From Thermodesulfatator indicus DSM 15286 (GTDB lineage: Bacteria > Desulfobacterota > Thermodesulfobacteria > Thermodesulfobacteriales > Thermodesulfatatoraceae), in assembly GCF_000217795.1 (NCBI RefSeq), contig NC_015681.1, positions 735,244-799,243 on the forward strand: 64,000 nucleotides of DNA. The letters run 5' to 3'. Below, in pieces: positions 1 through 64,000 of the stretch. The translations under genes were made by a program, and so were the position numbers. Every line of letters starts with the position of its first letter. The stretch's first letter is position 1. The notes under the pieces are model-generated. The model did not search any database, had not been told where the DNA came from, and saw only the letters and a list, made by a program, of their open reading frames with translations.

Positions 1-755
1 TTAAGTCTTCCGGCCTGATTTCTATCTGGATATCTTCTTCAATTTCAGGGATCACGGAAACCGAAGCAAAAGATGTATGCCTCCGGCCACTGGCGTCAAA
101 GGGAGAAATCCTTACCAGCCGATGAATCCCTGACTCGGCCTTTAAGTGGCCATAGGCATAAGGGCCTTCCACCATAAAGGTTACTGATTTTATGCCGGCC
201 TCTTCTCCAGGAAGAATATCAATTATCCTGGTCTTAAAGCCCTTTTTTTCCGCCCAGCGAAGATACATACGAAGAAGCATCTCAACCCAGTCCTGAGCTT
301 CTGTGCCCCCTGCCCCAGCGTGAATAGTAACAATAGCGTTAGAGGCATCATGAGGGCCAGAAAGAAAAAGTTTAACCTCTTCTTCTTCTATAGTTTTCTC
401 TAAATTTTTAAGGCGGGCTTTTACTTCTTTAAGTGTTTCCTCATCATCTTCCTCTACACCCAGCTCAAAAAGAACTCTCGTATCTTCAAATTCCTGTTCT
501 AGCTTTTCCCAGGAGGCTAAAAGGTCTTCAAGGCGTGCCCGCTCCCTTAAAACTTCTTTGGCGTCTTTACGGTCCCAGAAGCCTTCTTTGACCAGCTCTT
601 TTTCCAGTTCTTTGAGTCGTTCTCTTTTAGCCGCTGGATCAAAGACACCTCCTTAAACTTGATATACGTTCCTCAAGTTTTTCAATCTGCATTTTTATCT
701 CAGCTGGATTAAGGGTCATCAAACCAGATTTGGCTTCCATAACTCCTTTTTTCAT
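1..755 (-). CDS. prfB: Peptide chain release factor 2, 3' end outside window
   Basis: RF2 releases finished proteins at UGA and UAA codons. The minus-strand reading begins at ATG 755, opens with about 38 codons ending in ...SLRRCL, meets TGA at 641-639 and continues in the +1 frame as DPAAKRERLKELEKEL, the usual RF2 continuation. The reading leaves the window at position 1 in an IEIRPEDL segment, which in RF2 lies just before the catalytic GGQ loop, so GGQ itself is not visible. The ATG overlaps the lnt stop (ATGA) and has an AGGAG just upstream, so it is the last gene of the VanZ-CBS-lnt-prfB operon seen here. A longer upstream start is unlikely because it would run through the lnt 3' end. 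Confidence 0.95.
639..653 (-). promoter_or_regulatory. prfB: RF2 programmed +1 frameshift site
   Basis: On the minus strand an internal Shine-Dalgarno AGGAGG (653-648) is followed by three bases and then CTT TGA (644-639), with C after the stop. The order and the 3-base spacing match the classical RF2 autoregulatory site, where low RF2 lets the ribosome slip forward at CTT and read through the UGA. The downstream +1 frame encodes the RF2 body, which confirms it. Confidence 0.95.
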
Positions 756-2245
756 CTTCTCCTCCCCCACCAATTTTTGACGATTAAAAGCAAAGAACTC
801 AATACACAAGCAATCGCCCACCAATCTCCATATCTAGTATAACAGCTTTCATAAGATAAATGTCTGACTACTACCGTAGGATACGCCTCTTTTTCGAGGG
901 GAGTTCGAAGTATAATGCGACCATAGGGATCTATCAACCCACTAATCCCGGTATTGGCGGCTCTAACCAGATAACGCCTGTTTTCCACAGCTCGAAAAAC
1001 CGCCTGGGCAAAATGCTGGTAGGGCCCGGCACTGGTACGAAACCAGGCATCATTGGTGGCTACCAGAAGTACCGTTGCTCCTTTTTTTACCTGTTCACGG
1101 GCCAAATCCGGGAATACGCTTTCAAAACAAATCAACCCACCAAAGGCCTCTCCAGGCTTTATCACAAGCGGTGAATGTTTTGGCCCAGGACTATAGCCTC
1201 CAGCAGCCACAGCAAAAGTTCGCAAAAAAGGTAATACATCTTCAAAAGGGACAAACTCCCCAAAGGGCACCAGGTGTTGTTTATCGTAAATGGCTTTTAC
1301 ATGTCCATTTCGGTCAAGCAAAAACAAGCTGTTAAAAATTTTGTAGCCGTTATTCTCGCGTTCTAATCGAGGAGTCCCCAAAATTAGATATACTTTGTGG
1401 AAAGCCACCCAGTTCGCTATCTTTTGAGATAAATTCCTCTCCAGGCCAAAGTAAAAGGGAAGAGCGGTTTCTGGCCAAATTATTACCTCTGGTTTTTCTT
1501 TTAAGGCCCTTTGCGAAAGGTTCAAATATTTTTCAAGGCTTTCTTCTTTTAATTCCGGCTTCCATTTTACATCCTGAGGGATATTGCCCTGAATAATGGC
1601 CACTTTTTGAGGCGTACCAGAAAATTTGTGATCCAAGGCCTTTGCACCGTAAAGGTAGGCACCCAAAAAAACCACCAAGGCCAAAGCTATAGTGTAACGG
1701 GCCTTAAATTGCTCGGTTATAAAGGCAAAGCAGGCATAATTAATCAGATAAAGCACAAAAGAAACTGCGTAAACGCCTCCAAGAGAAGCTATTTGAATCA
1801 AAAAAATATTTTCGTACTGGGTGGTGCCCAAAAAACCCCAGGGAAAAGCAAAAGGCACTTTGGCTCGTAAAAACTCAAAAGAGGTAAAAAGAGCAGCGCA
1901 AAACAAGGCATTTAGAGGACCGAGTCGCAACAAGCCAAGCTTCTCAGAAAGCCAGAAAGGAATGGCCAGATACAAAGCTAGATAAGCGGCCAGAAGAGAA
2001 AGAACCCCCACCGCGGCTAAAAACGGCAGCCCCCCAAAATCCATCATTACATTTATAAGCCAGTAAAGGAGGCCCCAAAAATAAACAAATCCGAAGATAA
2101 AACCAAGTCTAAAGCCCTGGCGAGAAACCTTTATGGCCTCAAAGACCAACCCTAGCGCAAAGAAAGCTAAAAAAGAAAAGCCTGCTTTAGGATGAGCTAG
2201 AAAAAGTAAACTTCCAGAAATAATGGCTAAAATATAAGGCCACAT
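752..2245 (-). CDS. lnt: Apolipoprotein N-acyltransferase
   Basis: Transfers the third acyl chain onto the N-terminal cysteine of lipoproteins in the inner membrane. The 497-residue protein has about six N-terminal membrane segments (residues 1-200) followed by a nitrilase-like domain. The catalytic Glu-Lys-Cys triad can be placed at E259 (IIWPETALP), K322 (YDKQHLVPFGEF) and C373 (GLICFES). Length is normal for the family. Its ATG shares one base with the stop of the upstream CBS gene (TGATG), and its own stop overlaps the prfB start, so translation is probably coupled along the operon. Presence of Lnt supports a Gram-negative envelope. Confidence 0.97.
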   Translation of the reverse strand: MWPYILAIISGSLLFLAHPKAGFSFLAFFALGLVFEAIKVSRQGFRLGFIFGFVYFWGLLYWLINVMMDFGGLPFLAAVGVLSLLAAYLALYLAIPFWLSEKLGLLRLGPLNALFCAALFTSFEFLRAKVPFAFPWGFLGTTQYENIFLIQIASLGGVYAVSFVLYLINYACFAFITEQFKARYTIALALVVFLGAYLYGAKALDHKFSGTPQKVAIIQGNIPQDVKWKPELKEESLEKYLNLSQRALKEKPEVIIWPETALPFYFGLERNLSQKIANWVAFHKVYLILGTPRLERENNGYKIFNSLFLLDRNGHVKAIYDKQHLVPFGEFVPFEDVLPFLRTFAVAAGGYSPGPKHSPLVIKPGEAFGGLICFESVFPDLAREQVKKGATVLLVATNDAWFRTSAGPYQHFAQAVFRAVENRRYLVRAANTGISGLIDPYGRIILRTPLEKEAYPTVVVRHLSYESCYTRYGDWWAIACVLSSLLLIVKNWWGRRR

Positions 2246-3066
2246 CAGATATCTTTCCTGAAACGGATCTTTTTAATTCGCCTTTCGTCAGCGGAAAGGA
2301 CCTCCACATGAAGGCCATCAAAGCGAAACCGCTCTCCCTTTTCAGGGATACGGCCTGCCTGATTGATTATAAAACCAGAAATAGTTTCGTAAGGCCCTCT
2401 GGGAAGCTTTATTTTCAAAATCCGTTCTACGTCGTCTATTCTAACTAAACCATCGGCAATATACCAGCCTTCCTGATCTCTGGGGAAAACCGGGGTTTCT
2501 TCTCCAAGTATTTCTTCAAACAAATCAATTAGCGTAACCAGCCCCACGATAACGCCGCTTTCGTCGATAACCAGGGCAATCTGTTCTCTTCGTTTTCTAA
2601 ATTCTGTTAATAGGTCAATCAATTTCAGATTTTCCGGAATTATATAAGGGGCTCGCAAAAGCTCTTTGAGGCCTGACGGATTATCATTCTTACACAAACG
2701 AAACAGGTCTTTTATATGAGTAATTCCTACAATTTGGTCAAGGTCTTTTTCATAAACCGGATAACGAGTATGAGGTTTTTGAAGAATAGTCTCTTTTATT
2801 TTTTCAAAATCAGCATTTACTTCAAGGGCCACTATGTCTTTACGGGGTACCATTACTTCCCGTATAGGAACATTGCGCACCTCAAGTATATTGATAATTA
2901 TCTCCCCTTCTTCGGGAGAAAGAAGCCCTTTATCTTCACCTTCTTCTATTAACTCGGTTATTTCTTCGGTGAATTCTCTGGCTTCTTCCTGGGGAGACTT
3001 CCTGAAAATCTCTTTTATGGCTTTAAAAACCGAGGGTTTTTCCTCAGACAAAAGGGACCTCCGCAC
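2245..3066 (-). CDS. CBS-pair protein with CorC/HlyC transporter-associated domain
   Basis: A 273-residue protein with an N-terminal helical segment rich in acidic residues, a CBS pair (about residues 65-190; REVMVPRKDIVAL, then LVIDESGVIVGLVTLIDL) and a C-terminal CorC/HlyC domain (about 195-270). It lacks the membrane DUF21 domain of CorB-type proteins, so it resembles soluble CorC, often encoded beside lnt in Gram-negative bacteria and linked to Mg/Co efflux and membrane integrity. The role here is inferred from family and neighbour. It overlaps the upstream VanZ-like gene by 23 bases and lnt by one base. Confidence 0.9.
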   Translation of the reverse strand: MRRSLLSEEKPSVFKAIKEIFRKSPQEEAREFTEEITELIEEGEDKGLLSPEEGEIIINILEVRNVPIREVMVPRKDIVALEVNADFEKIKETILQKPHTRYPVYEKDLDQIVGITHIKDLFRLCKNDNPSGLKELLRAPYIIPENLKLIDLLTEFRKRREQIALVIDESGVIVGLVTLIDLFEEILGEETPVFPRDQEGWYIADGLVRIDDVERILKIKLPRGPYETISGFIINQAGRIPEKGERFRFDGLHVEVLSADERRIKKIRFRKDI

Positions 3067-4135
3067 TTTTTTTCTGTAGTTTAACGTCCTTTGATGAAGC
3101 TAAAAGGCTTCTACCCAGTAACGTACCTAAAATGGCGAGAAAAATGGTCGTGGCATCGGCGTATCGGCCTACTATAAAAAGCTGGCCAACTTCTGCTACT
3201 AACGAAAGCAAAAAAGCTCCCCCAATAGAACCTTGAATAAGCCCCCAAAAGACAAAACAAAAAAGCTCTCTAAAAAGGGAAAAAATAGCACCGAAAGAAA
3301 CATTATCATAAAAATACTTAAACGGTATCAAAGCGTCTATTTTAAATGAAGGATGCCGAAAAGAAAAAGGAGCCCAAGCCTCAAGCAGATAACAAATAGC
3401 AAAGGCCCAAACATAAAAATCTTTTTGTTTTATAAAAGACTTAAAAAGGAATGCCAAAATCAAACGCAAAAAGGATTTAATAGGATTTAAAACTATACCT
3501 ACCACCAAATACCTAAACCCTTCTATCAGTAGCCAAAAGAATCCTAAAGAGGCCCAGGAAAACCTTTTAAAGGCATAGGCCATAAAAAAAGAGGATAAAA
3601 AAACATTGTTTAAACCCGGAGAAAAAGAGATGTGTTTGAGCTTATATTTTAAGTCTCCGATATCCAAACTGGGAATAAAAGGCTCGGCCAAAAGATAAAA
3701 AACCATAAAAAGGGCAAAGTATTCATCAAGGCTAAACCTGGACTTTCTAGGCAGGGAAAGAAAAGGCGCGGCTAAAAATCCGGCCACTGCTCCCAATGTA
3801 TTTGTAGCTACATCAGTAAGAGAGGAGATTCTTTCTGGCAGAAACTGTTGAAAAAATTCAAGGGTGAAAGAAAATATAGCGGCAAAAAAGAATAACATCG
3901 CTAGGGAAATCCATTTTCGATAAGTCTTAGTGGCGTAAAACCAGAAGAAACCTATAGGGAAAAAAAGTAAAAAATTGCTGAAAATATCAGATAAAGAATG
4001 CTTTTCAGGATGTAATAGAAAGATTTTTAGCTCAATTTCCCTAAAATTTCCTAAAAAATTAAAAGGATAAAGGGTCAGATACACGATAATGGATAGGGAA
4101 ATTAGCAAAAAAAATGAAGTAGTTTTCCCCTTCAA
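3044..4135 (-). CDS. Membrane protein with two VanZ-like halves
   Basis: A hydrophobic 363-residue protein with about eight to ten membrane segments. The first half has VanZ-family signatures (LTLYPFNF near the N-terminus; SLTDVATNTLGAVAGF around 100). The second half repeats the pattern (LIPFKYFYDNVS, then GQLFIVGRYADATTIFLAILGT near the C-terminus), so it looks like an internal duplication. VanZ family members are linked to glycopeptide resistance or cell-surface functions, but the reaction is unknown. It is the first gene of the minus-strand operon, divergent from lptF with 36 bases between the starts. Confidence 0.8.
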   Translation of the reverse strand: MKGKTTSFFLLISLSIIVYLTLYPFNFLGNFREIELKIFLLHPEKHSLSDIFSNFLLFFPIGFFWFYATKTYRKWISLAMLFFFAAIFSFTLEFFQQFLPERISSLTDVATNTLGAVAGFLAAPFLSLPRKSRFSLDEYFALFMVFYLLAEPFIPSLDIGDLKYKLKHISFSPGLNNVFLSSFFMAYAFKRFSWASLGFFWLLIEGFRYLVVGIVLNPIKSFLRLILAFLFKSFIKQKDFYVWAFAICYLLEAWAPFSFRHPSFKIDALIPFKYFYDNVSFGAIFSLFRELFCFVFWGLIQGSIGGAFLLSLVAEVGQLFIVGRYADATTIFLAILGTLLGRSLLASSKDVKLQKKSAEVPFV

Positions 4136-4171
4136 ACTGGCCCTCTCTTTTTATTTTGGTAAAGTTAAGCC

Positions 4172-5269
4172 ATGATTCTTTTTAGATATTTGAGTACTGA
4201 ACTCTGGAAAAACTTTGTAATCACTCTTTTAAGCCTTACCTCTTTACTCCTTTTTACCAGATTTATCGGACTTTTGGTAAGCCTCACTGAGGAAAATTTG
4301 GGTGTCAAAGATTACTTACGCTTGATAACCTATTTCTTACCCCTTTTACTTTCCTATGCTTTACCTTTAGCGGCCTTAATGGCCTCACTCTTCCTTTTTA
4401 TGCGGCTTGTTCAAGATAAAGAATTACTAGCCCTAGAAAGCCTTGGTCTTTCTTTTGAAAAGCTTTTACGGCCGGTATTTCTCTTTTCGATAATCACTTT
4501 GATAATTACTTATTTTATTACCCTTTCTTTTATTCCCTGGAGCAAACATGCTTATCGGACCTTTCTCTTTGAACTCACTAAAAGAAAAATAGAAAATGGT
4601 ATTCCCGCTAAAACTTTTGTGCCTATCACTAACGGGTTAACCATGTTTGTAAAAAAGTCCTGGGAAAAAGGAAAAAACTTCGCCATTGTTTTTATCCTTG
4701 ATGAAACCCAGAAGGGGCAAAAAGGGCTTATTTTTGCTAAAAAAGGCTGGTTTACCCTGAAAGATGATATCTTAGAACTCCATCTGGACAAGGGGAGTGT
4801 ACACTTGATAAGCAAGGACTATTCTTCTGTCCAGGAAATTGAATTTCAAAAATATGTTTACCGAACCAGACTTAAAGAACTCAAAGCCACCAGAACTCCA
4901 AGCCGCGGTGAAATGAGCCTTAAAGAACTAAAAGAGAAGACCATTTCTTTGCCCCCTAATGATCCCAAGCGTGCCAAATATATAACTGAGTATTATCGTC
5001 GTTTAGCCTTTCCCTGGGCGGCTTTTTTTCTCCCTATTTTAGGAGCTTATCTTGGGAGTATGATAAAAACCTCCGGCAGAGTAACAGGAGGAGTAGTGGC
5101 TGTTATTCTTTATTTGGGCTATTATTTTTTGCAATCTCTGGGGATAAGCCTGGCTGAAACCCAAAAACTATCTCCTCTTATGGCTTCTAATATACCCAAT
5201 ATATTTTTGATTTTGGTACTAACTTTGCTATTCTGGGCAACTAAAAAAAGACTAATCAGGCCGTACTAA
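4172..5269 (+). CDS. lptF: LPS export ABC permease LptF
   Basis: YjgP/YjgQ-family permease of the LptB2FG complex, which extracts lipopolysaccharide from the inner membrane. The 365-residue protein starts MILFRYLSTELWKNF, with three membrane segments, a periplasmic beta-jellyroll (about 130-265) and three further membrane segments (about 270-360). Its stop codon is immediately followed by the ATG of lptG with no spacer. LptF rather than LptG is assigned from gene order and the N-terminal sequence; the two are paralogues. No clear Shine-Dalgarno is visible ahead of the ATG. Confidence 0.9.
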   Translation: MILFRYLSTELWKNFVITLLSLTSLLLFTRFIGLLVSLTEENLGVKDYLRLITYFLPLLLSYALPLAALMASLFLFMRLVQDKELLALESLGLSFEKLLRPVFLFSIITLIITYFITLSFIPWSKHAYRTFLFELTKRKIENGIPAKTFVPITNGLTMFVKKSWEKGKNFAIVFILDETQKGQKGLIFAKKGWFTLKDDILELHLDKGSVHLISKDYSSVQEIEFQKYVYRTRLKELKATRTPSRGEMSLKELKEKTISLPPNDPKRAKYITEYYRRLAFPWAAFFLPILGAYLGSMIKTSGRVTGGVVAVILYLGYYFLQSLGISLAETQKLSPLMASNIPNIFLILVLTLLFWATKKRLIRPY

Positions 5270-6343
5270 ATGAAGATATACATCCGCTATCTATTAAAAC
5301 CTTATTTTACTGTAGCTGCTTTGATATTCCCCGTCTTTATCAGCATTTACGCCCTTATAGAGTTTTTTGACAAGTTAGATAATGTACTTAAGGCCAAAGT
5401 TCCTCTCTATTTTTTACTAGAATATATACTCTGGCGCATCCCCGAAATCTTGTTTGACCTTTGGCCGGTATGTCTGGTGCTAGCCGGGCTTTTGGCCTTT
5501 GCTTTTCTGGCTAGAGGAAATGAACTTATTGCCTTTAGGTCTCTTGGTTTTTCGGCTATGCGACTTGCCTTCCCCTACGTAACCTTTGCCCTTCTCTTTT
5601 CTCTACTATTTGTCATTGTTTCTGATTCCCTACTTCCAGAATCGGCTTACCGATCAACCTTTGTTTGGGAAACTAAAATCGGTAAAAAAAATCCCCAGGG
5701 CGTTATCCTCAAAGGGAAACTCCACTTTAGAGGAATAAATTCTTTTTTTATAGGACAGCTGATAACCTCTTCGGTTACCTACGTAAGAAATGTTGTTTAC
5801 GCCAAGGTGGATTCACAGGGGCAACCAGTGCGCATTATCTGGGCCAAAGAAGCTATTTTTAAAAACGGCCGCTGGATTTTTAAAAACGGAGTCGTAAAAG
5901 AAAAAAAGAATCACTTCATACCTACGTGGTTCAATGAATATTCCTTAATACTTGAGTTTGATCCGGATACAGTTATGCTAGTAAAAAAGACTCCAAGACT
6001 TCACAGCCTCCAAGAACTCTGGGAACAACGAAGTTTTCTAAAGCAAGCTGGCCTACCAACAGTGGTAACGGAAAGTGAAATTACTTATCGCTTGTGTTAT
6101 CCTTTGCTTTCAGCCGCTCTGCTTCTATTTTCTCTTCCTGTATTGATGGGTCAACGTGGACGTGAATCTTTAGGCAAAGGCTTAAGCCTAAGTATCTTCT
6201 TTATGACCACGGGCCTAATAGCTTTTTTAATCTTCAAATATATTGGCGATAAAGGCCTTGTATCGCCTCTTTTAATTCAACCTTTAGGCCTCGTTTTTAT
6301 TTCTTTAACAGGTGTTATGTTATTTAAAATTTTCAGGGTGTGA
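5270..6343 (+). CDS. lptG: LPS export ABC permease LptG
   Basis: Second YjgP/YjgQ permease (357 residues) with the same plan: three membrane segments, a periplasmic domain (about 120-250) and three C-terminal segments. MKIYIRYLLKPYF at the N-terminus fits LptG. It directly abuts lptF and is followed by mqnA with a small gap or overlap depending on start choice. The pair implies an outer membrane with LPS; the ATPase LptB is not in the window. Confidence 0.9.
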   Translation: MKIYIRYLLKPYFTVAALIFPVFISIYALIEFFDKLDNVLKAKVPLYFLLEYILWRIPEILFDLWPVCLVLAGLLAFAFLARGNELIAFRSLGFSAMRLAFPYVTFALLFSLLFVIVSDSLLPESAYRSTFVWETKIGKKNPQGVILKGKLHFRGINSFFIGQLITSSVTYVRNVVYAKVDSQGQPVRIIWAKEAIFKNGRWIFKNGVVKEKKNHFIPTWFNEYSLILEFDPDTVMLVKKTPRLHSLQELWEQRSFLKQAGLPTVVTESEITYRLCYPLLSAALLLFSLPVLMGQRGRESLGKGLSLSIFFMTTGLIAFLIFKYIGDKGLVSPLLIQPLGLVFISLTGVMLFKIFRV

Positions 6344-6345
6344 CC

Positions 6346-7152
6346 ATGCTTAAAATAGGGCTTGTTTCTTATTTGAATACGGCACCCCTTGTTTGGGGGC
6401 TTAACAAACAAAAAACTGCCTGGGGAATCTACGAGGCTCACCCAAGTGAGCTTAACCGATTACTTTCTCAAGGCGAACTTGATATGGCTCTGGTGTCTTC
6501 GTTTGAGTACGCCGCCCACGCAGAAAACTACCTACTCCTGCCAGACATTTCTATTTCCGCCACGGGGAGAGTGGGAAGTGTACTTCTTTTTTCGCGGCTT
6601 CCCCTGGAAAAGCTCTCTCACCAGGAAATAGTGTTAACCAGGGCCAGCGCCACATCAGTGGCTTTGCTCAAACTTTTACTTGAAGACTTTTGTGGCCTTA
6701 AGCCGCTTTATCGCCCCGGCACTTACGAAGAGAGCCGCGATGCCTCGGCTTATCTTGCTATTGGAGACGAGGCTCTTATCCTCAGAACCAAAAATAATTT
6801 TTTAGAATGCCACGATCTCGCCGCCCTCTGGATGGAACATACAAGGCTTCCCTTTGTCTTCGCGGTCCTTGCCGTGAGAAAAGAAGCCTGGGAACAAAAG
6901 AAAGACACCATAAAGGCCTTTGCCCGTGAACTCTATCTCTCCCGGGCCAAAGGCACAGCAGCCCTGGGCGATATAGCCAAAGCATGCCGAAACCTCACTT
7001 CATTAGGAATCAACGAATGCCTAGTCTATTTAAAAGGCATTGAATATGACTTATCTGGCTTAAAACAGGAGGCCTTACGCGTCTTTTTCAGACATCTGGT
7101 AAGGCGCGGTGAAATTCCTAAGCTTCCTGAACTTAAATTTGTGGAGCTATGA
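6346..7152 (+). CDS. mqnA: Chorismate dehydratase MqnA (futalosine menaquinone pathway)
   Basis: MqnA removes water from chorismate to give 3-(1-carboxyvinyl)oxybenzoate, the first step of futalosine-dependent menaquinone synthesis. The N-terminus KIGLVSYLNTAPLVWGL and the segment YLAIGDEALIL are typical of the MqnA/MqnD fold (periplasmic-binding-protein-like, about 270 residues). ATG at 6346 is preferred over GTG at 6340 because it lies about nine bases after AGGG and the KIGLVSYLN motif starts right behind it. The stop overlaps the start of the deacetylase gene. MqnA is far more likely than MqnD from the N-terminal motif. Confidence 0.85.
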   Translation: MLKIGLVSYLNTAPLVWGLNKQKTAWGIYEAHPSELNRLLSQGELDMALVSSFEYAAHAENYLLLPDISISATGRVGSVLLFSRLPLEKLSHQEIVLTRASATSVALLKLLLEDFCGLKPLYRPGTYEESRDASAYLAIGDEALILRTKNNFLECHDLAALWMEHTRLPFVFAVLAVRKEAWEQKKDTIKAFARELYLSRAKGTAALGDIAKACRNLTSLGINECLVYLKGIEYDLSGLKQEALRVFFRHLVRRGEIPKLPELKFVEL

Positions 7153-8021
7153 TGATTAACGCCCTCTCCGTTGACGTGGAAGAATACTTTCAGGTAGTAG
7201 CCTTCGCCAAAGTGGTAAAACCTGAAGACTGGGACGTCTTCCCCCCGCGGGTGGAAAAAAACACCAAGCTTGTCCTTGACCTTCTAGCTGAGGAGGGCGT
7301 TAAAGCCACCTTTTTTTGCCTAGGCTGGGTGGCTAAAAAATATCCAGCTCTTATCCGCCTTATCGCCCAAGCCGGTCACGAAGTGGCCTCTCACGGCGTA
7401 AGCCACAAGCCTCTTTTTGAAATGACACCAGAAGAATTCCGTAAGGAGGCCCGCGAAAGCAAAAAAGTTCTTGAAGATATAGCTGGCCAGGAAGTTCTGG
7501 GCTTTCGCGCCTCTACTTATTCCGTCACCCGAAAGACCATCTGGGCCCTAAAGATACTTGCTGAAGAGGGCTACGCTTACGATTCAAGCATCTTTCCCAT
7601 TTATCATGACCTTTACGGTATCCCCTCTGCCCCGCGTCGCCCTTTCGTGATCAAAGAACACAATCTCAAAGAATTCCCTGTTTCTACGGCCCGTTTAGGA
7701 AAAATGAACATTCCTGTGGCCGGAGGGGGCTATTTTCGGCTTTTTCCTTATTTTTTGACCAGGTATCTCCTAAAGCGCGTAAATAAAAAAGAAAAACTTC
7801 CCTTTGTTTTTTACGTACACCCCTGGGAGTTTGACCCGTCCCAGCCGCGCATAAAAGCGCCACTTAAATCTCGCTTCAGGCATTACCAAAATTTGTCGAA
7901 AACTAAAAAAAGATTCCATAAACTTTTAAAAGACTTTTCTTTCGCGCCGTTAAAAGAAGTTTTAAAATCTCTAGAGTCACTACCCAAAGTTAGCTTAAAA
8001 GAGCTGGTTGATGAGGGTTAA
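7149..8021 (+). CDS. Polysaccharide deacetylase of the exosortase-A type
   Basis: NodB-homology deacetylase, 290 residues. The metal site is visible as SVDVEEYF near the N-terminus and the His pair in HEVASHGVSHKPLF (about 75-90); FRASTYSV and FYVHPWEFDPSQPR (about 220-235) are hallmarks of the deacetylase subfamily that accompanies XrtA/PEP-CTERM polysaccharide clusters. It probably trims N-acetyl groups from a secreted glycan. The start overlaps the mqnA stop (ATGATG). Its last codons (SLKELVDEG, stop) lie in a 32-bp sequence present twice more downstream, and the stop probably once overlapped the femAB start. Confidence 0.9.
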   Translation: MMINALSVDVEEYFQVVAFAKVVKPEDWDVFPPRVEKNTKLVLDLLAEEGVKATFFCLGWVAKKYPALIRLIAQAGHEVASHGVSHKPLFEMTPEEFRKEARESKKVLEDIAGQEVLGFRASTYSVTRKTIWALKILAEEGYAYDSSIFPIYHDLYGIPSAPRRPFVIKEHNLKEFPVSTARLGKMNIPVAGGGYFRLFPYFLTRYLLKRVNKKEKLPFVFYVHPWEFDPSQPRIKAPLKSRFRHYQNLSKTKKRFHKLLKDFSFAPLKEVLKSLESLPKVSLKELVDEG

Positions 8022-8022
8022 A
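7991..8022 (+). repeat. Junction repeat copy 1 (deacetylase end / femAB start)
   Basis: Reads TAGCTTAAAAGAGCTGGTTG then ATGAGGGTTAA. It encodes the deacetylase C-terminus and, in another frame, the start of a FemAB-like reading (MRVKRKILN then a stop), which mirrors the true FemAB start MRVKRVFLNE at copy 3. Near-identical copies lie at 8633-8664 and 9539-9570. Confidence 0.85.
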
Positions 8023-8066
8023 AGAAAAATTCTCAACTAGAAAATAAGAATTGTAGGAGAATAAAA

Positions 8067-8276
8067 ATGAAACTTAAAATCGTTTTAGAACCTAGCGAAG
8101 AAGGTGGATATACCGTATATGTTCCCGGATTGCCAGGATGTATTAGTGAAGGTGATACTGTAGAAGAAGCCCTTCAGAATATTAAAGAAGCTATAGAGTT
8201 ATACCTTGAGCCCGTTGAAGATGATTTAGTCTCTTTTGCAGAAAAGCAAGTCAAAATAATAGAGTTAACTATATGA
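8067..8276 (+). CDS. hicB: HicB-family antitoxin
   Basis: A 69-residue HicB-type protein: YTVYVPGLPGCISEGDTVEEALQNIKEAI is the classic degenerate RNase-H-like HicB core. The short length suggests the minimal form without a C-terminal ribbon-helix-helix domain. It neutralises the HicA mRNA interferase encoded next. GGAGAATAAAA precedes the ATG. Its stop overlaps the hicA start (ATGA). In this locus the antitoxin gene comes first. Confidence 0.9.
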   Translation: MKLKIVLEPSEEGGYTVYVPGLPGCISEGDTVEEALQNIKEAIELYLEPVEDDLVSFAEKQVKIIELTI

Positions 8277-8500
8277 GTAAAGTCCCTAGCCTAAACTATG
8301 ATAAAGTAATAAAAGCTCTCCAGAGAGATGGATGGGTTGTGGTGCGGCAGAAAGGGAGCCATATAAGGCTTCATAAATACACGAAAGATAAGAAATTGAA
8401 ATTAATAGTTCCTGCACATAAACCGATTAAAAGATCAACTTTATCTCATATTTTAAAACAAGCAGGATTAAGTGTGGAAGAATTTTTGGAACTTTTATAA
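8273..8500 (+). CDS. hicA: HicA-family mRNA interferase toxin
   Basis: A 75-residue toxin of the HicA family with a double-stranded-RNA-binding-like fold. The conserved active-site histidine is in QKGSHIRL (H30), and VPAHKPIKRSTLSHILKQAGLS is the usual C-terminal half. It is expected to cleave mRNA when not bound by HicB. The gene is coupled to hicB by ATGA overlap. The module sits between two copies of the deacetylase/femAB junction repeat. Confidence 0.92.
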   Translation: MSKVPSLNYDKVIKALQRDGWVVVRQKGSHIRLHKYTKDKKLKLIVPAHKPIKRSTLSHILKQAGLSVEEFLELL

Positions 8501-8506
8501 CATTTA

Positions 8507-8632
8507 AAAATTTTGCAAAAAAAACAGAGACTGCTTCGCCCATACGGGCTCGCAGTGACAGTGAAGGTTACTTTGCTTTAGCGATTATGTCAGCGGCGAT
8601 AATTTGTCGTGTAAAAACACTCGGATTAATTG
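8507..8632 (+). repeat. Dispersed composite repeat, copy a (right part)
   Basis: Contains AGACTGCTTCGCCCATACGG, CTCGCAGTGACAG, TTTGCTTTAGCGATTATGTC and the right end GTGTAAAAACACTCGGATTAAT. The left part of the 165-bp element is replaced by TTTTGCAAAAAAAACAGAG, also seen at copy b. It lies directly between hicA and junction repeat copy 2. Confidence 0.85.
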
Positions 8633-8664
8633 TAGCCTAAAAGAGCTGGTTGATAAGGGTTAAG
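8633..8664 (+). repeat. Junction repeat copy 2, decayed start codon
   Basis: Same 32-bp sequence as at 7991, but the ATG that would start a FemAB-like reading is ATA (GGTTGATAAGGGTTAAG). It separates the hicBA cassette from the second toxin-antitoxin cassette. Confidence 0.85.
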
Positions 8665-8721
8665 AAATATTCTAAACCTTTAAATAGATCTTTCAAAATT
8701 TTATGCTTCAGGAGACATAGT

Positions 8722-8928
8722 ATGAAAACAAAAAACGTTTCTATTCCAATAGATATAATAATTGAAATGTTGAAAAAGTTAAATGAAGAAGAAAAGCAGG
8801 AGATTTTTGAAAAAGTATTTTTAGAAGAAGATACTTCCCCTTTAACAATTGAAGAAAAACAAGAAATAGAAAGATCAGAACAAGAATTAAAGAATAAAGA
8901 GACTATTTCATGGCCTTTTGGCACATAG
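8722..8928 (+). CDS. Putative antitoxin of RelE/ParE-type module
   Basis: A 68-residue acidic, helical protein (MKTKNVSIPIDIIIEMLKKL then a glutamate-rich stretch), overlapping the RelE-like gene by 19 bases in the usual antitoxin-toxin order. ATG 8722 is chosen because AGGAG lies eight bases upstream; the longer reading would run into the junction repeat. I recognise no named antitoxin family with certainty; the call rests on position, size and charge. Confidence 0.75.
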   Translation: MKTKNVSIPIDIIIEMLKKLNEEEKQEIFEKVFLEEDTSPLTIEEKQEIERSEQELKNKETISWPFGT

Positions 8929-9170
8929 AATTTTCAAAACAGGCATATAAAACTTATAAAAAATTAGCAAAAGGATATCAGAAAAAGATAGATAGTATTT
9001 TATATCTCTTGATAAATAAAGAAAGAATAGACATAAAACCTGTAGCAGGAGAAGAAGACATTTACAGGGTAAGAGTTGGAAAGTATAGAATGTTAATTAA
9101 AGTTTATAAAAAAGAACGCATTATTTTAGTAGTAAAAATAGGACCAAGGGGAGATATATATAAGAAATAA
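8910..9170 (+). CDS. RelE/ParE-family toxin
   Basis: An 86-residue basic protein. WHIEFSKQAYKTYKKL at the N-terminus, DIYRVRVGKYRMLIKVYKKERIILVVKIGPRGDIYK at the C-terminus match the RelE/ParE plasmid-stabilisation fold, including the conserved YRVRVGKYR strand. RelE members cleave mRNA on the ribosome; ParE members poison gyrase, and sequence alone does not decide. Followed directly by dispersed repeat copy b and junction repeat copy 3. Confidence 0.88.
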   Translation: MAFWHIEFSKQAYKTYKKLAKGYQKKIDSILYLLINKERIDIKPVAGEEDIYRVRVGKYRMLIKVYKKERIILVVKIGPRGDIYKK

Positions 9171-9207
9171 TTCTAAAATTTACTTCAGCACACAGCTAAC
9201 TAAAGGT

Positions 9208-9538
9208 GAAATTTTGCAAAAAAAACAGAGACTGCTTCGCCCATACGGCCTCGCAGTGACGAAATGGAGTCAGCTCCTCGCAGACACAGGAAGGACGGCT
9301 CTTCGTAGAGACAGTAAGAAATATTGTCATTGCGAGCTACTTTACATTGTCATTGCGAGCGAAGCGAAGCAATCCTTGTCCCGAGCGCAGCGAAGGGATC
9401 TCGGAGACTGCTTCGTCGCCCTCGGCTCCTCGCAGTGACAAAGAAGGAAAGGCCTCGCAGTGACAGCGAAGGTTACTTTGCTTTAGCGATTATGTCAGCG
9501 GCGATAAATTTGTCGTGTAAAAACACTCGGATTAATTG
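9208..9538 (+). repeat. Dispersed composite repeat, copy b (expanded)
   Basis: Starts like copy a (TTTTGCAAAAAAAACAGAG) and ends with the same GTGTAAAAACACTCGGATTAAT. It is longer, because inner units such as GCGAGCGAAGCGAAGCAATC and CTCGCAGTGACA are present more than once. It fills the 388 bases between the RelE-like gene and femAB. Short readings through it are not believed to be genes. Confidence 0.85.
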
Positions 9539-9570
9539 TAGCCTAAAAGAGCTGGTTGATGAGGGTTAAG
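9539..9570 (+). repeat. Junction repeat copy 3 at the femAB start
   Basis: Third copy of the 32-bp sequence. The deacetylase frame still reads SLKELVDEG and stop here, although the deacetylase gene itself ended 1.5 kb earlier, and the ATG within it (9559) is the femAB start. Confidence 0.85.
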
Positions 9571-10566
9571 AGAGTATTTTTAAACGAAATCCCCGACTGG
9601 GACGACTTAATAAAGGATTTCGCCCCTGGGCCGTATCATCACCTGGCCTGGCTTAAAGCTGTGGCTAGGGCTTACGGCCACGCCCCTGTTTTTTTGCTGG
9701 CCTATGAAGGCCAAGAGCTCCGTGGGGCGCTGCCACTGGTTATCTTTAAAGGCTTTCGAGGGAAAAGCCTAATCTCGCTTCCCTTTGGTGATTACGGCGG
9801 GCCCCTTGCTTCTGACGAAGAAGCCCAAAAGGCCCTTGTTTTTCACGCTCAAAAAATAGCCGAAGAAATAGGCCCTCTTGAGATCAGGTTTCCCGAAAAA
9901 CCGGCCTTTCTTCCGAAAAATAGCGGCCAGGTAGCCAAAGTAAGACTTCTTCTTCCCTTGCCAGACGAAAGCGACGACCTTTGGAAGGCACTCAAATCAA
10001 AAGTGCGCAGCCAGGTGCGGCGCCCCATGAAAGAAGGCGCCGAGGCGGTAGTAGCCGGAGTTGAACTTTTGCCAGCCTTTTACCGCATTTATACCAAAAC
10101 CATGCATTACCTGGGCTCTCCGCCCCACGCCCTTTCCTGGTTCAAAAGCATCGTTTCTTTTTACGAAGATAAAGCCAGAGTGGTTATGGTTCACCTTAAA
10201 GGGAAACCTCTGGCGGCAAGCATTATCATTTTTAGTAACGAAACAGCCACGGTGCCCTGGGCCGCTTCACTGAGAGAATATAAACGCATAAGCCCCAACA
10301 TGCTCCTTTACTGGCAGATGCTCTCTCTCGCCATAGAAAAAGGAGCCAAAATTTTTGACTTTGGCCGTTCAACACCTGGTAGTGGCACCTATCGCTTCAA
10401 AAAACAATGGGGAGCTGAAGAAAAAGCGCTCTTTTGGTACCGCGTGCCAGCCGAAGAAGAAAAGGTCTCAAAAGTGCGGCCCCTGATAGAAAAAATCTGG
10501 CAAAAACTTCCAGAAAAGGCCGCAAATTACTTGGGGCCGAAGCTAAGGGGGCGCATCGCCTTATGA
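9559..10566 (+). CDS. FemAB-family protein of the exosortase-A polysaccharide system
   Basis: A 335-residue GNAT-fold FemAB relative (two GNAT-like domains); HLAWLKAVARAYGHAPVFLLAY and the C-terminal FDFGRSTPGSGTYRFKKQWGAE are typical of the PEP-CTERM/XrtA-associated FemAB subfamily. These are thought to modify the exported polysaccharide or its peptide linkages, but the substrate is unknown. ATG 9559 lies in the junction repeat; TTG 9556 would add one residue. It overlaps the next gene by ATGA. Confidence 0.87.
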   Translation: MRVKRVFLNEIPDWDDLIKDFAPGPYHHLAWLKAVARAYGHAPVFLLAYEGQELRGALPLVIFKGFRGKSLISLPFGDYGGPLASDEEAQKALVFHAQKIAEEIGPLEIRFPEKPAFLPKNSGQVAKVRLLLPLPDESDDLWKALKSKVRSQVRRPMKEGAEAVVAGVELLPAFYRIYTKTMHYLGSPPHALSWFKSIVSFYEDKARVVMVHLKGKPLAASIIIFSNETATVPWAASLREYKRISPNMLLYWQMLSLAIEKGAKIFDFGRSTPGSGTYRFKKQWGAEEKALFWYRVPAEEEKVSKVRPLIEKIWQKLPEKAANYLGPKLRGRIAL

Positions 10567-11747
10567 AGCGCGCCATCTTTATTGCCCACCGCTTCCCCTT
10601 TCCCCCCAACAAAGGCGATAAACTAAGGGCCTATAACATCCTGAAATACTTGACCAGGCGCTACGAAGTAAGCCTTATCTGCCACCTTGACGAAGAAAGA
10701 GACCTTAACGAGCTTAACCGCCTGGACTTACCCCTTAAAAATGTATTTTTTGACTTCAAGCCCAAAAAATGGCGAAAACTTGCTTCTTTTAAGGCTTTAC
10801 CCAAAGGTAGTCTGTCAGTAGTTTACTTTTACGCCAAAGAGTTGCAGGTCCGTTTCAATCAACTAGTAAAAAAAGATCCAATAAGTCTTATTTTTTGTTC
10901 GTGTGCGCCGGCCGCTGAATATGTTTTCCGAGGGCCTGAAACTAAAGCCCGCCTTTTTCTTGACTTTATGGACGTGGACTCGGAAAAATGGCGTCTTTAC
11001 GCTGAGAGATCAGGGTTTCCCTGGCGCTTGGTGTATGCCCTTGAGGCCGGTCGCATGCGGACATACGAAAAGAAAATCGTCAAGGCCTTTGACCGGGTCT
11101 TTCTGGTCTCCGCGGCTGAAGCTGCGCTTTTTCAAGAGAAGGTGGAAAGTAGCCCGAAAGTAACGGTGCTTGAAAACGGCGTTGACCTTGATTTTTTCAG
11201 CCCGGCTTATCGTTCAAAACTTAAAAAAAACGGGCCAACTGTGGTTTTTACCGGAGCTATGGATTACTGGCCAAACGCCGAAGGGGTAATCTGGTTCGCC
11301 AGAGAAATCTGGCCGCTGGTAAAAAACGAGTTCCCTAAAGCCACTTTTTACGTTGTAGGCAAAGACCCTTTGCCGGAAGTAGAAGCTCTATCTAAAGAAC
11401 CAGGGGTTCAGGTGACAGGTTTTGTGCCAGACGCCCGCGATTATATCTCTCTTGCTGATGTGTGTGTGGCCCCACTCAGGCTGGCCCGCGGCATTCAAAA
11501 CAAAGTGCTTGAGGCCATGGCCATGGCCAAACCCGTAGTGGCCACACCAGAGGCGGCTGAAGGTATCACGTTTCAGGAAAGCGAGCTTCTCGTAGCTCAC
11601 CAGGCAAAAGATTTTGCTGAAGCCGTTAAGGAATTATTGAAAAACCCAGTCAAGGCCCATAAAATAGGCCGGCTCGCCCGCAAGAGAATGGAAAAAGACT
11701 ATAGCTGGGAGAAAAAGCTAGAGGTGCTTGATGCTTACCTACCCTGA
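10563..11747 (+). CDS. GT4 glycosyltransferase, exosortase-A cluster type 1
   Basis: A 394-residue GT-B glycosyltransferase of the PEP-CTERM-associated sugar transferase family 1: HRFPFPPNKGDKLRAYNILKYLTRRYEVSLICH at the N-terminus and the nucleotide-sugar-binding half with GFVPDARDYISLADVCVAPLRLARGIQNKVLEAMAMAKPVV. Start ATG 10563 overlaps the femAB stop; a longer in-frame reading upstream lies inside femAB and is rejected. It is expected to add a sugar to the lipid-linked glycan at the cytoplasmic face. Confidence 0.9.
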   Translation: MKRAIFIAHRFPFPPNKGDKLRAYNILKYLTRRYEVSLICHLDEERDLNELNRLDLPLKNVFFDFKPKKWRKLASFKALPKGSLSVVYFYAKELQVRFNQLVKKDPISLIFCSCAPAAEYVFRGPETKARLFLDFMDVDSEKWRLYAERSGFPWRLVYALEAGRMRTYEKKIVKAFDRVFLVSAAEAALFQEKVESSPKVTVLENGVDLDFFSPAYRSKLKKNGPTVVFTGAMDYWPNAEGVIWFAREIWPLVKNEFPKATFYVVGKDPLPEVEALSKEPGVQVTGFVPDARDYISLADVCVAPLRLARGIQNKVLEAMAMAKPVVATPEAAEGITFQESELLVAHQAKDFAEAVKELLKNPVKAHKIGRLARKRMEKDYSWEKKLEVLDAYLP

Positions 11748-12858
11748 GCCCGTAATATGCCACGTGGCCCACGCTTTAAACCCGGGCGGCACAGAACGCC
11801 TGGTCTGCGAGTTGGCCCGCGCCTTTAGCAAAAAAGCCAAAGTAATAGTGGCTACCCTTGAAGAGCCCGGAAAATGGGGGCTTGAGTTGCGGCAAGAGGG
11901 CATCCCGGTTTTCCCCCTTTTTCGGGAGCCAGGTATTGATTTAAACCTGGTCTGGAATTTGAGCCGCCTTATAAGAGAACATCGGATAGCGCTGATTCAC
12001 GCCCACCAATACACGCCTTTCTTTTATGCCGGCCTGGCCAGGCTTTTTAACCCGGGGGTTAAACTCATTTTTCATGAGCACGGCCGCCATTACCCGGAGG
12101 TATTAAAACGTCCGAAAAACATCTTTAATCGCCTGGTGCTTCAGCCACTTGCCAGCGAAATAGTGGCTGTATCAGAAGAGGTCAAAGAAAGGCTTGTAAA
12201 ATATGAAGGCCTTTCCCGAAAACGAATACGCGTGATTTATAACGGTATCATTCCGCCGGAAACAATCCCTGCGGGAGAAAAGGAAAAAATCAGAGCCAGG
12301 CTCGGCTTTAGCAGAAAGGATTTTATAGTGGCCACAGTAGGGCGTTTTGACCCTATAAAGAACCTGCCTATGCTTCTTAAGGCCATTGCCATGGCGAGGA
12401 CCAAAGCCTCCCAAATTAAAGGGCTTCTCATTGGTGACGGGCCGGAAATGGAAAAATTAAAGGCCCTGACAAAAGAACTCGGGCTTTCTGAACACATAAT
12501 TTTTACAGGCTTTCGCCAGGACGCGGTGAAACTGGTGCAAGTGGCCGATGTTTTTGCCTTATCAAGCTTCAGTGAAGGCACTTCGTTGGCTTTGCTTGAG
12601 GCTATGGCCGTGGGGCTTCCGGCGGTGGTTACCGCTGTTGGCGGAAACCCTGAAATAGTCAAAGACGGCCAAACCGGCCTCCTGGTGCCAAGTGATGACG
12701 AAGTAAAGATGGCCGCGGCCTTAAGCCTGCTTGCTGAAGAGCCGAATCTCAAAGTTAAAATGGCTGAGGCGGCCCAAAAGCACTTTTTTGAGCACTTCAC
12801 CTTTGCCAAAATGGTAAAAGAATTTGAAAAACTATATGAAGAGACTTTGGCCGCATAG
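11731..12858 (+). CDS. GT4 glycosyltransferase, exosortase-A cluster type 2
   Basis: A 375-residue GT-B enzyme with VCHVAHALNPGGTERLV-like N-terminus (seen as ICHVAHALNPGGTERLVCEL) and the retaining GT4 motif FSEGTSLALLEAMAVGLPAVVT around residue 285. It matches the second sugar transferase that usually follows the type 1 enzyme in XrtA clusters. It overlaps the previous gene by 17 bases. ATG 11731 is preferred to TTG 11728. Confidence 0.88.
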   Translation: MLTYPEPVICHVAHALNPGGTERLVCELARAFSKKAKVIVATLEEPGKWGLELRQEGIPVFPLFREPGIDLNLVWNLSRLIREHRIALIHAHQYTPFFYAGLARLFNPGVKLIFHEHGRHYPEVLKRPKNIFNRLVLQPLASEIVAVSEEVKERLVKYEGLSRKRIRVIYNGIIPPETIPAGEKEKIRARLGFSRKDFIVATVGRFDPIKNLPMLLKAIAMARTKASQIKGLLIGDGPEMEKLKALTKELGLSEHIIFTGFRQDAVKLVQVADVFALSSFSEGTSLALLEAMAVGLPAVVTAVGGNPEIVKDGQTGLLVPSDDEVKMAAALSLLAEEPNLKVKMAEAAQKHFFEHFTFAKMVKEFEKLYEETLAA

Positions 12859-12872
12859 GAAAAAAGTGAGAA

Positions 12873-12950
12873 GGTCTTTCTCCTGTCACGGCAAGGAGCC
12901 GTGTGGGAGATCCCTTCGCTGCGCTCGGGACAGGCGAAGCAGTCTAAAGA
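12873..12950. repeat. Short dispersed repeat units before the amidotransferase gene
   Basis: Holds GTCACGGCAAGGAGCCGTG (a small inverted repeat), CCCTTCGCTGCGCTCGGGAC and GGCGAAGCAGTCT, units also found in the larger composite repeats. It fills the 99-base gap between two co-oriented genes and could form hairpins in the mRNA. Confidence 0.7.
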
Positions 12951-12957
12951 GGATTAA

Positions 12958-14838
12958 ATGTGCGGGATAATCGGCATAATAGACCTTTCAGGTGTTTCTA
13001 AAAAAGACGAGGCGATGGTCCGCCAGGGCCTGGCCCTCCTGAAGCACCGTGGCCCTGACGAAGAAGGTGTCTTTAAAGACAACCAGGCCGTGCTTGGGCA
13101 TGTGCGCCTTTCCATAATTGACCTCTCTAGCGGCCGCCAGCCCATGGTGGACGAAGAACTCACCGTGGTCTTTAACGGTGAAATTTATAACTTTCTTGGG
13201 TTGCGGAAAGAGCTTGAAGCCCTGGGACATAAGTTTGAAACCCGAAGTGATACCGAAGTAATTCTTAAGGCCTATCGGGAATGGGGCCCAGATTGTGTGG
13301 AAAGGCTATCTGGCATGTTTGCCTTTGCCCTCTGGGATGCTGCTAAAAGGCGTCTTGTCCTGGCTAGAGACCGCCTGGGCAAAAAACCGCTTTATTACAC
13401 CGTGAAAGGCCAGCACCTCGCTTTTGCCTCGGAGATAAAGGCGCTTTTACCGGAGCTTGATAAAAAAACTTTAGACCCAGAAGCCCTTGACTGCTATTTT
13501 TCCTTCGGCTTTGTACCCTCACCCAAAAGTATTTTTTATGGCATTAAAAAGCTACCTCCAGCCCACGTGGCTGTCTTTTCGGAAAACGGGCTATCTCTCA
13601 AACGTTACTGGGAAATAAAGTTCTCTCCCCGGCCTTACACCCTTGATGATGCCCTTGAAGAATTCTTTACCCTTTTTGAAAAGGCCGTATCTATCAGGCT
13701 CATAAGTGATGTACCTCTTGGGGCCTTTCTTTCTGGCGGAATAGACTCACCGCTGGTGGTAGCCCAGATGACCCGCCTCCTTGACCGTCCGGTGCTTACC
13801 AATAGCATTGGCTTTGACGATGAAAAAACGAGCGAATTGCCACTCGCCAGAGAAATTGCCAGGCACCTCGGCACAGACCACCGCGAATATCTGGTTAAAC
13901 CTGAAGCCGCCGAAATTCTTCCCGGGTTAATTTATCATCTTGATGAGCCCCTGGCGGACTCAAGTGCCCTTCCCACTTATTATGTGTGCCAGATGGCGCG
14001 GCAAAACGTAACTGTAGCGCTCTCTGGGGACGGCGGCGATGAGTCCTTTGGAGGCTACACTTTTCGCTATTTGCCTCATCTCTTTGAAAGCCGTTTGCGT
14101 AAAAGAATCCCGCTTCCCTTAAGAAGCACTTTCTTCAGGCTCCTTGGCAGCCTTTATCCGCGAGCCTCGTGGTTGCCTAAGCCTTTACGGCTCAAGACCA
14201 TTTTTCAAAACCTGGCGGTATCAGATGTTAGGGCCTTTTATCAGGATCTCGTTTGGCTTCCGGTTGATATTCGCGAAGAAATTTATTCAGCGCAGTTTAA
14301 AAAAGAGCTTGACGGGGCAAGCCCTTTTGAATGGATATACCCTCTTTACCAGCAGGTAAAAGAGCTTGACCCGATGAGCCGGGCCCAGTTTGTTGACCTG
14401 AATTTTTATCTACCAGAAGACGTCCTGGTCAAGGTGGACCGTATGAGCATGGCCGTGGCGCTTGAAGTGCGCTCACCACTTCTTGATTATCAACTGGTTG
14501 AGTTTGCCGGAAAACTCCCCCTTAAACTCAAAGTCCGCGGAAATACAGGAAAAATACTTTTGCGCGAGGCCCTGAAAAAGTTCCTTCCAGAAGGGCTAAT
14601 CTCAAAGCCCAAAAGGGGCTTTGCCGTACCAGAGGCCAAGTGGCTTAGGGGTGAACTTAAACCTTTTCTGGAAGAAGCCCTGGCGGCCAATGATTCGTTT
14701 ATCTGGCAATATTTAAGCCGGGAAAAAGTTAAGGTCTTGTGGCAGAAGCATTTATCTGGCCGTTTCAATCTCGGTGTGTTTTTCTGGGGGCTTATGATTT
14801 TGCGCCTCTGGGAAAAGGAGTTCTTCTATGAGGCTTAG
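12958..14838 (+). CDS. asnB: Asparagine-synthase-like amidotransferase, exosortase-A type
   Basis: A 626-residue class II glutamine amidotransferase. The start MCGIIGIIDL places the catalytic Cys at position 2; the glutaminase domain (1-190, with LKHRGPDEEG and RLSIIDLSSGRQPM) is followed by the synthetase domain with the pyrophosphate loop SGGIDS at 259-264. This family in XrtA clusters probably amidates a sugar carboxylate rather than free aspartate; that is inference from context. Its 3' end overlaps the next glycosyltransferase by 11 bases. Confidence 0.9.
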   Translation: MCGIIGIIDLSGVSKKDEAMVRQGLALLKHRGPDEEGVFKDNQAVLGHVRLSIIDLSSGRQPMVDEELTVVFNGEIYNFLGLRKELEALGHKFETRSDTEVILKAYREWGPDCVERLSGMFAFALWDAAKRRLVLARDRLGKKPLYYTVKGQHLAFASEIKALLPELDKKTLDPEALDCYFSFGFVPSPKSIFYGIKKLPPAHVAVFSENGLSLKRYWEIKFSPRPYTLDDALEEFFTLFEKAVSIRLISDVPLGAFLSGGIDSPLVVAQMTRLLDRPVLTNSIGFDDEKTSELPLAREIARHLGTDHREYLVKPEAAEILPGLIYHLDEPLADSSALPTYYVCQMARQNVTVALSGDGGDESFGGYTFRYLPHLFESRLRKRIPLPLRSTFFRLLGSLYPRASWLPKPLRLKTIFQNLAVSDVRAFYQDLVWLPVDIREEIYSAQFKKELDGASPFEWIYPLYQQVKELDPMSRAQFVDLNFYLPEDVLVKVDRMSMAVALEVRSPLLDYQLVEFAGKLPLKLKVRGNTGKILLREALKKFLPEGLISKPKRGFAVPEAKWLRGELKPFLEEALAANDSFIWQYLSREKVKVLWQKHLSGRFNLGVFFWGLMILRLWEKEFFYEA

Positions 14839-15943
14839 GGTTTTACAGCTTGGCAGCCCCACCGGGCTTTACGGCGCTGAGCGCTGGATCCTGGCGCTAA
14901 TCAAGTATCTTGCCCCAGAGAAGGTAGAAACCATTGTTGGTGTCATCCGTGATGACCCGGCCCTTTCTGCGCCGCTTCTCTCTGAAGCCCAAAAGCTCGG
15001 CTTTGAAACCGTAGCCATTAACGCTTACGGCCGTTTTAACCCCGAAGCCGTCAAAAAATTAAGGGCCTACCTTAAAGAAAAAGGCATTCATATTCTTCAC
15101 ACCCATGGCTACAAACAGGATCTCGCCGGATTTCTCGCCACCAGAGGCTTAAAGACCAAGATCATCGCCACTCCCCATGGCTGGAGCAAGGAACCCGACT
15201 TTAAGCTCGCTGTTTACGAGACTTTAAACCGTCTGGTGTTTCTCGGGCTGGATAAGGTAGTTCCTCTGTCAAAAGAGATTTATCAGGGGCTCTTGCGCAT
15301 TCCGGGGCTTAAACGCAAATTAACCCTTATCGTCAACGCCGTTGACCTCTCCGAGATTGAAGCGGTAAAAGACGTGCCAGAAGAAGTCCTCGCCCGCAAA
15401 AAAGAGGGCTTTTTCATTCTTGGTTACATCGGCCAGCTCATTCATCGCAAGGGGTTGGATATTCTTTTAAAGGCGCTTTCCCATAAAGAGCTTTCAGATT
15501 GTTTTCTTTTCGTGGTAGGCGAAGGCCCTCTCAAAAACGAGCTTAAAGCCCTGGCCAAAAAGCTTGGCCTTTTTTCACGGGTAGCTTTTACCGGCTATCG
15601 TGAAGACCGCTTGAACTTTTTACGCGGTTTTGATGTCTTCGTATTGCCTTCTCGTCTGGAGGGAATCCCCCGTTGCCTTATGGAAGCCATGGGTATGGGG
15701 AAACCGGTAGTGGCCTCAGCCATTGAGGGCGTGATGGATTTAATCCCTGAAGACGGTGAAGGTGGCCTGCTCTTTCCAGTGAAGGACGCACACGCTTTAG
15801 CCCAAAAAATCGCCATTTTCAAGGGAGACCAAAAGCTCAGGGAAAATATAAGCCAAAAAGCCCGCCAGATTGTAGCGGAAAAGTTTTCCGCCGAGCGCAT
15901 GGCCAGGGAATACGAAGCCCTTTACCAGAGCCTCTTTTCTTAA
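14828..15943 (+). CDS. GT4 glycosyltransferase
   Basis: A 371-residue GT-B enzyme: GSPTGLYGAERWILAL is the acceptor-side loop, ILHTHGYKQDLAGFLATR a conserved mid-region, and LPSRLEGIPRCLMEAMGMGKPVVAS (about 275-300) the nucleotide-sugar motif with the conserved glutamates. It is the last gene of the plus-strand polysaccharide cluster, overlapping asnB by 11 bases. Donor and linkage cannot be read from the sequence. Confidence 0.88.
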   Translation: MRLRVLQLGSPTGLYGAERWILALIKYLAPEKVETIVGVIRDDPALSAPLLSEAQKLGFETVAINAYGRFNPEAVKKLRAYLKEKGIHILHTHGYKQDLAGFLATRGLKTKIIATPHGWSKEPDFKLAVYETLNRLVFLGLDKVVPLSKEIYQGLLRIPGLKRKLTLIVNAVDLSEIEAVKDVPEEVLARKKEGFFILGYIGQLIHRKGLDILLKALSHKELSDCFLFVVGEGPLKNELKALAKKLGLFSRVAFTGYREDRLNFLRGFDVFVLPSRLEGIPRCLMEAMGMGKPVVASAIEGVMDLIPEDGEGGLLFPVKDAHALAQKIAIFKGDQKLRENISQKARQIVAEKFSAERMAREYEALYQSLFS

Positions 15944-15949
15944 GGGGGA

Positions 15950-16105
15950 GTAGAGACATCGCTGACATAAGTCGCCAGGACGAAGGCCTCTAGCTGTCGC
16001 GGCGAGGCCTCGTTAGAGGCCGAAGCAGAGATCCCTTCACTTCGCTCGGAGTGACATAATAGTAGCTGGCTAATGGCTAATAGCTGATGGCTAATCACTT
16101 TTCAC
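15950..16105. repeat. Repeat-rich gap between convergent operons
   Basis: Holds AGGCCTCGTTAGAGGCCGAAGC, ATCCCTTCACTTCGCTCGG and a second type of motif built from repeats of GGCTAAT / AGCTGATGGCTAATC. The latter recurs in altered form at 23537 and 28866 on the other strand (CCATTAGCCATCGCC). No gene is seen in 15944-16209; it separates the plus-strand cluster from the minus-strand genes. Confidence 0.65.
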
Positions 16106-16209
16106 TTGCGAACCCAGATAGCAAAGCAATCTCCCCTTGCCATCATTATCCCACGTTGTCACGGCAAGCCCGTATAAGTAGTCTCGCAAATAAAGCATAC
16201 AAAGGACTT

Positions 16210-17007
16210 TTACCAGCCGATTTCGGAAAATAGCTTTTCCAGGTAGGCAAGGCCTGGTATTACGTCTTCAGGGCGATGGGCCTCGTAAGTCACCAGGGGT
16301 TTTATCCCCTTCTTGGCCAGTTGAGCAAACATGTTTTTAAAAGGGATTTTTCCCTGGCCAGGGGGCAGGTGATCGTCCCAGGTGCCATCGTTGTCATGCA
16401 CGTGGAGCTCAAAAAGGCGCTGGCCAAAAGCCTCAACCCAGGGCTCCCAGGAAGACTTGGCAAAGGCCAGAGCATGGCCAGCATCAAAGCAATAGCCCAG
16501 GTTTGGCGAAGCAATCTTTTCTACAACATCTGTTAACCAGCTTGGGTCAGGCTCAAGCACGTTTTCTACCGCCAGTTTAAGTTTTAAATTCTCAGCTTCG
16601 CCAGCCAGCGAAATAAAACTTTCTCTAACGGCCTCCTGCCATTTCTCCCGGCGCTCAAGGTGATAGGCCGGGCTGTAACCGGTGTGCAAGACCACTACTT
16701 CAGGCCCAAAAAGAGCCGCCACTTTGAGGGCTTCTTTCAGGCGTTTCACCGTTGCGTTTTTTATGGCGCTATCAAGCGCTCCCAGAGAAAGGTCCCTAAA
16801 AGGACTGTGAACGCTGCACTTTACCTGATGTTCTTTGAGTATTCTTGCCGCGGCTTCAAAGTCCTCAAAAGAAAATAGATCAAGGGCTCCGTCGTCAAGG
16901 CCTACTTCAAGGCTTAAGCCCTGCTCAAGGGCCAAGGGTAGATATTTTTCAAATAGAACAACAGGAAGGGCAAGATGCACCTCTTTTTTAATCTTTTCTG
17001 AGATCAC
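16210..17007 (-). CDS. Sugar phosphate isomerase/epimerase (xylose-isomerase-like TIM barrel)
   Basis: A 265-residue AP-endonuclease-2/xylose-isomerase-like TIM barrel. SVHSPFRDLSLGA, VVLHTGYSP, LAVENVLEPDPSWL, GYCFDAGHA and LHVHDNDGTWDDHLPPGQGKI supply the expected metal-ligand His/Glu/Asp residues in order. The substrate is unknown. GTG 17007 overlaps the stop of the DegT gene (GTGA) and has AGGAGG eight bases upstream, so the two are translated together and the product may act on the same sugar pathway. Confidence 0.85.
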   Translation of the reverse strand: MISEKIKKEVHLALPVVLFEKYLPLALEQGLSLEVGLDDGALDLFSFEDFEAAARILKEHQVKCSVHSPFRDLSLGALDSAIKNATVKRLKEALKVAALFGPEVVVLHTGYSPAYHLERREKWQEAVRESFISLAGEAENLKLKLAVENVLEPDPSWLTDVVEKIASPNLGYCFDAGHALAFAKSSWEPWVEAFGQRLFELHVHDNDGTWDDHLPPGQGKIPFKNMFAQLAKKGIKPLVTYEAHRPEDVIPGLAYLEKLFSEIGW

Positions 17008-18125
17008 AAGGCCTCCTGGTAAAAAGCCGCTATGGCCGCAGCTATCTTTTCCTGGTCCTCTTTTGAAAGGAAAGGATGCATGGGCAGGGAAATTACCTCT
17101 TGCGCAAGCCTTTCCGCCTCTCGCAATTCGCCCTGAGCATAGCCAAGGTCTTCAAAAGCTGGCTGTAAGTGAAGTGGCCGAGGGTAGTGAATAGCCGTAG
17201 GGATCCCTTTTTCAGATAAAAAATTTGCCAGCTCATCTCTTTTGGTCACGCGCAAGGTAAACTGGGCATAAACCGAATAGCATTCTTCGGGAACCTGTTG
17301 AAACTCAACTGGCAAATCTTTTAAAAGCTCACGATATCTTTTAGCCACTTCCTGGCGCAGCTCTAATTCGCGAGAGAAGTGTTTAAACTTTACCAGAAGA
17401 AGGGCGGCCTGGAGGGTATCAAGCCGCGCGTTTAAGCCCTGGTGTTGATGAAGATAACGTTCTGTCTGGCCGTGCACCCGAAGGGCCTTTATTTTTTGGG
17501 CAAGGCCCTCGTCATCAGTAAAGACCATGCCAGCGTCTCCGTAAGCCCCAAGAGGCTTGGCCGGGAAAAAAGAGGTAGCTGAGGCCACGCCAAAACTCCC
17601 TGACCTGCGCCCGGCACACTCAGCTCCTAAAGACTGGCAGGCATCTTCTATAAGCCAGAGCCCTTCCCTATCGCAAAAAGTTTCAAGCTCTGGTAAGTAA
17701 GCCGGAAGGCCAAAGAGGCTTACAGCTACCACTGCTCGCACTTGATAGCCTTTTTGGCGAGCTTTTTCCAGGGCCTCTGAAACGGTCTCAGGGGTGAGGA
17801 GAAAAGTTTCAGGATCTATATCCGCAAAGATGACCCTTGCGCCAACACGTCTTATTACCTCAGCCGTAGCCACAAAAGTAAAAGGAGTGGTAATAACGGC
17901 GTCTTGGGGGCCAAGTTCAAGGGCTTTGAGGATTAACAAAAGGGCATCTGTGCCTGAAGAAGTGCCTATAGCGTATTTAGTGCCCACAAACGAGGCCAGT
18001 TTTTCTTCAAGCTCTTTTACCTCAGGGCCAAGAATGTAGCGCCCGCTTCTTAAAACTCTTAAAGCCGCTTCTTCTAACTCTTCCTGATACAGGCGATATT
18101 GCTTTTTCAGGTCAATAAATTCCAT
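17004..18125 (-). CDS. DegT/DnrJ/EryC1/StrS sugar aminotransferase
   Basis: PLP-dependent aminotransferase (373 residues) that installs an amino group on a nucleotide-activated keto sugar. The signature GTSSGTDALLLILKAL and the internal-aldimine lysine K190 in FFPAKPLGAYGDAGMV are clear. Such enzymes give 3-amino or 4-amino sugars for surface glycans; which carbon is not decidable here. It is followed by the TIM-barrel gene with a 4-base overlap. Convergent neighbours on the left are the exosortase-type glycan genes. Confidence 0.92.
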   Translation of the reverse strand: MEFIDLKKQYRLYQEELEEAALRVLRSGRYILGPEVKELEEKLASFVGTKYAIGTSSGTDALLLILKALELGPQDAVITTPFTFVATAEVIRRVGARVIFADIDPETFLLTPETVSEALEKARQKGYQVRAVVAVSLFGLPAYLPELETFCDREGLWLIEDACQSLGAECAGRRSGSFGVASATSFFPAKPLGAYGDAGMVFTDDEGLAQKIKALRVHGQTERYLHQHQGLNARLDTLQAALLLVKFKHFSRELELRQEVAKRYRELLKDLPVEFQQVPEECYSVYAQFTLRVTKRDELANFLSEKGIPTAIHYPRPLHLQPAFEDLGYAQGELREAERLAQEVISLPMHPFLSKEDQEKIAAAIAAFYQEAL

Positions 18126-18268
18126 GGCCTCATAATTTACTACCTGGGAAAAATTTTTCTAGAAAATTTTCTGCTAGGCCCAATAATCTGACTCTTTGTG
18201 GTGTTTGGGATAGGTTGGAAGAAAAGCTCTTTGGAAAAAGAAGAGAGGACCACAATAGCCGAAGGAAG

Positions 18269-19789
18269 CTAAACCGCACCTTCTCTTTTGAGAACTACTT
18301 TTATAGTTTTGACAAGAATAATGAAATCTAACCACAAACTCCAGTTAAGTACATACCAAACGTCCATTTTTAGCCGGTCTTTAAAAGTCAAATTATTTCT
18401 TCCACTAACCTGCCATAATCCAGTTATACCTGGTCTAGTCAGAAGAATCAGACTTTGATATTGGGCTAGATTTTCTTTTTCTCTTGGTAAGTATGGCCTC
18501 GGTCCGACCAAAGACATATCTCCCTTAATAACATTAAAAATTTGGGGTAATTCATCTAAAGAAGTTTTTCTTAAAAATTTACCCACTCTAGTTACCCTCG
18601 GGTCAAAAGTTTTTAATTTTTTAAATAAAATCCACTCCTCACGTGCTTCCGGGTTTTTTAACAAATATTCTTCTAACATCTGATCGGCATTCTCATACAT
18701 ACTACGAAATTTGTACACTTTTATAGGTTTACCAAAACGACCTATTCTTTCATGGACAAAAAGAACTGGACCAGGAGAATCTAATTTGATTAGCAATGCA
18801 ATAACTGCCATTATAGGTAAAAGAATAGGCAAAAGTAAAAAAGACAAAATGCAATCTATCAGTCTTTTAAGTAATCGATTTGTGGGAGACTTTAGATTGT
18901 TTTTTACTTTGATAAGAAACAATTTTTCGTTGAAAAGAGTCTGTGTTTCTGTATTTAACATACCAAAATTAGCAAGTTCAGGGATAATACACACTTCTTT
19001 CACAAGATTCTGAACGTTGCTAAGAATACTGGAAAGATGACCATTAGGAAAAGCATTACTATTTACAAAAATGGTATCTACTTTTAAAAAAGAAATAAAC
19101 TTTGTAAGCTGTTTTAATGGAGAATATACCTTTACTCCATTAATTACTTTATTTTGATAAATAACATTATCATCCAACAAACCAACTACTTGATAACCTA
19201 AAAAAGAGTCATTAGAAAGAGATTTAATAAGTTTTTCCACTCCTTCAGAAACTCCAAGTATAAGAACTTTTCTTCGATAACGAGTAAAGTGAAAAAGCAA
19301 AATTTTAAGAAAGTAACGAAATAACGGAAAAATCAAAAAAGAGGAAACAAACATCAAACCAAGTGCGAGACGGCTTACCTGAGGGCCCAATTTTTTAATA
19401 AAAATTAAAGTAAAGATGGCTAAAAAAGCTAATATCAAAGCTCGGAAAATTTCTCTTGTCTCTTCCCAAAAACACAATCTTCGGTCATAAAGACGCTGAT
19501 ATATCATGAAGAGCGGAAAAGGCAGGAATAGCCACCAATTAGCAAAAATAAAAAATCCCTGGCTTAGAGAGTATGCAGGTATAGCATGAAAAAAATCACC
19601 CAATAAAATACGAATAAAAATAGCTATAAAAAATGAAGCGAACAAAGCCAAAATATCTGTCAAAAATAAAAACAAATAGTAATCAAGAGGGTCAGCAAGC
19701 CTAGGGAAAGTTTGCTGACGAGAAACGGATATACCCTTTAAAGAAGAGCTATATCTTTCTACTTCTTCTTTTAATGATAATCCTTTCAC
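18269..19789 (-). CDS. Polyprenyl-phosphate sugar-1-phosphate transferase (initiating)
   Basis: A 506-residue WbaP/WcaJ-type protein that starts glycan assembly by moving a sugar-1-phosphate onto undecaprenyl phosphate. It has four or five membrane segments (40-170), a Rossmann-like CoA-binding-type domain (170-290) and the catalytic domain starting KRLIDCILSFLLLPILLP, with SPGPVLFVHERIGRFGKPIKVYKFRSM and DELPQIFNVIKGDMSLVGPRP. Clearly AT-richer than the adjacent DegT gene, which suggests separate origin. It could initiate either the exosortase-type or the O-antigen-type glycan. Confidence 0.92.
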   Translation of the reverse strand: MKGLSLKEEVERYSSSLKGISVSRQQTFPRLADPLDYYLFLFLTDILALFASFFIAIFIRILLGDFFHAIPAYSLSQGFFIFANWWLFLPFPLFMIYQRLYDRRLCFWEETREIFRALILAFLAIFTLIFIKKLGPQVSRLALGLMFVSSFLIFPLFRYFLKILLFHFTRYRRKVLILGVSEGVEKLIKSLSNDSFLGYQVVGLLDDNVIYQNKVINGVKVYSPLKQLTKFISFLKVDTIFVNSNAFPNGHLSSILSNVQNLVKEVCIIPELANFGMLNTETQTLFNEKLFLIKVKNNLKSPTNRLLKRLIDCILSFLLLPILLPIMAVIALLIKLDSPGPVLFVHERIGRFGKPIKVYKFRSMYENADQMLEEYLLKNPEAREEWILFKKLKTFDPRVTRVGKFLRKTSLDELPQIFNVIKGDMSLVGPRPYLPREKENLAQYQSLILLTRPGITGLWQVSGRNNLTFKDRLKMDVWYVLNWSLWLDFIILVKTIKVVLKREGAV

Positions 19790-19971
19790 CTACCACCCCA
19801 GAAGATATTAACAAAAAATATACAGTTTATTTTTCTTCAAGCAAGCCTAATTTCAGCAAATCATAAAATGGTGCTCCGAAGGTGATATAAACCCATGTGT
19901 TCAAGATTTTTTTCCTAAGAAAATGACTTGATAAGAAGTTGGGCTAAACCCAGGAAGACTGCGAAGCAGTC

Positions 19972-21519
19972 TCATAAAACCTCTTCCCACTCAAAGCCTA
20001 CGATATTGCGTTCTTTTTGGCTGAACTCAATCCCTATAAGATAAATCTTCCCGCACCCTGTAAGATACTTTTCGTGATACTTCTTGGCTTTTAGTTGCTC
20101 AAGGGCTCTTCCCTCCGGCTCTATCTCCACCACCTTAAATTCAAACAAATAACACCTATCCTCAAATCTTACCGCCATATCTAGCCGGCCTTTACTCGTA
20201 GACTCTTCTACTCTTACATCTAAGCCCAAGGCCGCAAAGTAGGCGTAAAACACACTGGCGTAAAATCCTTCGTAGCGATGCAACTCCGTCTTACGATACC
20301 AGTCATGTGGTATGCCCGCAAAAATGGCCTTAAAGACTTCCAGCAGCAAAGGAACATCGCCACTTATGAGAATTCTGGCAAGTTTAGTTTTGTTATGCGT
20401 TTTGGTGGAAATGTCTTCAAATATATAGTTTAGCACATGGTCTGCCAGGGCTTTTTTAACCTCTATGTTCGGATACTTGAGTTTGTAAACTGCTTCGCCA
20501 GGAAGAAGCTCTATTTTTTCGGCTATAGTGAGATAACCGGTTTGGAAAAGAAGGGTCTCAAGTTTTATGTTTTCAACTTCAAAGCTTTCAATGAGTTCTT
20601 CTCCCGCTTCAAGGTTCTCCAGGTCAGGCAGGCAGTAGCGTTTTTCAAATAGGAGCTTGATGAGAAAAGTGGGCGTGCCGGTCTCAAACCAGTAGGGCCT
20701 GAAGATCTTTTCCCTCAGGAAAAGCAAAATATCAAAAGGGTTATAAACGGGCTCTCCTAGCCAGGAGTAGCCATTATACCAGCGGCGGACTTCGTCTAAA
20801 TCAACCCCTTCAAGACGATCGGCAAAGACTGTTTCAAATTCGCTTTGCGTGTAACCGCAAATGGTGGCAAAAGATGGCGAGATAGTTATGTCTTCAAGGT
20901 TGTTCAGACCAGAAAAGAGAGAGACCTTGCTGAACTTGGTAACACCGGTGATGAAGACGAACTTAAGATACGGGTCAGCATCTTTTAAGACCGAGTAGAA
21001 GTTTTTAAGTTCCTCGCGTATTTCGGTAGCAGTTTCTGTTTTGTTTATATTGTCAAGGATTGGTTTGTCGTATTCGTCTATGAGGACTACTACTTTTTGA
21101 CCGCACTTTTGGTAGAGGGTTTTAATGAGTTCCATAAAACGATCTTTAATATTTGAATACTGTAAATTGAGTTGGTAGTCTTTTTCGTGTTCTTTAATAA
21201 TTACTCTTTCGGTTTCCTGGAGTTCCTGCACACTCCTATGTACCCCGCTACCAAACGAAATGTAAATAACCGGATATTTAATGCTCCAATCCCAATTATC
21301 CTCTAAGTAAAGGCCCTCAAAAAGTTCCCTTTTGGCTAAAAAGGCCTGGCGTAAGGTGTCAAGAAATAGGCTTTTACCAAAACGCCGCGGACGAGAAAGA
21401 AAATAATATTCTCCTTCTTCAACCAGTTTTTTAACAAACCGGGTTTTGTCAACATAGTAATAATTTTCCGTACGAATTTTTTCAAAACTCTGAATACCTA
21501 CAGGAAGCTTTTTCTTCAT
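19972..21519 (-). CDS. AAA-ATPase with PD-(D/E)XK nuclease domain, copy 1
   Basis: A 515-residue protein of the predicted AAA-ATPase plus C-terminal PDDEXK_9 (DUF1703) architecture. The P-loop region is FLSRPRRFGKSLFLDTL (about 40-55), Walker B VVVLIDEYDKP (about 145), and the nuclease-like motif GRLDMAVRFEDRCYLFEFKVVE lies near 445-465. Function of the family is unknown. A second copy lies at 25152-26699; proteins are almost identical except residues about 93-138. AGACTGCGAAGCAGTCT just before the 3' end forms a perfect 7-bp hairpin. A -10 box lies six bases before the ATG. Confidence 0.9.
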   Translation of the reverse strand: MKKKLPVGIQSFEKIRTENYYYVDKTRFVKKLVEEGEYYFLSRPRRFGKSLFLDTLRQAFLAKRELFEGLYLEDNWDWSIKYPVIYISFGSGVHRSVQELQETERVIIKEHEKDYQLNLQYSNIKDRFMELIKTLYQKCGQKVVVLIDEYDKPILDNINKTETATEIREELKNFYSVLKDADPYLKFVFITGVTKFSKVSLFSGLNNLEDITISPSFATICGYTQSEFETVFADRLEGVDLDEVRRWYNGYSWLGEPVYNPFDILLFLREKIFRPYWFETGTPTFLIKLLFEKRYCLPDLENLEAGEELIESFEVENIKLETLLFQTGYLTIAEKIELLPGEAVYKLKYPNIEVKKALADHVLNYIFEDISTKTHNKTKLARILISGDVPLLLEVFKAIFAGIPHDWYRKTELHRYEGFYASVFYAYFAALGLDVRVEESTSKGRLDMAVRFEDRCYLFEFKVVEIEPEGRALEQLKAKKYHEKYLTGCGKIYLIGIEFSQKERNIVGFEWEEVL

Positions 21520-21525
21520 ACAAAC

Positions 21526-21531
21526 ATTATA
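21526..21531 (-). promoter_or_regulatory. -10 box of AAA-ATPase copy 1, probably leaderless
   Basis: On the minus strand TATAAT ends six bases before the ATG at 21519, which would put transcription start on or next to the start codon. No Shine-Dalgarno is present. The same TATAAT and flanks are repeated before copy 2 (about 26706-26711), so the duplication includes the promoter. No good -35 is visible. Confidence 0.6.
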
Positions 21532-21534
21532 ACA

Positions 21535-21574
21535 GAAAAAACTTAGTCAGGGCATGCAAGCGTGCCCTGACTAA
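21535..21574 (-). terminator. Rho-independent terminator after comEA-like gene
   Basis: A perfect 12-bp stem TTAGTCAGGGCA / TGCCCTGACTAA (21563-21574 and 21543-21554), 8-base loop, followed on the minus strand by GTTTTTTC. It starts three bases past the comEA-like stop codon and overlaps the promoter region of the AAA-ATPase. Confidence 0.9.
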
Positions 21575-21576
21575 AA

Positions 21577-21852
21577 CTAATCTTTCACCGGCTCAATGGT
21601 TACGAGAGGGCGAATCTTTTCAAGTTTTTTAGGACCAATGCCTTTTATCTCAAGTAATTCATCAACACTCTTAAATGGCCCATATTTTTCACGATACTCA
21701 ACGATGGCGGCGGCTATTTTAGGGCCAACTCCTGGTAGGTTAGCGAGTTCTTCCTGACCGGCCACATTCAAATTAATAGAACCCGCCCATGCCGAGACCA
21801 CCAGAAACACACTAAACAAAATACCCAGCCATAAACTTTTAAGCTTCCTCAT
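21577..21852 (-). CDS. ComEA-like secreted helix-hairpin-helix protein
   Basis: A 91-residue protein with a signal peptide (RKLKSLWLGILFSVFLVVSAWA) and two helix-hairpin-helix units: NVAGQEELANLPGVGPKIAAAIVEYREKYG and SVDELLEIKGIGPKKLEKI. This is the DNA-binding core of the competence protein ComEA, without the membrane anchor region of Gram-positive ComEA; similar small periplasmic proteins bind incoming DNA. ATG 21852 has AGGAGG six bases upstream and is preferred to GTG 21858. It stands alone and ends at a strong terminator. Confidence 0.9.
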   Translation of the reverse strand: MRKLKSLWLGILFSVFLVVSAWAGSINLNVAGQEELANLPGVGPKIAAAIVEYREKYGPFKSVDELLEIKGIGPKKLEKIRPLVTIEPVKD

Positions 21853-21954
21853 ACCCACCTCCTGAGTTATTTAAATAAAGTTTTCGGCCAGGAAGCGGGT
21901 TAGCTTAAATTTGGATCATTTTTTCGGTATAATTTTGCGAAACCTTTGCAAAAT

Positions 21955-22135
21955 ATCTTATTCAAGAGACTGCTTCGCCCATATGGGCTCGCAGTAACAC
22001 CTGAGAGAGTCATTGTATGGTTTCAATTTAACCCTGTCATTGCGAGGCCTCGCTAGAGGCCGAAGCAATCCCAGGGACTGCTTCGTGGCCCTACGGGCCT
22101 CCTCGCAGTGACACCTGAAAGAGTCATTGTATGGT
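21955..22135. repeat. Dispersed repeat cluster upstream of IS110 element
   Basis: Holds AGACTGCTTCGCCCATATGG, CATTGCGAGGCCTCGCTAGAGGCCGAAGCAATC-type units (22034 on), CTTCGTGGCCCTACGGGCCTCC and a duplicated GAGTCATTGTATGGTTT (22011 and 22121). The 21859-22170 gap otherwise holds only the comEA-like upstream region. Confidence 0.75.
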
Positions 22136-22169
22136 TTTAAGTAAAGGGCAAAAGCATTAAAGTAAAAAA

Positions 22170-22337
22170 GTTGGTAGGGAGGGACAGGCTGTTGAGTCAT
22201 GGAACGTTTGCTTTTTAGCAAACTGTTCGATCGCAAGATTAGCCGTCCTTCCCTGTGTTTGAACAGTATCCGGGACGTTTCCAATTACGGAAACTGTCCG
22301 TATACAAGGCTAAACCTGGAAGGACCTCCCTACCAAC
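22170..22337 (+). ncRNA. Candidate IS110 bridge RNA
   Basis: The non-coding stretch just before the IS110 transposase is framed by a perfect 13-bp inverted repeat, GTTGGTAGGGAGG (22170-22182) and CCTCCCTACCAAC (22325-22337). Inside are two sister hairpins with near-identical stems: GAACGTTTGC / GCAAACTGTTC (22202-22228) and GGACGTTTCC / GGAAACTGTCC (22273-22299), and TTAGCC / GGCTAA (22239-22244, 22308-22313). IS110-group elements encode a structured bridge RNA in their left non-coding end that pairs with donor and target DNA. Position, length (168 nt) and folding fit; guide loops cannot be assigned from one copy. A 60-codon reading across it is not believed. Confidence 0.7.
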
Positions 22338-22377
22338 AATCTTTATTTTATCTCAAAGAAAGGAGAATTGAAGACCT

Positions 22378-23346
22378 ATGAAAAATTTATCTTTTCTTGG
22401 GGTGGATGTGGCCAAGGATACATTGGTTATTTTTGATGGCCAGAAGGTTTACGAGTTTCAAAATGAAAGGGGTTTAAAGAAATTTAAGAGGAAGTTTTTT
22501 AAGAAGAAAGAAGACAGGAAGAAAAGGGTGGTGATATACGAGCCCACAGGGCCATATTCGGTATTTCTGGAGGAGTTCTGTGCTACGAATATGATAAAAG
22601 TAGTATCCATTAACCCCAGAAAAGTCCCCCGTTTAAGAGAAGTATTAGGTCATAGAGCAAAAACAGATAATCTTGATGCGAAACTGTTATACGAATATCA
22701 CAAGATAGTTAGCGAAGAAGAGATCAAAGAAATAGAATATAACGAAAATTTAGAGAAATTATCTTTATTGTTAAGTGAGTATCAATTACTTCAAAATATA
22801 GAAAACAAGTTATCTAATTTTCTAGAGTATTTAGATAGAGTACCAGTAGATAGTAAAGAAAGCAAAAAACACATACAGAAAAACTTAGAAGAAACAAGGC
22901 AGAGGCTTCAGAAGATAAAGAAAGAGATGGAGGAATTAGTAAATAAAGATGACGACATAAACAAAGGGGTTAAAGAAATAGAGAAAGTTAAAGGTATAGG
23001 GAAGATGATAGCGACATATTGTTACATCTTTTTTCGGAAGAGGCGGATAAGAAACCGGCGGGAGGTAGTAGCTCTAGCAGGATTGGACCCGGAAGTAAAG
23101 GAATCTGGTAAGAGGAAGCTGGTAACCAGGATAAGCAAGAAAGGGGATAATAGGTTAAGGAGTTTGCTTTTTATGGGGGCGCTTAGTGCCATAAGATGTA
23201 AAGAAGGGGGACTAAAAGAGTATTACGAAAGTTTGATAAAGAGAGGAAAACCGAAGAAAGTGGCCATAATAGCCTGTGCCAGAAAATTATTGATATTTGC
23301 TTTCTATAATTACAAAAAATGGCAAATGGAAGCTCAAAGTGCTTGA
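22378..23346 (+). CDS. IS110-family transposase (DEDD recombinase)
   Basis: A 322-residue IS110-type recombinase. The RuvC-like DEDD residues are D10 (LGVDVAKD), E55 (IYEPTGPY), D97 and D100 (HRAKTDNLDAKLL); a coiled, charged linker (about 120-200) leads to the Tnp_20 domain with KVKGIGKMIA and ALAGLDPEVKESGKRK...RLRSLLFMGALSAI, which holds the conserved serine region. Length is normal and no frameshift is seen, so it may be active. AAAGGAGAATTG precedes the ATG. The bridge RNA candidate lies directly upstream, as in the IS110 subgroup. Terminal inverted repeats are not expected in this family and element ends could not be fixed. Confidence 0.93.
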   Translation: MKNLSFLGVDVAKDTLVIFDGQKVYEFQNERGLKKFKRKFFKKKEDRKKRVVIYEPTGPYSVFLEEFCATNMIKVVSINPRKVPRLREVLGHRAKTDNLDAKLLYEYHKIVSEEEIKEIEYNENLEKLSLLLSEYQLLQNIENKLSNFLEYLDRVPVDSKESKKHIQKNLEETRQRLQKIKKEMEELVNKDDDINKGVKEIEKVKGIGKMIATYCYIFFRKRRIRNRREVVALAGLDPEVKESGKRKLVTRISKKGDNRLRSLLFMGALSAIRCKEGGLKEYYESLIKRGKPKKVAIIACARKLLIFAFYNYKKWQMEAQSA

Positions 23347-23354
23347 CAAAAACC

Positions 23355-23800
23355 ACAGTATCTTGCGAGGGTGCGCCAGCAGCCGAAGCAATCTCTGTTG
23401 CGAAGCGCTAAGCGCTAAGCGCTGTGGCGATCAATCTATATTTTCCTTAATTTTGCAAAGATCTCTTCGCAAACAACGCTTTATCCAGGCATTCTTTCGC
23501 AATAACAGACGAAGAATGAAAAGTGAAAACTTAGAAATACCTGTTAACCATTAACCATTCGCCAGCTACTATCTCGTCACTACGAGGAGCCGTCCAGGGA
23601 GACCCCTTCACTGCGCTCAGGACAGACGAAGCAGTCTCTGAGTCATTACCAGCAACCATCTGCTATAAGCCATTCTCACATTTGTCACTACAAGCGAAGC
23701 GAAGTAGTCCCGAGATTCCAGATTCCTTCGCTTTGCTCGGGGCAGGGACGGCTTCGGCCTCTAACGAGGCCTCGCCATAACATGAAAAGTTAATTTTTAA
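23355..23800. repeat. Repeat cluster between IS110 gene and DUF4143 ATPase
   Basis: Holds tandem GCGCTAA units (AAGCGCTAAGCGCTAAGCGC at 23406), then a block beginning CTTCGCAAACAACGCTTTATCC (23467) through GAAGAATGAAAAGTGAAAA, GTTAACCATTAACCATTCGC and CAGCTACTATCTCGTCACTA that is shared with 28761-28915, and palindromic GCGAAGCGAAGTAGTC and GAGGCCTCG units. No gene is seen in 23347-23860. Confidence 0.75.
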
Positions 23801-23860
23801 AAACTAGTTGATAATTTTCCGAGAATTTGCTAATTTTTCGAAAAAATCTCGGAGTTTTTC

Positions 23861-25093
23861 ATGACCAAAAATAAAATACTCAAGCGAGATATAATAGACA
23901 ATCTGCTAAAAAATATTTCCAACGATTATATCCTGATAATAGTTGGAGCCAGGCAAACTGGCAAAACTTCTGTCCTTCTATATCTACAGAATCTACTCGG
24001 TAAAAAAGAAGCTGTTTCTTATCTTTCTCTAGAAGATCCGACTTTGCTATCACTTCTCAATGAACATCCCCATGATTTGTTTGACATAATTGGCCCAGTC
24101 ACTGAAAGACATATTGTTTTAATTGATGAAATCCAATATCTAAAAGATCCTTCAAATTTTTTAAAGTATCATTACGATTTTAATCGCGATAAACTCAAAC
24201 TTATCGTAACAGGCTCTTCTGCTTTTTATATTGACCAAAAATTCAAAGATTCCCTAGCTGGTAGAAAAAGAATTTTCTTATTAAAACCACTGAGCTTAAA
24301 AGAAGTTCTTTACTTTAAAAGTATAAAAATTCCCAATTTACACATAAATAGAGATGAATATATTTCTTATCCTTTACTATATAGAGATAAAATAGCCGGC
24401 ACCATAAAAGAAATGCTGATATATGGTTCATATCCAGCAGTTGTTCTTGAAAATAACAGTGAAGAAAAGAGAACAATCCTTTACGAACTTGTTAGCTCTT
24501 ATACTAAAAAAGATATACTGGAAAGTGGTCTTACTTCTCAAGAGGAATATTTTTTATTTTTGAAAATTTTGGCCTCACAAATAGGAAGCTTAGTTAATTT
24601 GTCAGAGATAGCCTCTACTCTAAGGATATCCCGTTACAAGATAGATAAATTTGTTTCCATTGCTTTAAAATGTTTTCATCTTTATCGTATTCGTCCTTTT
24701 TTTAAAAATGTTCGCAAAGAATTATCCAAAACTCCTAAATTTTATTTTTTTGATTGTGGTTTAAGAAACGCCTTGCTAAATAATTTTGAACTTTTGAATA
24801 CCCGCCAGGACACCGGCCAGTTATTTGAAAATTTCGTTTTTAATTTTTTGGGAGATCTTTTTGGTTATGAAAATATCCAGTTTTGGCGCACTAAAGACAA
24901 AAATGAAATAGACTTCATAGTTGAACAGAAAAGGGCTGTTGAAGCCAAATACAGCGACAGTTCTATCAAATTAGGCCGTTATCGTTATTTTTTAGAAAAA
25001 TATAATCTGCCTTTACACTTTCTAATTTTTAAGAGAAGTAGTACCTCTCGTCTAGATAAAGACCCACGTCTAAAATTCATATTTTTTACTTGA
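23861..25093 (+). CDS. ATP-binding protein, AAA_14/DUF4143 family
   Basis: A 410-residue P-loop protein: Walker A IVGARQTGKTSVLLYL (about 28-43), Walker B HIVLIDEIQYLKDP (about 85), sensor region LIVTGSSAF, and a C-terminal DUF4143 part with FFDCGLRNALLNNF and FENFVFNFL followed by FWRTKDKNEIDFIVEQKRAVEAKYS, a PD-(D/E)XK-like core (E..D..EAK). Such ATPases are common, mobile and functionally undefined. Base composition is AT-rich. It stands alone between repeat DNA and the second AAA-ATPase copy. Confidence 0.9.
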   Translation: MTKNKILKRDIIDNLLKNISNDYILIIVGARQTGKTSVLLYLQNLLGKKEAVSYLSLEDPTLLSLLNEHPHDLFDIIGPVTERHIVLIDEIQYLKDPSNFLKYHYDFNRDKLKLIVTGSSAFYIDQKFKDSLAGRKRIFLLKPLSLKEVLYFKSIKIPNLHINRDEYISYPLLYRDKIAGTIKEMLIYGSYPAVVLENNSEEKRTILYELVSSYTKKDILESGLTSQEEYFLFLKILASQIGSLVNLSEIASTLRISRYKIDKFVSIALKCFHLYRIRPFFKNVRKELSKTPKFYFFDCGLRNALLNNFELLNTRQDTGQLFENFVFNFLGDLFGYENIQFWRTKDKNEIDFIVEQKRAVEAKYSDSSIKLGRYRYFLEKYNLPLHFLIFKRSSTSRLDKDPRLKFIFFT

Positions 25094-25151
25094 TGCGTTG
25101 TTTCTACGCGGGGCGATATGTTACCAAGTCATCTAAACAAGAGAATCTATC

Positions 25152-26699
25152 TCATAAAATCTCTTCCCACTCAAAGCCTACTATATTGCGTTCTTTTTGG
25201 CTGAACTCAATCCCTATAAGATAAATCTTCCCGCACCCTGTAAGATACTTTTCGTGATACTTCTTGGCTTTTAGTTGCTCAAGGGCTCTTCCCTCCGGCT
25301 CTATCTCCACCACCTTAAATTCAAACAAATAACACCTATCCTCAAATCTTACCGCCATATCTAGCCGGCCTTTACTCGTAGAATCTTCTACTCTTACATC
25401 TAAGCCCAAGGCCGCAAAGTAGGCGTAAAACACACTGGCGTAAAATCCTTCGTAGCGATGCAACTCCGTCTTACGATACCAGTCATGTGGTATGCCCGCA
25501 AAAATGGCCTTAAAAACTTCCAGCAGCAAAGGAACATCGCCACTTATGAGAATTCTGGCAAGTTTAGTTTTGTTATGCGTTTTGGTGGAAATGTCTTCAA
25601 ATATATAGTTTAGCACATGGTCTGCCAGGGCTTTTTTAACCTCTATGTTCGGATACTTGAGTTTGTAAACTGCTTCGCCGGGAAGAAGCTCTATTTTTTC
25701 GGCTATAGTGAGATAACCGGTTTGAAAAAGAAGGGTCTCAAGTTTTATGTTTTCAACTTCAAAGCTTTCAATGAGTTCTTCTCCCGCTTCAAGGTTCTCC
25801 AGGTCAGGCAGGCAGTAGCGTTTTTCAAATAGGAGCTTGATGAGAAAAGTGGGCGTGCCGGTCTCAAACCAGTAGGGCCTGAAGATTTTTTCCTTCAGAA
25901 AAAGCAAAATATCAAAAGGGTTATAAACGGGCTCTCCTAGCCAGGAGTAGCCATTATACCAGCGGCGGACTTCGTCTAAATCAACCCCTTCAAGACGATC
26001 GGCAAAAGTTTTTTCAAATTCGCTTTGCGTGTAACCACAAATAGTGGCAAAAGATGGCGAGATGGTTATGTCTTCAAGGTTGTTCAGACCAGAGAAGAGA
26101 GAAACTTTACTAAATTTGGTAACACCGGTGATGAAAACGAACTTAAGATACGGGTCAGCGTCTTTTAAGACCGAGTAGAAGTTTTTAAGTTCCTCGCGTA
26201 TTTCGGTAGCAGTTTCTGTTTTGTTTATATTGTCAAGGATTGGTTTGTCGTATTCGTCTATGAGAACTACTACTTTTTGACCGCATTTATCAGCCAGCTT
26301 TTGGAAGAGTTCATTGGCTTTATCTGGAATAATATTTTTAGTCAAACAAACATCGTAAAACTGGGCATGATCATCTAAAATATAATTTATCTTTTTCTGG
26401 AGAATTTCCTTTTCTCTGATAACTCCGCTACCAAACGAAATGTAAATAACCGGATATTTAATGCTCCAATCCCAATTATCCTCTAAGTAAAGGCCCTCAA
26501 AAAGTTCTTTTTTGGCTAAAAAGGCCTGGCGTAAGGTGTCAAGAAATAGGCTTTTACCAAAACGCCGCGGACGAGAAAGAAAATAATATTTTCCTTCGTC
26601 AACCAGTTTTTTAACAAACCGGGTTTTGTCAACATAGTAATAATTTTCCGTGCGAATATTCTCAAAACTCTGAATGCCTACAGGAAGTTTTTTCTTCAT
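25152..26699 (-). CDS. AAA-ATPase with PD-(D/E)XK nuclease domain, copy 2
   Basis: A 515-residue paralogue of the gene at 19972, with the same P-loop (RPRRFGKSLFLDTL), Walker B and nuclease-like motif. DNA is nearly identical throughout, including 28 bases before the ATG, except a 138-bp block (26286-26423) encoding an unrelated-looking 46-residue segment between the two parts of the ATPase core. The ATG at 26699 is chosen over an upstream start because it matches copy 1 and follows the shared -10 box. Recent duplication with local exchange is inferred. Confidence 0.9.
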   Translation of the reverse strand: MKKKLPVGIQSFENIRTENYYYVDKTRFVKKLVDEGKYYFLSRPRRFGKSLFLDTLRQAFLAKKELFEGLYLEDNWDWSIKYPVIYISFGSGVIREKEILQKKINYILDDHAQFYDVCLTKNIIPDKANELFQKLADKCGQKVVVLIDEYDKPILDNINKTETATEIREELKNFYSVLKDADPYLKFVFITGVTKFSKVSLFSGLNNLEDITISPSFATICGYTQSEFEKTFADRLEGVDLDEVRRWYNGYSWLGEPVYNPFDILLFLKEKIFRPYWFETGTPTFLIKLLFEKRYCLPDLENLEAGEELIESFEVENIKLETLLFQTGYLTIAEKIELLPGEAVYKLKYPNIEVKKALADHVLNYIFEDISTKTHNKTKLARILISGDVPLLLEVFKAIFAGIPHDWYRKTELHRYEGFYASVFYAYFAALGLDVRVEDSTSKGRLDMAVRFEDRCYLFEFKVVEIEPEGRALEQLKAKKYHEKYLTGCGKIYLIGIEFSQKERNIVGFEWEEIL

Positions 26700-26975
26700 G
26701 CAAACATTATAACAGAAAAAACTTAGAAAGTGTTTATTTTTCAATCAAGATGATTGGGACTTCTTTTATATCATTGAGTTTAGGATCACCTCCGAACCTA
26801 CAAGTCAACATTGAAAATCGCAAGGCAAAGATCTCAAAATCATTCACAATAATTTCCCTCTTGCGAAGTGGCACTTACGAAGTGGGAAATTATAAAATCT
26901 TTAGCCTTTCCAGAGAATAAACCCACCTTTTTTCAAGAATACCAAGGATTTTCATACTTACGAAGTGGGGAAAAG
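26700..26975. other. Gap with CTTACGAAGTGGG motifs
   Basis: Besides the copied promoter of the AAA-ATPase (-10 TATAAT on the minus strand near 26706), the gap carries CTTGCGAAGTGGCA, CTTACGAAGTGGGAAA and CTTACGAAGTGGGGAAA (26864-26973); a related GCTTACAAAGTCGGAAAA lies at 27708. Nothing else supported. Confidence 0.5.
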
Positions 26976-27380
26976 TTAAGGTGATATGACATTAAGATCC
27001 TTAAAATAACTGCGGTAAAATCCTTTATCTCTAGTTAAAAGTCGATCACATTGTACCAGAGCATGGCCACCTATCAAAAAATCAGCTGCAATCCGTCTTT
27101 TTTTATTGCTCCGTTTTATATACTCAGACCAGCATCTAGCTGCCATAAGAGAAGCTTCAAAGCTCATCGGAGAAAACTGAATTCCTATTTCTTTAAGAGT
27201 GTTAACAAGTTCATCTCGAGCATGAGAATAAGCTACGGCAACTTCGGCCCATACTACTTCACAAGCAACTGCTATTCCCTCAAGTAAACATCTTTTTAAA
27301 GCTTCCTTAGAAAGGAGACCATAAACTGGATCTGGCTCAAGAATGTCTATAAGAATGTTGGTATCAACAGCTGTTATCAT
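26976..27380 (-). CDS. vapC: PIN-domain toxin (VapC type)
   Basis: A 134-residue PIN nuclease. The acidic metal ligands are visible: VDTNILIDILEPD (D5 region), a mid-protein glutamate in CEVVWAEVAVAY, and RIAADFLIGGHAL with the conserved D, then LLTRDKGFY. VapC toxins cut tRNA or rRNA. It overlaps the AbrB-type antitoxin gene by 17 bases in standard antitoxin-toxin order. Confidence 0.9.
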   Translation of the reverse strand: MITAVDTNILIDILEPDPVYGLLSKEALKRCLLEGIAVACEVVWAEVAVAYSHARDELVNTLKEIGIQFSPMSFEASLMAARCWSEYIKRSNKKRRIAADFLIGGHALVQCDRLLTRDKGFYRSYFKDLNVISP

Positions 27381-27600
27381 CTGTATATTCCCGAAGTTGT
27401 TTCATTATTTCATCTGTGCGTCTACCACGACCAAATTTTCCATAAGCTCGATCTACAGGATCCAAAGGCTCTATTTTTGTGGCTATCAAGTAACCATTTT
27501 TTTCCCTAAATTCTAAAATCGTTCCAGGACGAATCCCCAAACGTTCGCGCAATACTTTGGGAATAGTAACTTGCCCTCGCTCAGCTACTTTTACCCTCAT
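27364..27600 (-). CDS. vapB: AbrB/SpoVT-type antitoxin (VapB)
   Basis: A 78-residue swapped-hairpin DNA-binding protein: VAERGQVTIPKVLRERLGIRPGTILEFREKNG is the AbrB fold, and the C-terminal tail (GRRTDEIMKQLREYTDD) is the part expected to fill the toxin active site. Probably represses its own promoter; an AGGATTAA sequence precedes the ATG. Pairs with the PIN gene downstream. Confidence 0.9.
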   Translation of the reverse strand: MRVKVAERGQVTIPKVLRERLGIRPGTILEFREKNGYLIATKIEPLDPVDRAYGKFGRGRRTDEIMKQLREYTDDNSC

Positions 27601-27733
27601 TTAATCCTCCCAAATTCTTCTGGTATGAAATTTAAATTATGATTTCATACTTGTCAAAAACCTATTTTCCTTCTTTACTTGGCCCTCCTCCTCACAACAA
27701 AGTGCGCTTACAAAGTCGGAAAAAAGATAAAAT

Positions 27734-27949
27734 TTATTCCTTAATCCCTAAAGGCCTTGGTTTTGGCCAATGATAACCCTTCTTAGAAAGACCTAGTGTC
27801 TCCTGAAGGGATTTTCTAATCAATTCTGTAACTGTAATATTTCTCCGTTTTGCTTCTTCTACTAAAGCTATTTTTTCCTTTAAAGGAATCCGTATAGTAA
27901 GGGTAACCTTTGGATCCGTTGATTGGCTAATTTTTGCTCTTGCCTTCAT
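27734..27949 (-). CDS. Ribbon-helix-helix protein, possible antitoxin
   Basis: A 71-residue protein with a basic N-terminus and a ribbon-helix-helix pattern: VTLTIRIPLKEKIALVEEAKRRNITVTELIRKSLQETLGL. ATG 27949 is preferred because GGAG lies seven bases upstream; a start at 27970 would overlap the PIN gene stop. It follows a complete AbrB-PIN pair, so it may be a third member of that operon or an orphan antitoxin. No toxin follows it on the same strand before the next AbrB-PIN pair. Confidence 0.75.
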   Translation of the reverse strand: MKARAKISQSTDPKVTLTIRIPLKEKIALVEEAKRRNITVTELIRKSLQETLGLSKKGYHWPKPRPLGIKE

Positions 27950-27960
27950 CTTTTTTCTCC

Positions 27961-28392
27961 TCAAAAACAAATCCTCCTTTTAAGCTTTCTTATAGGGCAT
28001 TCTTGATCTACTTCCTGCCCAAGTGCTTCATATTCGGGATCTTTATGGACCAGTATGGCGCCTCTTATCTTTGCTATGGCCGCTATAATAGCATCTGCTA
28101 ACGAGAGACGATGTAGTGCTTTAAACCTTCCTGCCGTAAGCAAAATAGCTTCGTCAAGATTCCATAGAAATTCAAAGTCTAAACTTTTCAAAAGCGCATA
28201 TCTTCGATTGGCTATCTCCTCCCCTTTCTCTCGATAAGAAATGTAATAGATTTCTAATAGAACCATAAAAGGCATTAAAATCCGCCCGGTCTTAAGTATT
28301 TCCTCAACTCTATCCGCTCCCTCTTCATCTTCCATATAAGCTAACCAGGCCGAGGTATCCAAAAGAAATAAGGTATTATTCTCGGATCTCAT
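27961..28392 (-). CDS. vapC: PIN-domain toxin (VapC type)
   Basis: A 143-residue PIN protein: FLLDTSAWLAYMEDEEGAD (first Asp), MPFMVLLEIYYISYR (Glu), LSLADAIIAAIAKIRGAILVHKDPEYEAL (later Asp residues). Expected RNase toxin. It overlaps the AbrB-type gene upstream by 17 bases and has AAAGGAAAAGAG before its ATG. Confidence 0.9.
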   Translation of the reverse strand: MRSENNTLFLLDTSAWLAYMEDEEGADRVEEILKTGRILMPFMVLLEIYYISYREKGEEIANRRYALLKSLDFEFLWNLDEAILLTAGRFKALHRLSLADAIIAAIAKIRGAILVHKDPEYEALGQEVDQECPIRKLKRRICF

Positions 28393-28603
28393 CTCTTTTC
28401 CTTTCTCGGAGCAATTTCTTTCCCAGATTCTCTCCCTTTGCTATCCCCCTTAAAGCCTTCAGGGGATCTTCAGGAAGAGGCACCACCCTAATGTTCTCTC
28501 CGGTGTCTATCCATAGCAAAGTAGTCCCCCTTTCTATCCTGTACTTTTTCCTGAGAGGAGCAGGCACTACCGTTTGCCCTCTTTTTGTAACCGTACTTTT
28601 CAT
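28376..28603 (-). CDS. vapB: AbrB/SpoVT-type antitoxin (VapB)
   Basis: A 75-residue AbrB-fold protein: MKSTVTKRGQTVVPAPLRKKYRIERGTTLLWIDTG. ATG 28603 is chosen over a longer reading since GGAGGG lies just upstream and the domain starts at once. Cognate antitoxin of the overlapping PIN gene; likely autorepressor. Confidence 0.88.
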   Translation of the reverse strand: MKSTVTKRGQTVVPAPLRKKYRIERGTTLLWIDTGENIRVVPLPEDPLKALRGIAKGENLGKKLLRERKRDEIRE

Positions 28604-28699
28604 GGTACCCTCCGAACCGCAATTCTTAGATTTAAGATACAAGGCAAAAACAAAAATTACAAGACGCAAATCAATAACCTTAGCATTTCACTTTAAAGC

Positions 28700-29000
28700 G
28701 GGACCAGGGTCATTAGGCAGGCGACAATTGCGATCACTACAAAGCCAGTGGCTTCACAAAGCCAGTGGCTTCGCAAACAACGCTTTGTCCAGGTATTCTT
28801 ATGAAGCTTACTTTGCTTAGCTCGTAATAACAGGCGAAGAATGAAAAGTGAAAAGTTAGAAATACTTGTTAACCATTAGCCATCGCCATTCGTCAGCTAC
28901 TATCTCATCACTGCGAGCAGAGCAAAGCAGTCTCAGAGATTACAAAGTCGGCCCAAGGGCCTTCTCGTAATGAACCAGCTAGACCACTTCATCGGCCCTA
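28700..29000. repeat. Repeat cluster before the rfb operon end
   Basis: Begins with AGGGTCATTAGGCAGGCGAC (28706), the left end of the 165-bp composite repeat, followed by a duplicated CACAAAGCCAGTGGCTTC, then the block shared with 23467-23590 (CTTCGCAAACAACGCTTTGTCC, GAAGAATGAAAAGTGAAAAG, GTTAACCATTAGCCATCGCC, CAGCTACTATCTCATCACTG). No gene is seen in 28604-29066. Confidence 0.75.
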
Positions 29001-29066
29001 CTGGCCCCCTAACGCTGACTGAACGACAATCAGCCACCAGCAGAACTTTTTCACTTCTTCAACTAC

Positions 29067-29906
29067 TCAACAACCCAACCACTCAACCAACTCCTCCCTC
29101 CAATCAGCTATCTCTATATTTAACTTTTTGCAGATCCTAGAATTACTCATAGCAGAAAAACGTGGTCTTTTGGCTGGTAAATCAAAATCTGCCTGAGAGG
29201 CTGGATAAATAAACTTTTTTATCCCTTTAATCTTGAAAAACGCTTTCGCCCACTCATAACGGGAAGCATATCCGGAGTTTACAAGGTGATAAAGCCCTTT
29301 TAATCCTGTATCAAGAGCTTTTAAAGTTACCTCAACTATGGTTCTCGTTGATGTAGGCACTGAAAACTCATCACAGGCAATTCTTAAATACTCCTGTTTT
29401 TCTGCCCACTGCATAAGCTTGTAAAGAAAATTTTGCTTTCCCTCTCCATACACCCAGCTTGTACGAAAAATTAAATAATTCTCAAGATTATCTCTTATAA
29501 AATTCTCTCCATAAAGCTTGCTTTTTCCGTAGTTATTCAAGGGATTTGTATCATCTTCTTCAGTATAAAGACCCTCTTTTTCTCCATCAAAAACATAATC
29601 TGTAGAATAATGGACTAAAAAACTATTATATGTTCTGCAGGCATAAACAAGATTGCATACTCCTCCAAAATTAACCCTCATTGCCTCCCAGGGAAACTCT
29701 TCAGCCCTATCCACAAGATTATAAGCCGCACAATTTATAACCACATCTGGCCTAAATTCTTTAAAAACTTCTAAAACTCTAGTTAAATTTCCTATGTCGC
29801 ATTCTTCTCGGGATAAAAACAAACACTTATACTTAGACTGCTCTCTTAAGACATTTCCAAATGTGCTTCCAAGCTGCCCTCTTTTTCCTAAAATTAGTAC
29901 TTTCAT
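29067..29906 (-). CDS. rfbD: dTDP-4-dehydrorhamnose reductase
   Basis: Final step of dTDP-L-rhamnose synthesis. A 279-residue short-chain dehydrogenase-like protein with GKRGQLGSTF nucleotide loop, YSTDYVFDGEKEGLY and the YGKSKLYGE catalytic Tyr-Lys. The C-terminus LVEWLGC is encoded by a low-complexity sequence also found at the end of rfbC. The ATG is directly preceded by the right end of dispersed repeat copy c, so its original leader is gone and there is no clear Shine-Dalgarno. Confidence 0.95.
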   Translation of the reverse strand: MKVLILGKRGQLGSTFGNVLREQSKYKCLFLSREECDIGNLTRVLEVFKEFRPDVVINCAAYNLVDRAEEFPWEAMRVNFGGVCNLVYACRTYNSFLVHYSTDYVFDGEKEGLYTEEDDTNPLNNYGKSKLYGENFIRDNLENYLIFRTSWVYGEGKQNFLYKLMQWAEKQEYLRIACDEFSVPTSTRTIVEVTLKALDTGLKGLYHLVNSGYASRYEWAKAFFKIKGIKKFIYPASQADFDLPAKRPRFSAMSNSRICKKLNIEIADWREELVEWLGC

Positions 29907-29911
29907 CACTT

Positions 29912-30078
29912 ATTAATCCGAGCGTTTTTTACACGACAAATTATCGCCGCTGACATAATCGCTAAAGCAAAGTAAGCTTCGCTGTCACTGCGAGGCCTCG
30001 TTAGAGGCCGAAGCAGTCTCATGGATTGCTTCGCTTCGCTCGCAAAATGACTCACTTGTCGCCTATTTAGTGACCCCA
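29912..30078 (-). repeat. Dispersed composite repeat, copy c (complete)
   Basis: Read on the minus strand: GGTCACTAAATAGGCGACAA, GCGAGCGAAGCGAAGCAATC, GAGACTGCTTCGGCCTCTAA, CGAGGCCTCGCAGTGACAGC, TTTGCTTTAGCGATTATGTC, AGCGGCGATAATTTGTCGTG and the end CGCTCGGATTAATA. It lies exactly between the rfbB stop and the rfbD start, with ATTAAT on both sides, and looks like a clean insertion. Confidence 0.85.
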
Positions 30079-31074
30079 TTAATATTTTCCGTAAACTTTT
30101 TCCCAATAGCTCTTTAAAAATTTTACTTTCTCTTGCACCCAGTCCAAATTATCTAAATACCACCTTACTGTTTTCTCTATTCCTTCATCAAACTTTACCT
30201 TGGCTTTCCAGCCAATTTCTCTTTCTATTTTTGATACATCCAAGGCATATCTAAAATCATGCCCAGGTCTATCTTTTACAAAACTTATTAAATCTTCCGA
30301 TTTGTTTAAAAGGCTTAAAATTGCTTTTACTACTTCTATATTTCTCCTTTCCTCTCCGCTTCCCACATTGTAAATCTCTCCGGGTTTTCCCTTTGCTATA
30401 ATCTCAAAAACAGCTTCTGCACAATCACTTACATAAAGCCATTCCCTTATGTTTTGTCCCCTCCCATAAACAGGTATAGGCTCATTATTTAAAGCTTTCA
30501 GTATAACAACAGGGATCAGCTTTTCTGGATACTGCCAGGGGCCATAATTGTTTGAAGGCCTAACTGTAATTACAGGTAAACCATAAGTCCGATAATAAGC
30601 CCTACCAAGCATATCTGCCGAGGCTTTACTTACAGAATACGGAGAATTGGGATTTAAAGGAGTCTCCTCCGTAAATTTTCCCTCTTCCCCAAGCTCTCCA
30701 TATATCTCATCTGTAGCAATATTAATAAAAAGCTTCACATTAAATTTCTTTGAAACATCAAGCAATACTTGAGTGCCCTTTACATTAGTTTCCATAAAAG
30801 GAGCAGCATCAAGAATGCTTCTGTCCACATGGCTTTCTGCCGCCCAGTGAACAACAACATCTGGTTTTTCTATAGAAAAGATAATTTCCATTAACTCTAA
30901 ATTTGCTATATCTCCCTTATAAAAATGAATATTATCCCAAACGCTTTTTATTCTTTCTATGTCACCTGCATAAGTTAATTTATCTATCACCACAACTTCA
31001 TAGCCATTTTTAACAGCCTGCCTTACAAACTCACTCCCTATAAACCCCGCGCCACCAGTCACCAAAATCTTCAT
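30079..31074 (-). CDS. rfbB: dTDP-glucose 4,6-dehydratase
   Basis: Converts dTDP-glucose to the 4-keto-6-deoxy sugar. A 331-residue extended SDR: GGAGFIG NAD loop at 7-13, TDEIYG at about 121-126 with the catalytic Asp-Glu pair, and YSVSK with Y146/K150. GGAGGAAGCG precedes the ATG. Part of the rfbA-rfbC-rfbB-rfbD order on the minus strand. Confidence 0.97.
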   Translation of the reverse strand: MKILVTGGAGFIGSEFVRQAVKNGYEVVVIDKLTYAGDIERIKSVWDNIHFYKGDIANLELMEIIFSIEKPDVVVHWAAESHVDRSILDAAPFMETNVKGTQVLLDVSKKFNVKLFINIATDEIYGELGEEGKFTEETPLNPNSPYSVSKASADMLGRAYYRTYGLPVITVRPSNNYGPWQYPEKLIPVVILKALNNEPIPVYGRGQNIREWLYVSDCAEAVFEIIAKGKPGEIYNVGSGEERRNIEVVKAILSLLNKSEDLISFVKDRPGHDFRYALDVSKIEREIGWKAKVKFDEGIEKTVRWYLDNLDWVQEKVKFLKSYWEKVYGKY

Positions 31075-31114
31075 CGCTTCCTCCTACTACTCAACAATTC
31101 AACTAATCAACCAC

Positions 31115-31666
31115 TCAACCACCCAACCACTCAACCAAAAACGACGCCTTTCTATCCTTTTCCGAAAGAATAGGTTCTTCCTTCAAAGGCCAGTTTATAC
31201 CTATATCAGGGTCATTCCACCTGATACTTCTGTCATGTTCCGGCGAATATTCACTACCTGAAACCTTATAAATAATCTCTGCTTCCTCAGAAATGGTCAG
31301 AAAACCATGAGCAAATCCCTTAGGTATCCAAAGCATTAGTTTGTTTTCTTCGGAAAGTTCTACTCCTACCCACTTTCCAAAACTTGGACTTCCTTTTCTT
31401 ATATCAACAGCCACGTCAAAAATTTTTCCCCTTATGCATCTTACAAGCTTTCCTTGAGCTTTAGGCTCGATCTGAAAGTGTAGTCCTCGTAGCACATTCT
31501 TTATAGATTTTGAATGATTATCTTGGACAAAATCCGTATCAATTCCGGCCCTTTCAAAATCAGACTTTTTATAGGTTTCCATGAAAAAACCTCTTTCGTC
31601 ACCGAACACTTTCGGTTTTACGATGATCACCTCTGGGATTTCCGTTTTTATGAATTCGAAGGGCAT
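31115..31666 (-). CDS. rfbC: dTDP-4-dehydrorhamnose 3,5-epimerase
   Basis: Cupin-fold epimerase of the rhamnose pathway, 183 residues. DERGFFMETYKKSDFERAGID, FVQDNHSKSIKNVLRGLHFQIEPKAQGKLVRC (catalytic His in LRGLHFQ) and IPKGFAHGFLTISEEAEI are the family signatures. AGGAGGAGAA precedes the ATG. The last residues LVEWLGG are built by the same low-complexity DNA as the RfbD end. Confidence 0.97.
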   Translation of the reverse strand: MPFEFIKTEIPEVIIVKPKVFGDERGFFMETYKKSDFERAGIDTDFVQDNHSKSIKNVLRGLHFQIEPKAQGKLVRCIRGKIFDVAVDIRKGSPSFGKWVGVELSEENKLMLWIPKGFAHGFLTISEEAEIIYKVSGSEYSPEHDRSIRWNDPDIGINWPLKEEPILSEKDRKASFLVEWLGG

Positions 31667-31682
31667 TTCTCCTCCTTCTTTA

Positions 31683-31701
31683 GTGAAGAGTGAACAGTGA
31701 A
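31683..31701 (+). repeat. GTGAAGAGTGAACAG low-complexity repeat, arm 1
   Basis: Reads GTGAAGAGTGAACAGTGAA just outside the four-helix-bundle gene; the inverse-oriented, longer arm lies at 32085-32155 on its other side. Confidence 0.7.
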
Positions 31702-31720
31702 CCAGTAAATAGACAGAAAA

Positions 31721-32077
31721 TCAATCTTTCTTTTTCTCTTTCAAATACTTTATTAAACCTATTAGCATCCTTCTTATAAAGATTAACTTTTCTATCTCAG
31801 AATTTATTACATCAATATATGACAACTCTTTTGCAATAATTAATTGTGTTTCAAGCTCCGCCAATGAACCCAAAGAGATATATAAAAATTGCACCAACTC
31901 ATTATCAGAATTTCTAGCACAACCTTCTGCAATATTTGACGGCACAGATATTGCCGCTTTTCGCAACTGACTAGTTAAACCATACAACTCATTTTTAGGA
32001 AATTTCTCTGTTATTTCATATATACGTTTTACAAACTTGATACTTTCTTTCCATACCTCCAAATCTTTATGATCCAT
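31721..32077 (-). CDS. Four-helix-bundle protein (23S rRNA intervening-sequence family)
   Basis: A 118-residue protein of the S23/IVP family: DLEVWKESIKFVKRIYEITEKFPKNELYGLTSQLRKAAISVPSNIAEGCAR is the full signature, followed by LGSLAELETQLIIAKELSYI. These small basic bundles are found in rRNA intervening sequences and as stand-alone mobile genes; function is unknown. ATG 32077 has AGAGGTGG just upstream; GTG 32083 is the alternative. It interrupts the rfbA-rfbC order and is bracketed by inverted GTGAAGAGTGAA repeats. Confidence 0.9.
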   Translation of the reverse strand: MDHKDLEVWKESIKFVKRIYEITEKFPKNELYGLTSQLRKAAISVPSNIAEGCARNSDNELVQFLYISLGSLAELETQLIIAKELSYIDVINSEIEKLIFIRRMLIGLIKYLKEKKKD

Positions 32078-32084
32078 TTCCACC

Positions 32085-32155
32085 TCTCTTCACACTTCAC
32101 TCCTCATCCTTCACTCTTCACTTCCTTCACTCTTCACTCTTCACTATTTCACACA
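32085..32155 (-). repeat. GTGAAGAGTGAAG low-complexity repeat, arm 2
   Basis: On the minus strand repeated GTGAAGAGTGAAG units. The array covers the rfbA stop codon and encodes the last RfbA residues (IVKSEE). Confidence 0.75.
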
Positions 32156-33008
32156 AATACCTCCCATACTCCGTCTTCCGAAGAGGTTTGGTGAGTTCTA
32201 AGAGCTGTTCCCGTGTAATCCAGCCATTGCGGAAGGCAATCTCCTCAATACACCCAATCATAAGTCCGGTTCTTTTTTCAATAGTAGCCACAAACTCTCC
32301 CGCTTCAAGGAAGCTGTCATGCGTTCCAGCATCAAACCAGGCAAAGCCTCTTCCAAGAAGCTTCACTTTGAGCTTCCCACGCCTTAGATATTCCTCGTTT
32401 ACGCTTGTGATTTCAAGCTCGCCTCTATCGGAGGGCTTCACGTTCTTGGCAATTTCCAGGGCCTCGTTGTCGTAAAAATACATGCCCACTACGGCAAAGT
32501 TTGACTTTGGCTTTTTGGGCTTTTCTTCAAGGGAGATTACATTTCCCTGGTCATCAAGTTCTACAATTCCAAACCTTTCTGGGTCTTTTACATAGTAGCC
32601 AAACACATAGGCCCCGCCATTCTTTTCAATTTCCTGTCGAGCTTCATCCATGATTTTCACCAAATCATGACCAAAGAAGATATTGTCTCCCAACATGTAG
32701 CAAATATTATCGTCGCCGATAAAATCTTCTGCTAAAACCAATCCTTCCGCCAGTCCATTTGGCTTTTTTTGAATTTGATACTGAATATTTATTCCCAGAT
32801 GCGAGCCATTTTTAAGGAGCTTTTGGAAGTCGGCTAGATCTTCTGGCTTTACGATAAAGAGGATATCTCTTATTCCAAGAAGCATAACCAATGACAGAGG
32901 ATAATAAATCATAGGCTTATTGTAGATAGGAAGAAAATGCTTATTGATAGCTAACGTGACCGGATAAAGCCTTGTTCCACTACCACCTGCGAGGATTATG
33001 GCTTTCAT
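32127..33008 (-). CDS. rfbA: Glucose-1-phosphate thymidylyltransferase
   Basis: First enzyme of dTDP-rhamnose synthesis, 293 residues. Nucleotide-binding [11 protein letters not shown] at 8-18, [19 protein letters not shown], and [10 protein letters not shown] (metal-binding Asp) are clear. ATG 33008 with GGAGGG eight bases upstream is preferred to TTG 33011. The C-terminal residues run into the GTGAAGAGTGAAG array. The preceding glycosyltransferase gene ends three bases away. Confidence 0.97.
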
Positions 33009-33011
33009 CAA

Positions 33012-34112
33012 TTAACCCTCCTCACATAAGGATTTAAAAACTTTCAAATACTCTGCAGAAACTCTATTCCAATTGTAAATTTCTTTTATTTTTCGGCGAT
33101 TCTTCTGAATAAATACATCTCGAAATTCATCAGTATATTTCTTTATTATTTTGGCAATATCTTCTGGAGTTTTAAAGTAAAAAGCCTCCTCTCCAAGAAC
33201 ATAACGATTAAAGGGATTGTCGTGAGCAACAATATAAGAGTTAGAAGCCATAGCCTCAAGTAAAGATGGATTAGTTCCACCAACAGAATGACCATGAAAA
33301 TAAAGTTTAGAATACCAACGTAAAGAGCTTAATTTCTCATAATTGTATATTCCTCCAACAAATCTTATACTTTCTATATTTTTATATTTTCTTAGCAAAT
33401 ATTTTGCATATTTGTTTCTCAAACCACCAACGACAATGAAAGGCTCCTTATTCTTCGATAAAATATACCCATCTAATATCATTTCTATATTATTTTCAGG
33501 TTCTAAACGAGATACTAGCATATAGTAGGAGTAAGGCTCAAGATCAAATTCTCTTAAAAAATCCATATTAGGATTATCAAATAATCTTGCTCCATACGGA
33601 ATAAATGTAATATTCTTCAACTTATAGTTTTTAACATAGTAATCTTTAATTCCTGGATTATCTGCTATAAGGTAATCGCTCAAATAAACAGCTCTCTTTT
33701 CACAAAATTTTATAAACTTCTTTAAAATTGAATTCCACTTGCTCCTTTTGCATTCTAAGCCATCCATATTAGTAACAAACTTAGCTCTTGTTTTTTTCTT
33801 TAAATAAAAAAACAAGGCACTGGGAACATACCCCAAATTGAGAATAATGTCAAAATTTTGTTTTACTGCATCTTTTAAACATAAGAAATCATAAACGAAT
33901 ATTCCTCCTATTCCAAATTTACTTTCTTTAGAGAAAACATGTTTTATCTTAACCCCATTCCATTCTTTCCCTTTATAAGGGTGTTCGTCGGGGTTGTATA
34001 CAACTACCTCATGCCCCTTCTTTACCCAATAAACAGATAAGTTTTCTGCATTTTGTTCAAAACCACCATAATTATTAGGTATTCCTCTTGTTCCAAGGAT
34101 TGCTATTTTCAC
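33012..34112 (-). CDS. Glycosyltransferase with DUF1972 domain (rhamnosyltransferase-like)
   Basis: A 366-residue GT-B protein. The N-terminal DUF1972 signature is ILGTRGIPNNYGGFEQNAENLSVYWVKKGHEVVVY, and GHSVGGTNPSLLEAMASNSYIVAHDNPFNR is the donor-site half. Members often transfer rhamnose, which fits the rfb genes directly downstream, but this is inference. Start is GTG 34112, overlapping the previous stop (TAGTG), with GGAGG upstream. Confidence 0.88.
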   Translation of the reverse strand: MKIAILGTRGIPNNYGGFEQNAENLSVYWVKKGHEVVVYNPDEHPYKGKEWNGVKIKHVFSKESKFGIGGIFVYDFLCLKDAVKQNFDIILNLGYVPSALFFYLKKKTRAKFVTNMDGLECKRSKWNSILKKFIKFCEKRAVYLSDYLIADNPGIKDYYVKNYKLKNITFIPYGARLFDNPNMDFLREFDLEPYSYYMLVSRLEPENNIEMILDGYILSKNKEPFIVVGGLRNKYAKYLLRKYKNIESIRFVGGIYNYEKLSSLRWYSKLYFHGHSVGGTNPSLLEAMASNSYIVAHDNPFNRYVLGEEAFYFKTPEDIAKIIKKYTDEFRDVFIQKNRRKIKEIYNWNRVSAEYLKVFKSLCEEG

Positions 34113-35608
34113 TAACCTACCTCCGATTTAAAAATTTTCTCAAGAAAATCAACTATTCTACATGTCGCTTTCCCATCCAAACTATAGAGATAATTTTCAA
34201 GAAAGTTTTTACATTTATCCAAATACTGCATATATGTACTAATAGAACATCTTCTTTTAAAAGCAGATTTGACAGCTTCTACCAAACAATCTTCGTCTGC
34301 AAAAATACCAACATCATACCTTTGATATGGAATAGGATTAGGAAAGCCTCTTAGCTCTAAATTAACTAAAATTAATCCCTTTGCGATAGCTTCTATCCCA
34401 ACTGTTGAATTGCCTACAATAGCAATATCCCCAGGTCTCAACTCTTCAGGTATTCCAACAGAATGAATAATTTTAACTTTCTTGCCACAAGGAAATTTTT
34501 TCAAAATTCCTTTATAAAAATTCATATCTTCAGATGGATGTATCTTGAGAAATACATTTTTAAAAAAATGTCCAGGTAAAGACAAAAAAGATTTTATAAT
34601 TCTGAAATTAATAGACAAATCAATAGGATTTGTAAAAAGACAAATATTAGGGCAAGATTTTAAAAATTGCTCAATTTTATTCATATTCAAATTGTCTACA
34701 ACAAACGATAAAGTATCATATCTTGGACATCCTGTTACAATAATTTTTTCAGATGGTGTACCTCTTTCCAAAAACCAGTTTTTAGATTCTTCTCCCCATA
34801 CGAAGATTTTGTTAGCAGTTACAGGAACGTAAGCATATTCCCATATAGGTGCCCCATGTTGTATTACAAACGTTTTTATTCCTTCCTGCTGGGCAAGTAA
34901 AAACAACATCCTTGAAATTTTGTGAGCATCAGTAGAACTTACAATAATTTTCGGAGAAAGTTCCTTCAAGAAAGCTCTTGCTGATACAATTTCTCTTACA
35001 GTTTGTGTTACTTGTTTATCAAAGAATTTCAGTATCTGTTCGATAAACTTGTCGGGTAACTTAGCGGATTTCTTGAAATTGGAAATTAAACAATCTTTAT
35101 ATTGTTTAATCTGCTTTCTAATTGATCTTGCCTTCTTATATATGTTCTTTTCCATAGAAATGGTATAAAATTCACTCAAAAAATATATGGATAAATTTTC
35201 CGAGATCTGTTTCTTAATGTTTGCGTCTATTGTTACTGCTGCTACGGAAATCTTTCTCTTTAATAATTCCTGCGCCACAAGATTTAAATTTTTAATCATC
35301 GGTTTATTGTTTACGTCGTAAATCAGTAAAACATCGCAATTCTGTTTCTTTTTTTGATTCTTGAAAGAAAGAGCTTTGGAGTGAAAAAATCTAAGGTGCC
35401 ATTCGTATCCTAAACGTTTTATCATGTTTTTTAAATTTCTTGTATTAGCAACTGAATTTGCTTGCGGATAAAATTTTTCGTAAATGTAAATTTGAAGTAT
35501 GCGACCTAAGGATAAATTCGCAAATAACGATACATCCTCGTTTCGACATATATACCAATTGCGAGATATATTAAGAGCTACTTTTTCATTTACTTTCTCT
35601 ATACTCAT
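34112..35608 (-). CDS. Surface-carbohydrate glycerophosphotransferase/glycosyltransferase-like protein
   Basis: A 498-residue soluble GT-B-like protein. KTFVIQHGAPIWEYAYVPVTANKIFVWGEESKNWFLERGTPSEKIIVTGCPRYD (about 235-290) and GDIAIVGNSTVGIEAIAKGLILVNLELRGF (about 420) match the CDP-glycerol glycerophosphotransferase / polysaccharide biosynthesis group that shows a UDP-GlcNAc-epimerase-like fold. Specific activity unknown. Very AT-rich. It overlaps the upstream O-antigen polymerase gene by 23 bases. Confidence 0.7.
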   Translation of the reverse strand: MSIEKVNEKVALNISRNWYICRNEDVSLFANLSLGRILQIYIYEKFYPQANSVANTRNLKNMIKRLGYEWHLRFFHSKALSFKNQKKKQNCDVLLIYDVNNKPMIKNLNLVAQELLKRKISVAAVTIDANIKKQISENLSIYFLSEFYTISMEKNIYKKARSIRKQIKQYKDCLISNFKKSAKLPDKFIEQILKFFDKQVTQTVREIVSARAFLKELSPKIIVSSTDAHKISRMLFLLAQQEGIKTFVIQHGAPIWEYAYVPVTANKIFVWGEESKNWFLERGTPSEKIIVTGCPRYDTLSFVVDNLNMNKIEQFLKSCPNICLFTNPIDLSINFRIIKSFLSLPGHFFKNVFLKIHPSEDMNFYKGILKKFPCGKKVKIIHSVGIPEELRPGDIAIVGNSTVGIEAIAKGLILVNLELRGFPNPIPYQRYDVGIFADEDCLVEAVKSAFKRRCSISTYMQYLDKCKNFLENYLYSLDGKATCRIVDFLEKIFKSEVG

Positions 35609-36932
35609 CTTTTAAAACCTTCTTGGACTTCCTATCTGATAACACAAAAGCTATCAAAGGAGCAATATAATTACCGGGTAAGGGTGCCATTAATGCATGA
35701 CCTGCCAAAAGAGAATGCGCTAAAAATAATGATAATAAGAAGGTTATTAATCCAAATTCCTTCTTTCTTCCCATCAAAAACTTTTTTGTTGAAGCAAAAA
35801 GAAAATAAAAATAAAAAAGATAAATAACAATCAAAAATATTAGACCATAACAACCCCAAATATCTATCCAGTCAACTTCTACATTTTTTCCAATTTTGCT
35901 ATAATAAGCAAATTGACCCTCTTTTTGAACATTGAAGAAAAAAACAGAAGGAGTATTACCAAACAAAATACTACACACAGAACTATTGAATAAAACTTCA
36001 ATACCAACTTCTTGCAGATCACCTCTTGCATTAAAATACTGCAAAAAATACAATATCTTTTGTATAAGATACTCATTATTAAGTAAATTAACGTATGCAT
36101 TATAACTAGTAACAGAAACAATAAAGAGAAAAAAAATGCATCTTATACTATTAAACTCATAACTAAGAGATCTCTTACAGTAAAATTCACAAAAAAGCGC
36201 CAAAAATAATATAATGACAGGTACAACTATAGAACCTAAAATACTAGTTCTTGTAGCTAAAATAATCATCCCAATTACTATGGACACAAAATATAATAAA
36301 TAAATCTTTTTTTTTGAATATAAAAATAACCAAACTGTAATAGCCTCTACAATCAACAAACTTAAAGCGATTTCATTAGGGCTCAAAAGAATACCTCTAG
36401 ATCCTATCGTAGTTACTGTATATGTTGGCTTTCCATAACCAAGAAGAAAAGGAAAAATAATAGCTAAAGATTCTATAAAACCTGCTAAAGATAGAGTATT
36501 CAATATCAAATATCTAAAATTTTTGTATCTTAAGAGAAAAACATATATAAACATACTTATAACTGGAATATAGAGTACTTTAAAAAAACGAGAAATTTCA
36601 AAAAAAAGGTATACATTATAATTAGAAAAAAAACTATAAATCTGTGTCAAGAAAAATAATAGAATTAAAACAAATATCAAAGCTTTCCATCTTACAGAAA
36701 TTTTTCTCGAAAGAAAAATTACTAATATCCCCACTATTTCTATAGTTCCTCTAAAAATAGCACTAACAGAAAGACTTAATTCCTGAGTACCAAGAAGACC
36801 ATTTATAATGTCCGTAATGATACCACCTATAAATAAAGCTATTACTAAAAGCTTTGCTAACGATTCTCTTCGTAATTTAAAAAAACAATTTACTTTCATA
36901 AAATCTAATTTACTTCCACACCTTAATTGCAT
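35586..36932 (-). CDS. O-antigen polymerase/ligase-like membrane protein (Wzy type)
   Basis: A 448-residue protein with about ten membrane segments and a long periplasmic stretch near 290-340 (FNARGDLQEVGIEVLFNSSVCSILFGNTPSVFFF), the usual Wzy/WaaL plan. Sequence is not conserved in this family, so the call rests on topology and position next to the flippase. Start at 36932 or 36899 (MKVNCFFK); neither has a clear ribosome site. Confidence 0.75.
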   Translation of the reverse strand: MQLRCGSKLDFMKVNCFFKLRRESLAKLLVIALFIGGIITDIINGLLGTQELSLSVSAIFRGTIEIVGILVIFLSRKISVRWKALIFVLILLFFLTQIYSFFSNYNVYLFFEISRFFKVLYIPVISMFIYVFLLRYKNFRYLILNTLSLAGFIESLAIIFPFLLGYGKPTYTVTTIGSRGILLSPNEIALSLLIVEAITVWLFLYSKKKIYLLYFVSIVIGMIILATRTSILGSIVVPVIILFLALFCEFYCKRSLSYEFNSIRCIFFLFIVSVTSYNAYVNLLNNEYLIQKILYFLQYFNARGDLQEVGIEVLFNSSVCSILFGNTPSVFFFNVQKEGQFAYYSKIGKNVEVDWIDIWGCYGLIFLIVIYLFYFYFLFASTKKFLMGRKKEFGLITFLLSLFLAHSLLAGHALMAPLPGNYIAPLIAFVLSDRKSKKVLKDEYRESK

Positions 36933-36935
36933 ATT

Positions 36936-37778
36936 CTATTTCCATAACTCCAAGCTCTTTCCTATAATAATTTCTAGTGAATTAATTTCTTCTTGAAAAA
37001 CATTTTTTAAAAAGTATCTATCTTTTACTGACATTTTAGGCAATATAAAAGGTTTTTTGTTTAAATTATCTATAAATCTAAATCCTTTTCTAAGAGGTCG
37101 ATATATAACTTTAGGCAAATTTTCTTTAAGTCTATCCATGGTTCTTATCTTGGCCCACAAAAGATTTAACCATTTAAACTTATAAATTTTAGCAGCATTT
37201 TTCTTTTCTACATATTCAATATTAAAAGAATCATCAACACCTAGAAATCTAAAAATCTCTCCAAAAAATTTAGAAGGTTCTTTACTAAATTCTTCGAGAA
37301 TAATAAACTTCATCTGAGTCTTTGGAAAAAATTTTAAAAATCTCCTTATATGAGTCGCATACATACCATACCTCACAATATACTCATTCAAATTACCATC
37401 CTTCACGCTTCTAATGACATCCTCAAAGCTTCTAGTCTCCTCCCCCATTTTCACTCTATGCCAATAATGAGACCATGCTCTATCTACTGGATTACGCATA
37501 ATAAATATTAACTTAACATTAGTAATAACTTTATAAATTCTCTCTGAAGCATGTTCGTCAACCATATATTCAACTGTTGCTTCTCCTATTGCTTTCTCAC
37601 CATTCCAGTGATCAAATTGAGATTCATACCACTTTAAGTCTTTTTTTCCCCAATATTTAGTAAAATAAGCTGGTTCTTTTTCTTTTGACATCAGAATTTC
37701 TGGATGTCTTCCTAAATAAAAATATAATGTAGAAGAACCACTTTTAGCTGCTCCAGCAATAATAAAATTAGGCAGCAT
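36936..37778 (-). CDS. PAPS-dependent sulfotransferase
   Basis: A 280-residue sulfotransferase-family protein. The 5'-phosphosulfate loop is IIAGAAKSGSSTLYFYLGRHPEI at the N-terminus and the 3'-phosphate motif is IFIMRNPVDRAWSHYWHRV (about 95-112), both typical of heparan-type enzymes. It could sulfate a sugar of the O-antigen; the acceptor is inferred from the cluster only. ATG 37778 lies after GGGGGAG and is preferred to 37790. It overlaps the wzx-like gene. Confidence 0.88.
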   Translation of the reverse strand: MLPNFIIAGAAKSGSSTLYFYLGRHPEILMSKEKEPAYFTKYWGKKDLKWYESQFDHWNGEKAIGEATVEYMVDEHASERIYKVITNVKLIFIMRNPVDRAWSHYWHRVKMGEETRSFEDVIRSVKDGNLNEYIVRYGMYATHIRRFLKFFPKTQMKFIILEEFSKEPSKFFGEIFRFLGVDDSFNIEYVEKKNAAKIYKFKWLNLLWAKIRTMDRLKENLPKVIYRPLRKGFRFIDNLNKKPFILPKMSVKDRYFLKNVFQEEINSLEIIIGKSLELWK

Positions 37779-39060
37779 TTTCTCCCCCATACTTTTTTAG
37801 AATAAAAATAATCGCAATAAAAGAACAAAAAGAAAAAATAAGGTAACTAATAGCACTTCCTAAGGCAACACCCACTATTCCATATCCAAATTTCACAAAC
37901 ATAATACTTAAAATAATATTCAAAACAACAGAAAATAAAGTAACAAACAAATAAATGATTTGTTTGTTAATACTTAAAAGAAACACCCCAAAACTATTGG
38001 CAATAGTTAAAAACACAAAACCAACTACTATAATCTTTATAACTTCGATACTGGGCAGATAAGAAGGCAAGAATATTTCGACAACAATCGGAAAAAAGAT
38101 ACATATTAAAATAGCTAATGGTATAACTATAACTAAACTCAAAAACAATTGTTTAAATTTCAAGATCACCAATATACGTAAATTACCATATTCTCCAAAT
38201 GATTTAACCATTCTGGGATATATTTGCTCAGCTAAAGATCGGGGTAGCAGGAAAAGAGAATTTCCAACTAAAAGGCCCAGCGAATAGAATCCTAAACTTT
38301 CGGAATCCATATAAGCAGAAATGATCCATCTATCGGCTGATGTAAATAAACCATAAAACAAAGCAACCAACATTATAGGAAAACCTATTTTTATCAACCG
38401 TATTAATTCTTTTTTATCAAAATCTATAACTGGACGAAAACAAATTTTTTTCTTAATATATAGACAAATTACAAATATTACTAAGGCCTGCCCTAATATA
38501 AATCCTAAAAGTTTATACTTTATAGTTAAAGGTATCACAATTAGAGGCAAAGACACTGAAAATAGCATTTGCTGTAAGCTCATAATCTTGAATTGAATGG
38601 AAGATTTTAAGTAAACTTGAAAGTAATGATATAATTGAGTGGCAAAAAAAAGAATCACCATACTAATTAACGCACACTTTAATAACCTATCTTTAATAAG
38701 CAATACAGAAAAGAGAAAAACCACAACACTTAGAAAGCTAAAAACTAACAAATATGAGAAAGTTACACTTCTTATTTTGTTTACCCTATCAAAATCTTTC
38801 TTTCCAATAAAAAAGGGAATTTCTCGATTCATAGCTGGAATTACTCCAAAATGTGTAATTCCCCTATAAAGTAAAAACAAACTTAATAAGCTCCACCATC
38901 CATATTGTTTTGGACCTAAAATTTTTGCTGCTACAAAAAAACAAAAAAATCTTGAAAATTGGAAAGAAATTGTTGTAAGCGAATACCAAAATGTTTCTTT
39001 TAAGAATTTCCGTTCTCTATTTTTTAATTTCGTTCCTATTAACAATGTCAAATTAAACAT
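37768..39060 (-). CDS. Oligosaccharide flippase (Wzx/RfbX type)
   Basis: A 430-residue MATE/MVF-type exporter with about twelve membrane segments; FFVAAKILGPKQYGWWSLLSLFLLYRGITHFG at the N-terminus is the RfbX-family signature. It would flip the lipid-linked repeat unit to the periplasm for the Wzy-like polymerase. The ATG overlaps the neuB-like stop by eight bases. A broken flippase remnant lies at 41790-41922. Confidence 0.9.
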   Translation of the reverse strand: MFNLTLLIGTKLKNRERKFLKETFWYSLTTISFQFSRFFCFFVAAKILGPKQYGWWSLLSLFLLYRGITHFGVIPAMNREIPFFIGKKDFDRVNKIRSVTFSYLLVFSFLSVVVFLFSVLLIKDRLLKCALISMVILFFATQLYHYFQVYLKSSIQFKIMSLQQMLFSVSLPLIVIPLTIKYKLLGFILGQALVIFVICLYIKKKICFRPVIDFDKKELIRLIKIGFPIMLVALFYGLFTSADRWIISAYMDSESLGFYSLGLLVGNSLFLLPRSLAEQIYPRMVKSFGEYGNLRILVILKFKQLFLSLVIVIPLAILICIFFPIVVEIFLPSYLPSIEVIKIIVVGFVFLTIANSFGVFLLSINKQIIYLFVTLFSVVLNIILSIMFVKFGYGIVGVALGSAISYLIFSFCSFIAIIFILKKYGGENAA

Positions 39061-40117
39061 AAATGTCTGACCATTTTATAAGTTGATCTTCTTCTATATT
39101 GTGCACTACCTTTTTCCCGACAACCTCATCAATAAACTTGGGACTTATTCCATGTGCAGGCCTTTTCCAAGTCAAATCTTCATATTCAATCACTTTCCCC
39201 TTAGGAATAAGCTTCTTAGCAACTAAACTTCTTCTTGCATTTTTCCGAGCTGGTTCCTCAGAAGGTAAAGCATACTTTCTAAAATCGCCAAGCAGCTCAA
39301 AAATTCTTTCTAAGTTACTTTTAAAAATTTTTAAGTCTTCCTTGTCCATAGCATGATAATGATCATTACCCGATAAAGTTTTATCAAAAGTAAAATGCTT
39401 CTCAATAATTACAGCTCCAAGTAATACTGCTACTTCTAATGTTTTCATGTCTTTTGGCAATGTATGGTCTGAATAACCTATAATCTTATCTGGGAACTTT
39501 CTTTTTAAATCAAGAATCATTCCAAGATTTGCGTTTTTGTCTTCTGTTGGATAATTTAAAACGCAATGGAGCAAAGCTAAAGGATTACCATATTTTTCTA
39601 TCCAAAAAACAGCTTCTTCTATTTCCCAAATATAGGAAGCTCCCGTAGAAAGAATAATAGGCTTTTCAAATTGACAAATATATTCTATAAAGGGTTTATT
39701 AGTAATATCAGAGGAAGATATTTTAAAGGCAGGCATTAGATCGTTCAAAAATTTTGCAGACTCCAAATCAAAAGGTGTACTTAAAAATTCTATCTCCACA
39801 TCATCACAGTACTTTTTTAATTCCTCAAACTCCTTTTTCCAAAATTTATCATATTTTTTGAAGAGTTCATATTGGCTTTTGGTAGGTTCTTTTGTCGTAT
39901 CCCAATAGGCTGGTGAGTATTTGGAAGCGAGAGTTTCTGCTTTATAACTTTGAAATTTTATTGCATCAGCTCCTCCCTCTTTAGCTTCTTCTATTAAACG
40001 TTTAGCTAAATCCATCTTCCCTTCATGGTTTACTCCCGCTTCTGCAATAATATAGGGAACATAAATTCGTTGATCATATGAATTGAAATCTTTAAAAAGC
40101 TTTAAAAGTTTACTCAT
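39053..40117 (-). CDS. neuB: N-acetylneuraminate/legionaminate/pseudaminate synthase family
   Basis: A 354-residue NeuB-family enzyme that condenses phosphoenolpyruvate with a hexosamine derivative to a nonulosonic acid. PYIIAEAGVNHEGKMDLAKRLIEEAKEGGADAIKFQSYKAETL opens the TIM barrel; STPFDLESAKFL, IGYSDHT and VIIEKHFTFDKTLSGNDHYHAMD follow; the antifreeze-like SAF domain is at about 285-354 (ARRSLVAKKLIPKGKVIEYEDLTWKRPAHGISP). ATG 40117 overlaps the upstream stop by eight bases and has GGAGG six bases before it; longer starts are rejected. Which nonulosonic acid is made cannot be told. Confidence 0.9.
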   Translation of the reverse strand: MSKLLKLFKDFNSYDQRIYVPYIIAEAGVNHEGKMDLAKRLIEEAKEGGADAIKFQSYKAETLASKYSPAYWDTTKEPTKSQYELFKKYDKFWKKEFEELKKYCDDVEIEFLSTPFDLESAKFLNDLMPAFKISSSDITNKPFIEYICQFEKPIILSTGASYIWEIEEAVFWIEKYGNPLALLHCVLNYPTEDKNANLGMILDLKRKFPDKIIGYSDHTLPKDMKTLEVAVLLGAVIIEKHFTFDKTLSGNDHYHAMDKEDLKIFKSNLERIFELLGDFRKYALPSEEPARKNARRSLVAKKLIPKGKVIEYEDLTWKRPAHGISPKFIDEVVGKKVVHNIEEDQLIKWSDIYV

Positions 40118-41759
40118 TTTTTCCTCCATTATTTTCAATTATAGATTTTATAAGATTAATAACTCTTTCTCTACCCTTCCTAACTTCTTTCGAAAGCATC
40201 AAGCGATTCATTAATTTTCTTTCTTCAAAGTTATTAATAAGTCTTTTAAATACATCCAAAATTTCTTTATTTGATACATTTATTCCTAAACCCAAATTAA
40301 TAAATCCATTCTCAGAATTTGCGAAAAAGTGCGTCAGTTCTCTTTCATTTTGCGCCAAAACTATAGTTGGAGTCCCTATACAAGCTATTTCATATACAGT
40401 TCTTCCAGCTGAGGTAAAAATAATATCAGCATCTAACATATATTGAGAAATATTTTTTATATTTTCAAACATTTCGATATCTTTAAAATTTGATAAAGAA
40501 TCTTGGTATTTATAACCTAAACCTAAAATAACCTTAATTTTTATTCCCTGTTGCACGCAGTAATCATAAATACTTTTCAATGTTTTAAGAGTAAGATTGT
40601 TGGGATCTGTGCCTCCAAATGTAATTAGCACATTTTGTACTTCAGGAGACACATTTTTAAATTTGGAATAAATAAATTCATCACGTGGTACAAAATATTT
40701 ATATCCAAAATAATGATTTGGAAGAGGCTCTCGTTCAGGATAGAGAGCATTTATAACAAGATCTGCATATCTTGCTCCTTCCCCTAAATCTTCAAAATTG
40801 ATAACCGTATAACCTTTATTTTTAAGTGACAGGACATATTCCTTAGAAGTATCTAAAATATCATTGATTACCACATCCGGATCTATCTTTTCAATATCAT
40901 CTAAAATATTTTCAGATTGCTGTAAAATAACAGGATAATTATACTCTTTTATTTTTTGCAATCCCAATATACTTTTTTTATCAACTAAAAACAGGAGATC
41001 ATGCGATGTAATATTATTTGCTATTATTAAAGTCCTGTACACATGTCCTAAACCTATTTCTCTATAACCTGACACTACAAATAAAATTTTTTTCTTATTT
41101 AATAGATATTCACATAGATTCCAATCTTCATAAGTATCTATATCAATAGCTTCTATTTCCGAAAGAAGATATAAATTTATATTTTTACCTATTCTCGTCC
41201 CATATTTTAAAAGATTTTCTGATTTACAGATAATAAATCCTCCTGTCTCTAAATAAATGGGTTCTAAAAATTGCCTATTAACTCTTTCTTTATATAGTGG
41301 CACAAATTTTCCATGCTCTTTCTTCCACATTAAATGGGCAAACTTTTTGGCAGATATAATCGTATCGTATTGGGAATCAAGAAATTCTTTGATAGCACTT
41401 ATTAAAGTTCTTGCTTTAAGAAGAGGTGAAGTTGGTTGTATAGTAATTATATAGTCATACGTTTGCTTACATTCTTTACTTAAAGACTTAAAAACATCTA
41501 AAATCACTTCATCTAAAGTGGTTCTATCATCCGCAAGTTTCTTTGGGCGTTTATGAATTTTAGCTCCAAACTTTTCTGCTATAGCGATAATTTCTTCATC
41601 ATCACTACTAACATAAACATCAACATCAAAATCTTTAGCAGCTTTTAATGCAGTTTTTATAGAATAATAAATTAAAGGTTTCCCTGCTAAATTTCTAATA
41701 TTTTTTCTCGGAATTCCCTTTGAACCACCTCTTGCCGGAATTATAAGTAAGCCCTTCAT
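40110..41759 (-). CDS. Fusion: CMP-nonulosonate cytidylyltransferase + PseG-like nucleotide-sugar hydrolase
   Basis: A 549-residue two-domain protein. Residues 1-225 are a NeuA/PseF-type cytidylyltransferase ([29 protein letters not shown]; later [16 protein letters not shown]). Residues about 228-549 begin [26 protein letters not shown] and match PseG/SpsG, the GT-B-fold enzyme that removes UDP from the trideoxy-sugar ([42 protein letters not shown]). One polypeptide would thus do the steps just before and just after the neighbouring NeuB-type synthase. Head of the AT-rich operon. Confidence 0.88.
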
Positions 41760-41774
41760 GAACTACTCCTATAA

Positions 41775-41922
41775 GCCCGAATTTTTCCGGCCCCAGAACC
41801 CGCACCAAGTAGGGCAGAGTGACCAGCGGCAAAATATAATTCGCTCCTTGAAGAACCGAAAGGGAAATGAAGTTTTCTAAAAGCCGGCGTTTGTCTTTGT
41901 CCCGCAATTTGGCGATGATCAT
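41775..41922 (-). pseudogene. N-terminal remnant of a Wzx-type flippase
   Basis: From ATG 41922 the minus strand reads [18 protein letters not shown], then [20 protein letters not shown] and [12 protein letters not shown], a textbook RfbX N-terminus (first ~48 residues). The reading then enters the start of the cytidylyltransferase gene and stops, so at least 85 percent of the flippase is missing. Codon use is GC-richer than the present cluster; likely the scar of an older O-antigen cluster. Confidence 0.82.
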
Positions 41923-41984
41923 AGTGTTAGTGTTAGTGTTAGTGTTGGTGATGGTGTTAGTGTTGGTGTTGGTATCACTATCAC
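41923..41984. repeat. GTGTTA/GTGTTG hexamer array 1
   Basis: Plus strand AGTGTTAGTGTTAGTGTT continued by GTGATG/GTGTTG units and then TATCACTATCAC. It covers the stop codon of the four-helix-bundle gene and touches the ATG of the flippase remnant. Confidence 0.85.
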
Positions 41985-42463
41985 TTCCCCTTCCTGCTCC
42001 TCTGCAACAAAGATGATGAAAGCGATCTAAGCATTTTTGAAATTTGGTTAACCTTTTCTATCAACTCGACATATTTGGACTCATCTAAATACCCCAAGTC
42101 CTTAGCCAGCAATAAATGATATTTCAATTCTCCTACAGAACCATTTGCAATTCCTACAAACTGTCTAAATTCTTTTGAACTATGTCTATGACTACCTTCC
42201 ATCAAATTTGAACAAATAGAACTAGAAGCTCTTCTTATTTGAGATACCAGAGCAAACTTTTCACTTTTTGGAAATTTTCCTGTTAATTTATATAATTCCA
42301 AAGTAAGTCTATGTGCCATTTTAAAAACTTCTAAATCTTCTGTCTTTTTTATTTTAGTGTTAGTGGTGTTGCTAGTGCTGGTGCTGGTGATAGTGTTAGT
42401 GTTGGTGTTCCTACCACTACCACTATCACTACCACTCACTAAATCCTTCCATCCATTCGCCAT
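41981..42463 (-). CDS. Four-helix-bundle protein with repeat-encoded Asn/Thr/Ser N-terminus
   Basis: A 160-residue protein whose residues 40-155 are S23/IVP-type: [51 protein letters not shown], then [16 protein letters not shown]. The first ~38 residues are low complexity ([18 protein letters not shown]) and are encoded by hexamer array 2; the stop codon lies in array 1. A six-base unit keeps the frame, so unit gain or loss would only change tail length. The start MANGWKDL is plausible but the gene may begin later. Confidence 0.75.
42354..42438. repeat. GTGTTA/GTGCTG hexamer array 2
   Basis: Plus strand AGTGTTAGTGGTGTTGCTAG, then GTGCTG, GTGATA, GTGTTA and GTGTTG units, closed by CCTACCACTACCACTATCAC. 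It is translated on the minus strand as the N-terminus of the four-helix-bundle protein. Confidence 0.85.
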
Positions 42464-42493
42464 CTATCAACCTCTATCACCTCTACAACCTCT

Positions 42494-42940
42494 TCAAATC
42501 CCACTAAACGGATTTACAATCTTTAGCCTGTTTTCAATCACCTGCCCATCCTGCATGTCTTCTGTATAAAGAATTGAACAATTGCTTTCCAATGCTGAAG
42601 CCACTATAAGACTATCCCAAAATGACAAATTGTACCGAATTCTTAATGTATTAGCTTTCATATAAGTAGTTAAATGTAGACTTACTATATTTGTAATTTT
42701 TATTACATTTTCATGAATCAATTTCACAACTTTTTCATCTGGCAATTCAAACTTTCTAACAAGATTCCAATGGCATTCGTTAACTACTTGAATAGATATG
42801 AAAATTTGTGCCTGCTGTTTTAGTAATTCTTCAAGCACTAGTAAAGAAATTTCTCTTTTATTTTTATCAGCCTCTAATTCACTTTCTGTAAGCCCGTATA
42901 TCCAAATATTTGTATCTACAAAAACTCTATCTTCTTTCAT
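42494..42940 (-). CDS. PIN-domain nuclease (VapC-like)
   Basis: A 148-residue PIN protein: RVFVDTNIWIYGLTESE (first Asp), SIQVVNECHWNLVRKF (Glu), LSFWDSLIVASALESNCSILYTEDMQDGQVI (later Asp/Glu). Overlaps the small upstream gene by 14 bases, the usual antitoxin-toxin arrangement. The C-terminal sequence GQVIENRLKIVNPF is mirrored by a pseudogene fragment at 43170-43245. Confidence 0.88.
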   Translation of the reverse strand: MKEDRVFVDTNIWIYGLTESELEADKNKREISLLVLEELLKQQAQIFISIQVVNECHWNLVRKFELPDEKVVKLIHENVIKITNIVSLHLTTYMKANTLRIRYNLSFWDSLIVASALESNCSILYTEDMQDGQVIENRLKIVNPFSGI

Positions 42941-43130
42941 ATATTTCTTCCCGTGCTGTAATTTTTGAATAAGATTTTACTTTTATAGGTTGATAGAAAC
43001 CTTTAGGCAAAAGCCCTCTCTTTTTAATTTTATATTTTTTCAAGAGCATCTGATAAAACTCCATTAATTCTTTTTTGGCCTCATTGGGTAAGATTTCAAG
43101 GTCTAACTGTTCTTGGTTTAATTCTTCCAT
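42927..43130 (-). CDS. Small putative antitoxin
   Basis: A 67-residue protein (MEELNQEQLDLEILPNEAKK..., then LMEFYQMLLKKYKIKKRGLL), resembling DUF2281-type antitoxins that pair with PIN toxins. ATG 43130 has AGGAGG eight bases upstream; the longer reading to 43160 is not needed. Function inferred from overlap with the PIN gene. Confidence 0.72.
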   Translation of the reverse strand: MEELNQEQLDLEILPNEAKKELMEFYQMLLKKYKIKKRGLLPKGFYQPIKVKSYSKITAREEIYERR

Positions 43131-43169
43131 TTTTGGTCCTCCTGCATTTTTTACTATCATTAAGTTTTT

Positions 43170-43245
43170 TAAATTCCACCAAACGAATTTATAATCTTTA
43201 GCTTCCCCTCAATCACTTGATAACATTCCCACAATCACCTGTCCA
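43170..43245 (-). pseudogene. 3' remnant of a second PIN gene
   Basis: Minus strand reads QVIEGKLKIINSFGGI and stop, matching QVIENRLKIVNPFSGI at the end of the intact PIN gene (42494). Nothing of the remaining gene is present; an upstream GGACAGGTGATTGTGGGAAT looks like a second, out-of-frame copy of the same piece. Confidence 0.7.
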
Positions 43246-43252
43246 TTTGATT

Positions 43253-43353
43253 TTAGTGTTAGTGTTGGTGCTAGTGTTGGTGCTAGTGCTGGTGCTAGTG
43301 CTGGTGTTAGTGTTGGTGTTAGTGCTCCTACCACTACCACTAGCACTAACACT
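43253..43353. repeat. GTGTTA/GTGCTG hexamer array 3 with hairpin end
   Basis: About fourteen hexamer units (GTGTTA, GTGTTG, GTGCTA, GTGCTG) followed by CCTACCACTACCACT. GTGTTAGTGCT (43316-43326) and AGCACTAACAC (43342-43352) form a perfect 11-bp stem. It abuts the stop codon of the ATPase gene at 43356. Confidence 0.88.
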
Positions 43354-43355
43354 CA

Positions 43356-44426
43356 TTAACCCGCCCTCTCAAGCAAAATCTCCATTCCCTTCTCATATAT
43401 CCGGCTGTTGCCAGTTACCTTGAGCTCCAGCGGATCATAAAATAGTATCTCTTTCTCCGCCCAGGCCTGCAGAATCCTCCTTTTATCCGCCTTTAATCCG
43501 CTTATATCAAAATACCCTTTATCCACTATCTCTTTCGCCACCTTCACAAAAAACTCTGTCTCCTCTTCACCAAACTCGGCTAAATACTCATCTATCTCCG
43601 TATACGCCAACCAGGCTTCTCTTTTTAAAAATTCTTCTAAATTCTCTCCCTTCTTCCTGGCTTTTATTGCTTCTAAAATAAATGAAATAGCGCCACCTAA
43701 ATACTCCCAAATAACCTCTATTTCTTCTTTCCTGAAATTCTCTATTTGAAGCCATTCAAAAACTTTCTCTCTGCTTAGATGGTCTATCTTTTTAAACCTA
43801 CTCGTAGCTTTCATCCTTGCATCATTATATATCCGCTCTATAAATACCGTGTTTGACGTAAGAATAACCACATGGCCTAAATGCTTCTCTTTTGTCAGGC
43901 TTACACAAAAGTTTAAAAACTCCTTGAGCAGCTCCCTATTGCTATTTATGTATAAATCCTGAAGCTTCTGTATCTCATCTATTATTAAAATCGGCCTCTT
44001 ATTTTGCGCTTGGTTCTCTATCTCTTCCATCAACGCCTCAAATAAATCTTTCTCCCGCGCTTCTATTTCCTTGATCTTCTTCCTCTCTATAGAAAACACC
44101 CTTAATGAAAAACTCTTGTTACTCTCTACGGTTTCCTTATACACGTCGTCCGGCACTATAAACGCATGCAAAAACGTCTTATAGCTGGAAATCAGCTTGC
44201 GGCGCAAATTTATGTACTTCACCCAGAATTTGCTCTTCTCCCACCAAGCGCCCTCTCCTAGCAGCTTCTTCTCCACCACATACTCTATCACCGTCGTCTT
44301 ACCGCTTGACTTCGGCCCATATACCCAGAGTATCCTCTGCGGAACTTCATTAAACCAGTCAACAAAAAACTCTATCTCCTCTTCCCTATCTATAAACGGC
44401 GCCCCGCGGTAGGTCTCTATCTTCAT
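43356..44426 (-). CDS. Archaeal-type ATPase (P-loop STAND-like)
   Basis: A 356-residue ATP-binding protein of the archaeal ATPase family: FIDREEEIEFFVDWF, Walker A WVYGPKSSGKTTVIEYV (about 33-48), Walker B PILIIDEIQKLQDL (about 147-160), sensor VVILTSNTVF, and a winged-helix-like C-terminus (GYFDISGLKADKRRILQAW). These ATPases are abundant in archaea and thermophiles and have no settled role, so lateral transfer is likely. It precedes the PIN module and follows a four-helix-bundle fragment, which it overlaps by four bases. Confidence 0.85.
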   Translation of the reverse strand: MKIETYRGAPFIDREEEIEFFVDWFNEVPQRILWVYGPKSSGKTTVIEYVVEKKLLGEGAWWEKSKFWVKYINLRRKLISSYKTFLHAFIVPDDVYKETVESNKSFSLRVFSIERKKIKEIEAREKDLFEALMEEIENQAQNKRPILIIDEIQKLQDLYINSNRELLKEFLNFCVSLTKEKHLGHVVILTSNTVFIERIYNDARMKATSRFKKIDHLSREKVFEWLQIENFRKEEIEVIWEYLGGAISFILEAIKARKKGENLEEFLKREAWLAYTEIDEYLAEFGEEETEFFVKVAKEIVDKGYFDISGLKADKRRILQAWAEKEILFYDPLELKVTGNSRIYEKGMEILLERAG

Positions 44427-44695
44427 TTTCTACTCCGTTTTGGTTTAGAGGTTGTAAAAGAAAGAAAATATCTTAATTCTTCCAGAAAACTTCGGGGAAT
44501 ATAAAGATTCCTTAAATATTCTTTCTTGGTTTTCTTCGAATGTCCTTCAACAATGTTTGCAGGCACAGAATAAGTGGCTCTTTTAATTTGATCTCCAAGA
44601 GAATAAGTCTCTGCCCTGGAAAAATCTCTTGTCAAACTATAGACTCCTAGTACCATATCGTGAGCCTTCTGCCATACTACTATTATTCCGAGCAT
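44423..44695 (-). pseudogene. Four-helix-bundle gene cut by a dispersed repeat
   Basis: The reading IIVVWQKAHDMVLGVYSLTRDFSRAETYSLGDQIKRATYSVPANIVEGHSKKTKKEYLRNLYIPRSFLEELRYFL is an S23/IVP protein that lacks its last third and its own first codons. The N-terminal residues MLGI come from the right end of dispersed repeat copy d (TGCTCGGAATAATA), which supplies a chance ATG. Probably non-functional, but a short product cannot be excluded. Confidence 0.72.
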
Positions 44696-44845
44696 TTTTG
44701 CACGACCAAACGTTATTACAAGGCTCCATAATAGCCCTGCCCTCTCTTTGTCACTGCGAGGCCTCGTTAGAGGCCGAAGCAGTCTCACAGACCCCTTCGC
44801 TGCGCTCGGGACAAGGATTGCTTTGCTCTGCTCGCAATGACAGGG
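44683..44845 (-). repeat. Dispersed composite repeat, copy d
   Basis: On the minus strand it runs from TGTCATTGCGAGCAGAGC through CGAGCGCAGCGAAGGGGTC, GAGACTGCTTCGGCCTCTAA, CGAGGCCTCGCAGTGACAAA to a diverged right half ending TGCTCGGAATAATA. It sits between two four-helix-bundle gene fragments. Confidence 0.8.
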
Positions 44846-45018
44846 AATAAGAAAATATCTTAGCCCCTCAAGCGAGCCTCTAAGATATAATGATACCTTA
44901 AAAATTCTTTCTTGCTACGTTTAGAAGTCCCCTCAACTATGTTTGCAGGCACAGAATAAGCCAACCTTTTAAAATCTTTTAGCAATTCATAAGCTTTCTA
45001 CCATATTACCAAATTATC
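44845..45018 (-). pseudogene. Degenerate four-helix-bundle gene copy
   Basis: Minus strand reads NLVIW, stop, KAYELLKDFKRLAYSVPANIVEGTSKRSKKEFLRYHYILEARLRG, stop, DIFLF. It aligns with the fragment at 44423 (VVWQKAHD..., ATYSVPANIVEGHSKKTKKEYLRNLYI) but has in-frame stops and an internal deletion of about 20 codons. Confidence 0.78.
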
Positions 45019-45085
45019 ACCTCTACACCCTCTACAACATCTACCCTCCCAAAATTTTAAAAGATTACTTTGGCCGTTTCCAATT

Positions 45086-45114
45086 TTGCAAAACAGGACA
45101 AAAGTGGCTAAGAT
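45086..45114 (+). promoter_or_regulatory. Promoter of the yebC-ruvCAB-panB operon
   Basis: TTGCAA (45086-45091), 17-base spacer, TAAGAT (45109-45114), about 35 bases ahead of the yebC ATG. It reads away from the accessory region and is the only good sigma-70-like pair in the gap. Confidence 0.6.
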
Positions 45115-45148
45115 TTGCCAAGAAGAACAAAAAGGAGAGAGGTGAGTT

Positions 45149-45907
45149 ATGGCAGGGCACTCTCATTGGGCACAGATAAAGCGTAAAAAAGCAGCTCAGG
45201 ATGCCAAGCGAGGCAAGATTTTTACCAAGCTTATCCGGGAAATTATGGTAGCCGCTCGCATGGGCGGAGGAGACCCCAGTGCTAACCCGCGTTTACGTGC
45301 TGCTATCCAGGCCGCCAAAGCCGCTAATATGCCCAAAGAAAACATTGAACGGGCTATTCGTAAAGGCACTGGTCAAGAACCTGGTACAACCTGGGAAGAG
45401 GTTACCTACGAGGGTTACGGCCCCGGTGGTGTGGCTGTTCTTATAAAAAGCGTTACTGATAACAAAAGGCGCACGGTTTCTGAATTAAGACACATCTTTA
45501 GCAAATGTGGTGGAAATCTGGCCGAGCCTGGAGCAGTAGCCTGGGTGTTTGAACAAAAAGGGCTTATTCTTGTAAATCGCAACGAAACAGATGAAGAAAA
45601 ACTCCTTGAAGCTGCTCTGGAGGCTGGAGCTGAAGATGTCAGAGAATACGAAAGCGAATTTGAAATTATCACCCTTCCAGAGGATCTTGAAAACGTCAAA
45701 AAAGCTTTAGAAGAAGCTGGTTTTGTCATCCAGTCAGCAAGGGTTACCATGGTTCCTAAGTCAACGGTTAAAATAGAAGACGAAAAAACTGCTCAGCAAA
45801 TGCTTCGCCTCATGGAAACCCTAGAAGACCACGACGACGTCCAGCAGGTTTACGCTAATTTTGATATTCCAGACGAACTCATGGAACGGGTAGGTGCAAA
45901 TATTTAA
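45149..45907 (+). CDS. yebC: YebC/PmpR family protein
   Basis: A 252-residue YebC/TACO1-family protein: [53 protein letters not shown] is the fixed N-terminus, and [22 protein letters not shown] the central motif. Family members are described as transcription regulators and, more recently, as factors that help ribosomes through proline runs. GGAGAGAGGTGAG precedes the ATG. First gene of the ruv operon, sharing one base with ruvC (TAATG). Confidence 0.97.
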
Positions 45908-46383
45908 TGAGAGTTCTAGGGATAGACCCAGGGTCTCGAGTAACAGGCTTTGGCCTGGTGGAAAAGGGTGACGTCCCTTTGGCTTGGGGAGTAATTCGCC
46001 TTAAAGAGAAAGACTTGGCCCAACGTCTTTTTCGCATATATTCTGAGATTCTCGCTATCATAAAACAGTTTGAGCCAGAAGTTATTGCTTTTGAAGAGGT
46101 TATTCCTGAGACTTATCCGCGGGCAGCTCTTAAGCTGGGCCAGGCTCAAGGGGCTGCCCTTCTGGCCGCAGCCCACGCCAAAATACCAGTATTCTTTTAT
46201 CATCCCTTGGAGATAAAAAAGGCTATCACTGGCTATGGGAATGCCTCTAAAGAACAACTGCGCTATATGGTAATAAACATTCTTGGCCTTGAAGAAGAAC
46301 TTCCTGTTGACGCTTCAGACGCTCTCTCTGTAGCCCTTTATCATTTGCAAAATCATAAATGGGAAAATGTTAGCTCAAGTTAA
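45907..46383 (+). CDS. ruvC: Holliday junction resolvase RuvC
   Basis: A 158-residue RNase-H-fold endonuclease that cuts Holliday junctions. The first catalytic Asp is D7 (VLGIDPGSRVTGFGLV); the others are in FEEVIPETYPRAALKLGQAQGAAL and PVDASDALSVALYH. Overlaps yebC by one base and ruvA by 17. Confidence 0.97.
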   Translation: MRVLGIDPGSRVTGFGLVEKGDVPLAWGVIRLKEKDLAQRLFRIYSEILAIIKQFEPEVIAFEEVIPETYPRAALKLGQAQGAALLAAAHAKIPVFFYHPLEIKKAITGYGNASKEQLRYMVINILGLEEELPVDASDALSVALYHLQNHKWENVSSS

Positions 46384-46933
46384 AGGTAAAATCGTAAAAA
46401 AAATCCCAGGTAAAGTCTTTATGGCCACGGGGCCGGTGGTGCTTGAAGTTACCGTGCCCTTAAATTTGAGCCAAAATCTTCCTCAAGAAGGCGAAGACTA
46501 CACTCTTTACACCACCTTGCGCTTACGAGGAGAAGTCCTTGAGCTCTATGGCTTTAACAGCTGGGACAACAAGATTTTCTTCGAAAAACTTATTTCTATT
46601 TCTTCGTTAGGGCCAAGGCTTGCCTTGAATATCCTTTCAGTTTTTGAACCTGAAGAATTCATAGAAGCAGTGGCCAAAAACGATGTCAAAAAGCTATCTG
46701 AGGTCCCGGGCATTGGCCCCAGACGGGCAGAAAAACTTTGCGTAGAATTGCGTGCGCGCCTTGAGCTTTCGCCTCAAACACAAAGTCCTTTATGGAATGA
46801 AGCGCTCTCAGCCCTGTTGAACCTCGGCTTTGCCGAAAAAGAAGCCCGCAAGGCCTTAAAAAATGTTTTTAAAGAGGGAGAAGATCTTACAGTCTTGATT
46901 AAAGAGGCCCTTAAGAGACTTTCAAATGGCTAA
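46367..46933 (+). CDS. ruvA: Holliday junction DNA helicase subunit RuvA
   Basis: A 188-residue RuvA: OB-fold N-terminus ([18 protein letters not shown]), helix-hairpin-helix pair ([19 protein letters not shown] and [19 protein letters not shown], about 72-125) and C-terminal UBA-like domain III ([22 protein letters not shown]) that contacts RuvB. Overlaps ruvC and ruvB (8 bases). Confidence 0.97.
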
Positions 46934-47894
46934 CGTGGAGATACGTCCTAAAAACCTTGCTGATTACATTGGCCAGGAAGACGTAAAAAGAGAACTCAGC
47001 GTTTATCTAAAAGCAGCCAAAGCCCGCGGCGAGGCCCTTGACCACGTTTTGCTAACCGGGTTTCCTGGCCTGGGTAAGACTACACTTGCCCACATCATTG
47101 CCCATGAACTCGGAAGCAAACTCCACGTGACTTCTGGGGCAGCCCTAGAACGCCCTGGGGATCTAGCCGCCATCCTTTCAAGCCTCTCAGAAAGAGACGT
47201 GCTTTTTGTGGACGAAATACACCGTCTGCCTAGCTCTGTAGAAGAGATTCTTTATCCAGCCATGGAAGACTTTAAGCTTGACATCGTAGTGGGCAAAGGC
47301 CCTGGGGCACGTATTCTAAGGCTTAGTCTTCCGCGTTTCACTCTAGTAGGAGCCACTACCAGAAGTGGCCTTCTGTCTGCCCCCTTAAGAGACCGCTTTG
47401 GCATAACCTTCAAATTGGATTTTTATAACGAAGAGGAGCTTTTAGCCATTGTACTTCAAACCGCTAAAGCCCTTGATATTGAAATAGACCGGGAAGGGGC
47501 CTTAGAAATTGCCAAACGTTCCCGGGGAACACCGCGTATTGCTAACCGCCTATTAAAGCGCGTGGTGGACTTTGCTTGTGTGGAAAAAGTAGAAATTATT
47601 ACTAGAGAACTGGCGAGAAAAGCCCTTTCTCTTATGGACCTAGATGATATAGGGCTTGGGCCGTTTGATCGCAAGCTCCTTAAAGTAATCATGGAAAAAT
47701 TTGATGGGGGCCCGGTGGGGCTTGATACTCTGGCCACAGCCCTTTGTGAAGACCCGCGTACCCTGGAAGACGTTTATGAACCTTTCCTCATCAGGCTCGG
47801 CTTTATCCGTAGAACCAAAAGAGGACGGGTGATAACTAACCGCACTTACGAATATTTTGCCAAAAGGGGTATAAGTCATGGCAAACTTTTCTAA
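46926..47894 (+). CDS. ruvB: Holliday junction DNA helicase motor RuvB
   Basis: A 322-residue AAA+ motor. [18 protein letters not shown], Walker [20 protein letters not shown], Walker [12 protein letters not shown], sensor [21 protein letters not shown] and the winged-helix end ([34 protein letters not shown]) are all present. Drives branch migration with RuvA. Overlaps panB by 17 bases. Confidence 0.98.
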
Positions 47895-48732
47895 AATAAC
47901 GGTACCCGAGCTTATAGCTAAAAAAGGCCGGGAAAAAATTTGTGCCCTTACGGCCTATGATGTCCTCTGGGCCAGGCTCCTTGACGAAGCAGGTATTGAT
48001 TTAATCTTGGTGGGAGACTCTGCGGCTATGATCGTCCTCGGCTATGAAGACACCCTTCCCATCACCATGGAAGAGATGCTTATTTTTGCCAGAGCCGTTT
48101 CTCGCGGAGCAAAAAGAGCGCTGGTGGTGGGTGATATGCCCTTTCTTTCTTATCAGATAAGCCCCGAAGAGGCTATAAAAAACGCCGGGCGTTTCCTTAA
48201 AGAAGGCGGCTGTCAGGCGGTAAAAATAGAAGGCGGCGAAGAGATGGCCGAAACCATAGCAGCGGTAGTAAAAGCCGGTATCCCGGTCATGGGCCATATA
48301 GGGCTCACTCCCCAGCGAGCCCATGCCCTTGGCGGCTTTAAAGTCCAAGGGCGTGACCTTGAATCAGCTAAGAAACTTATAAACGATGCCAAGGCCCTTG
48401 AAGATGCAGGAGTGTTTTCTTTGGTGCTTGAGTGCGTACCCAAAGAGCTTGCCGCTTATATTACCAGGGAAGTTTCGGTCCCCACCATTGGCATTGGCGC
48501 CGGACCTCATTGTGATGGCCAGATCCTTGTACTTCCAGATCTGCTTGGACTTTTTGAGGCCTTTAGACCTAAGTTTGTCAAGTTTTATGCCAATTTTGCC
48601 GAAGAAGGCCGCAAGGCCCTAAATGCCTACTTACAGGAAGTAAAAGAAGGGGTATTCCCCGGGGCTAAAGAAAGTTTTTCTTTGAGTGACGAAGTCAAGA
48701 AAGCTTTAGGGATTAATGTAGGGGAGGCCTAA
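47878..48732 (+). CDS. panB: 3-methyl-2-oxobutanoate hydroxymethyltransferase
   Basis: First committed enzyme of pantothenate/CoA synthesis, 284 residues. [46 protein letters not shown] opens the TIM barrel, with the metal-binding DS pair; VKIEGG and [21 protein letters not shown] follow. Translation is probably coupled to ruvB. GGGGAGGC / GCCTCCC around the stop codon (48721-48742) forms a hairpin but no U-run follows. Confidence 0.97.
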
Positions 48733-48742
48733 AAGCCTCCCT
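48721..48742. terminator. Hairpin at the panB end, weak terminator candidate
   Basis: GGGAGGC CTAAAA GCCTCCC spans the panB stop codon in the 31-base space to the convergent hdrA-like gene. It lacks a T-run on either strand, so intrinsic termination is doubtful. Confidence 0.35.
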
Positions 48743-48763
48743 ATATTAAAAAATTGTCAAAAA

Positions 48764-51040
48764 TTACGAATTCTTTAAACTATCACGCATAGAACGTAAC
48801 ACTTTAGCCAGTTTAGGCCACATAGTCACCCCGATAAACTCCCAGCGAGCTATTTTAGGAATACCTATTTCTTTAAAAATCTTTTCCATAAACTTAAAAC
48901 GCCGTGTTTCCATATCATTTCCCCAGAGATGATGACAATTTTTAGGCGGGCAACCAGCTACCAATACCCCGTCAGCTAGATCTCTAGCAAGAATTTCAAA
49001 CACTATTTCGGGATTAAGTGAAGCAGAACATCTAATTCTAATACTTCTGTAACCTTCTGGAATCTTTTCTCCGTAAACTCCCATCAGATCTCCCGCAGCG
49101 TAAGAACACCAGTAACACAAGAAAGCCAGAAGCCGAGGTTCACCAGGGGGGCAGTTTTCAAAGGCTACTTCAGCCATCTTTAGTAGCTGATGGTCTTCAA
49201 GGTTTAATAGCCTTATGGCCTTTGAACCGCAGGTAGCCGAACAAAGCCCGCAACCTTTACAAAGGGCAGCTTCTATCCGGGCACCGTTTTCGTCAAAGTT
49301 TATCGCCCCGTGAGGGCAGACCGCCACACACATTCCACAACGAGAACATTTTTCCGTTTCAACTACGGAAACATACTTGGCCTCACGCCCTTTTAAGGCC
49401 TCATGGATCCTTAAGGCCGCGGCCTGTCCTGATTCTACGCTTTCTTGAACGTCTTTAAAGCCTTTGGCCGTACCTACGGCAAAGACTCTTTCCACATGAG
49501 TTTCGAGAGGATTTATAACCCTTGGCTGAAATTCGTAAGGGAAGCCATACTGGTCTAGCTCAACTCCAAACATTTTGGCTATTTTGACGCCAGAGGGTAC
49601 CAGAGGTTCGGCAAGGACTACCAAATCCGCCTCAAATTCTCCATCTTTAGTAACCACTTTAAGCCAGCCCTCTTCGCCTGGTTCAACTTTTTCTACCTCG
49701 GTTTGTAGGAAACCAACTCCTTTAGCTTCTGCTTCCCGACGAAAGGCCTCAAAAGCCCGGCCACAGGAACGCAAGCTCTTGTAATAAACGTTTACTTCAG
49801 TACCAAGGTAGGCCATGGATAAGCGCACGGCGTGTTTCATGGCCGCCAAACAGCAAAGTCTTGAGCAATAGCCTACTTCGTCTTTCTGGCAGAGAACAAA
49901 AGCTATGCTTATAGGTGGTTTGCCTTTGAACTTATTGGCCCAAAGCCTTTCAAATTCAAGCATGGTAACAACATTTGGCAGGTGGTAGGAAAGCTTTTCA
50001 AAGGCATTCATATCATAACCGGAAAAACCAGTAGCTAAAGCTACGGCTCCATAGGTTTCTTCAAAGATTTCTGGTTTGGCTTGAAGATCAATGGCCCCGG
50101 TGGGACAGACTTTCTCGCATTCACCACATTCTGTACAGGCTTCCCTTATCAGGTGATACACGTTGGGAACCGCCAGCTTAAAGCTCTTGTCTATAACTTT
50201 GCGATCTTTGAGACCTATATCAAAATCATTGGGAACGGTTTCAGGGCATACCACCGCACACTCTCCACAACCCATACACTTTTTAGGATCTACGAACTGA
50301 GGCCCCTTTTCTATGGTGACGATAAAATTACCGTCTTTCTTTTTGACTTCGGTAACTTTAGAAGAAAGGAACAAAGAAACGTTATCCTGCCAAAGGGTTT
50401 CACGGGCTATAACCGGCCCAATACACTCGCTGGTACAAACCGAAGGGTAACCTTCTGATTGCCAAAGAAGAGGAATCTGGCAGGCGTGGCCGCCAATATA
50501 CGACTTTTCCTCTACCAGGGTAACTTTTACTCCCAGATCTCCCAGACTTTTGGCACAACTCATTCCCGCCACTCCGGCTCCGATTACTAAGGCTTTTTGG
50601 GCAATTTCTCGTGAAGCATGGGCTGGCTGGTTAGTGATGAGCTTTTCAAAACCCATTTGAAGCAGGTCAAGGGCTTTGGCGGTGGTGGCCGAAGAATCTT
50701 CATGAATCATAAAACATTGCTCTTTTATATTCACAACTTCAGCAAAACCAGGATCTATTCCAAGAAAAGAGAGGAGTTTTCCCAAACGTTTTTCATCAAA
50801 GCTAAGTGAAGAACGCTCAGAACAACCCACAAAAAGCAAGTGGGTAAAGCGCTCTTTGTACTCAGCAAGTTTGTCTTCTGGGCATAAGCAAAAGTCAGAA
50901 AATTTCAAAACAACTTCTACGTCTGGCAAAGATTGGGCTTTTTCAGCCAACGAAGAAAAATCTATTTTCTTTTCCAAAAGGCCTCCACAAGAACACAAAA
51001 CCACGCCTATACTTCTATTTTCATTTTTCAAGGCCCCCAT
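48764..51040 (-). CDS. HdrA-MvhD fusion flavoprotein (QmoB-like)
   Basis: A 758-residue electron-transfer protein. Order: HdrA N-terminal domain with C16/C18 (VVLCSCGG), FAD fold (ALVIGAGVAGMSCAKSLGDLGVKVTLVEE, about 150-180), two ferredoxin clusters inserted near 260-320 (KKCMGCGECAVVCP; CTECGECEKVCPTGAI), two more near 565-610 (CSRCGMCVAVCPHGAI; CKGCGLCSATCGSKAI) and a C-terminal MvhD/FlpD domain (LLAFLCYWCSYAAGDLMG, RIRCSAS, VAGCPPKNCHHLWGN). This plan matches QmoB and other HdrA-MvhD fusions that pass or bifurcate electrons in sulfate reducers. No qmoA/qmoC, aprBA or hdrBC neighbours. AGGAGG touches the ATG, so TTG 51031 is a possible start. Confidence 0.9.
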   Translation of the reverse strand: MGALKNENRSIGVVLCSCGGLLEKKIDFSSLAEKAQSLPDVEVVLKFSDFCLCPEDKLAEYKERFTHLLFVGCSERSSLSFDEKRLGKLLSFLGIDPGFAEVVNIKEQCFMIHEDSSATTAKALDLLQMGFEKLITNQPAHASREIAQKALVIGAGVAGMSCAKSLGDLGVKVTLVEEKSYIGGHACQIPLLWQSEGYPSVCTSECIGPVIARETLWQDNVSLFLSSKVTEVKKKDGNFIVTIEKGPQFVDPKKCMGCGECAVVCPETVPNDFDIGLKDRKVIDKSFKLAVPNVYHLIREACTECGECEKVCPTGAIDLQAKPEIFEETYGAVALATGFSGYDMNAFEKLSYHLPNVVTMLEFERLWANKFKGKPPISIAFVLCQKDEVGYCSRLCCLAAMKHAVRLSMAYLGTEVNVYYKSLRSCGRAFEAFRREAEAKGVGFLQTEVEKVEPGEEGWLKVVTKDGEFEADLVVLAEPLVPSGVKIAKMFGVELDQYGFPYEFQPRVINPLETHVERVFAVGTAKGFKDVQESVESGQAAALRIHEALKGREAKYVSVVETEKCSRCGMCVAVCPHGAINFDENGARIEAALCKGCGLCSATCGSKAIRLLNLEDHQLLKMAEVAFENCPPGEPRLLAFLCYWCSYAAGDLMGVYGEKIPEGYRSIRIRCSASLNPEIVFEILARDLADGVLVAGCPPKNCHHLWGNDMETRRFKFMEKIFKEIGIPKIARWEFIGVTMWPKLAKVLRSMRDSLKNS

Positions 51041-51216
51041 CCTCCTTTGTGTTTTCTTATTTTTTCGCTATACGCCCAGTTTTTTTGTTTGTCAAATTGT
51101 TTCTCAGTATCAAAAAACATTTTTAAATGATTTTGAACAAGCTAAAAGATTTTATTGATGACTAGTCTAAAATTTTTAGAAAATCTTTGAAGATTAAACA
51201 AAAACTTTGTTAATAG

Positions 51217-51403
51217 GTCATTAAACAGGCGACAATTGAGTCATTGCGAACAAAGCGAAACAATCCTTGTCCCGAGCGCAGCGAAGGGATCTGTGAGACT
51301 GCTTCGGCCTCTAACGAGGCCTCGCAGTGACGGCGAGAGTTACTTAGCCTTATCGATTATGTTAGCGATGACACTTTGTTAATTAAAAATGCTCGGATTA
51401 ATA
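51217..51403 (+). repeat. Dispersed composite repeat, copy e (complete)
   Basis: From GTCATTAAACAGGCGACAAT through CGAGCGCAGCGAAGGGATC, GAGACTGCTTCGGCCTCTAA, CGAGGCCTCGCAGTGACGG to ATGCTCGGATTAATA, with TTAATAG on both sides. The gap 51041-51509 otherwise holds the hdrA-like upstream region and the hairpin at 51433. Confidence 0.85.
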
Positions 51404-51432
51404 GTGGGGCTAGTTGATTGATATAAATTAGC

Positions 51433-51460
51433 TCAAGGGGCGGTTATGATCTGCCGCCCC
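51433..51460. terminator. Hairpin GGGGCGG / CCGCCCC
   Basis: AGGGGCGG, ten-base loop, CCGCCCCT downstream of the minus-strand FG-GAP gene. Strong stem but no T-run, so terminator function is uncertain. Confidence 0.4.
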
Positions 51461-51509
51461 TAAACACTAAAGTATAACTGAGCAGTCTATTAAACAGAGT
51501 ATTCCAGAA

Positions 51510-53630
51510 TCATAAACTCAATGGTTTTAGCTTTAATTTTTTAATTGGTTTTCGAGAATCTATCGGCTTTAGTTTCAAAAGTAATTTTCCATCTTTTAAT
51601 ATGAACGGAGCAAGAGGAGCTAGTTTTGGAGGATCTTTAAAGTAAGGTGTCTTTTCAGGAACATAATAATCAACTACTAAATATCCACGGTCTTTGTCAT
51701 AATAAACTACTACGCCAACTTTATATTTGTATTTCTGCGTATCATAACCTTCTTCTGTAAGGCAATAATTAAAAGCATTTTCTTTCAGATGGACACCTAT
51801 TACTGTTGACTCAGTAAATGATATAGTGTGAGTAGTAATTTTTTCATTGGTGTATGTTTTCTTTGTTTTTGAAGACATACCAGGAATAACATTTCTCACC
51901 ATATCAAAAAAATCTTTTTTATCCATTTTAAGTTGGCTACTTCGTTTATCCTGTGTTACTTGAATATTGGCCTCACTTAATCCTATTTTTAAATATCTGG
52001 AATCGCACATAACATTAAAGGATAAACTTCCAATTTCATTCTTAGCTAGATAATTATAAAGTAAACTTTTTCTTTCTGGATAAGAAGCAACATATCCTGT
52101 AACATGCGTAGAAGAAATATACTGAGGAACAGTATCTATATCAGTGACTTCTATATCTACAGGAACATAGATTAAAACATATTGCCTTTCGCCATTTTCA
52201 AAGGCTATCTCTTTAGGGAACAAAATGGGATAAGCAAAAATTTTATATGTTGTTTTTATAGTAATAGCTGTGTCATATCGGTCAGCCTTTAATCCGTAGC
52301 CAATGGTTTTAGTGGTTACCTTTTCTGAAATTGTACTTGTAGATTTTTCAAAAATTCGCCTTACTTTAAAATCCATTAAGTCAATCAAAGGAGCATCCAT
52401 TTTAGAATCACGAGTAATCAAAACTCCTTCTTTAGCTTCTACTTTTAAACCATTTTCAAGCTCTGTTACCCTATCAAAAGAAGCATAAAAATAGCTTCCA
52501 TCTTTTCTGATCAAAGCCTTTTCCTTGGGAGGGGCATTAATTATAGCCACTATCTGTTCTATTCTGGTAGTGACTTTGCCTACTTTTGGTGAGCCTACCA
52601 CTACAGAATTCCCATCTATATCACCAACCGCAAGACTGTCATATCTTTCAAAGTCGGGATCTATCTTTTGAGCTATAATACGTCCTCTATAATCATAAAC
52701 TCTAACAATATCATCTTTAGCGTAGGCCACAATAATATCTTCGTAGCCATCTCTATTTATATCTCCCACTGCCATTTGGCTATATTTATCATACTTTACT
52801 TTAAAAGGTTTTCCTTTTAAATTACCCTTCATGTCGTAAAAATAAATAGTGCCATCATTATTAAGAAAAACGATTTCGTCAATTCCGTCACCATCTACAT
52901 CACCAGCACTAAGCCTATCATCAATATTAAAAATACCTTTACCAGAAAAATTACTAATACGGAGAACTCTTCTTACTTTGGGATTATAGAAAAAGACTTT
53001 TATTTTATTTTCTGAAGCGTCTCCCATTATTATTTCATCTATTCCATCTCCATTAACATCCCCAGTAGCTATCTTATCATTTTTTTCATAGCCAACATTA
53101 ATAGAGGCTAATCTAGAGCGAGTTTTAAATGACCAGACTTCTAAAGTATCTCTTGCTCGACTACCCAATACAATATAGTCGTAACCCTTACTATTCTTTT
53201 CTAAATATCCAGCAGCCAATCCGTCATCTCGCTCATAATTGGCCGCAAGTGTACTATAGATAACATGCATATCTGGTGCGTATGCGACTATTTGACCAGC
53301 ATAGTTTTTATTTTCTCTTTTCTTACCAAAAGCTATGATAATTTCGTCTTCAAAATTAGCAGCCACGTTTCCACAAATAACAGTGTCATTTCTATCAAAT
53401 TTATTAAATAATTGTTTATCTAATATTCTAACAGCTCGGTTTTTACCATAAGATAAATTCCTATAGTCAAATACCTGCAACCCGTCTTTAGACACATCTC
53501 CGATAATAAGTTCTACATCAGAAATTATCCGTCTTTTTTTCAGGGGATCATTTTGCGCTAATACATCAAAGGAAAAAGAAAAAAACAACATTAACGCCAT
53601 CATGAACTTCACTAAATAGCTAAATTTCAT
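51510..53630 (-). CDS. Secreted FG-GAP/VCBS-repeat protein, unknown function
   Basis: A 706-residue protein with a signal peptide (MKFSYLVKFMMALMLFFSFSFDVLAQ). Residues about 30-350 hold repeated beta-propeller blades with calcium-type loops: DVNGDGIDEIIMGD, DVDGDGIDEIVFLN, DINRDGYEDIIVAY, DIDGNSVVVGS, plus older blades (GNVAANFEDEIIIAFGK). The C-terminal 350 residues (Thr/Ser/Lys-rich, KTTYKIFAYPILFPKEIAF..., KLKPIDSRKPIKKLKLKPLSL) match nothing I recognise. ATG 53630 has GGAGG upstream; a longer reading runs into repeat DNA. Alone on its strand. Confidence 0.82.
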   Translation of the reverse strand: MKFSYLVKFMMALMLFFSFSFDVLAQNDPLKKRRIISDVELIIGDVSKDGLQVFDYRNLSYGKNRAVRILDKQLFNKFDRNDTVICGNVAANFEDEIIIAFGKKRENKNYAGQIVAYAPDMHVIYSTLAANYERDDGLAAGYLEKNSKGYDYIVLGSRARDTLEVWSFKTRSRLASINVGYEKNDKIATGDVNGDGIDEIIMGDASENKIKVFFYNPKVRRVLRISNFSGKGIFNIDDRLSAGDVDGDGIDEIVFLNNDGTIYFYDMKGNLKGKPFKVKYDKYSQMAVGDINRDGYEDIIVAYAKDDIVRVYDYRGRIIAQKIDPDFERYDSLAVGDIDGNSVVVGSPKVGKVTTRIEQIVAIINAPPKEKALIRKDGSYFYASFDRVTELENGLKVEAKEGVLITRDSKMDAPLIDLMDFKVRRIFEKSTSTISEKVTTKTIGYGLKADRYDTAITIKTTYKIFAYPILFPKEIAFENGERQYVLIYVPVDIEVTDIDTVPQYISSTHVTGYVASYPERKSLLYNYLAKNEIGSLSFNVMCDSRYLKIGLSEANIQVTQDKRSSQLKMDKKDFFDMVRNVIPGMSSKTKKTYTNEKITTHTISFTESTVIGVHLKENAFNYCLTEEGYDTQKYKYKVGVVVYYDKDRGYLVVDYYVPEKTPYFKDPPKLAPLAPFILKDGKLLLKLKPIDSRKPIKKLKLKPLSL

Positions 53631-53659
53631 AAAATTCCTCCTTAATTTATTAGATTCAT

Positions 53660-53838
53660 TTATTAAACAGATGACAATTGCACCGTCATTGCGAGCGGAG
53701 CGAAACAATCTCAAAATTACTCCTGAGATTACTTCGTCGCTCCCAGCAGACCTCCTAATAACAAAAAAAGGGTCATTTACCTCGCCCACTACAGAGCCTT
53801 TGTGACAGCTTTGTCGTATAAAAACGCTCGGATTAATA
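53660..53838 (+). repeat. Dispersed composite repeat, copy f (diverged)
   Basis: From TTATTAAACAGATGACAATT through CATTGCGAGCGGAGCGAAAC to GTCGTATAAAAACGCTCGGA then TTAATA. ATTAGATTC stands on both sides (53649 and 53843), like a target duplication. The remainder of 53839-54164 shows no convincing gene. Confidence 0.75.
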
Positions 53839-54164
53839 AATTAGATTCGTCTTTAAAAATACTGACAAAAAATTCAAACTAACGGAACTTAACTTTCAAT
53901 TAAATTGTATTAAAATGTCACTTTTTTCTCTTTATATCTAGGGAATACGTCCAAAATTAAAGAAATCCAAACAATTTACTTGAATTTGTCTGAACGCATC
54001 AAAGAATCTACTCTCCATGATGTGACAATTAGATCGGATTTTGACTATGCTGTAAGCCCTCAAAACAGCCTATATCCCCTTGAGTGGAAATCTGGAAGAA
54101 ACTGTTTTTTTGCTTGGCTCTCTTTTGTTTCATGGTTATTATACCTCTTGAACAGGAGAAATTT

Positions 54165-54755
54165 ATGTCTTCTTTTACTTTTACTGACAGAATTAGAGAA
54201 ATAAGCCGGCCTTTTTTATTACCCATCGTCAACTTTCTAGCGCGGCTGAAAATTCCTCCTAACGCTGTTTCGCTGGCAGGCTTCCTCGGCTGTGCGGCCA
54301 CAGGTGTGGCCATTGCTTTTGGCTATTTTCAGCTAGCTGGCCTTTTACTTTTGATTTTTGGCCCTCTTGACGCTATAGATGGCCTTTTAGCCAGGAGTAC
54401 AGGTAAGAAGTCAATTTTTGGAGCCTTTTTTGATTCTACCCTTGATCGTTACGCAGAAATTGCCATTTTTGGCGGCTTTTTATATTTTGCGTTTAACACC
54501 CAAGCGCCTTTAGTAGGTTATCTGGCTTTTGCCGCTTTGTGCGGCTCTCTTATGGTGAGCTATACTAGAGCACGGGCAGAGGCACTTGGCCTTGACTGCA
54601 AAGTAGGGCTGCTTACGCGTTTTGAACGCCTGGCCCTTTTAACTGGTGGCCTTTTATTAGATTGGTTTGTTCCTGTTTTGGCTATTCTAGCCGTGTTTGC
54701 TAATATAACTGCCCTTCAGCGAATATTCCATGTCTGGCGTCAAACAAAAAGCTGA
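54165..54755 (+). CDS. CDP-alcohol phosphatidyltransferase
   Basis: A 196-residue membrane enzyme. The family motif D(x)2DG(x)2AR(x)8G(x)3D(x)3D is complete in DAIDGLLAR...GAFFDSTLD, with about six membrane segments. It makes a phospholipid head group from CDP-diacylglycerol and an alcohol; an inositol-phosphate synthase 2.4 kb away makes inositol phosphate a possible acceptor, but pgsA-type or other activity cannot be excluded. ATG 54165 has AGGAG seven bases upstream; a GTG at 54084 is the weaker choice. Confidence 0.87.
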   Translation: MSSFTFTDRIREISRPFLLPIVNFLARLKIPPNAVSLAGFLGCAATGVAIAFGYFQLAGLLLLIFGPLDAIDGLLARSTGKKSIFGAFFDSTLDRYAEIAIFGGFLYFAFNTQAPLVGYLAFAALCGSLMVSYTRARAEALGLDCKVGLLTRFERLALLTGGLLLDWFVPVLAILAVFANITALQRIFHVWRQTKS

Positions 54756-55602
54756 ACCAGGCACTCTTTACGTAGTCGCTACTCCTCTTGGCAACCTGAG
54801 AGACATAACTCTGCGAGCCCTGGATATATTGGAATCCGTTGATATTATTGCCGCAGAAGACACACGCACTACTTTAAAACTCCTTAATGCCTACCAGATA
54901 AAAGGCCCCAAACTTGTTCCTTATCATGAACACAATGAAAAAGAAAAGGCTTCCCTTTTGATTGAAAAACTTTTGGCTGGTCAAAGTGTAGCCCTGGTAA
55001 GTGAGGCAGGAACTCCTGGCATTTCTGACCCAGGTGCTTATCTGATTCGTCTCGCCCACGAAAAAGGACTAAAAGTTAGGCCGGTACCTGGCCCTTCGGC
55101 TATTTCTACGGCTCTTGGTGTGAGCGGTCTAAACCTAAAAAATGGCTTTATTTTTTTAGGATTTCTCCCTTCTAAGAGAGGTGAACGCCAAAAATTATTA
55201 CAACAACTCAAAAACGAAAAAAGGCCCTTTTTGTGTTACGAAGCCCCTCATCGCTTAAAAGCCATGCTAAAAGACGCTCTAAAGATACTTGGGCCAAGAA
55301 GGATTTTTGTGGCCAGGGAGATGACCAAAAAATTTGAAGAATACTTCTGGACTGACCTTCCCTCCCTGCTTGAAAAAGTTAAAGATAATAACCCCCGTGG
55401 AGAATTTACCCTTATAATAGAAGGAGCTCCTGAAAAATTAACACGGCAGATAAACCCCGAGGAAAGGCTTCGTGTTTTCCTAAACCAGGGCCTAAGCCTT
55501 AAAGAAGCCGTAAAGCTGGTGGCTGAAGAAACTGATATTTCCCGAAAAGAGATTTATCCATTAGCGCTAAAAATCAGGGATTCTCTTCTAAAAAAGCCTT
55601 GA
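54730..55602 (+). CDS. rsmI: 16S rRNA (cytidine1402-2'-O)-methyltransferase
   Basis: A 290-residue tetrapyrrole-methylase-fold enzyme: GTLYVVATPLGNLRDITLRALDILESVDIIAAEDTR is the RsmI N-terminus, ALVSEAGTPGISDPG and FLPSKRGERQKLL follow. It methylates the ribosomal decoding centre. Overlaps the previous gene by 26 bases and converges on ispG with a 29-base overlap. Confidence 0.96.
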   Translation: MSGVKQKAEPGTLYVVATPLGNLRDITLRALDILESVDIIAAEDTRTTLKLLNAYQIKGPKLVPYHEHNEKEKASLLIEKLLAGQSVALVSEAGTPGISDPGAYLIRLAHEKGLKVRPVPGPSAISTALGVSGLNLKNGFIFLGFLPSKRGERQKLLQQLKNEKRPFLCYEAPHRLKAMLKDALKILGPRRIFVAREMTKKFEEYFWTDLPSLLEKVKDNNPRGEFTLIIEGAPEKLTRQINPEERLRVFLNQGLSLKEAVKLVAEETDISRKEIYPLALKIRDSLLKKP

Positions 55603-56650
55603 CCTCGGCAAAAAAGGCCGGAAGAATCTCTTCTTCTTTCACCTTTTTTACAATTTTACCCTTGCGAAAAATAAGACCTACTCCCTTTCCTCCAGCAAGC
55701 CCTACATCGGCTTCACGCGCTTCACCAGGGCCGTTTACCACACAGCCCATTACTGCGAGTTTAATAGGCTGTTCAATTTTTCTGGCAAATTTTTCTACCT
55801 CTTCGGCAATAGGGAAAAGGTCTATTTCACAGCGACCACAGGTAGGGCAGGAAATTATTTCTGGCCCACGCTCACGCAAGCCCACGGCCCGCAAAATTTC
55901 ATAGGCCACGTGAATTTCCTCTTCAGGGTCTCTGGTGAGAGAAACCCGAAGGGTATCGCCTATACCTTCTGAAAGCAAAAGGCCAAGAGCAAAGGCACTT
56001 TTTACCGTTCCCGCAATAAGGCCCCCGGCCTCAGTTACCCCGAGGTGGAGGGGAAAATCGCTTTTTTCAGAAAATAGCCGGTAGGCGTTAACAGTAGTCC
56101 ATACGTCTGAGGATTTGAGAGAGACTTTTAGATTTTCAAAACCGAGGTCCCCCACTATAAAATCAAGGTGACGCAAAGCACTTTCTACCAAGGCTTCTGC
56201 TGTTGGTCCTTTATGTTTGCGCAAAAGATCTTTTTCAAGAGAACCGGCGTTAACTCCTATTCTGATAGCAGCTCCTTGCTCTTTAGCGGCTAAAACTACT
56301 TTGCGCACGTTATCCAGACCTTTAATATTTCCGGGGTTTATGCGAATGCCATCGGCTCCAGCTTCGAGGGAAGAAATAGCCAGCCGCCAATCAAAATGAA
56401 TGTCAGCTACCAGGGGAATTCTAATTTGATTTTTTATTTTTTTAATGGCCTGGGCTGCTTCTTCATCAGGCACAGCTACTCTTATGAGCTCACAGCCTAC
56501 TTCTTCAAGGCGCTTAATCTGCGCCACGGTAGCGACGATATCGCGCGTGTCGGTATTGGTCATTGATTGCACCAATACCGGCTGGCCACCGCCAATAAAA
56601 ACGTTGCCGATACGGATAGTTCTAGTATTCTTTCTAGTAATTTTAGGCAT
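55574..56650 (-). CDS. ispG: 4-hydroxy-3-methylbut-2-en-1-yl diphosphate synthase
   Basis: MEP-pathway iron-sulfur enzyme, 358 residues. TRTIRIGNVFIGGGQPVLVQSMTNTDTRD, ADIHFDWRLAISSLEAGADGIRINPGNI and the cluster ligands ISCPTCGRCEIDLF and MGCVVNGPGEA are all present. Its 3' end overlaps the convergent rsmI 3' end by 29 bases, so both C-termini are read from the same DNA. Confidence 0.97.
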   Translation of the reverse strand: MPKITRKNTRTIRIGNVFIGGGQPVLVQSMTNTDTRDIVATVAQIKRLEEVGCELIRVAVPDEEAAQAIKKIKNQIRIPLVADIHFDWRLAISSLEAGADGIRINPGNIKGLDNVRKVVLAAKEQGAAIRIGVNAGSLEKDLLRKHKGPTAEALVESALRHLDFIVGDLGFENLKVSLKSSDVWTTVNAYRLFSEKSDFPLHLGVTEAGGLIAGTVKSAFALGLLLSEGIGDTLRVSLTRDPEEEIHVAYEILRAVGLRERGPEIISCPTCGRCEIDLFPIAEEVEKFARKIEQPIKLAVMGCVVNGPGEAREADVGLAGGKGVGLIFRKGKIVKKVKEEEILPAFFAEVKAFLEENP

Positions 56651-56710
56651 TTCTGTTACAAAATGAGTTGCAAAGCTTTTTCATCTGATTATAACATCTT
56701 TTAGTTGTTT

Positions 56711-56716
56711 ATAATA
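56711..56716 (+). promoter_or_regulatory. -10 box before DUF1232 gene
   Basis: TATAAT lies twelve bases before the ATG at 56729, giving a very short or absent leader. No clear -35 hexamer. Confidence 0.45.
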
Positions 56717-56728
56717 TGGGCAAAATTT

Positions 56729-57118
56729 ATGGAGGCAGCCTTGAATTTAGTCAAAGCAAAAAAAGAAGCCCAAAAGTACATAAAATTAATGCCAAAGCTG
56801 GTTAAGTTGCTTTATAAGCTAATAAAAGACCCTAGAGTGCCCGCCAAAGATAAGACCATTTTAGCCGCGGCCATAGTCTATCTAATGAATCCACTTGATT
56901 TTATTCCGGATATGATCCCTTTTTTTGGCATGGTAGATGACCTCTATCTGGTGGGCCTTGCTCTTTTGCGTTTACTTTATCACACTGACGAACAAGTTTT
57001 ACGGGACAACTGGGAAGGTGAAGAAGATATCGTTTCTCTAGTAAAAAAGATTGTCGAAATAGGAGCCAAGCTTTTACCTCCGCGGGTGCGCGAGGCGGTT
57101 CTTGGCAGTTTTGAATAA
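56729..57118 (+). CDS. DUF1232 (YkvA-like) small membrane protein
   Basis: A 129-residue protein with the DUF1232 core: VPAKDKTILAAAIVYLMNPLDFIPDMIPFFGMVDDLYLVGLALLRLL, containing two short hydrophobic segments and the conserved DFIPD/DD acidic pattern. Function of the family is unknown. ATG 56729 is preferred to TTG 56705, which overlaps the -10 box. Confidence 0.88.
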   Translation: MEAALNLVKAKKEAQKYIKLMPKLVKLLYKLIKDPRVPAKDKTILAAAIVYLMNPLDFIPDMIPFFGMVDDLYLVGLALLRLLYHTDEQVLRDNWEGEEDIVSLVKKIVEIGAKLLPPRVREAVLGSFE

Positions 57119-57179
57119 AATTCTTATTTTCTAACATCGAGTTAATATTTGCCAGAAAAATTTTGTTAGGGGGTTATAA

Positions 57180-58286
57180 ATGGGTGATAAGAAGATAAAA
57201 CTCGCCATAGCGGGTGTAGGAAATTGTGCCAGTTCTTTGATTCAAGGAATCTTTTACTACCGTGATAAAGGCCTTGATAGCACCCAGGGGGTTATGTTTC
57301 CAGAAATAGGCGGCTATAAACCCTGGGACATTGAAGTAGTAGCTGCCTGGGACATAGACGAACGCAAAGTAGGTAAAGATGTTTCTGAGGCCATTTTTGC
57401 TCCACCCAATTGCACCACTGTATTTTACCCTGATGTGCCCAAGTTTGGCACTATTGTTAGAAAAGGCAAAGTGCTTGATGGCTGTGCCTCTCACATGAAA
57501 GATTATCCGCCAGAAAAGTCCTTTGTCCTTTCCTCGGAGAAAGAAGACGAACTTGAAGACGTAGTTGCTGTTCTTAAAGACTCTGGAGCCGATGTACTCA
57601 TCAATTACGTACCTGTAGGTTCTGAACAGGCAGCTCGCTTTTATGCGGAAGCCTGCCTTAAAGCCGGGGTGGCCTTTATAAACGCCATGCCTACTTTTAT
57701 CGTCTCAGAAGAATGGGGTAAACGTTTTGAAGAAGCTGGTATCCCCGCTGTAGGTGACGATATCAAGAGCCAGGTAGGCGCTACCATAGTTCATCGGGTA
57801 CTTACCAAGCTCATGATAGACCGTGGTGTGCCGGTTAAGCGCTCTTATCAGGTAAACTTTGGTGGCAACACAGACTTTCTTAACATGCTGGCCCGTGAAC
57901 GTTTAAGTACTAAAAAAGTTTCCAAAACAGAAGCGGTAACTTCCCTTCTCCCGTACGACATCGGGGCTGACAATATTCACATTGGCCCTTCTGACTGGAT
58001 ACCCTGGCTCAAGGACAATAAAATTGCCTACATTCGTCTTGAGGGCGAACTTTTTGGCGGTGTGCCCATGTATATTGAATTAAAACTAAGTGTTGAGGAC
58101 TCTCCTAACTCAGCTGGTTCAGCCATGGATGCCATTCGCTGCGCCAAACTGGCTAAAGACCGTGGCATTGCTGGGCCACTTCTTTCCATCTCGGCCTATA
58201 CCATGAAACATCCGCCTAAGCAGTATCCTGATGACGTGGCCAGGCAAATGGTTTTAGAATTTATTGAAGGCAAGCGCGAACGTTAG
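57180..58286 (+). CDS. ino1: myo-Inositol-1-phosphate synthase
   Basis: A 368-residue NAD-dependent enzyme that makes inositol-1-phosphate from glucose-6-phosphate. KIKLAIAGVGNCASSLIQGIFYYRD opens the Rossmann fold; DIEVVAAWDIDERKVGKDV, PVGDDIKSQVGATIVHRVL (seen as AVGDDIKSQVGATIVHRVL) and NFGGNTDFLNM...SKTEAV are family signatures of the short bacterial/archaeal type. GGGGGTTATAA precedes the ATG. In thermophiles the product feeds di-myo-inositol phosphate or inositol lipids. Confidence 0.93.
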   Translation: MGDKKIKLAIAGVGNCASSLIQGIFYYRDKGLDSTQGVMFPEIGGYKPWDIEVVAAWDIDERKVGKDVSEAIFAPPNCTTVFYPDVPKFGTIVRKGKVLDGCASHMKDYPPEKSFVLSSEKEDELEDVVAVLKDSGADVLINYVPVGSEQAARFYAEACLKAGVAFINAMPTFIVSEEWGKRFEEAGIPAVGDDIKSQVGATIVHRVLTKLMIDRGVPVKRSYQVNFGGNTDFLNMLARERLSTKKVSKTEAVTSLLPYDIGADNIHIGPSDWIPWLKDNKIAYIRLEGELFGGVPMYIELKLSVEDSPNSAGSAMDAIRCAKLAKDRGIAGPLLSISAYTMKHPPKQYPDDVARQMVLEFIEGKRER

Positions 58287-58296
58287 GAGGAAGCCA

Positions 58297-59460
58297 ATGT
58301 TCTCTTTTTCTGAACGTTTACAAAAATTGCCACCTTATCTTTTTGTTGAGCTTGATCGTATGAAGGCCGAAGTCCAGGCCAAAGGTGTTGACGTGATAGA
58401 CCTGGGAGTGGGAGATCCAGATCTTCCCACTCCTTCTCATATAGTTGAAGCTGCCAAAAAAGCCCTGGATAAACCTGAAAATCACCATTATCCCTCAAGT
58501 GCAGGTATGCTTTCTTTTCGGCAGGCCGCGGCCAACTGGATGAAAAACCGCTTTGGGGTGGAGCTTGATCCTCAAAAAGAGGTAGTCGCTCTTATTGGTT
58601 CCAAGGAAGGTATTGCCCATTTCCCGTTGGCTTTTGTAAACCCTGGAGACGTAGTGTTGGTACCCACTCCTGCTTATCCTGTTTATCACATCGGTACTCT
58701 TTTCGCCGGGGGAGAAACTTATTATATGCCGCTTCTACCTGAGAATAATTTTTTGCCAGACCTAAAAAGCATTCCTGAAGATATTCTTTCTCGAGCTAAA
58801 ATCTTATGGCTCAATTATCCTAATAATCCTACCGCAGCGGTAGCAGATAAAAACTTTTTCGCCGAAGTAATAGCCTTTGCCAAAGAACACAATTTAATAG
58901 TCGCTCACGACGCCGCTTATACAGAACTATTTTTTGATGACTATGTACCACCGAGCATACTTGAAGTAGAAGGAGCCAAAGAAGTAGCCATAGAGTTTCA
59001 CAGCCTTTCTAAAACCTATTGTATGACTGGCTGGCGTATTGCCTTTGCCGTGGGGAACGAAACCCTCGTTACCGGCCTTACCAAAGTAAAAAATAATGTT
59101 GACTCGGGTGCCTTTCAGGTAGTTCAGGAAGCAGCTATAGCCGCCCTTACAGGAGACCAGCAGTGCGTGGCTGATTTTAGAAATATCTTCAAAAAACGTC
59201 GTAATGTTTTGGTTGAAGGCCTCAAAAAACTTGGTTTTCAGGTTGAGGCCCCCAAAGCCACTTTTTACGTTTGGGCAAGAGTCCCTGAAGGCTATACCTC
59301 AGCTGATTTTGCCGCCAAGCTCTTAAAAGAAGCAGGCATTGTAGTAACTCCTGGCAACGGCTTTGGTGAACCGGGAGAAGGCTTTTTCAGAGTAGCTTTA
59401 ACCGTTGATGAAAAGCGCCTTGAGGAGGCTATAAAACGGATCTCCTCCCTCAAGTTTTAA
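58297..59460 (+). CDS. dapL: LL-diaminopimelate aminotransferase
   Basis: Class I/II PLP aminotransferase, 387 residues, that converts tetrahydrodipicolinate directly to LL-diaminopimelate for lysine and peptidoglycan. RLQKLPPYLFVELDRMKAE, DLGVGDPDLPTPSHIVEAAKKAL, HHYPSSAGMLSFRQAAANWM and the PLP-lysine motif SLSKTYCMTGWR fit DapL. ATG 58297 with AGGAGG is chosen over an upstream reading overlapping ino1. Its stop is followed immediately by folK. Confidence 0.92.
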   Translation: MFSFSERLQKLPPYLFVELDRMKAEVQAKGVDVIDLGVGDPDLPTPSHIVEAAKKALDKPENHHYPSSAGMLSFRQAAANWMKNRFGVELDPQKEVVALIGSKEGIAHFPLAFVNPGDVVLVPTPAYPVYHIGTLFAGGETYYMPLLPENNFLPDLKSIPEDILSRAKILWLNYPNNPTAAVADKNFFAEVIAFAKEHNLIVAHDAAYTELFFDDYVPPSILEVEGAKEVAIEFHSLSKTYCMTGWRIAFAVGNETLVTGLTKVKNNVDSGAFQVVQEAAIAALTGDQQCVADFRNIFKKRRNVLVEGLKKLGFQVEAPKATFYVWARVPEGYTSADFAAKLLKEAGIVVTPGNGFGEPGEGFFRVALTVDEKRLEEAIKRISSLKF

Positions 59461-59462
59461 AA

Positions 59463-59963
59463 CGAGCTTTTATTGGTATAGGTTCAAATTTAGGCGATCG
59501 TAAATTTTTTTGTCAGAGGGCCCTATGGGCCCTTAAAAAATTACCCGGTGTTTATCTTATAAAATGGTCTAGTCTTTATCTCACGCCTCCAGTAGGATTT
59601 TCTTCTGATAGGTATTTTTATAATCTGGTAGCAGAGATAAAAACTTCTCTTTCACCCTGGGCATTACTCTTCAGTTTATGGCAGATAGAGTTAGCCAATG
59701 GGCGTAAAAGAACAGGAAAAGTAACAGATCGTTCTCTTGACCTGGATATTTTGCTTTACGAAGGGGCAACTTTTGATTCTAAATTGCTTTCCTTGCCTCA
59801 CCAAAAACTCCATGAGCGCTCTTTTGTTTTAATCCCACTTGTTGAATTGCTTCCTCACGAAAAACATCCTATTCTTAATAAGACATATGAAGAACTTTTA
59901 GCTAAGCGGCCACCTTCTGAGAAGAGGGCCATAAAAATTTTGGGGCCGTTATGTTTAGAATAA
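59463..59963 (+). CDS. folK: Hydroxymethyl-dihydropterin pyrophosphokinase, no normal start codon
   Basis: The plus frame from 59463 reads RAFIGIGSNLGDRKFFCQRA, then SSLYLTPPVGFSSDRYFYNL, LWQIELANGRKRTGKVTDRS and LDLDILLYEGATF: a complete FolK (about 166 residues) with the RTGKV...RSLDLDIL active-site motif. In this frame there is no ATG, GTG or TTG until about 59748, and stops lie at 59409 and 59421. The homology begins right after the dapL stop, so initiation must use a rare codon (ATT 59472 or ATA 59478), frameshifting from dapL, or a sequence error hides the start. Folate pathway partner folE2 is 1 kb away. Confidence 0.85.
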   Translation, partial: RAFIGIGSNLGDRKFFCQRALWALKKLPGVYLIKWSSLYLTPPVGFSSDRYFYNLVAEIKTSLSPWALLFSLWQIELANGRKRTGKVTDRSLDLDILLYEGATFDSKLLSLPHQKLHERSFVLIPLVELLPHEKHPILNKTYEELLAKRPPSEKRAIKILGPLCLE

Positions 59964-60232
59964 TACTTATTATAGTCCTTTTTTTGCTTATCTGGTTTAC
60001 CATTAAAGCCATCTGGAAGGATTTACGGCAAGCACGCCCTAAGGCCAAAACTTCAAGTTCTCCACCCGAAGTAACCGATAAATTAGTTAAAGACCCGGTT
60101 TGTGGGGTTTACTGCCCTCGCAAAACAGCTTATACCGCTATATGGCAAGGAAAAGTATATTACTTTTGCAGCGAAGAGTGCCGACAAAAATTTTTAGCCG
60201 AAAAAGGGGCCAAGGCCTCTTCATCTGGCTAA
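59951..60232 (+). CDS. Membrane-anchored YHS/TRASH-domain protein
   Basis: A 93-residue protein: one N-terminal membrane segment (FRIILIIVLFLLIWFTIKAIW), a Pro/Ser-rich linker and a YHS-type metal-binding domain (VKDPVCGVYCPRKTAYTAIWQGKVYYFCSEECRQKFL). The cysteines suggest heavy-metal or zinc binding; function is not known. Overlaps folK by 13 bases and probably the transglycosylase gene. Confidence 0.85.
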   Translation: MFRIILIIVLFLLIWFTIKAIWKDLRQARPKAKTSSSPPEVTDKLVKDPVCGVYCPRKTAYTAIWQGKVYYFCSEECRQKFLAEKGAKASSSG

Positions 60233-60738
60233 TAATCTTATTCTTGTTGTATTGCTCCACTTCCTATGCCGAACTTTATTATTACAAAGACGCTTCAGGC
60301 AACATTTACATAACCAATATCCCTACAAACAAGCCTCTTTGGAAAAACACAAAAGCAAAAATTCCTGAAAAGATTTTCAAAAAAGCTGGAAGGCTTTACG
60401 GGATCGACCCGGCCTTACTCAAAGCTATGGCCAAAGTAGAATCAAATTTTGACCCTTACGCCATCTCTCCCAAAGGGGCCAGGGGACTTATGCAACTGAT
60501 GCCCTCTACAGCTAAAATTTATGGGGTAAGGAATTGTTTCCATACGGAAGAGAATGTAAAAGCTGCCGCGGCTTTTTTAAAAGACCTATTGGAAGAGTTT
60601 GAAAATCTCGAACTAGCTTTAGCGGCTTATAACGCCGGGCCCAATAAGGTAAAAAAATTCAAAAAAATACCACCTTACCCTGAAACCCGCCGTTATGTAA
60701 AAAAAGTCCTCTATTTTTATTCAAAATATAAAAAATGA
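60142..60738 (+). CDS. Lytic transglycosylase with DUF4124-like N-terminus
   Basis: SLT-domain protein that cleaves peptidoglycan in the periplasm. A signal-like segment (LFIWLIILFLLYCSTSYA), a DUF4124-like strand pair (ELYYYKDASGNIYITNIP), then the catalytic domain: YGIDPALLKAMAKVESNFDPYAISPKGARGLMQLMPSTA with the catalytic Glu in VESNF, and ALAAYNAGPNKVKK. The start is uncertain: ATG 60142 gives a long basic N-region and lacks a ribosome site; a TTG nearer the hydrophobic segment is possible. It shares DNA with the YHS gene in another frame. Confidence 0.82.
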   Translation: MARKSILLLQRRVPTKIFSRKRGQGLFIWLIILFLLYCSTSYAELYYYKDASGNIYITNIPTNKPLWKNTKAKIPEKIFKKAGRLYGIDPALLKAMAKVESNFDPYAISPKGARGLMQLMPSTAKIYGVRNCFHTEENVKAAAAFLKDLLEEFENLELALAAYNAGPNKVKKFKKIPPYPETRRYVKKVLYFYSKYKK

Positions 60739-60840
60739 AAATTTTTGTCGATTTTTCTATTTTACATCTTAAAAATAGACATATTACGCTTTACAATATA
60801 AGTAACAATATTACGTTTAGCCATTTGAGAGGAGGAAGCC

Positions 60841-61053
60841 GTGAAAATATATTTTGATCCAGATATACCAGCAGACATACAGGAAGACATCAAACAAGTT
60901 GTGGAAGAACAGATTGAAGGTCCGTGCCCTTCTTGTGGTTGCGACGAGATCTATGTCTCTTTGATTGGAAATACCCTAGATGTAAAGTGTTACGACTGTG
61001 GCGAAAGCTTCTTTGAATTAGAACTTGAGGTAGAGGAGCAACAAACAGCTTAA
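60841..61053 (+). CDS. Small acidic zinc-ribbon protein
   Basis: A 70-residue protein starting at GTG after AGGAGGAAGCC. It has an acidic N-terminus and a zinc ribbon CPSCGCDEIYVSL...VKCYDCGESF, then a glutamate-rich tail. Not recognised as a named family. It is monocistronic and its 3' end overlaps the convergent folE2 stop by four bases. The good ribosome site and intact ribbon argue for a real gene. Confidence 0.75.
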   Translation: MKIYFDPDIPADIQEDIKQVVEEQIEGPCPSCGCDEIYVSLIGNTLDVKCYDCGESFFELELEVEEQQTA

Positions 61054-61832
61054 ACTTTGTTCCGCTCAATAAAGGCGTAGGCATTATGGGCATGGATAGA
61101 CTCAAAATTTTCAGCCTCAACCGAGAACCAAATAATCTTTTGGTTCTCGGTAAAGCGCCGACATACTTCCCTTACCACGTCTTCCACAAACATAGGGTGG
61201 TCGTAAGCCCACTCGGTAATAAACTTTTCGTCGGTTCTTTTAAGTAAAGGATAAACAGGCGAAGAAGCACACTCTTCTACTATTTCTATTAGCTCTTCAA
61301 TCCAGATAAACTTTTTAAATCTTACCTTTACCCTCACGATTCCTCTTTGATTATGAGCCCCTCTTTCGCTTATTTCTCTAGAGCATGGACAAACCGTCAT
61401 AACCGGAACTTCTACTTCGAGGACTAGGTCACGAAAATCTTCGCCCATAGAACCTAAAATTCGACAATTATATTCCATAAGCCCTATAGCTTTAGAAACA
61501 GGGGCTTCCTTTTCCATAAAGAAGGGAAAAGACATTTCAATATGGGCGACTTTTGCCGTGAGGCGTTTTCTCATCTCCTGTAAAATACAAAGGATTTTTT
61601 TTATATGAATTTCGTGGCGGAATTCATTTAGAATTTCTACAAAACGGCTCATGTGAGTGCCTTTAAAATGGTGGGGCAAGTCCACGTACATATTGATTTG
61701 GGCCACAGTATGCTGAATACCTTTGCGGCGGTCAAGAATTGATATAGGATAGCGGATTCCCTTTATACCGACTTTGTCTATCTCTATTTGACGATGGTCT
61801 GGTAAGCTTTGGACGTCTTTAAGTTTATCCAT
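61050..61832 (-). CDS. folE2: GTP cyclohydrolase FolE2 (type IB)
   Basis: A 260-residue GTP cyclohydrolase IB/MptA-family enzyme that makes dihydroneopterin triphosphate for folate or related pterins. VGIKGIRYPISILDRRKGIQHTVAQINMYVDLPHHFKGTHMSRFVEIL is the N-terminal signature; VCPCSREISERGAHNQRG carries the metal-ligand Cys. Overlaps the CooC-like gene by eight bases. Works upstream of FolK. Confidence 0.95.
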   Translation of the reverse strand: MDKLKDVQSLPDHRQIEIDKVGIKGIRYPISILDRRKGIQHTVAQINMYVDLPHHFKGTHMSRFVEILNEFRHEIHIKKILCILQEMRKRLTAKVAHIEMSFPFFMEKEAPVSKAIGLMEYNCRILGSMGEDFRDLVLEVEVPVMTVCPCSREISERGAHNQRGIVRVKVRFKKFIWIEELIEIVEECASSPVYPLLKRTDEKFITEWAYDHPMFVEDVVREVCRRFTENQKIIWFSVEAENFESIHAHNAYAFIERNKV

Positions 61833-62586
61833 TGGTACTCAATTGTTTTTCAAGCTTCTCTACCAGCAAATGGGCTATCTTTTTAGGTTCGTCAATTTCT
61901 ATTACAGATTGGCCGCTTCTTTCGGCACCAGCCAAATCCTTGTTGTTAAAAAAATAGACTAAAAGAGGGCTATCTAATTCTTTTTCAAGAAAAACTATAT
62001 CTTCTTTGTCCGATATATTATTCCCTACGAAAAATATATTTTTGACCCCTAGGTCTTTGGCCATTTTAGCAATTTGTTTGGCCGTCTCTATACTGCCTAG
62101 ATAAGGCTGAACTACGATTAATACCGCGTCAATAGCGGAAATAGTAGCTCGGCCAAAGGGTTCCACTCCGGCCTCAAGGTCAATAACTATAGCTTCTTTA
62201 CTCTGTAACAACAGAAAAGAAAGAAGACGCCTTAAAACAGTTTGTTCCGGACAGGCACACCCTCCACCTGCTTCTTTAATGGCACCGAGGACCATTAACT
62301 TTAAACCATTGCGAACAAGAGTAAACTTTTCAGGTAGATCATCTACTTTAGGATTTAGTGAATAAAAAGGACCTTCTTTTTCAGCTCTAGCCGCTAAAAG
62401 ATCTTTCATTTCTGCTATAGGAGTAACCTTATCTGCCTCTTTGAAACCGAGTAAACGAGCCAGATGCGGGCTTGGATCAGCATCTATGGCTAGGACCTTA
62501 TAGCCTTTTTCCAAAAGGGCCCTGCATAAAAGAGCCGCAATAGTTGACTTTCCTACTCCACCTTTGCCACATATAGCTATTTTCAT
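61825..62586 (-). CDS. CooC-type nickel-insertion ATPase
   Basis: A 253-residue MinD/CooC-family P-loop ATPase: MKIAICGKGGVGKST with the deviant Walker A, LAIDADPSPHLARLLGF, and GGGCACPEQTVLRRLL holding the CxC metal site of CooC. CooC loads nickel into carbon monoxide dehydrogenase/acetyl-CoA synthase, which is not in this window. ATG 62586 starts at the P-loop strand; a longer reading to 62700 adds a non-conserved basic tail. Confidence 0.85.
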   Translation of the reverse strand: MKIAICGKGGVGKSTIAALLCRALLEKGYKVLAIDADPSPHLARLLGFKEADKVTPIAEMKDLLAARAEKEGPFYSLNPKVDDLPEKFTLVRNGLKLMVLGAIKEAGGGCACPEQTVLRRLLSFLLLQSKEAIVIDLEAGVEPFGRATISAIDAVLIVVQPYLGSIETAKQIAKMAKDLGVKNIFFVGNNISDKEDIVFLEKELDSPLLVYFFNNKDLAGAERSGQSVIEIDEPKKIAHLLVEKLEKQLSTNG

Positions 62587-62725
62587 GACAAGAATTTTTA
62601 GCAGGTAAAAAAGATTTTTGCCAGTATTTATTTTTTGTTTGACCCTGCTGTAAAACTTGATTTCGCCTGTCCCTGTTTTACGTTTATGTTTTGCGTTCAA
62701 AATATTGAAACATTAAGGAGGAGTT

Positions 62726-64000
62726 ATGCGGCTTAGTCGTTATTTTATTCCTACCTTGAGAGAAGACCCTGCTGAAGCTGAAGTTATAAGTCACAAGCTT
62801 CTATTACGAGCCGGTATGATAAGAAGGGTAGCCTCGGGAATTTACACTTTTCTCCCTTTAGGTCTAAGGGTCCTGCGTAAAGTAGAAAATATTGTGCGCG
62901 AAGAAATGAATAGAGCCGGGGCCCTTGAAGTTCTTTTGCCTTTGGTTCAACCTGGAGAATTATGGCAGGAAACCGGCCGTTGGGACAAATTTGGCAAAGA
63001 GTTATTACGGTTTAAAGACCGCAAAGAACATGATTTCTGCCTTGGTCCTACCCATGAAGAAGTCATTACTGACCTGGTAAGAGGAGAAGTTCGCTCCTAT
63101 CGCCAGCTACCCCTCATCCTTTACCAGATCGCCACTAAGTTTAGAGATGAGATAAGGCCGCGTTTTGGTCTTATGCGGGGGCGAGAGTTCATCATGAAAG
63201 ATGCTTACAGCTTTGATGCCGATGAAAAGGGCCTTGATAAAAGCTACTGGCTCATGTATGAGGCTTATGAACGCACTTTTAAAAGATGCGGCTTAAAATT
63301 TAGGGCCGTATTAGCTGATACTGGGGCCATCGGAGGTAGCGAATCTCACGAATTCATGGTCCTGGCTGATACCGGTGAAGATGTTATTGCCACCTGTCCG
63401 GCTTGTGGCTATGCCGCTAATTTAGAAATGGCTGAGGCCAAAAGAGAATTTTCCTATCCAGATGAACCAGAAAAACCTTTAGAAAAAGTTGCTACCCCTG
63501 AAGCCAAACGAGTTGAAGAAGTAACGGCCTTTTTGGGAGTTCCTCCTGAAAAGTTAGTCAAAACATTAATCTATGTCGTAGATGGCCAGCCTCATGCCGT
63601 GTTAATAAGGGGGGACCATGAACTAAACGAGATAAAGCTGAGAAAAGCCTTAGGAGCAGAAGAATTAGAAATGGCTGACCCGGAAACAGTAGAAAAGCTC
63701 ACGGGAGCTCCCGTTGGTTTTGCTGGTCCGGTGAGGATTTCTGGCGTAAAAATTATTGCCGATAAAGCTATTTGGGGGCTGAAAAACTTTATCGTAGGGG
63801 CTAACGAGGCTGATGCCCATTACGTAAATGTCAATTATCCCAGAGACTTTGAAATAGAGGCCTTTTTTGACTTGAGAAACGTAACTGAGGGAGACCTATG
63901 CCCTAAGTGCGGTAAGCCGCTTGAGTTGGTGCGCGGAATAGAAGTAGGCCATGTATTTAAACTTGGCACCAAATACAGTGAGGCTATGGGAGCTACCTTC
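62726..64000 (+). CDS. proS: Prolyl-tRNA synthetase, 3' end outside window
   Basis: Class II bacterial-type Pro[48 protein letters not shown] is the fixed N-terminus; [12 protein letters not shown] and [26 protein letters not shown] are motif 2 and neighbours; [14 protein letters not shown] and the inserted editing domain (from about residue 225, [31 protein letters not shown]) follow, then [24 protein letters not shown] at the edge. AAGGAGGAG precedes the ATG. About 425 of the usual ~570 residues are visible. Confidence 0.97.

Follow-up and report, generated by a model that had tools for sequence, protein, structure and literature searches.

Genes of the PF05635 family (23S rRNA intervening-sequence protein, S23; a four-helix bundle, 4HB) are known from the intervening sequences (IVSs) of 23S rRNA genes, e.g. 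those of Leptospira and Coxiella (PMC4990558). The 23S IVS of Coxiella (428 nt) contains a terminal stem and an S23 ORF, and it is cleaved by RNase III in vitro. Its ORF is preceded by GACAGAT heptamers, whose number varies between strains, and 23S IVSs are placed at the tips of existing rRNA helices (Warrier et al., PMC4990558).

Heptameric simple-sequence repeats have also been described as abundant components of bacterial genomes: GGGANTN in Xanthomonas and GGGGAYT in Nostoc (PMC4692102), and TAACTGA in Beggiatoaceae (PMC4679880). In Xanthomonas campestris, 186 GGGANTN arrays were recorded; inverted pairs were noted in 70 cases, and the arrays were not generally associated with mobile elements (Rehm et al., PMC4692102). 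Here, we describe arrays of short repeats that border PF05635 genes, and we compare them with these systems.

Short-unit arrays and PF05635 genes of the window

The analysed DNA is a 64-kb stretch of the Thermodesulfatator indicus DSM 15286 genome (2.32 Mb), referred to below as the window. It contains three arrays of the hexamer GTGNTR (GTG fixed, a free position, T and a purine), which lie at gene borders and all read forward on the plus strand, as a first-pass annotation of this DNA had claimed. The features of the locus are as follows:

41761-41922, minus strand: truncated start of a Wzx flippase gene (PF01943, 41 residues); its ATG abuts array 1
41922-41973, plus strand: array 1, GTGNTR units with a short inverse tail to 41986; on the 4HB sense strand, the 3′ C-rich arm
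41981-42463, minus strand: 4HB gene, 160 aa; PF05635 with E=1.5e-39, above the cut-off; core at about 42026-42340
42354-42409, plus strand: array 2, GTGNTR units, C-rich on the 4HB sense strand and in frame within the 4HB ORF
42411-42436, plus strand: inverse tail of array 2; on the 4HB sense strand, the G-rich 5′ arm (GTGGTAGTGATAGTGGTAGTGGTAG)
42463-42497, plus strand: 9-mer array (TCTATCAACC/ACCTCTACA type) bordering the PIN gene on its 3′ side and resembling the array beside the third 4HB copy
42494-42940, minus strand: PIN-domain toxin gene between arrays 2 and 3, part of a presumed toxin-antitoxin pair
42927-43130, minus strand: presumed antitoxin ORF
43168-43219, minus strand: 3′-end remnant of a second PIN gene beside array 3, 81% identical to the 3′ end of the PIN gene in genome G003 (same genus)
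43253-43326, plus strand: array 3, GTGNTR units, with an inverse tail at 43328-43353

The arrays are real and well above chance: their scores are 83, 64 and 114, compared with 0.6 arrays per 64 kb and a top score of 61 in 30 third-order Markov resamplings of the window. A pattern search for further arrays in the 2.32-Mb genome found GTGNTRGTGNTRGTGNTRGTG (three GTGNTR units plus GTG) confined to these three, and a 400-kb genome sample contained zero arrays of period 5-9 at a TRF score of at least 50. Elsewhere in the phylum the hexamer formed a few short runs, mostly of the GTGGTG/GTGCTG type, and a reversed-pattern control gave similar results in some genomes.

The inverse tails that the annotation had assigned to all three arrays are clear for arrays 2 and 3, which run into their own reverse complement (CTACCACTACCACT...); array 1 has a short tail only (ATCACTATCACTT). 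The longest perfect stem is 6 bp in array 1, 9 bp in array 2 and, as annotated, 11 bp in array 3 (GTGTTAGTGCT/AGCACTAACAC), which folds well as an RNA hairpin (-33.6 kcal/mol, z -3.8). The claim that array 2 is coding agrees with the predicted 4HB ORF, in which the array lies in frame between the four-helix core and the sole upstream ATG (plus a GTG). The full-length protein would therefore contain array 2, whose translation would give the Asn/Thr/Ser-rich N-terminal stretch of about 38 aa.

On the minus strand, the order of the locus is ATPase, array 3, antitoxin, PIN toxin, array 2, 4HB gene, array 1 and the ATG of the truncated Wzx. A Pfam scan of the proteins of this module yielded matches to PF05635, PIN, ATPase_2 and flippase, and no transposase. 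The PIN-antitoxin block (42492-43143) shares 93% identity with a block of G003 that has different borders and is devoid of GTG arrays, which indicates that the block has moved or recombined as a unit; the remnant of the second PIN gene indicates that at least two PIN modules were formerly present. The order in G003 is the wzx start, a GTTCAAG array, a different 4HB gene, an array, HicA/HicB-like genes and an array; thus, the layout recurs and the unit changes. The Wzx-like start fragment of G003 (L309, 8973-9245), like that of the window (41695-41922 in this comparison), has its ATG directly beside the array of a 4HB element, built of a different unit. G003 was also considered as an empty site and rejected, since it keeps the PIN-antitoxin block and the ATPase in another gene context and offers no clean empty site.

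The genome encodes four PF05635 genes in total, all within the window and each adjoining its short-unit arrays. The suggested link between the GTGNTR arrays and the other arrays of the window is supported. The remaining copies are:

31682-32145, minus strand: second 4HB element; gene at 31719-32080, heptamer arms at 31682-31702 and 32086-32145
44426-45044, minus strand: third and fourth 4HB copies, decayed (about 44456-44680 and 44884-44997), with a 9-mer array at 45019-45044

The arms of the second copy (L004) consist of AGTGAAG/AGTGAAC units and reach an inverted-arm score of 19, against a shuffle maximum of 14. Arrays of an 8-mer (ACTCAACC type) were also observed at rfb gene borders (29059-29093 and 31089-31137) with no 4HB gene between them; they probably represent elements of this kind that have decayed or carry no gene. 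In addition, the window contains a dispersed palindromic repeat, GTCACTGCGAGGCCTCGTTAGAGGCCGAAGCAGTCTC...GCTCGCAATGACA, at 29980-30060 and 44750-44850, the latter copy separating the two broken 4HB pieces (44.4-45.0 kb). Pieces related to this repeat occur in tandem in four genome samples (L287, L290, L294 and L295).

Several other origins were examined. Rfam gave zero matches in the window, the 4HB locus being intergenic and outside any rRNA gene, and an rRNA or other known RNA at this position was rejected. Zero matches to reverse transcriptase (PF00078) were found in the genome, and retro-mobility through a resident enzyme was rejected. A phage origin was also rejected, as the window 4HB protein is unmatched in 50,697 phage records.

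The window protein also matches bAvd (PF22296), the Avd accessory protein of diversity-generating retroelements, with an E value of 4.7e-8 that falls short of the curated cut-off; the two folds are related. Avd is pentameric, and the PF05635 structures 2gsc and 2rld comprise five chains each. In contrast to a diversity-generating retroelement, no reverse transcriptase was found in the genome, and a variable-repeat gene was not seen.

Inverted arms of PF05635 loci

PF05635 loci were sampled from the host phylum (74), from GTDB genomes of many phyla (77) and from Xanthomonadaceae, the family of Pseudoxanthomonas (32). Flanks of 300 bp on either side of each gene, extended to 350 bp downstream in Xanthomonadaceae, were compared by inverted alignment, and a locus passed when its score exceeded those of all 40 shuffles. 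Inverted arms were detected in 64 of the 74 phylum loci, 59 of the 77 GTDB loci and 28 of the 32 Xanthomonadaceae loci, so that 10 and 18 loci of the first two sets failed; among the controls, 4/28 HicA loci and 1/30 ribosomal S20 loci passed. Within 7-kb phylum loci, 60 arrays were counted within 250 bp of a 4HB gene (about 20 kb), as opposed to 82 in the other 258 kb.

The arms share a common anatomy. Their period is mostly 7 or 14 (in a few cases 8), and they start at a median of 33 bp from the PF05635 domain on each side. The inner distance from arm to arm is tight (median 396 bp, 10-90% range 359-484), and this space of approximately 400 bp is occupied by the 4HB ORF. On the gene strand, G is enriched and C depleted in the 5′ arm at 109 of 121 loci (p about 1e-20), which gives the element a polarity. 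Of the 124 armed loci, 96 have a start codon that follows the arm and precedes the core, and in 27 the reading frame continues across the entire 5′ arm; the arm is thus normally outside the protein, and the fact that array 2 codes in frame, although real, is of secondary importance.

Similar arms were found in 33% of pairs of loci whose proteins are at least 70% identical, in 13% at 60-70% and in under 1% below 60%. Similarity of the arms thus tracks that of the proteins at close range only: the arms accompany the gene and turn over fast. Such turnover fits a protein that would tolerate drift of its binding unit, and equally one that would not bind it; recognition is not proven by it. Inverted array pairs were also found without a 4HB gene, so this gene need not be present in each copy.

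The published GGGANTN heptamers, as GGGAATC/GGGATTC arms, bracket many PF05635 genes of the sampled Xanthomonadaceae genomes, a match that had been predicted ahead of the search in this family. The solved structure closest to the window 4HB protein is that of X. campestris XCC0516 (2gsc). The arms resemble the published heptamers in unit type, in degeneracy at fixed positions, in intergenic location and, for Xanthomonas, in the frequent inverted pairs. They differ in that no gene link was drawn for those repeats (PMC4692102, PMC4679880) and that the Beggiatoaceae arrays are mostly direct.

Filled and empty sites

On named cyanobacterial plasmids, PF05635 genes interrupt operons, including nrdB/nrdA, cas10/cmr3 (as in Picosynechococcus PCC 7003) and conjugation genes. 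Six pairs (A to E, and L270/L233), all of them cyanobacterial and hence other than the genus of the window, were examined by aligning filled plasmids with others that have a matching backbone but no PF05635 gene. In all six, the gene and both arms are absent from the empty site, which indicates that they were inserted as one unit of about 0.45 kb. At sites B and D, the flanks beside the insert are too diverged for base-exact edges, and only sites A (GTAATTA) and C (ATTCTA) hint at a target duplication, of 6-7 bp. In Nostoc plasmids, one and the same operon holds two distinct 4HB elements, which differ in their arms and occupy separate junctions.

Gene-less inserts with the same arms were also identified, both between genes (L235, L142) and nested within a 4HB ORF (L236, 1080-1560), the latter forming its own hairpin. 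In this respect, and in their small size and inverted ends, the elements resemble MITEs, REPINs and gene-less hairpin elements. Unlike those, they have ends made of tandem arrays that vary by lineage, and the linked gene encodes a four-helix bundle rather than a transposase. Two cyanobacterial plasmids carry a 4HB element within a CRISPR-Cas operon: L139 between cas6 and cas4, with very long AAAAGCT arms, and L146 between cas10 and cmr3.

The same structure is found within an rRNA gene. In Azospirillum lipoferum (L145), a full-length 23S rRNA match encloses a classical IVS, namely a 4HB frame flanked by 7/8-mer arms. Together with the features of the Coxiella IVS, this indicates that the intergenic PF05635 elements have IVS anatomy. 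Both kinds have (i) the same gene family, (ii) terminal inverted repeats, (iii) the ORF in the loop, (iv) a similar size and, in Coxiella, (v) heptamer units before the ORF (PMC4990558). The elements described here differ in that they are located between protein genes and have arms that are tandem arrays of many different units; the window, moreover, has a rearranged multi-array form that includes a PIN module.

Origin and significance of the arrays

The arrays are very probably the terminal arms of IVS-type insertion elements of about 0.45 kb, in which a PF05635 gene stands between a G-rich 5′ arm built of short tandem units and a 3′ arm that is its reverse complement. This reading draws on the family-wide anatomy, the polarity of the arms, the joint insertion of arms and gene, and the occurrence of the same structure in a 23S rRNA gene. 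We consider it very unlikely that the arrays are independent simple-sequence repeats that arose by polymerase slippage at gene junctions, with the 4HB and PIN genes merely nearby. Unit number and sequence do change quickly, as seen in copies that differ by whole units (L144 is two units longer than L238) and among Coxiella strains. However, slippage cannot give reverse-complement arms of fixed polarity and spacing, the arrays are specific to PF05635 genes and not to HicA or S20 genes, the 400-kb genome sample is free of them, and arms and gene are jointly absent from empty sites; this explanation is largely refuted. The first-pass annotation had proposed one general process by which low-complexity repeats are seeded where accessory genes meet. 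Because the controls and the 400-kb sample tie the arrays specifically to PF05635 genes, and since arrays and gene come and go together in the filled/empty comparisons, this process is rejected, and the earlier interpretation as a whole is only partly supported.

There is likewise little probability that the arrays, or the palindromes they form, were already present in the host as targets for insertion of the 4HB gene. Such a preference would agree with the position of 23S IVSs at existing rRNA helix tips (PMC4990558) and with array 3 of the window, which exists without a 4HB gene; it is contradicted by the six comparisons, none of which has an array at the empty site, and by closely related 4HB genes that keep similar arms in different genomes and at different sites (the arm unit TCAGGAGTCAG is common to A, B and C). 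Nor is it at all probable that array 2 has been retained for its in-frame hexamers, as a means of varying the N-terminus in a phase- or length-variable 4HB protein. The array is in frame with no start codon between it and the core, and the frame is open through the 5′ arm in the 27 loci mentioned above, but at the majority of loci a start codon separates the arm from the core, the prevailing unit length of 7 bp would break the frame, and arrays 1 and 3 have no known coding role.

As arms of an insertion element, the arrays could pair in RNA to form a long stem with the ORF in its loop. RNase III may cut this stem, as documented for 23S IVSs, and in that case insertions into transcribed regions would be tolerated. 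The 4HB protein may recognise a stem or cruciform formed by the arms and help these to spread, and slippage together with uneven exchange among units would change unit number and sequence quickly.

The window locus is a special case. On the gene strand, its order is G-arm, C-arm, PIN module, G-arm (4 units), C-arm (10), 4HB, short G-arm (2) and C-arm (9); the canonical pair is the outer G-arm before the 4HB gene and the C-arm after it, and the extra halves make each junction palindromic. The flanking arrays are mainly direct and not simply inverted (42 vs 17 in the window, 38 vs 11 in G003), so this locus is no textbook copy, and the whole element folds mildly better than shuffles (z -1.8). 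We infer that this form resulted from arm duplication and exchange between neighbouring elements. The arms would have been copied in such a way that the junctions 4HB/wzx, 4HB/PIN and PIN/ATPase each gained a palindromic array, and the PIN toxin-antitoxin module would have ended between two of them.

S23 IVSs in rRNA genes, the heptamers of the Coxiella IVS and the abundance of heptamer repeats are already known. In the open-licence papers covered, we found no report of non-rRNA PF05635 genes as mobile units with heptamer-array ends; nor, in open-licence papers, did any report match the Xanthomonas repeats to the ends of PF05635 elements. The novelty of the link between S23, mobility and heptamers is therefore provisional. 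A broader proposal is possible, if tentative: S23/4HB genes may define a class of minimal mobile elements that is very widespread and in which inverted, self-evolving arrays of short units (mostly 7 bp) form the ends. Such elements and their gene-less derivatives might then be the main source of the heptamers over-represented in bacterial genomes, with 23S rRNA IVSs as only the best-known members, and the protein might recognise the arms of its own lineage and promote movement without a classical transposase or reverse transcriptase.

Elements built in this way prove to be widespread in bacteria and would account for many puzzling 7-bp repeats. Two old puzzles meet here, namely the role of the S23/IVS protein of fragmented 23S rRNAs and the spread of IVSs, on the one hand, and the richness of bacterial genomes in heptamer tandem repeats, on the other. 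If it is true that intergenic S23 elements with heptamer arms are mobile, both become directly testable. Such elements may also explain the odd low-complexity N-terminal tails of annotated four-helix-bundle proteins.
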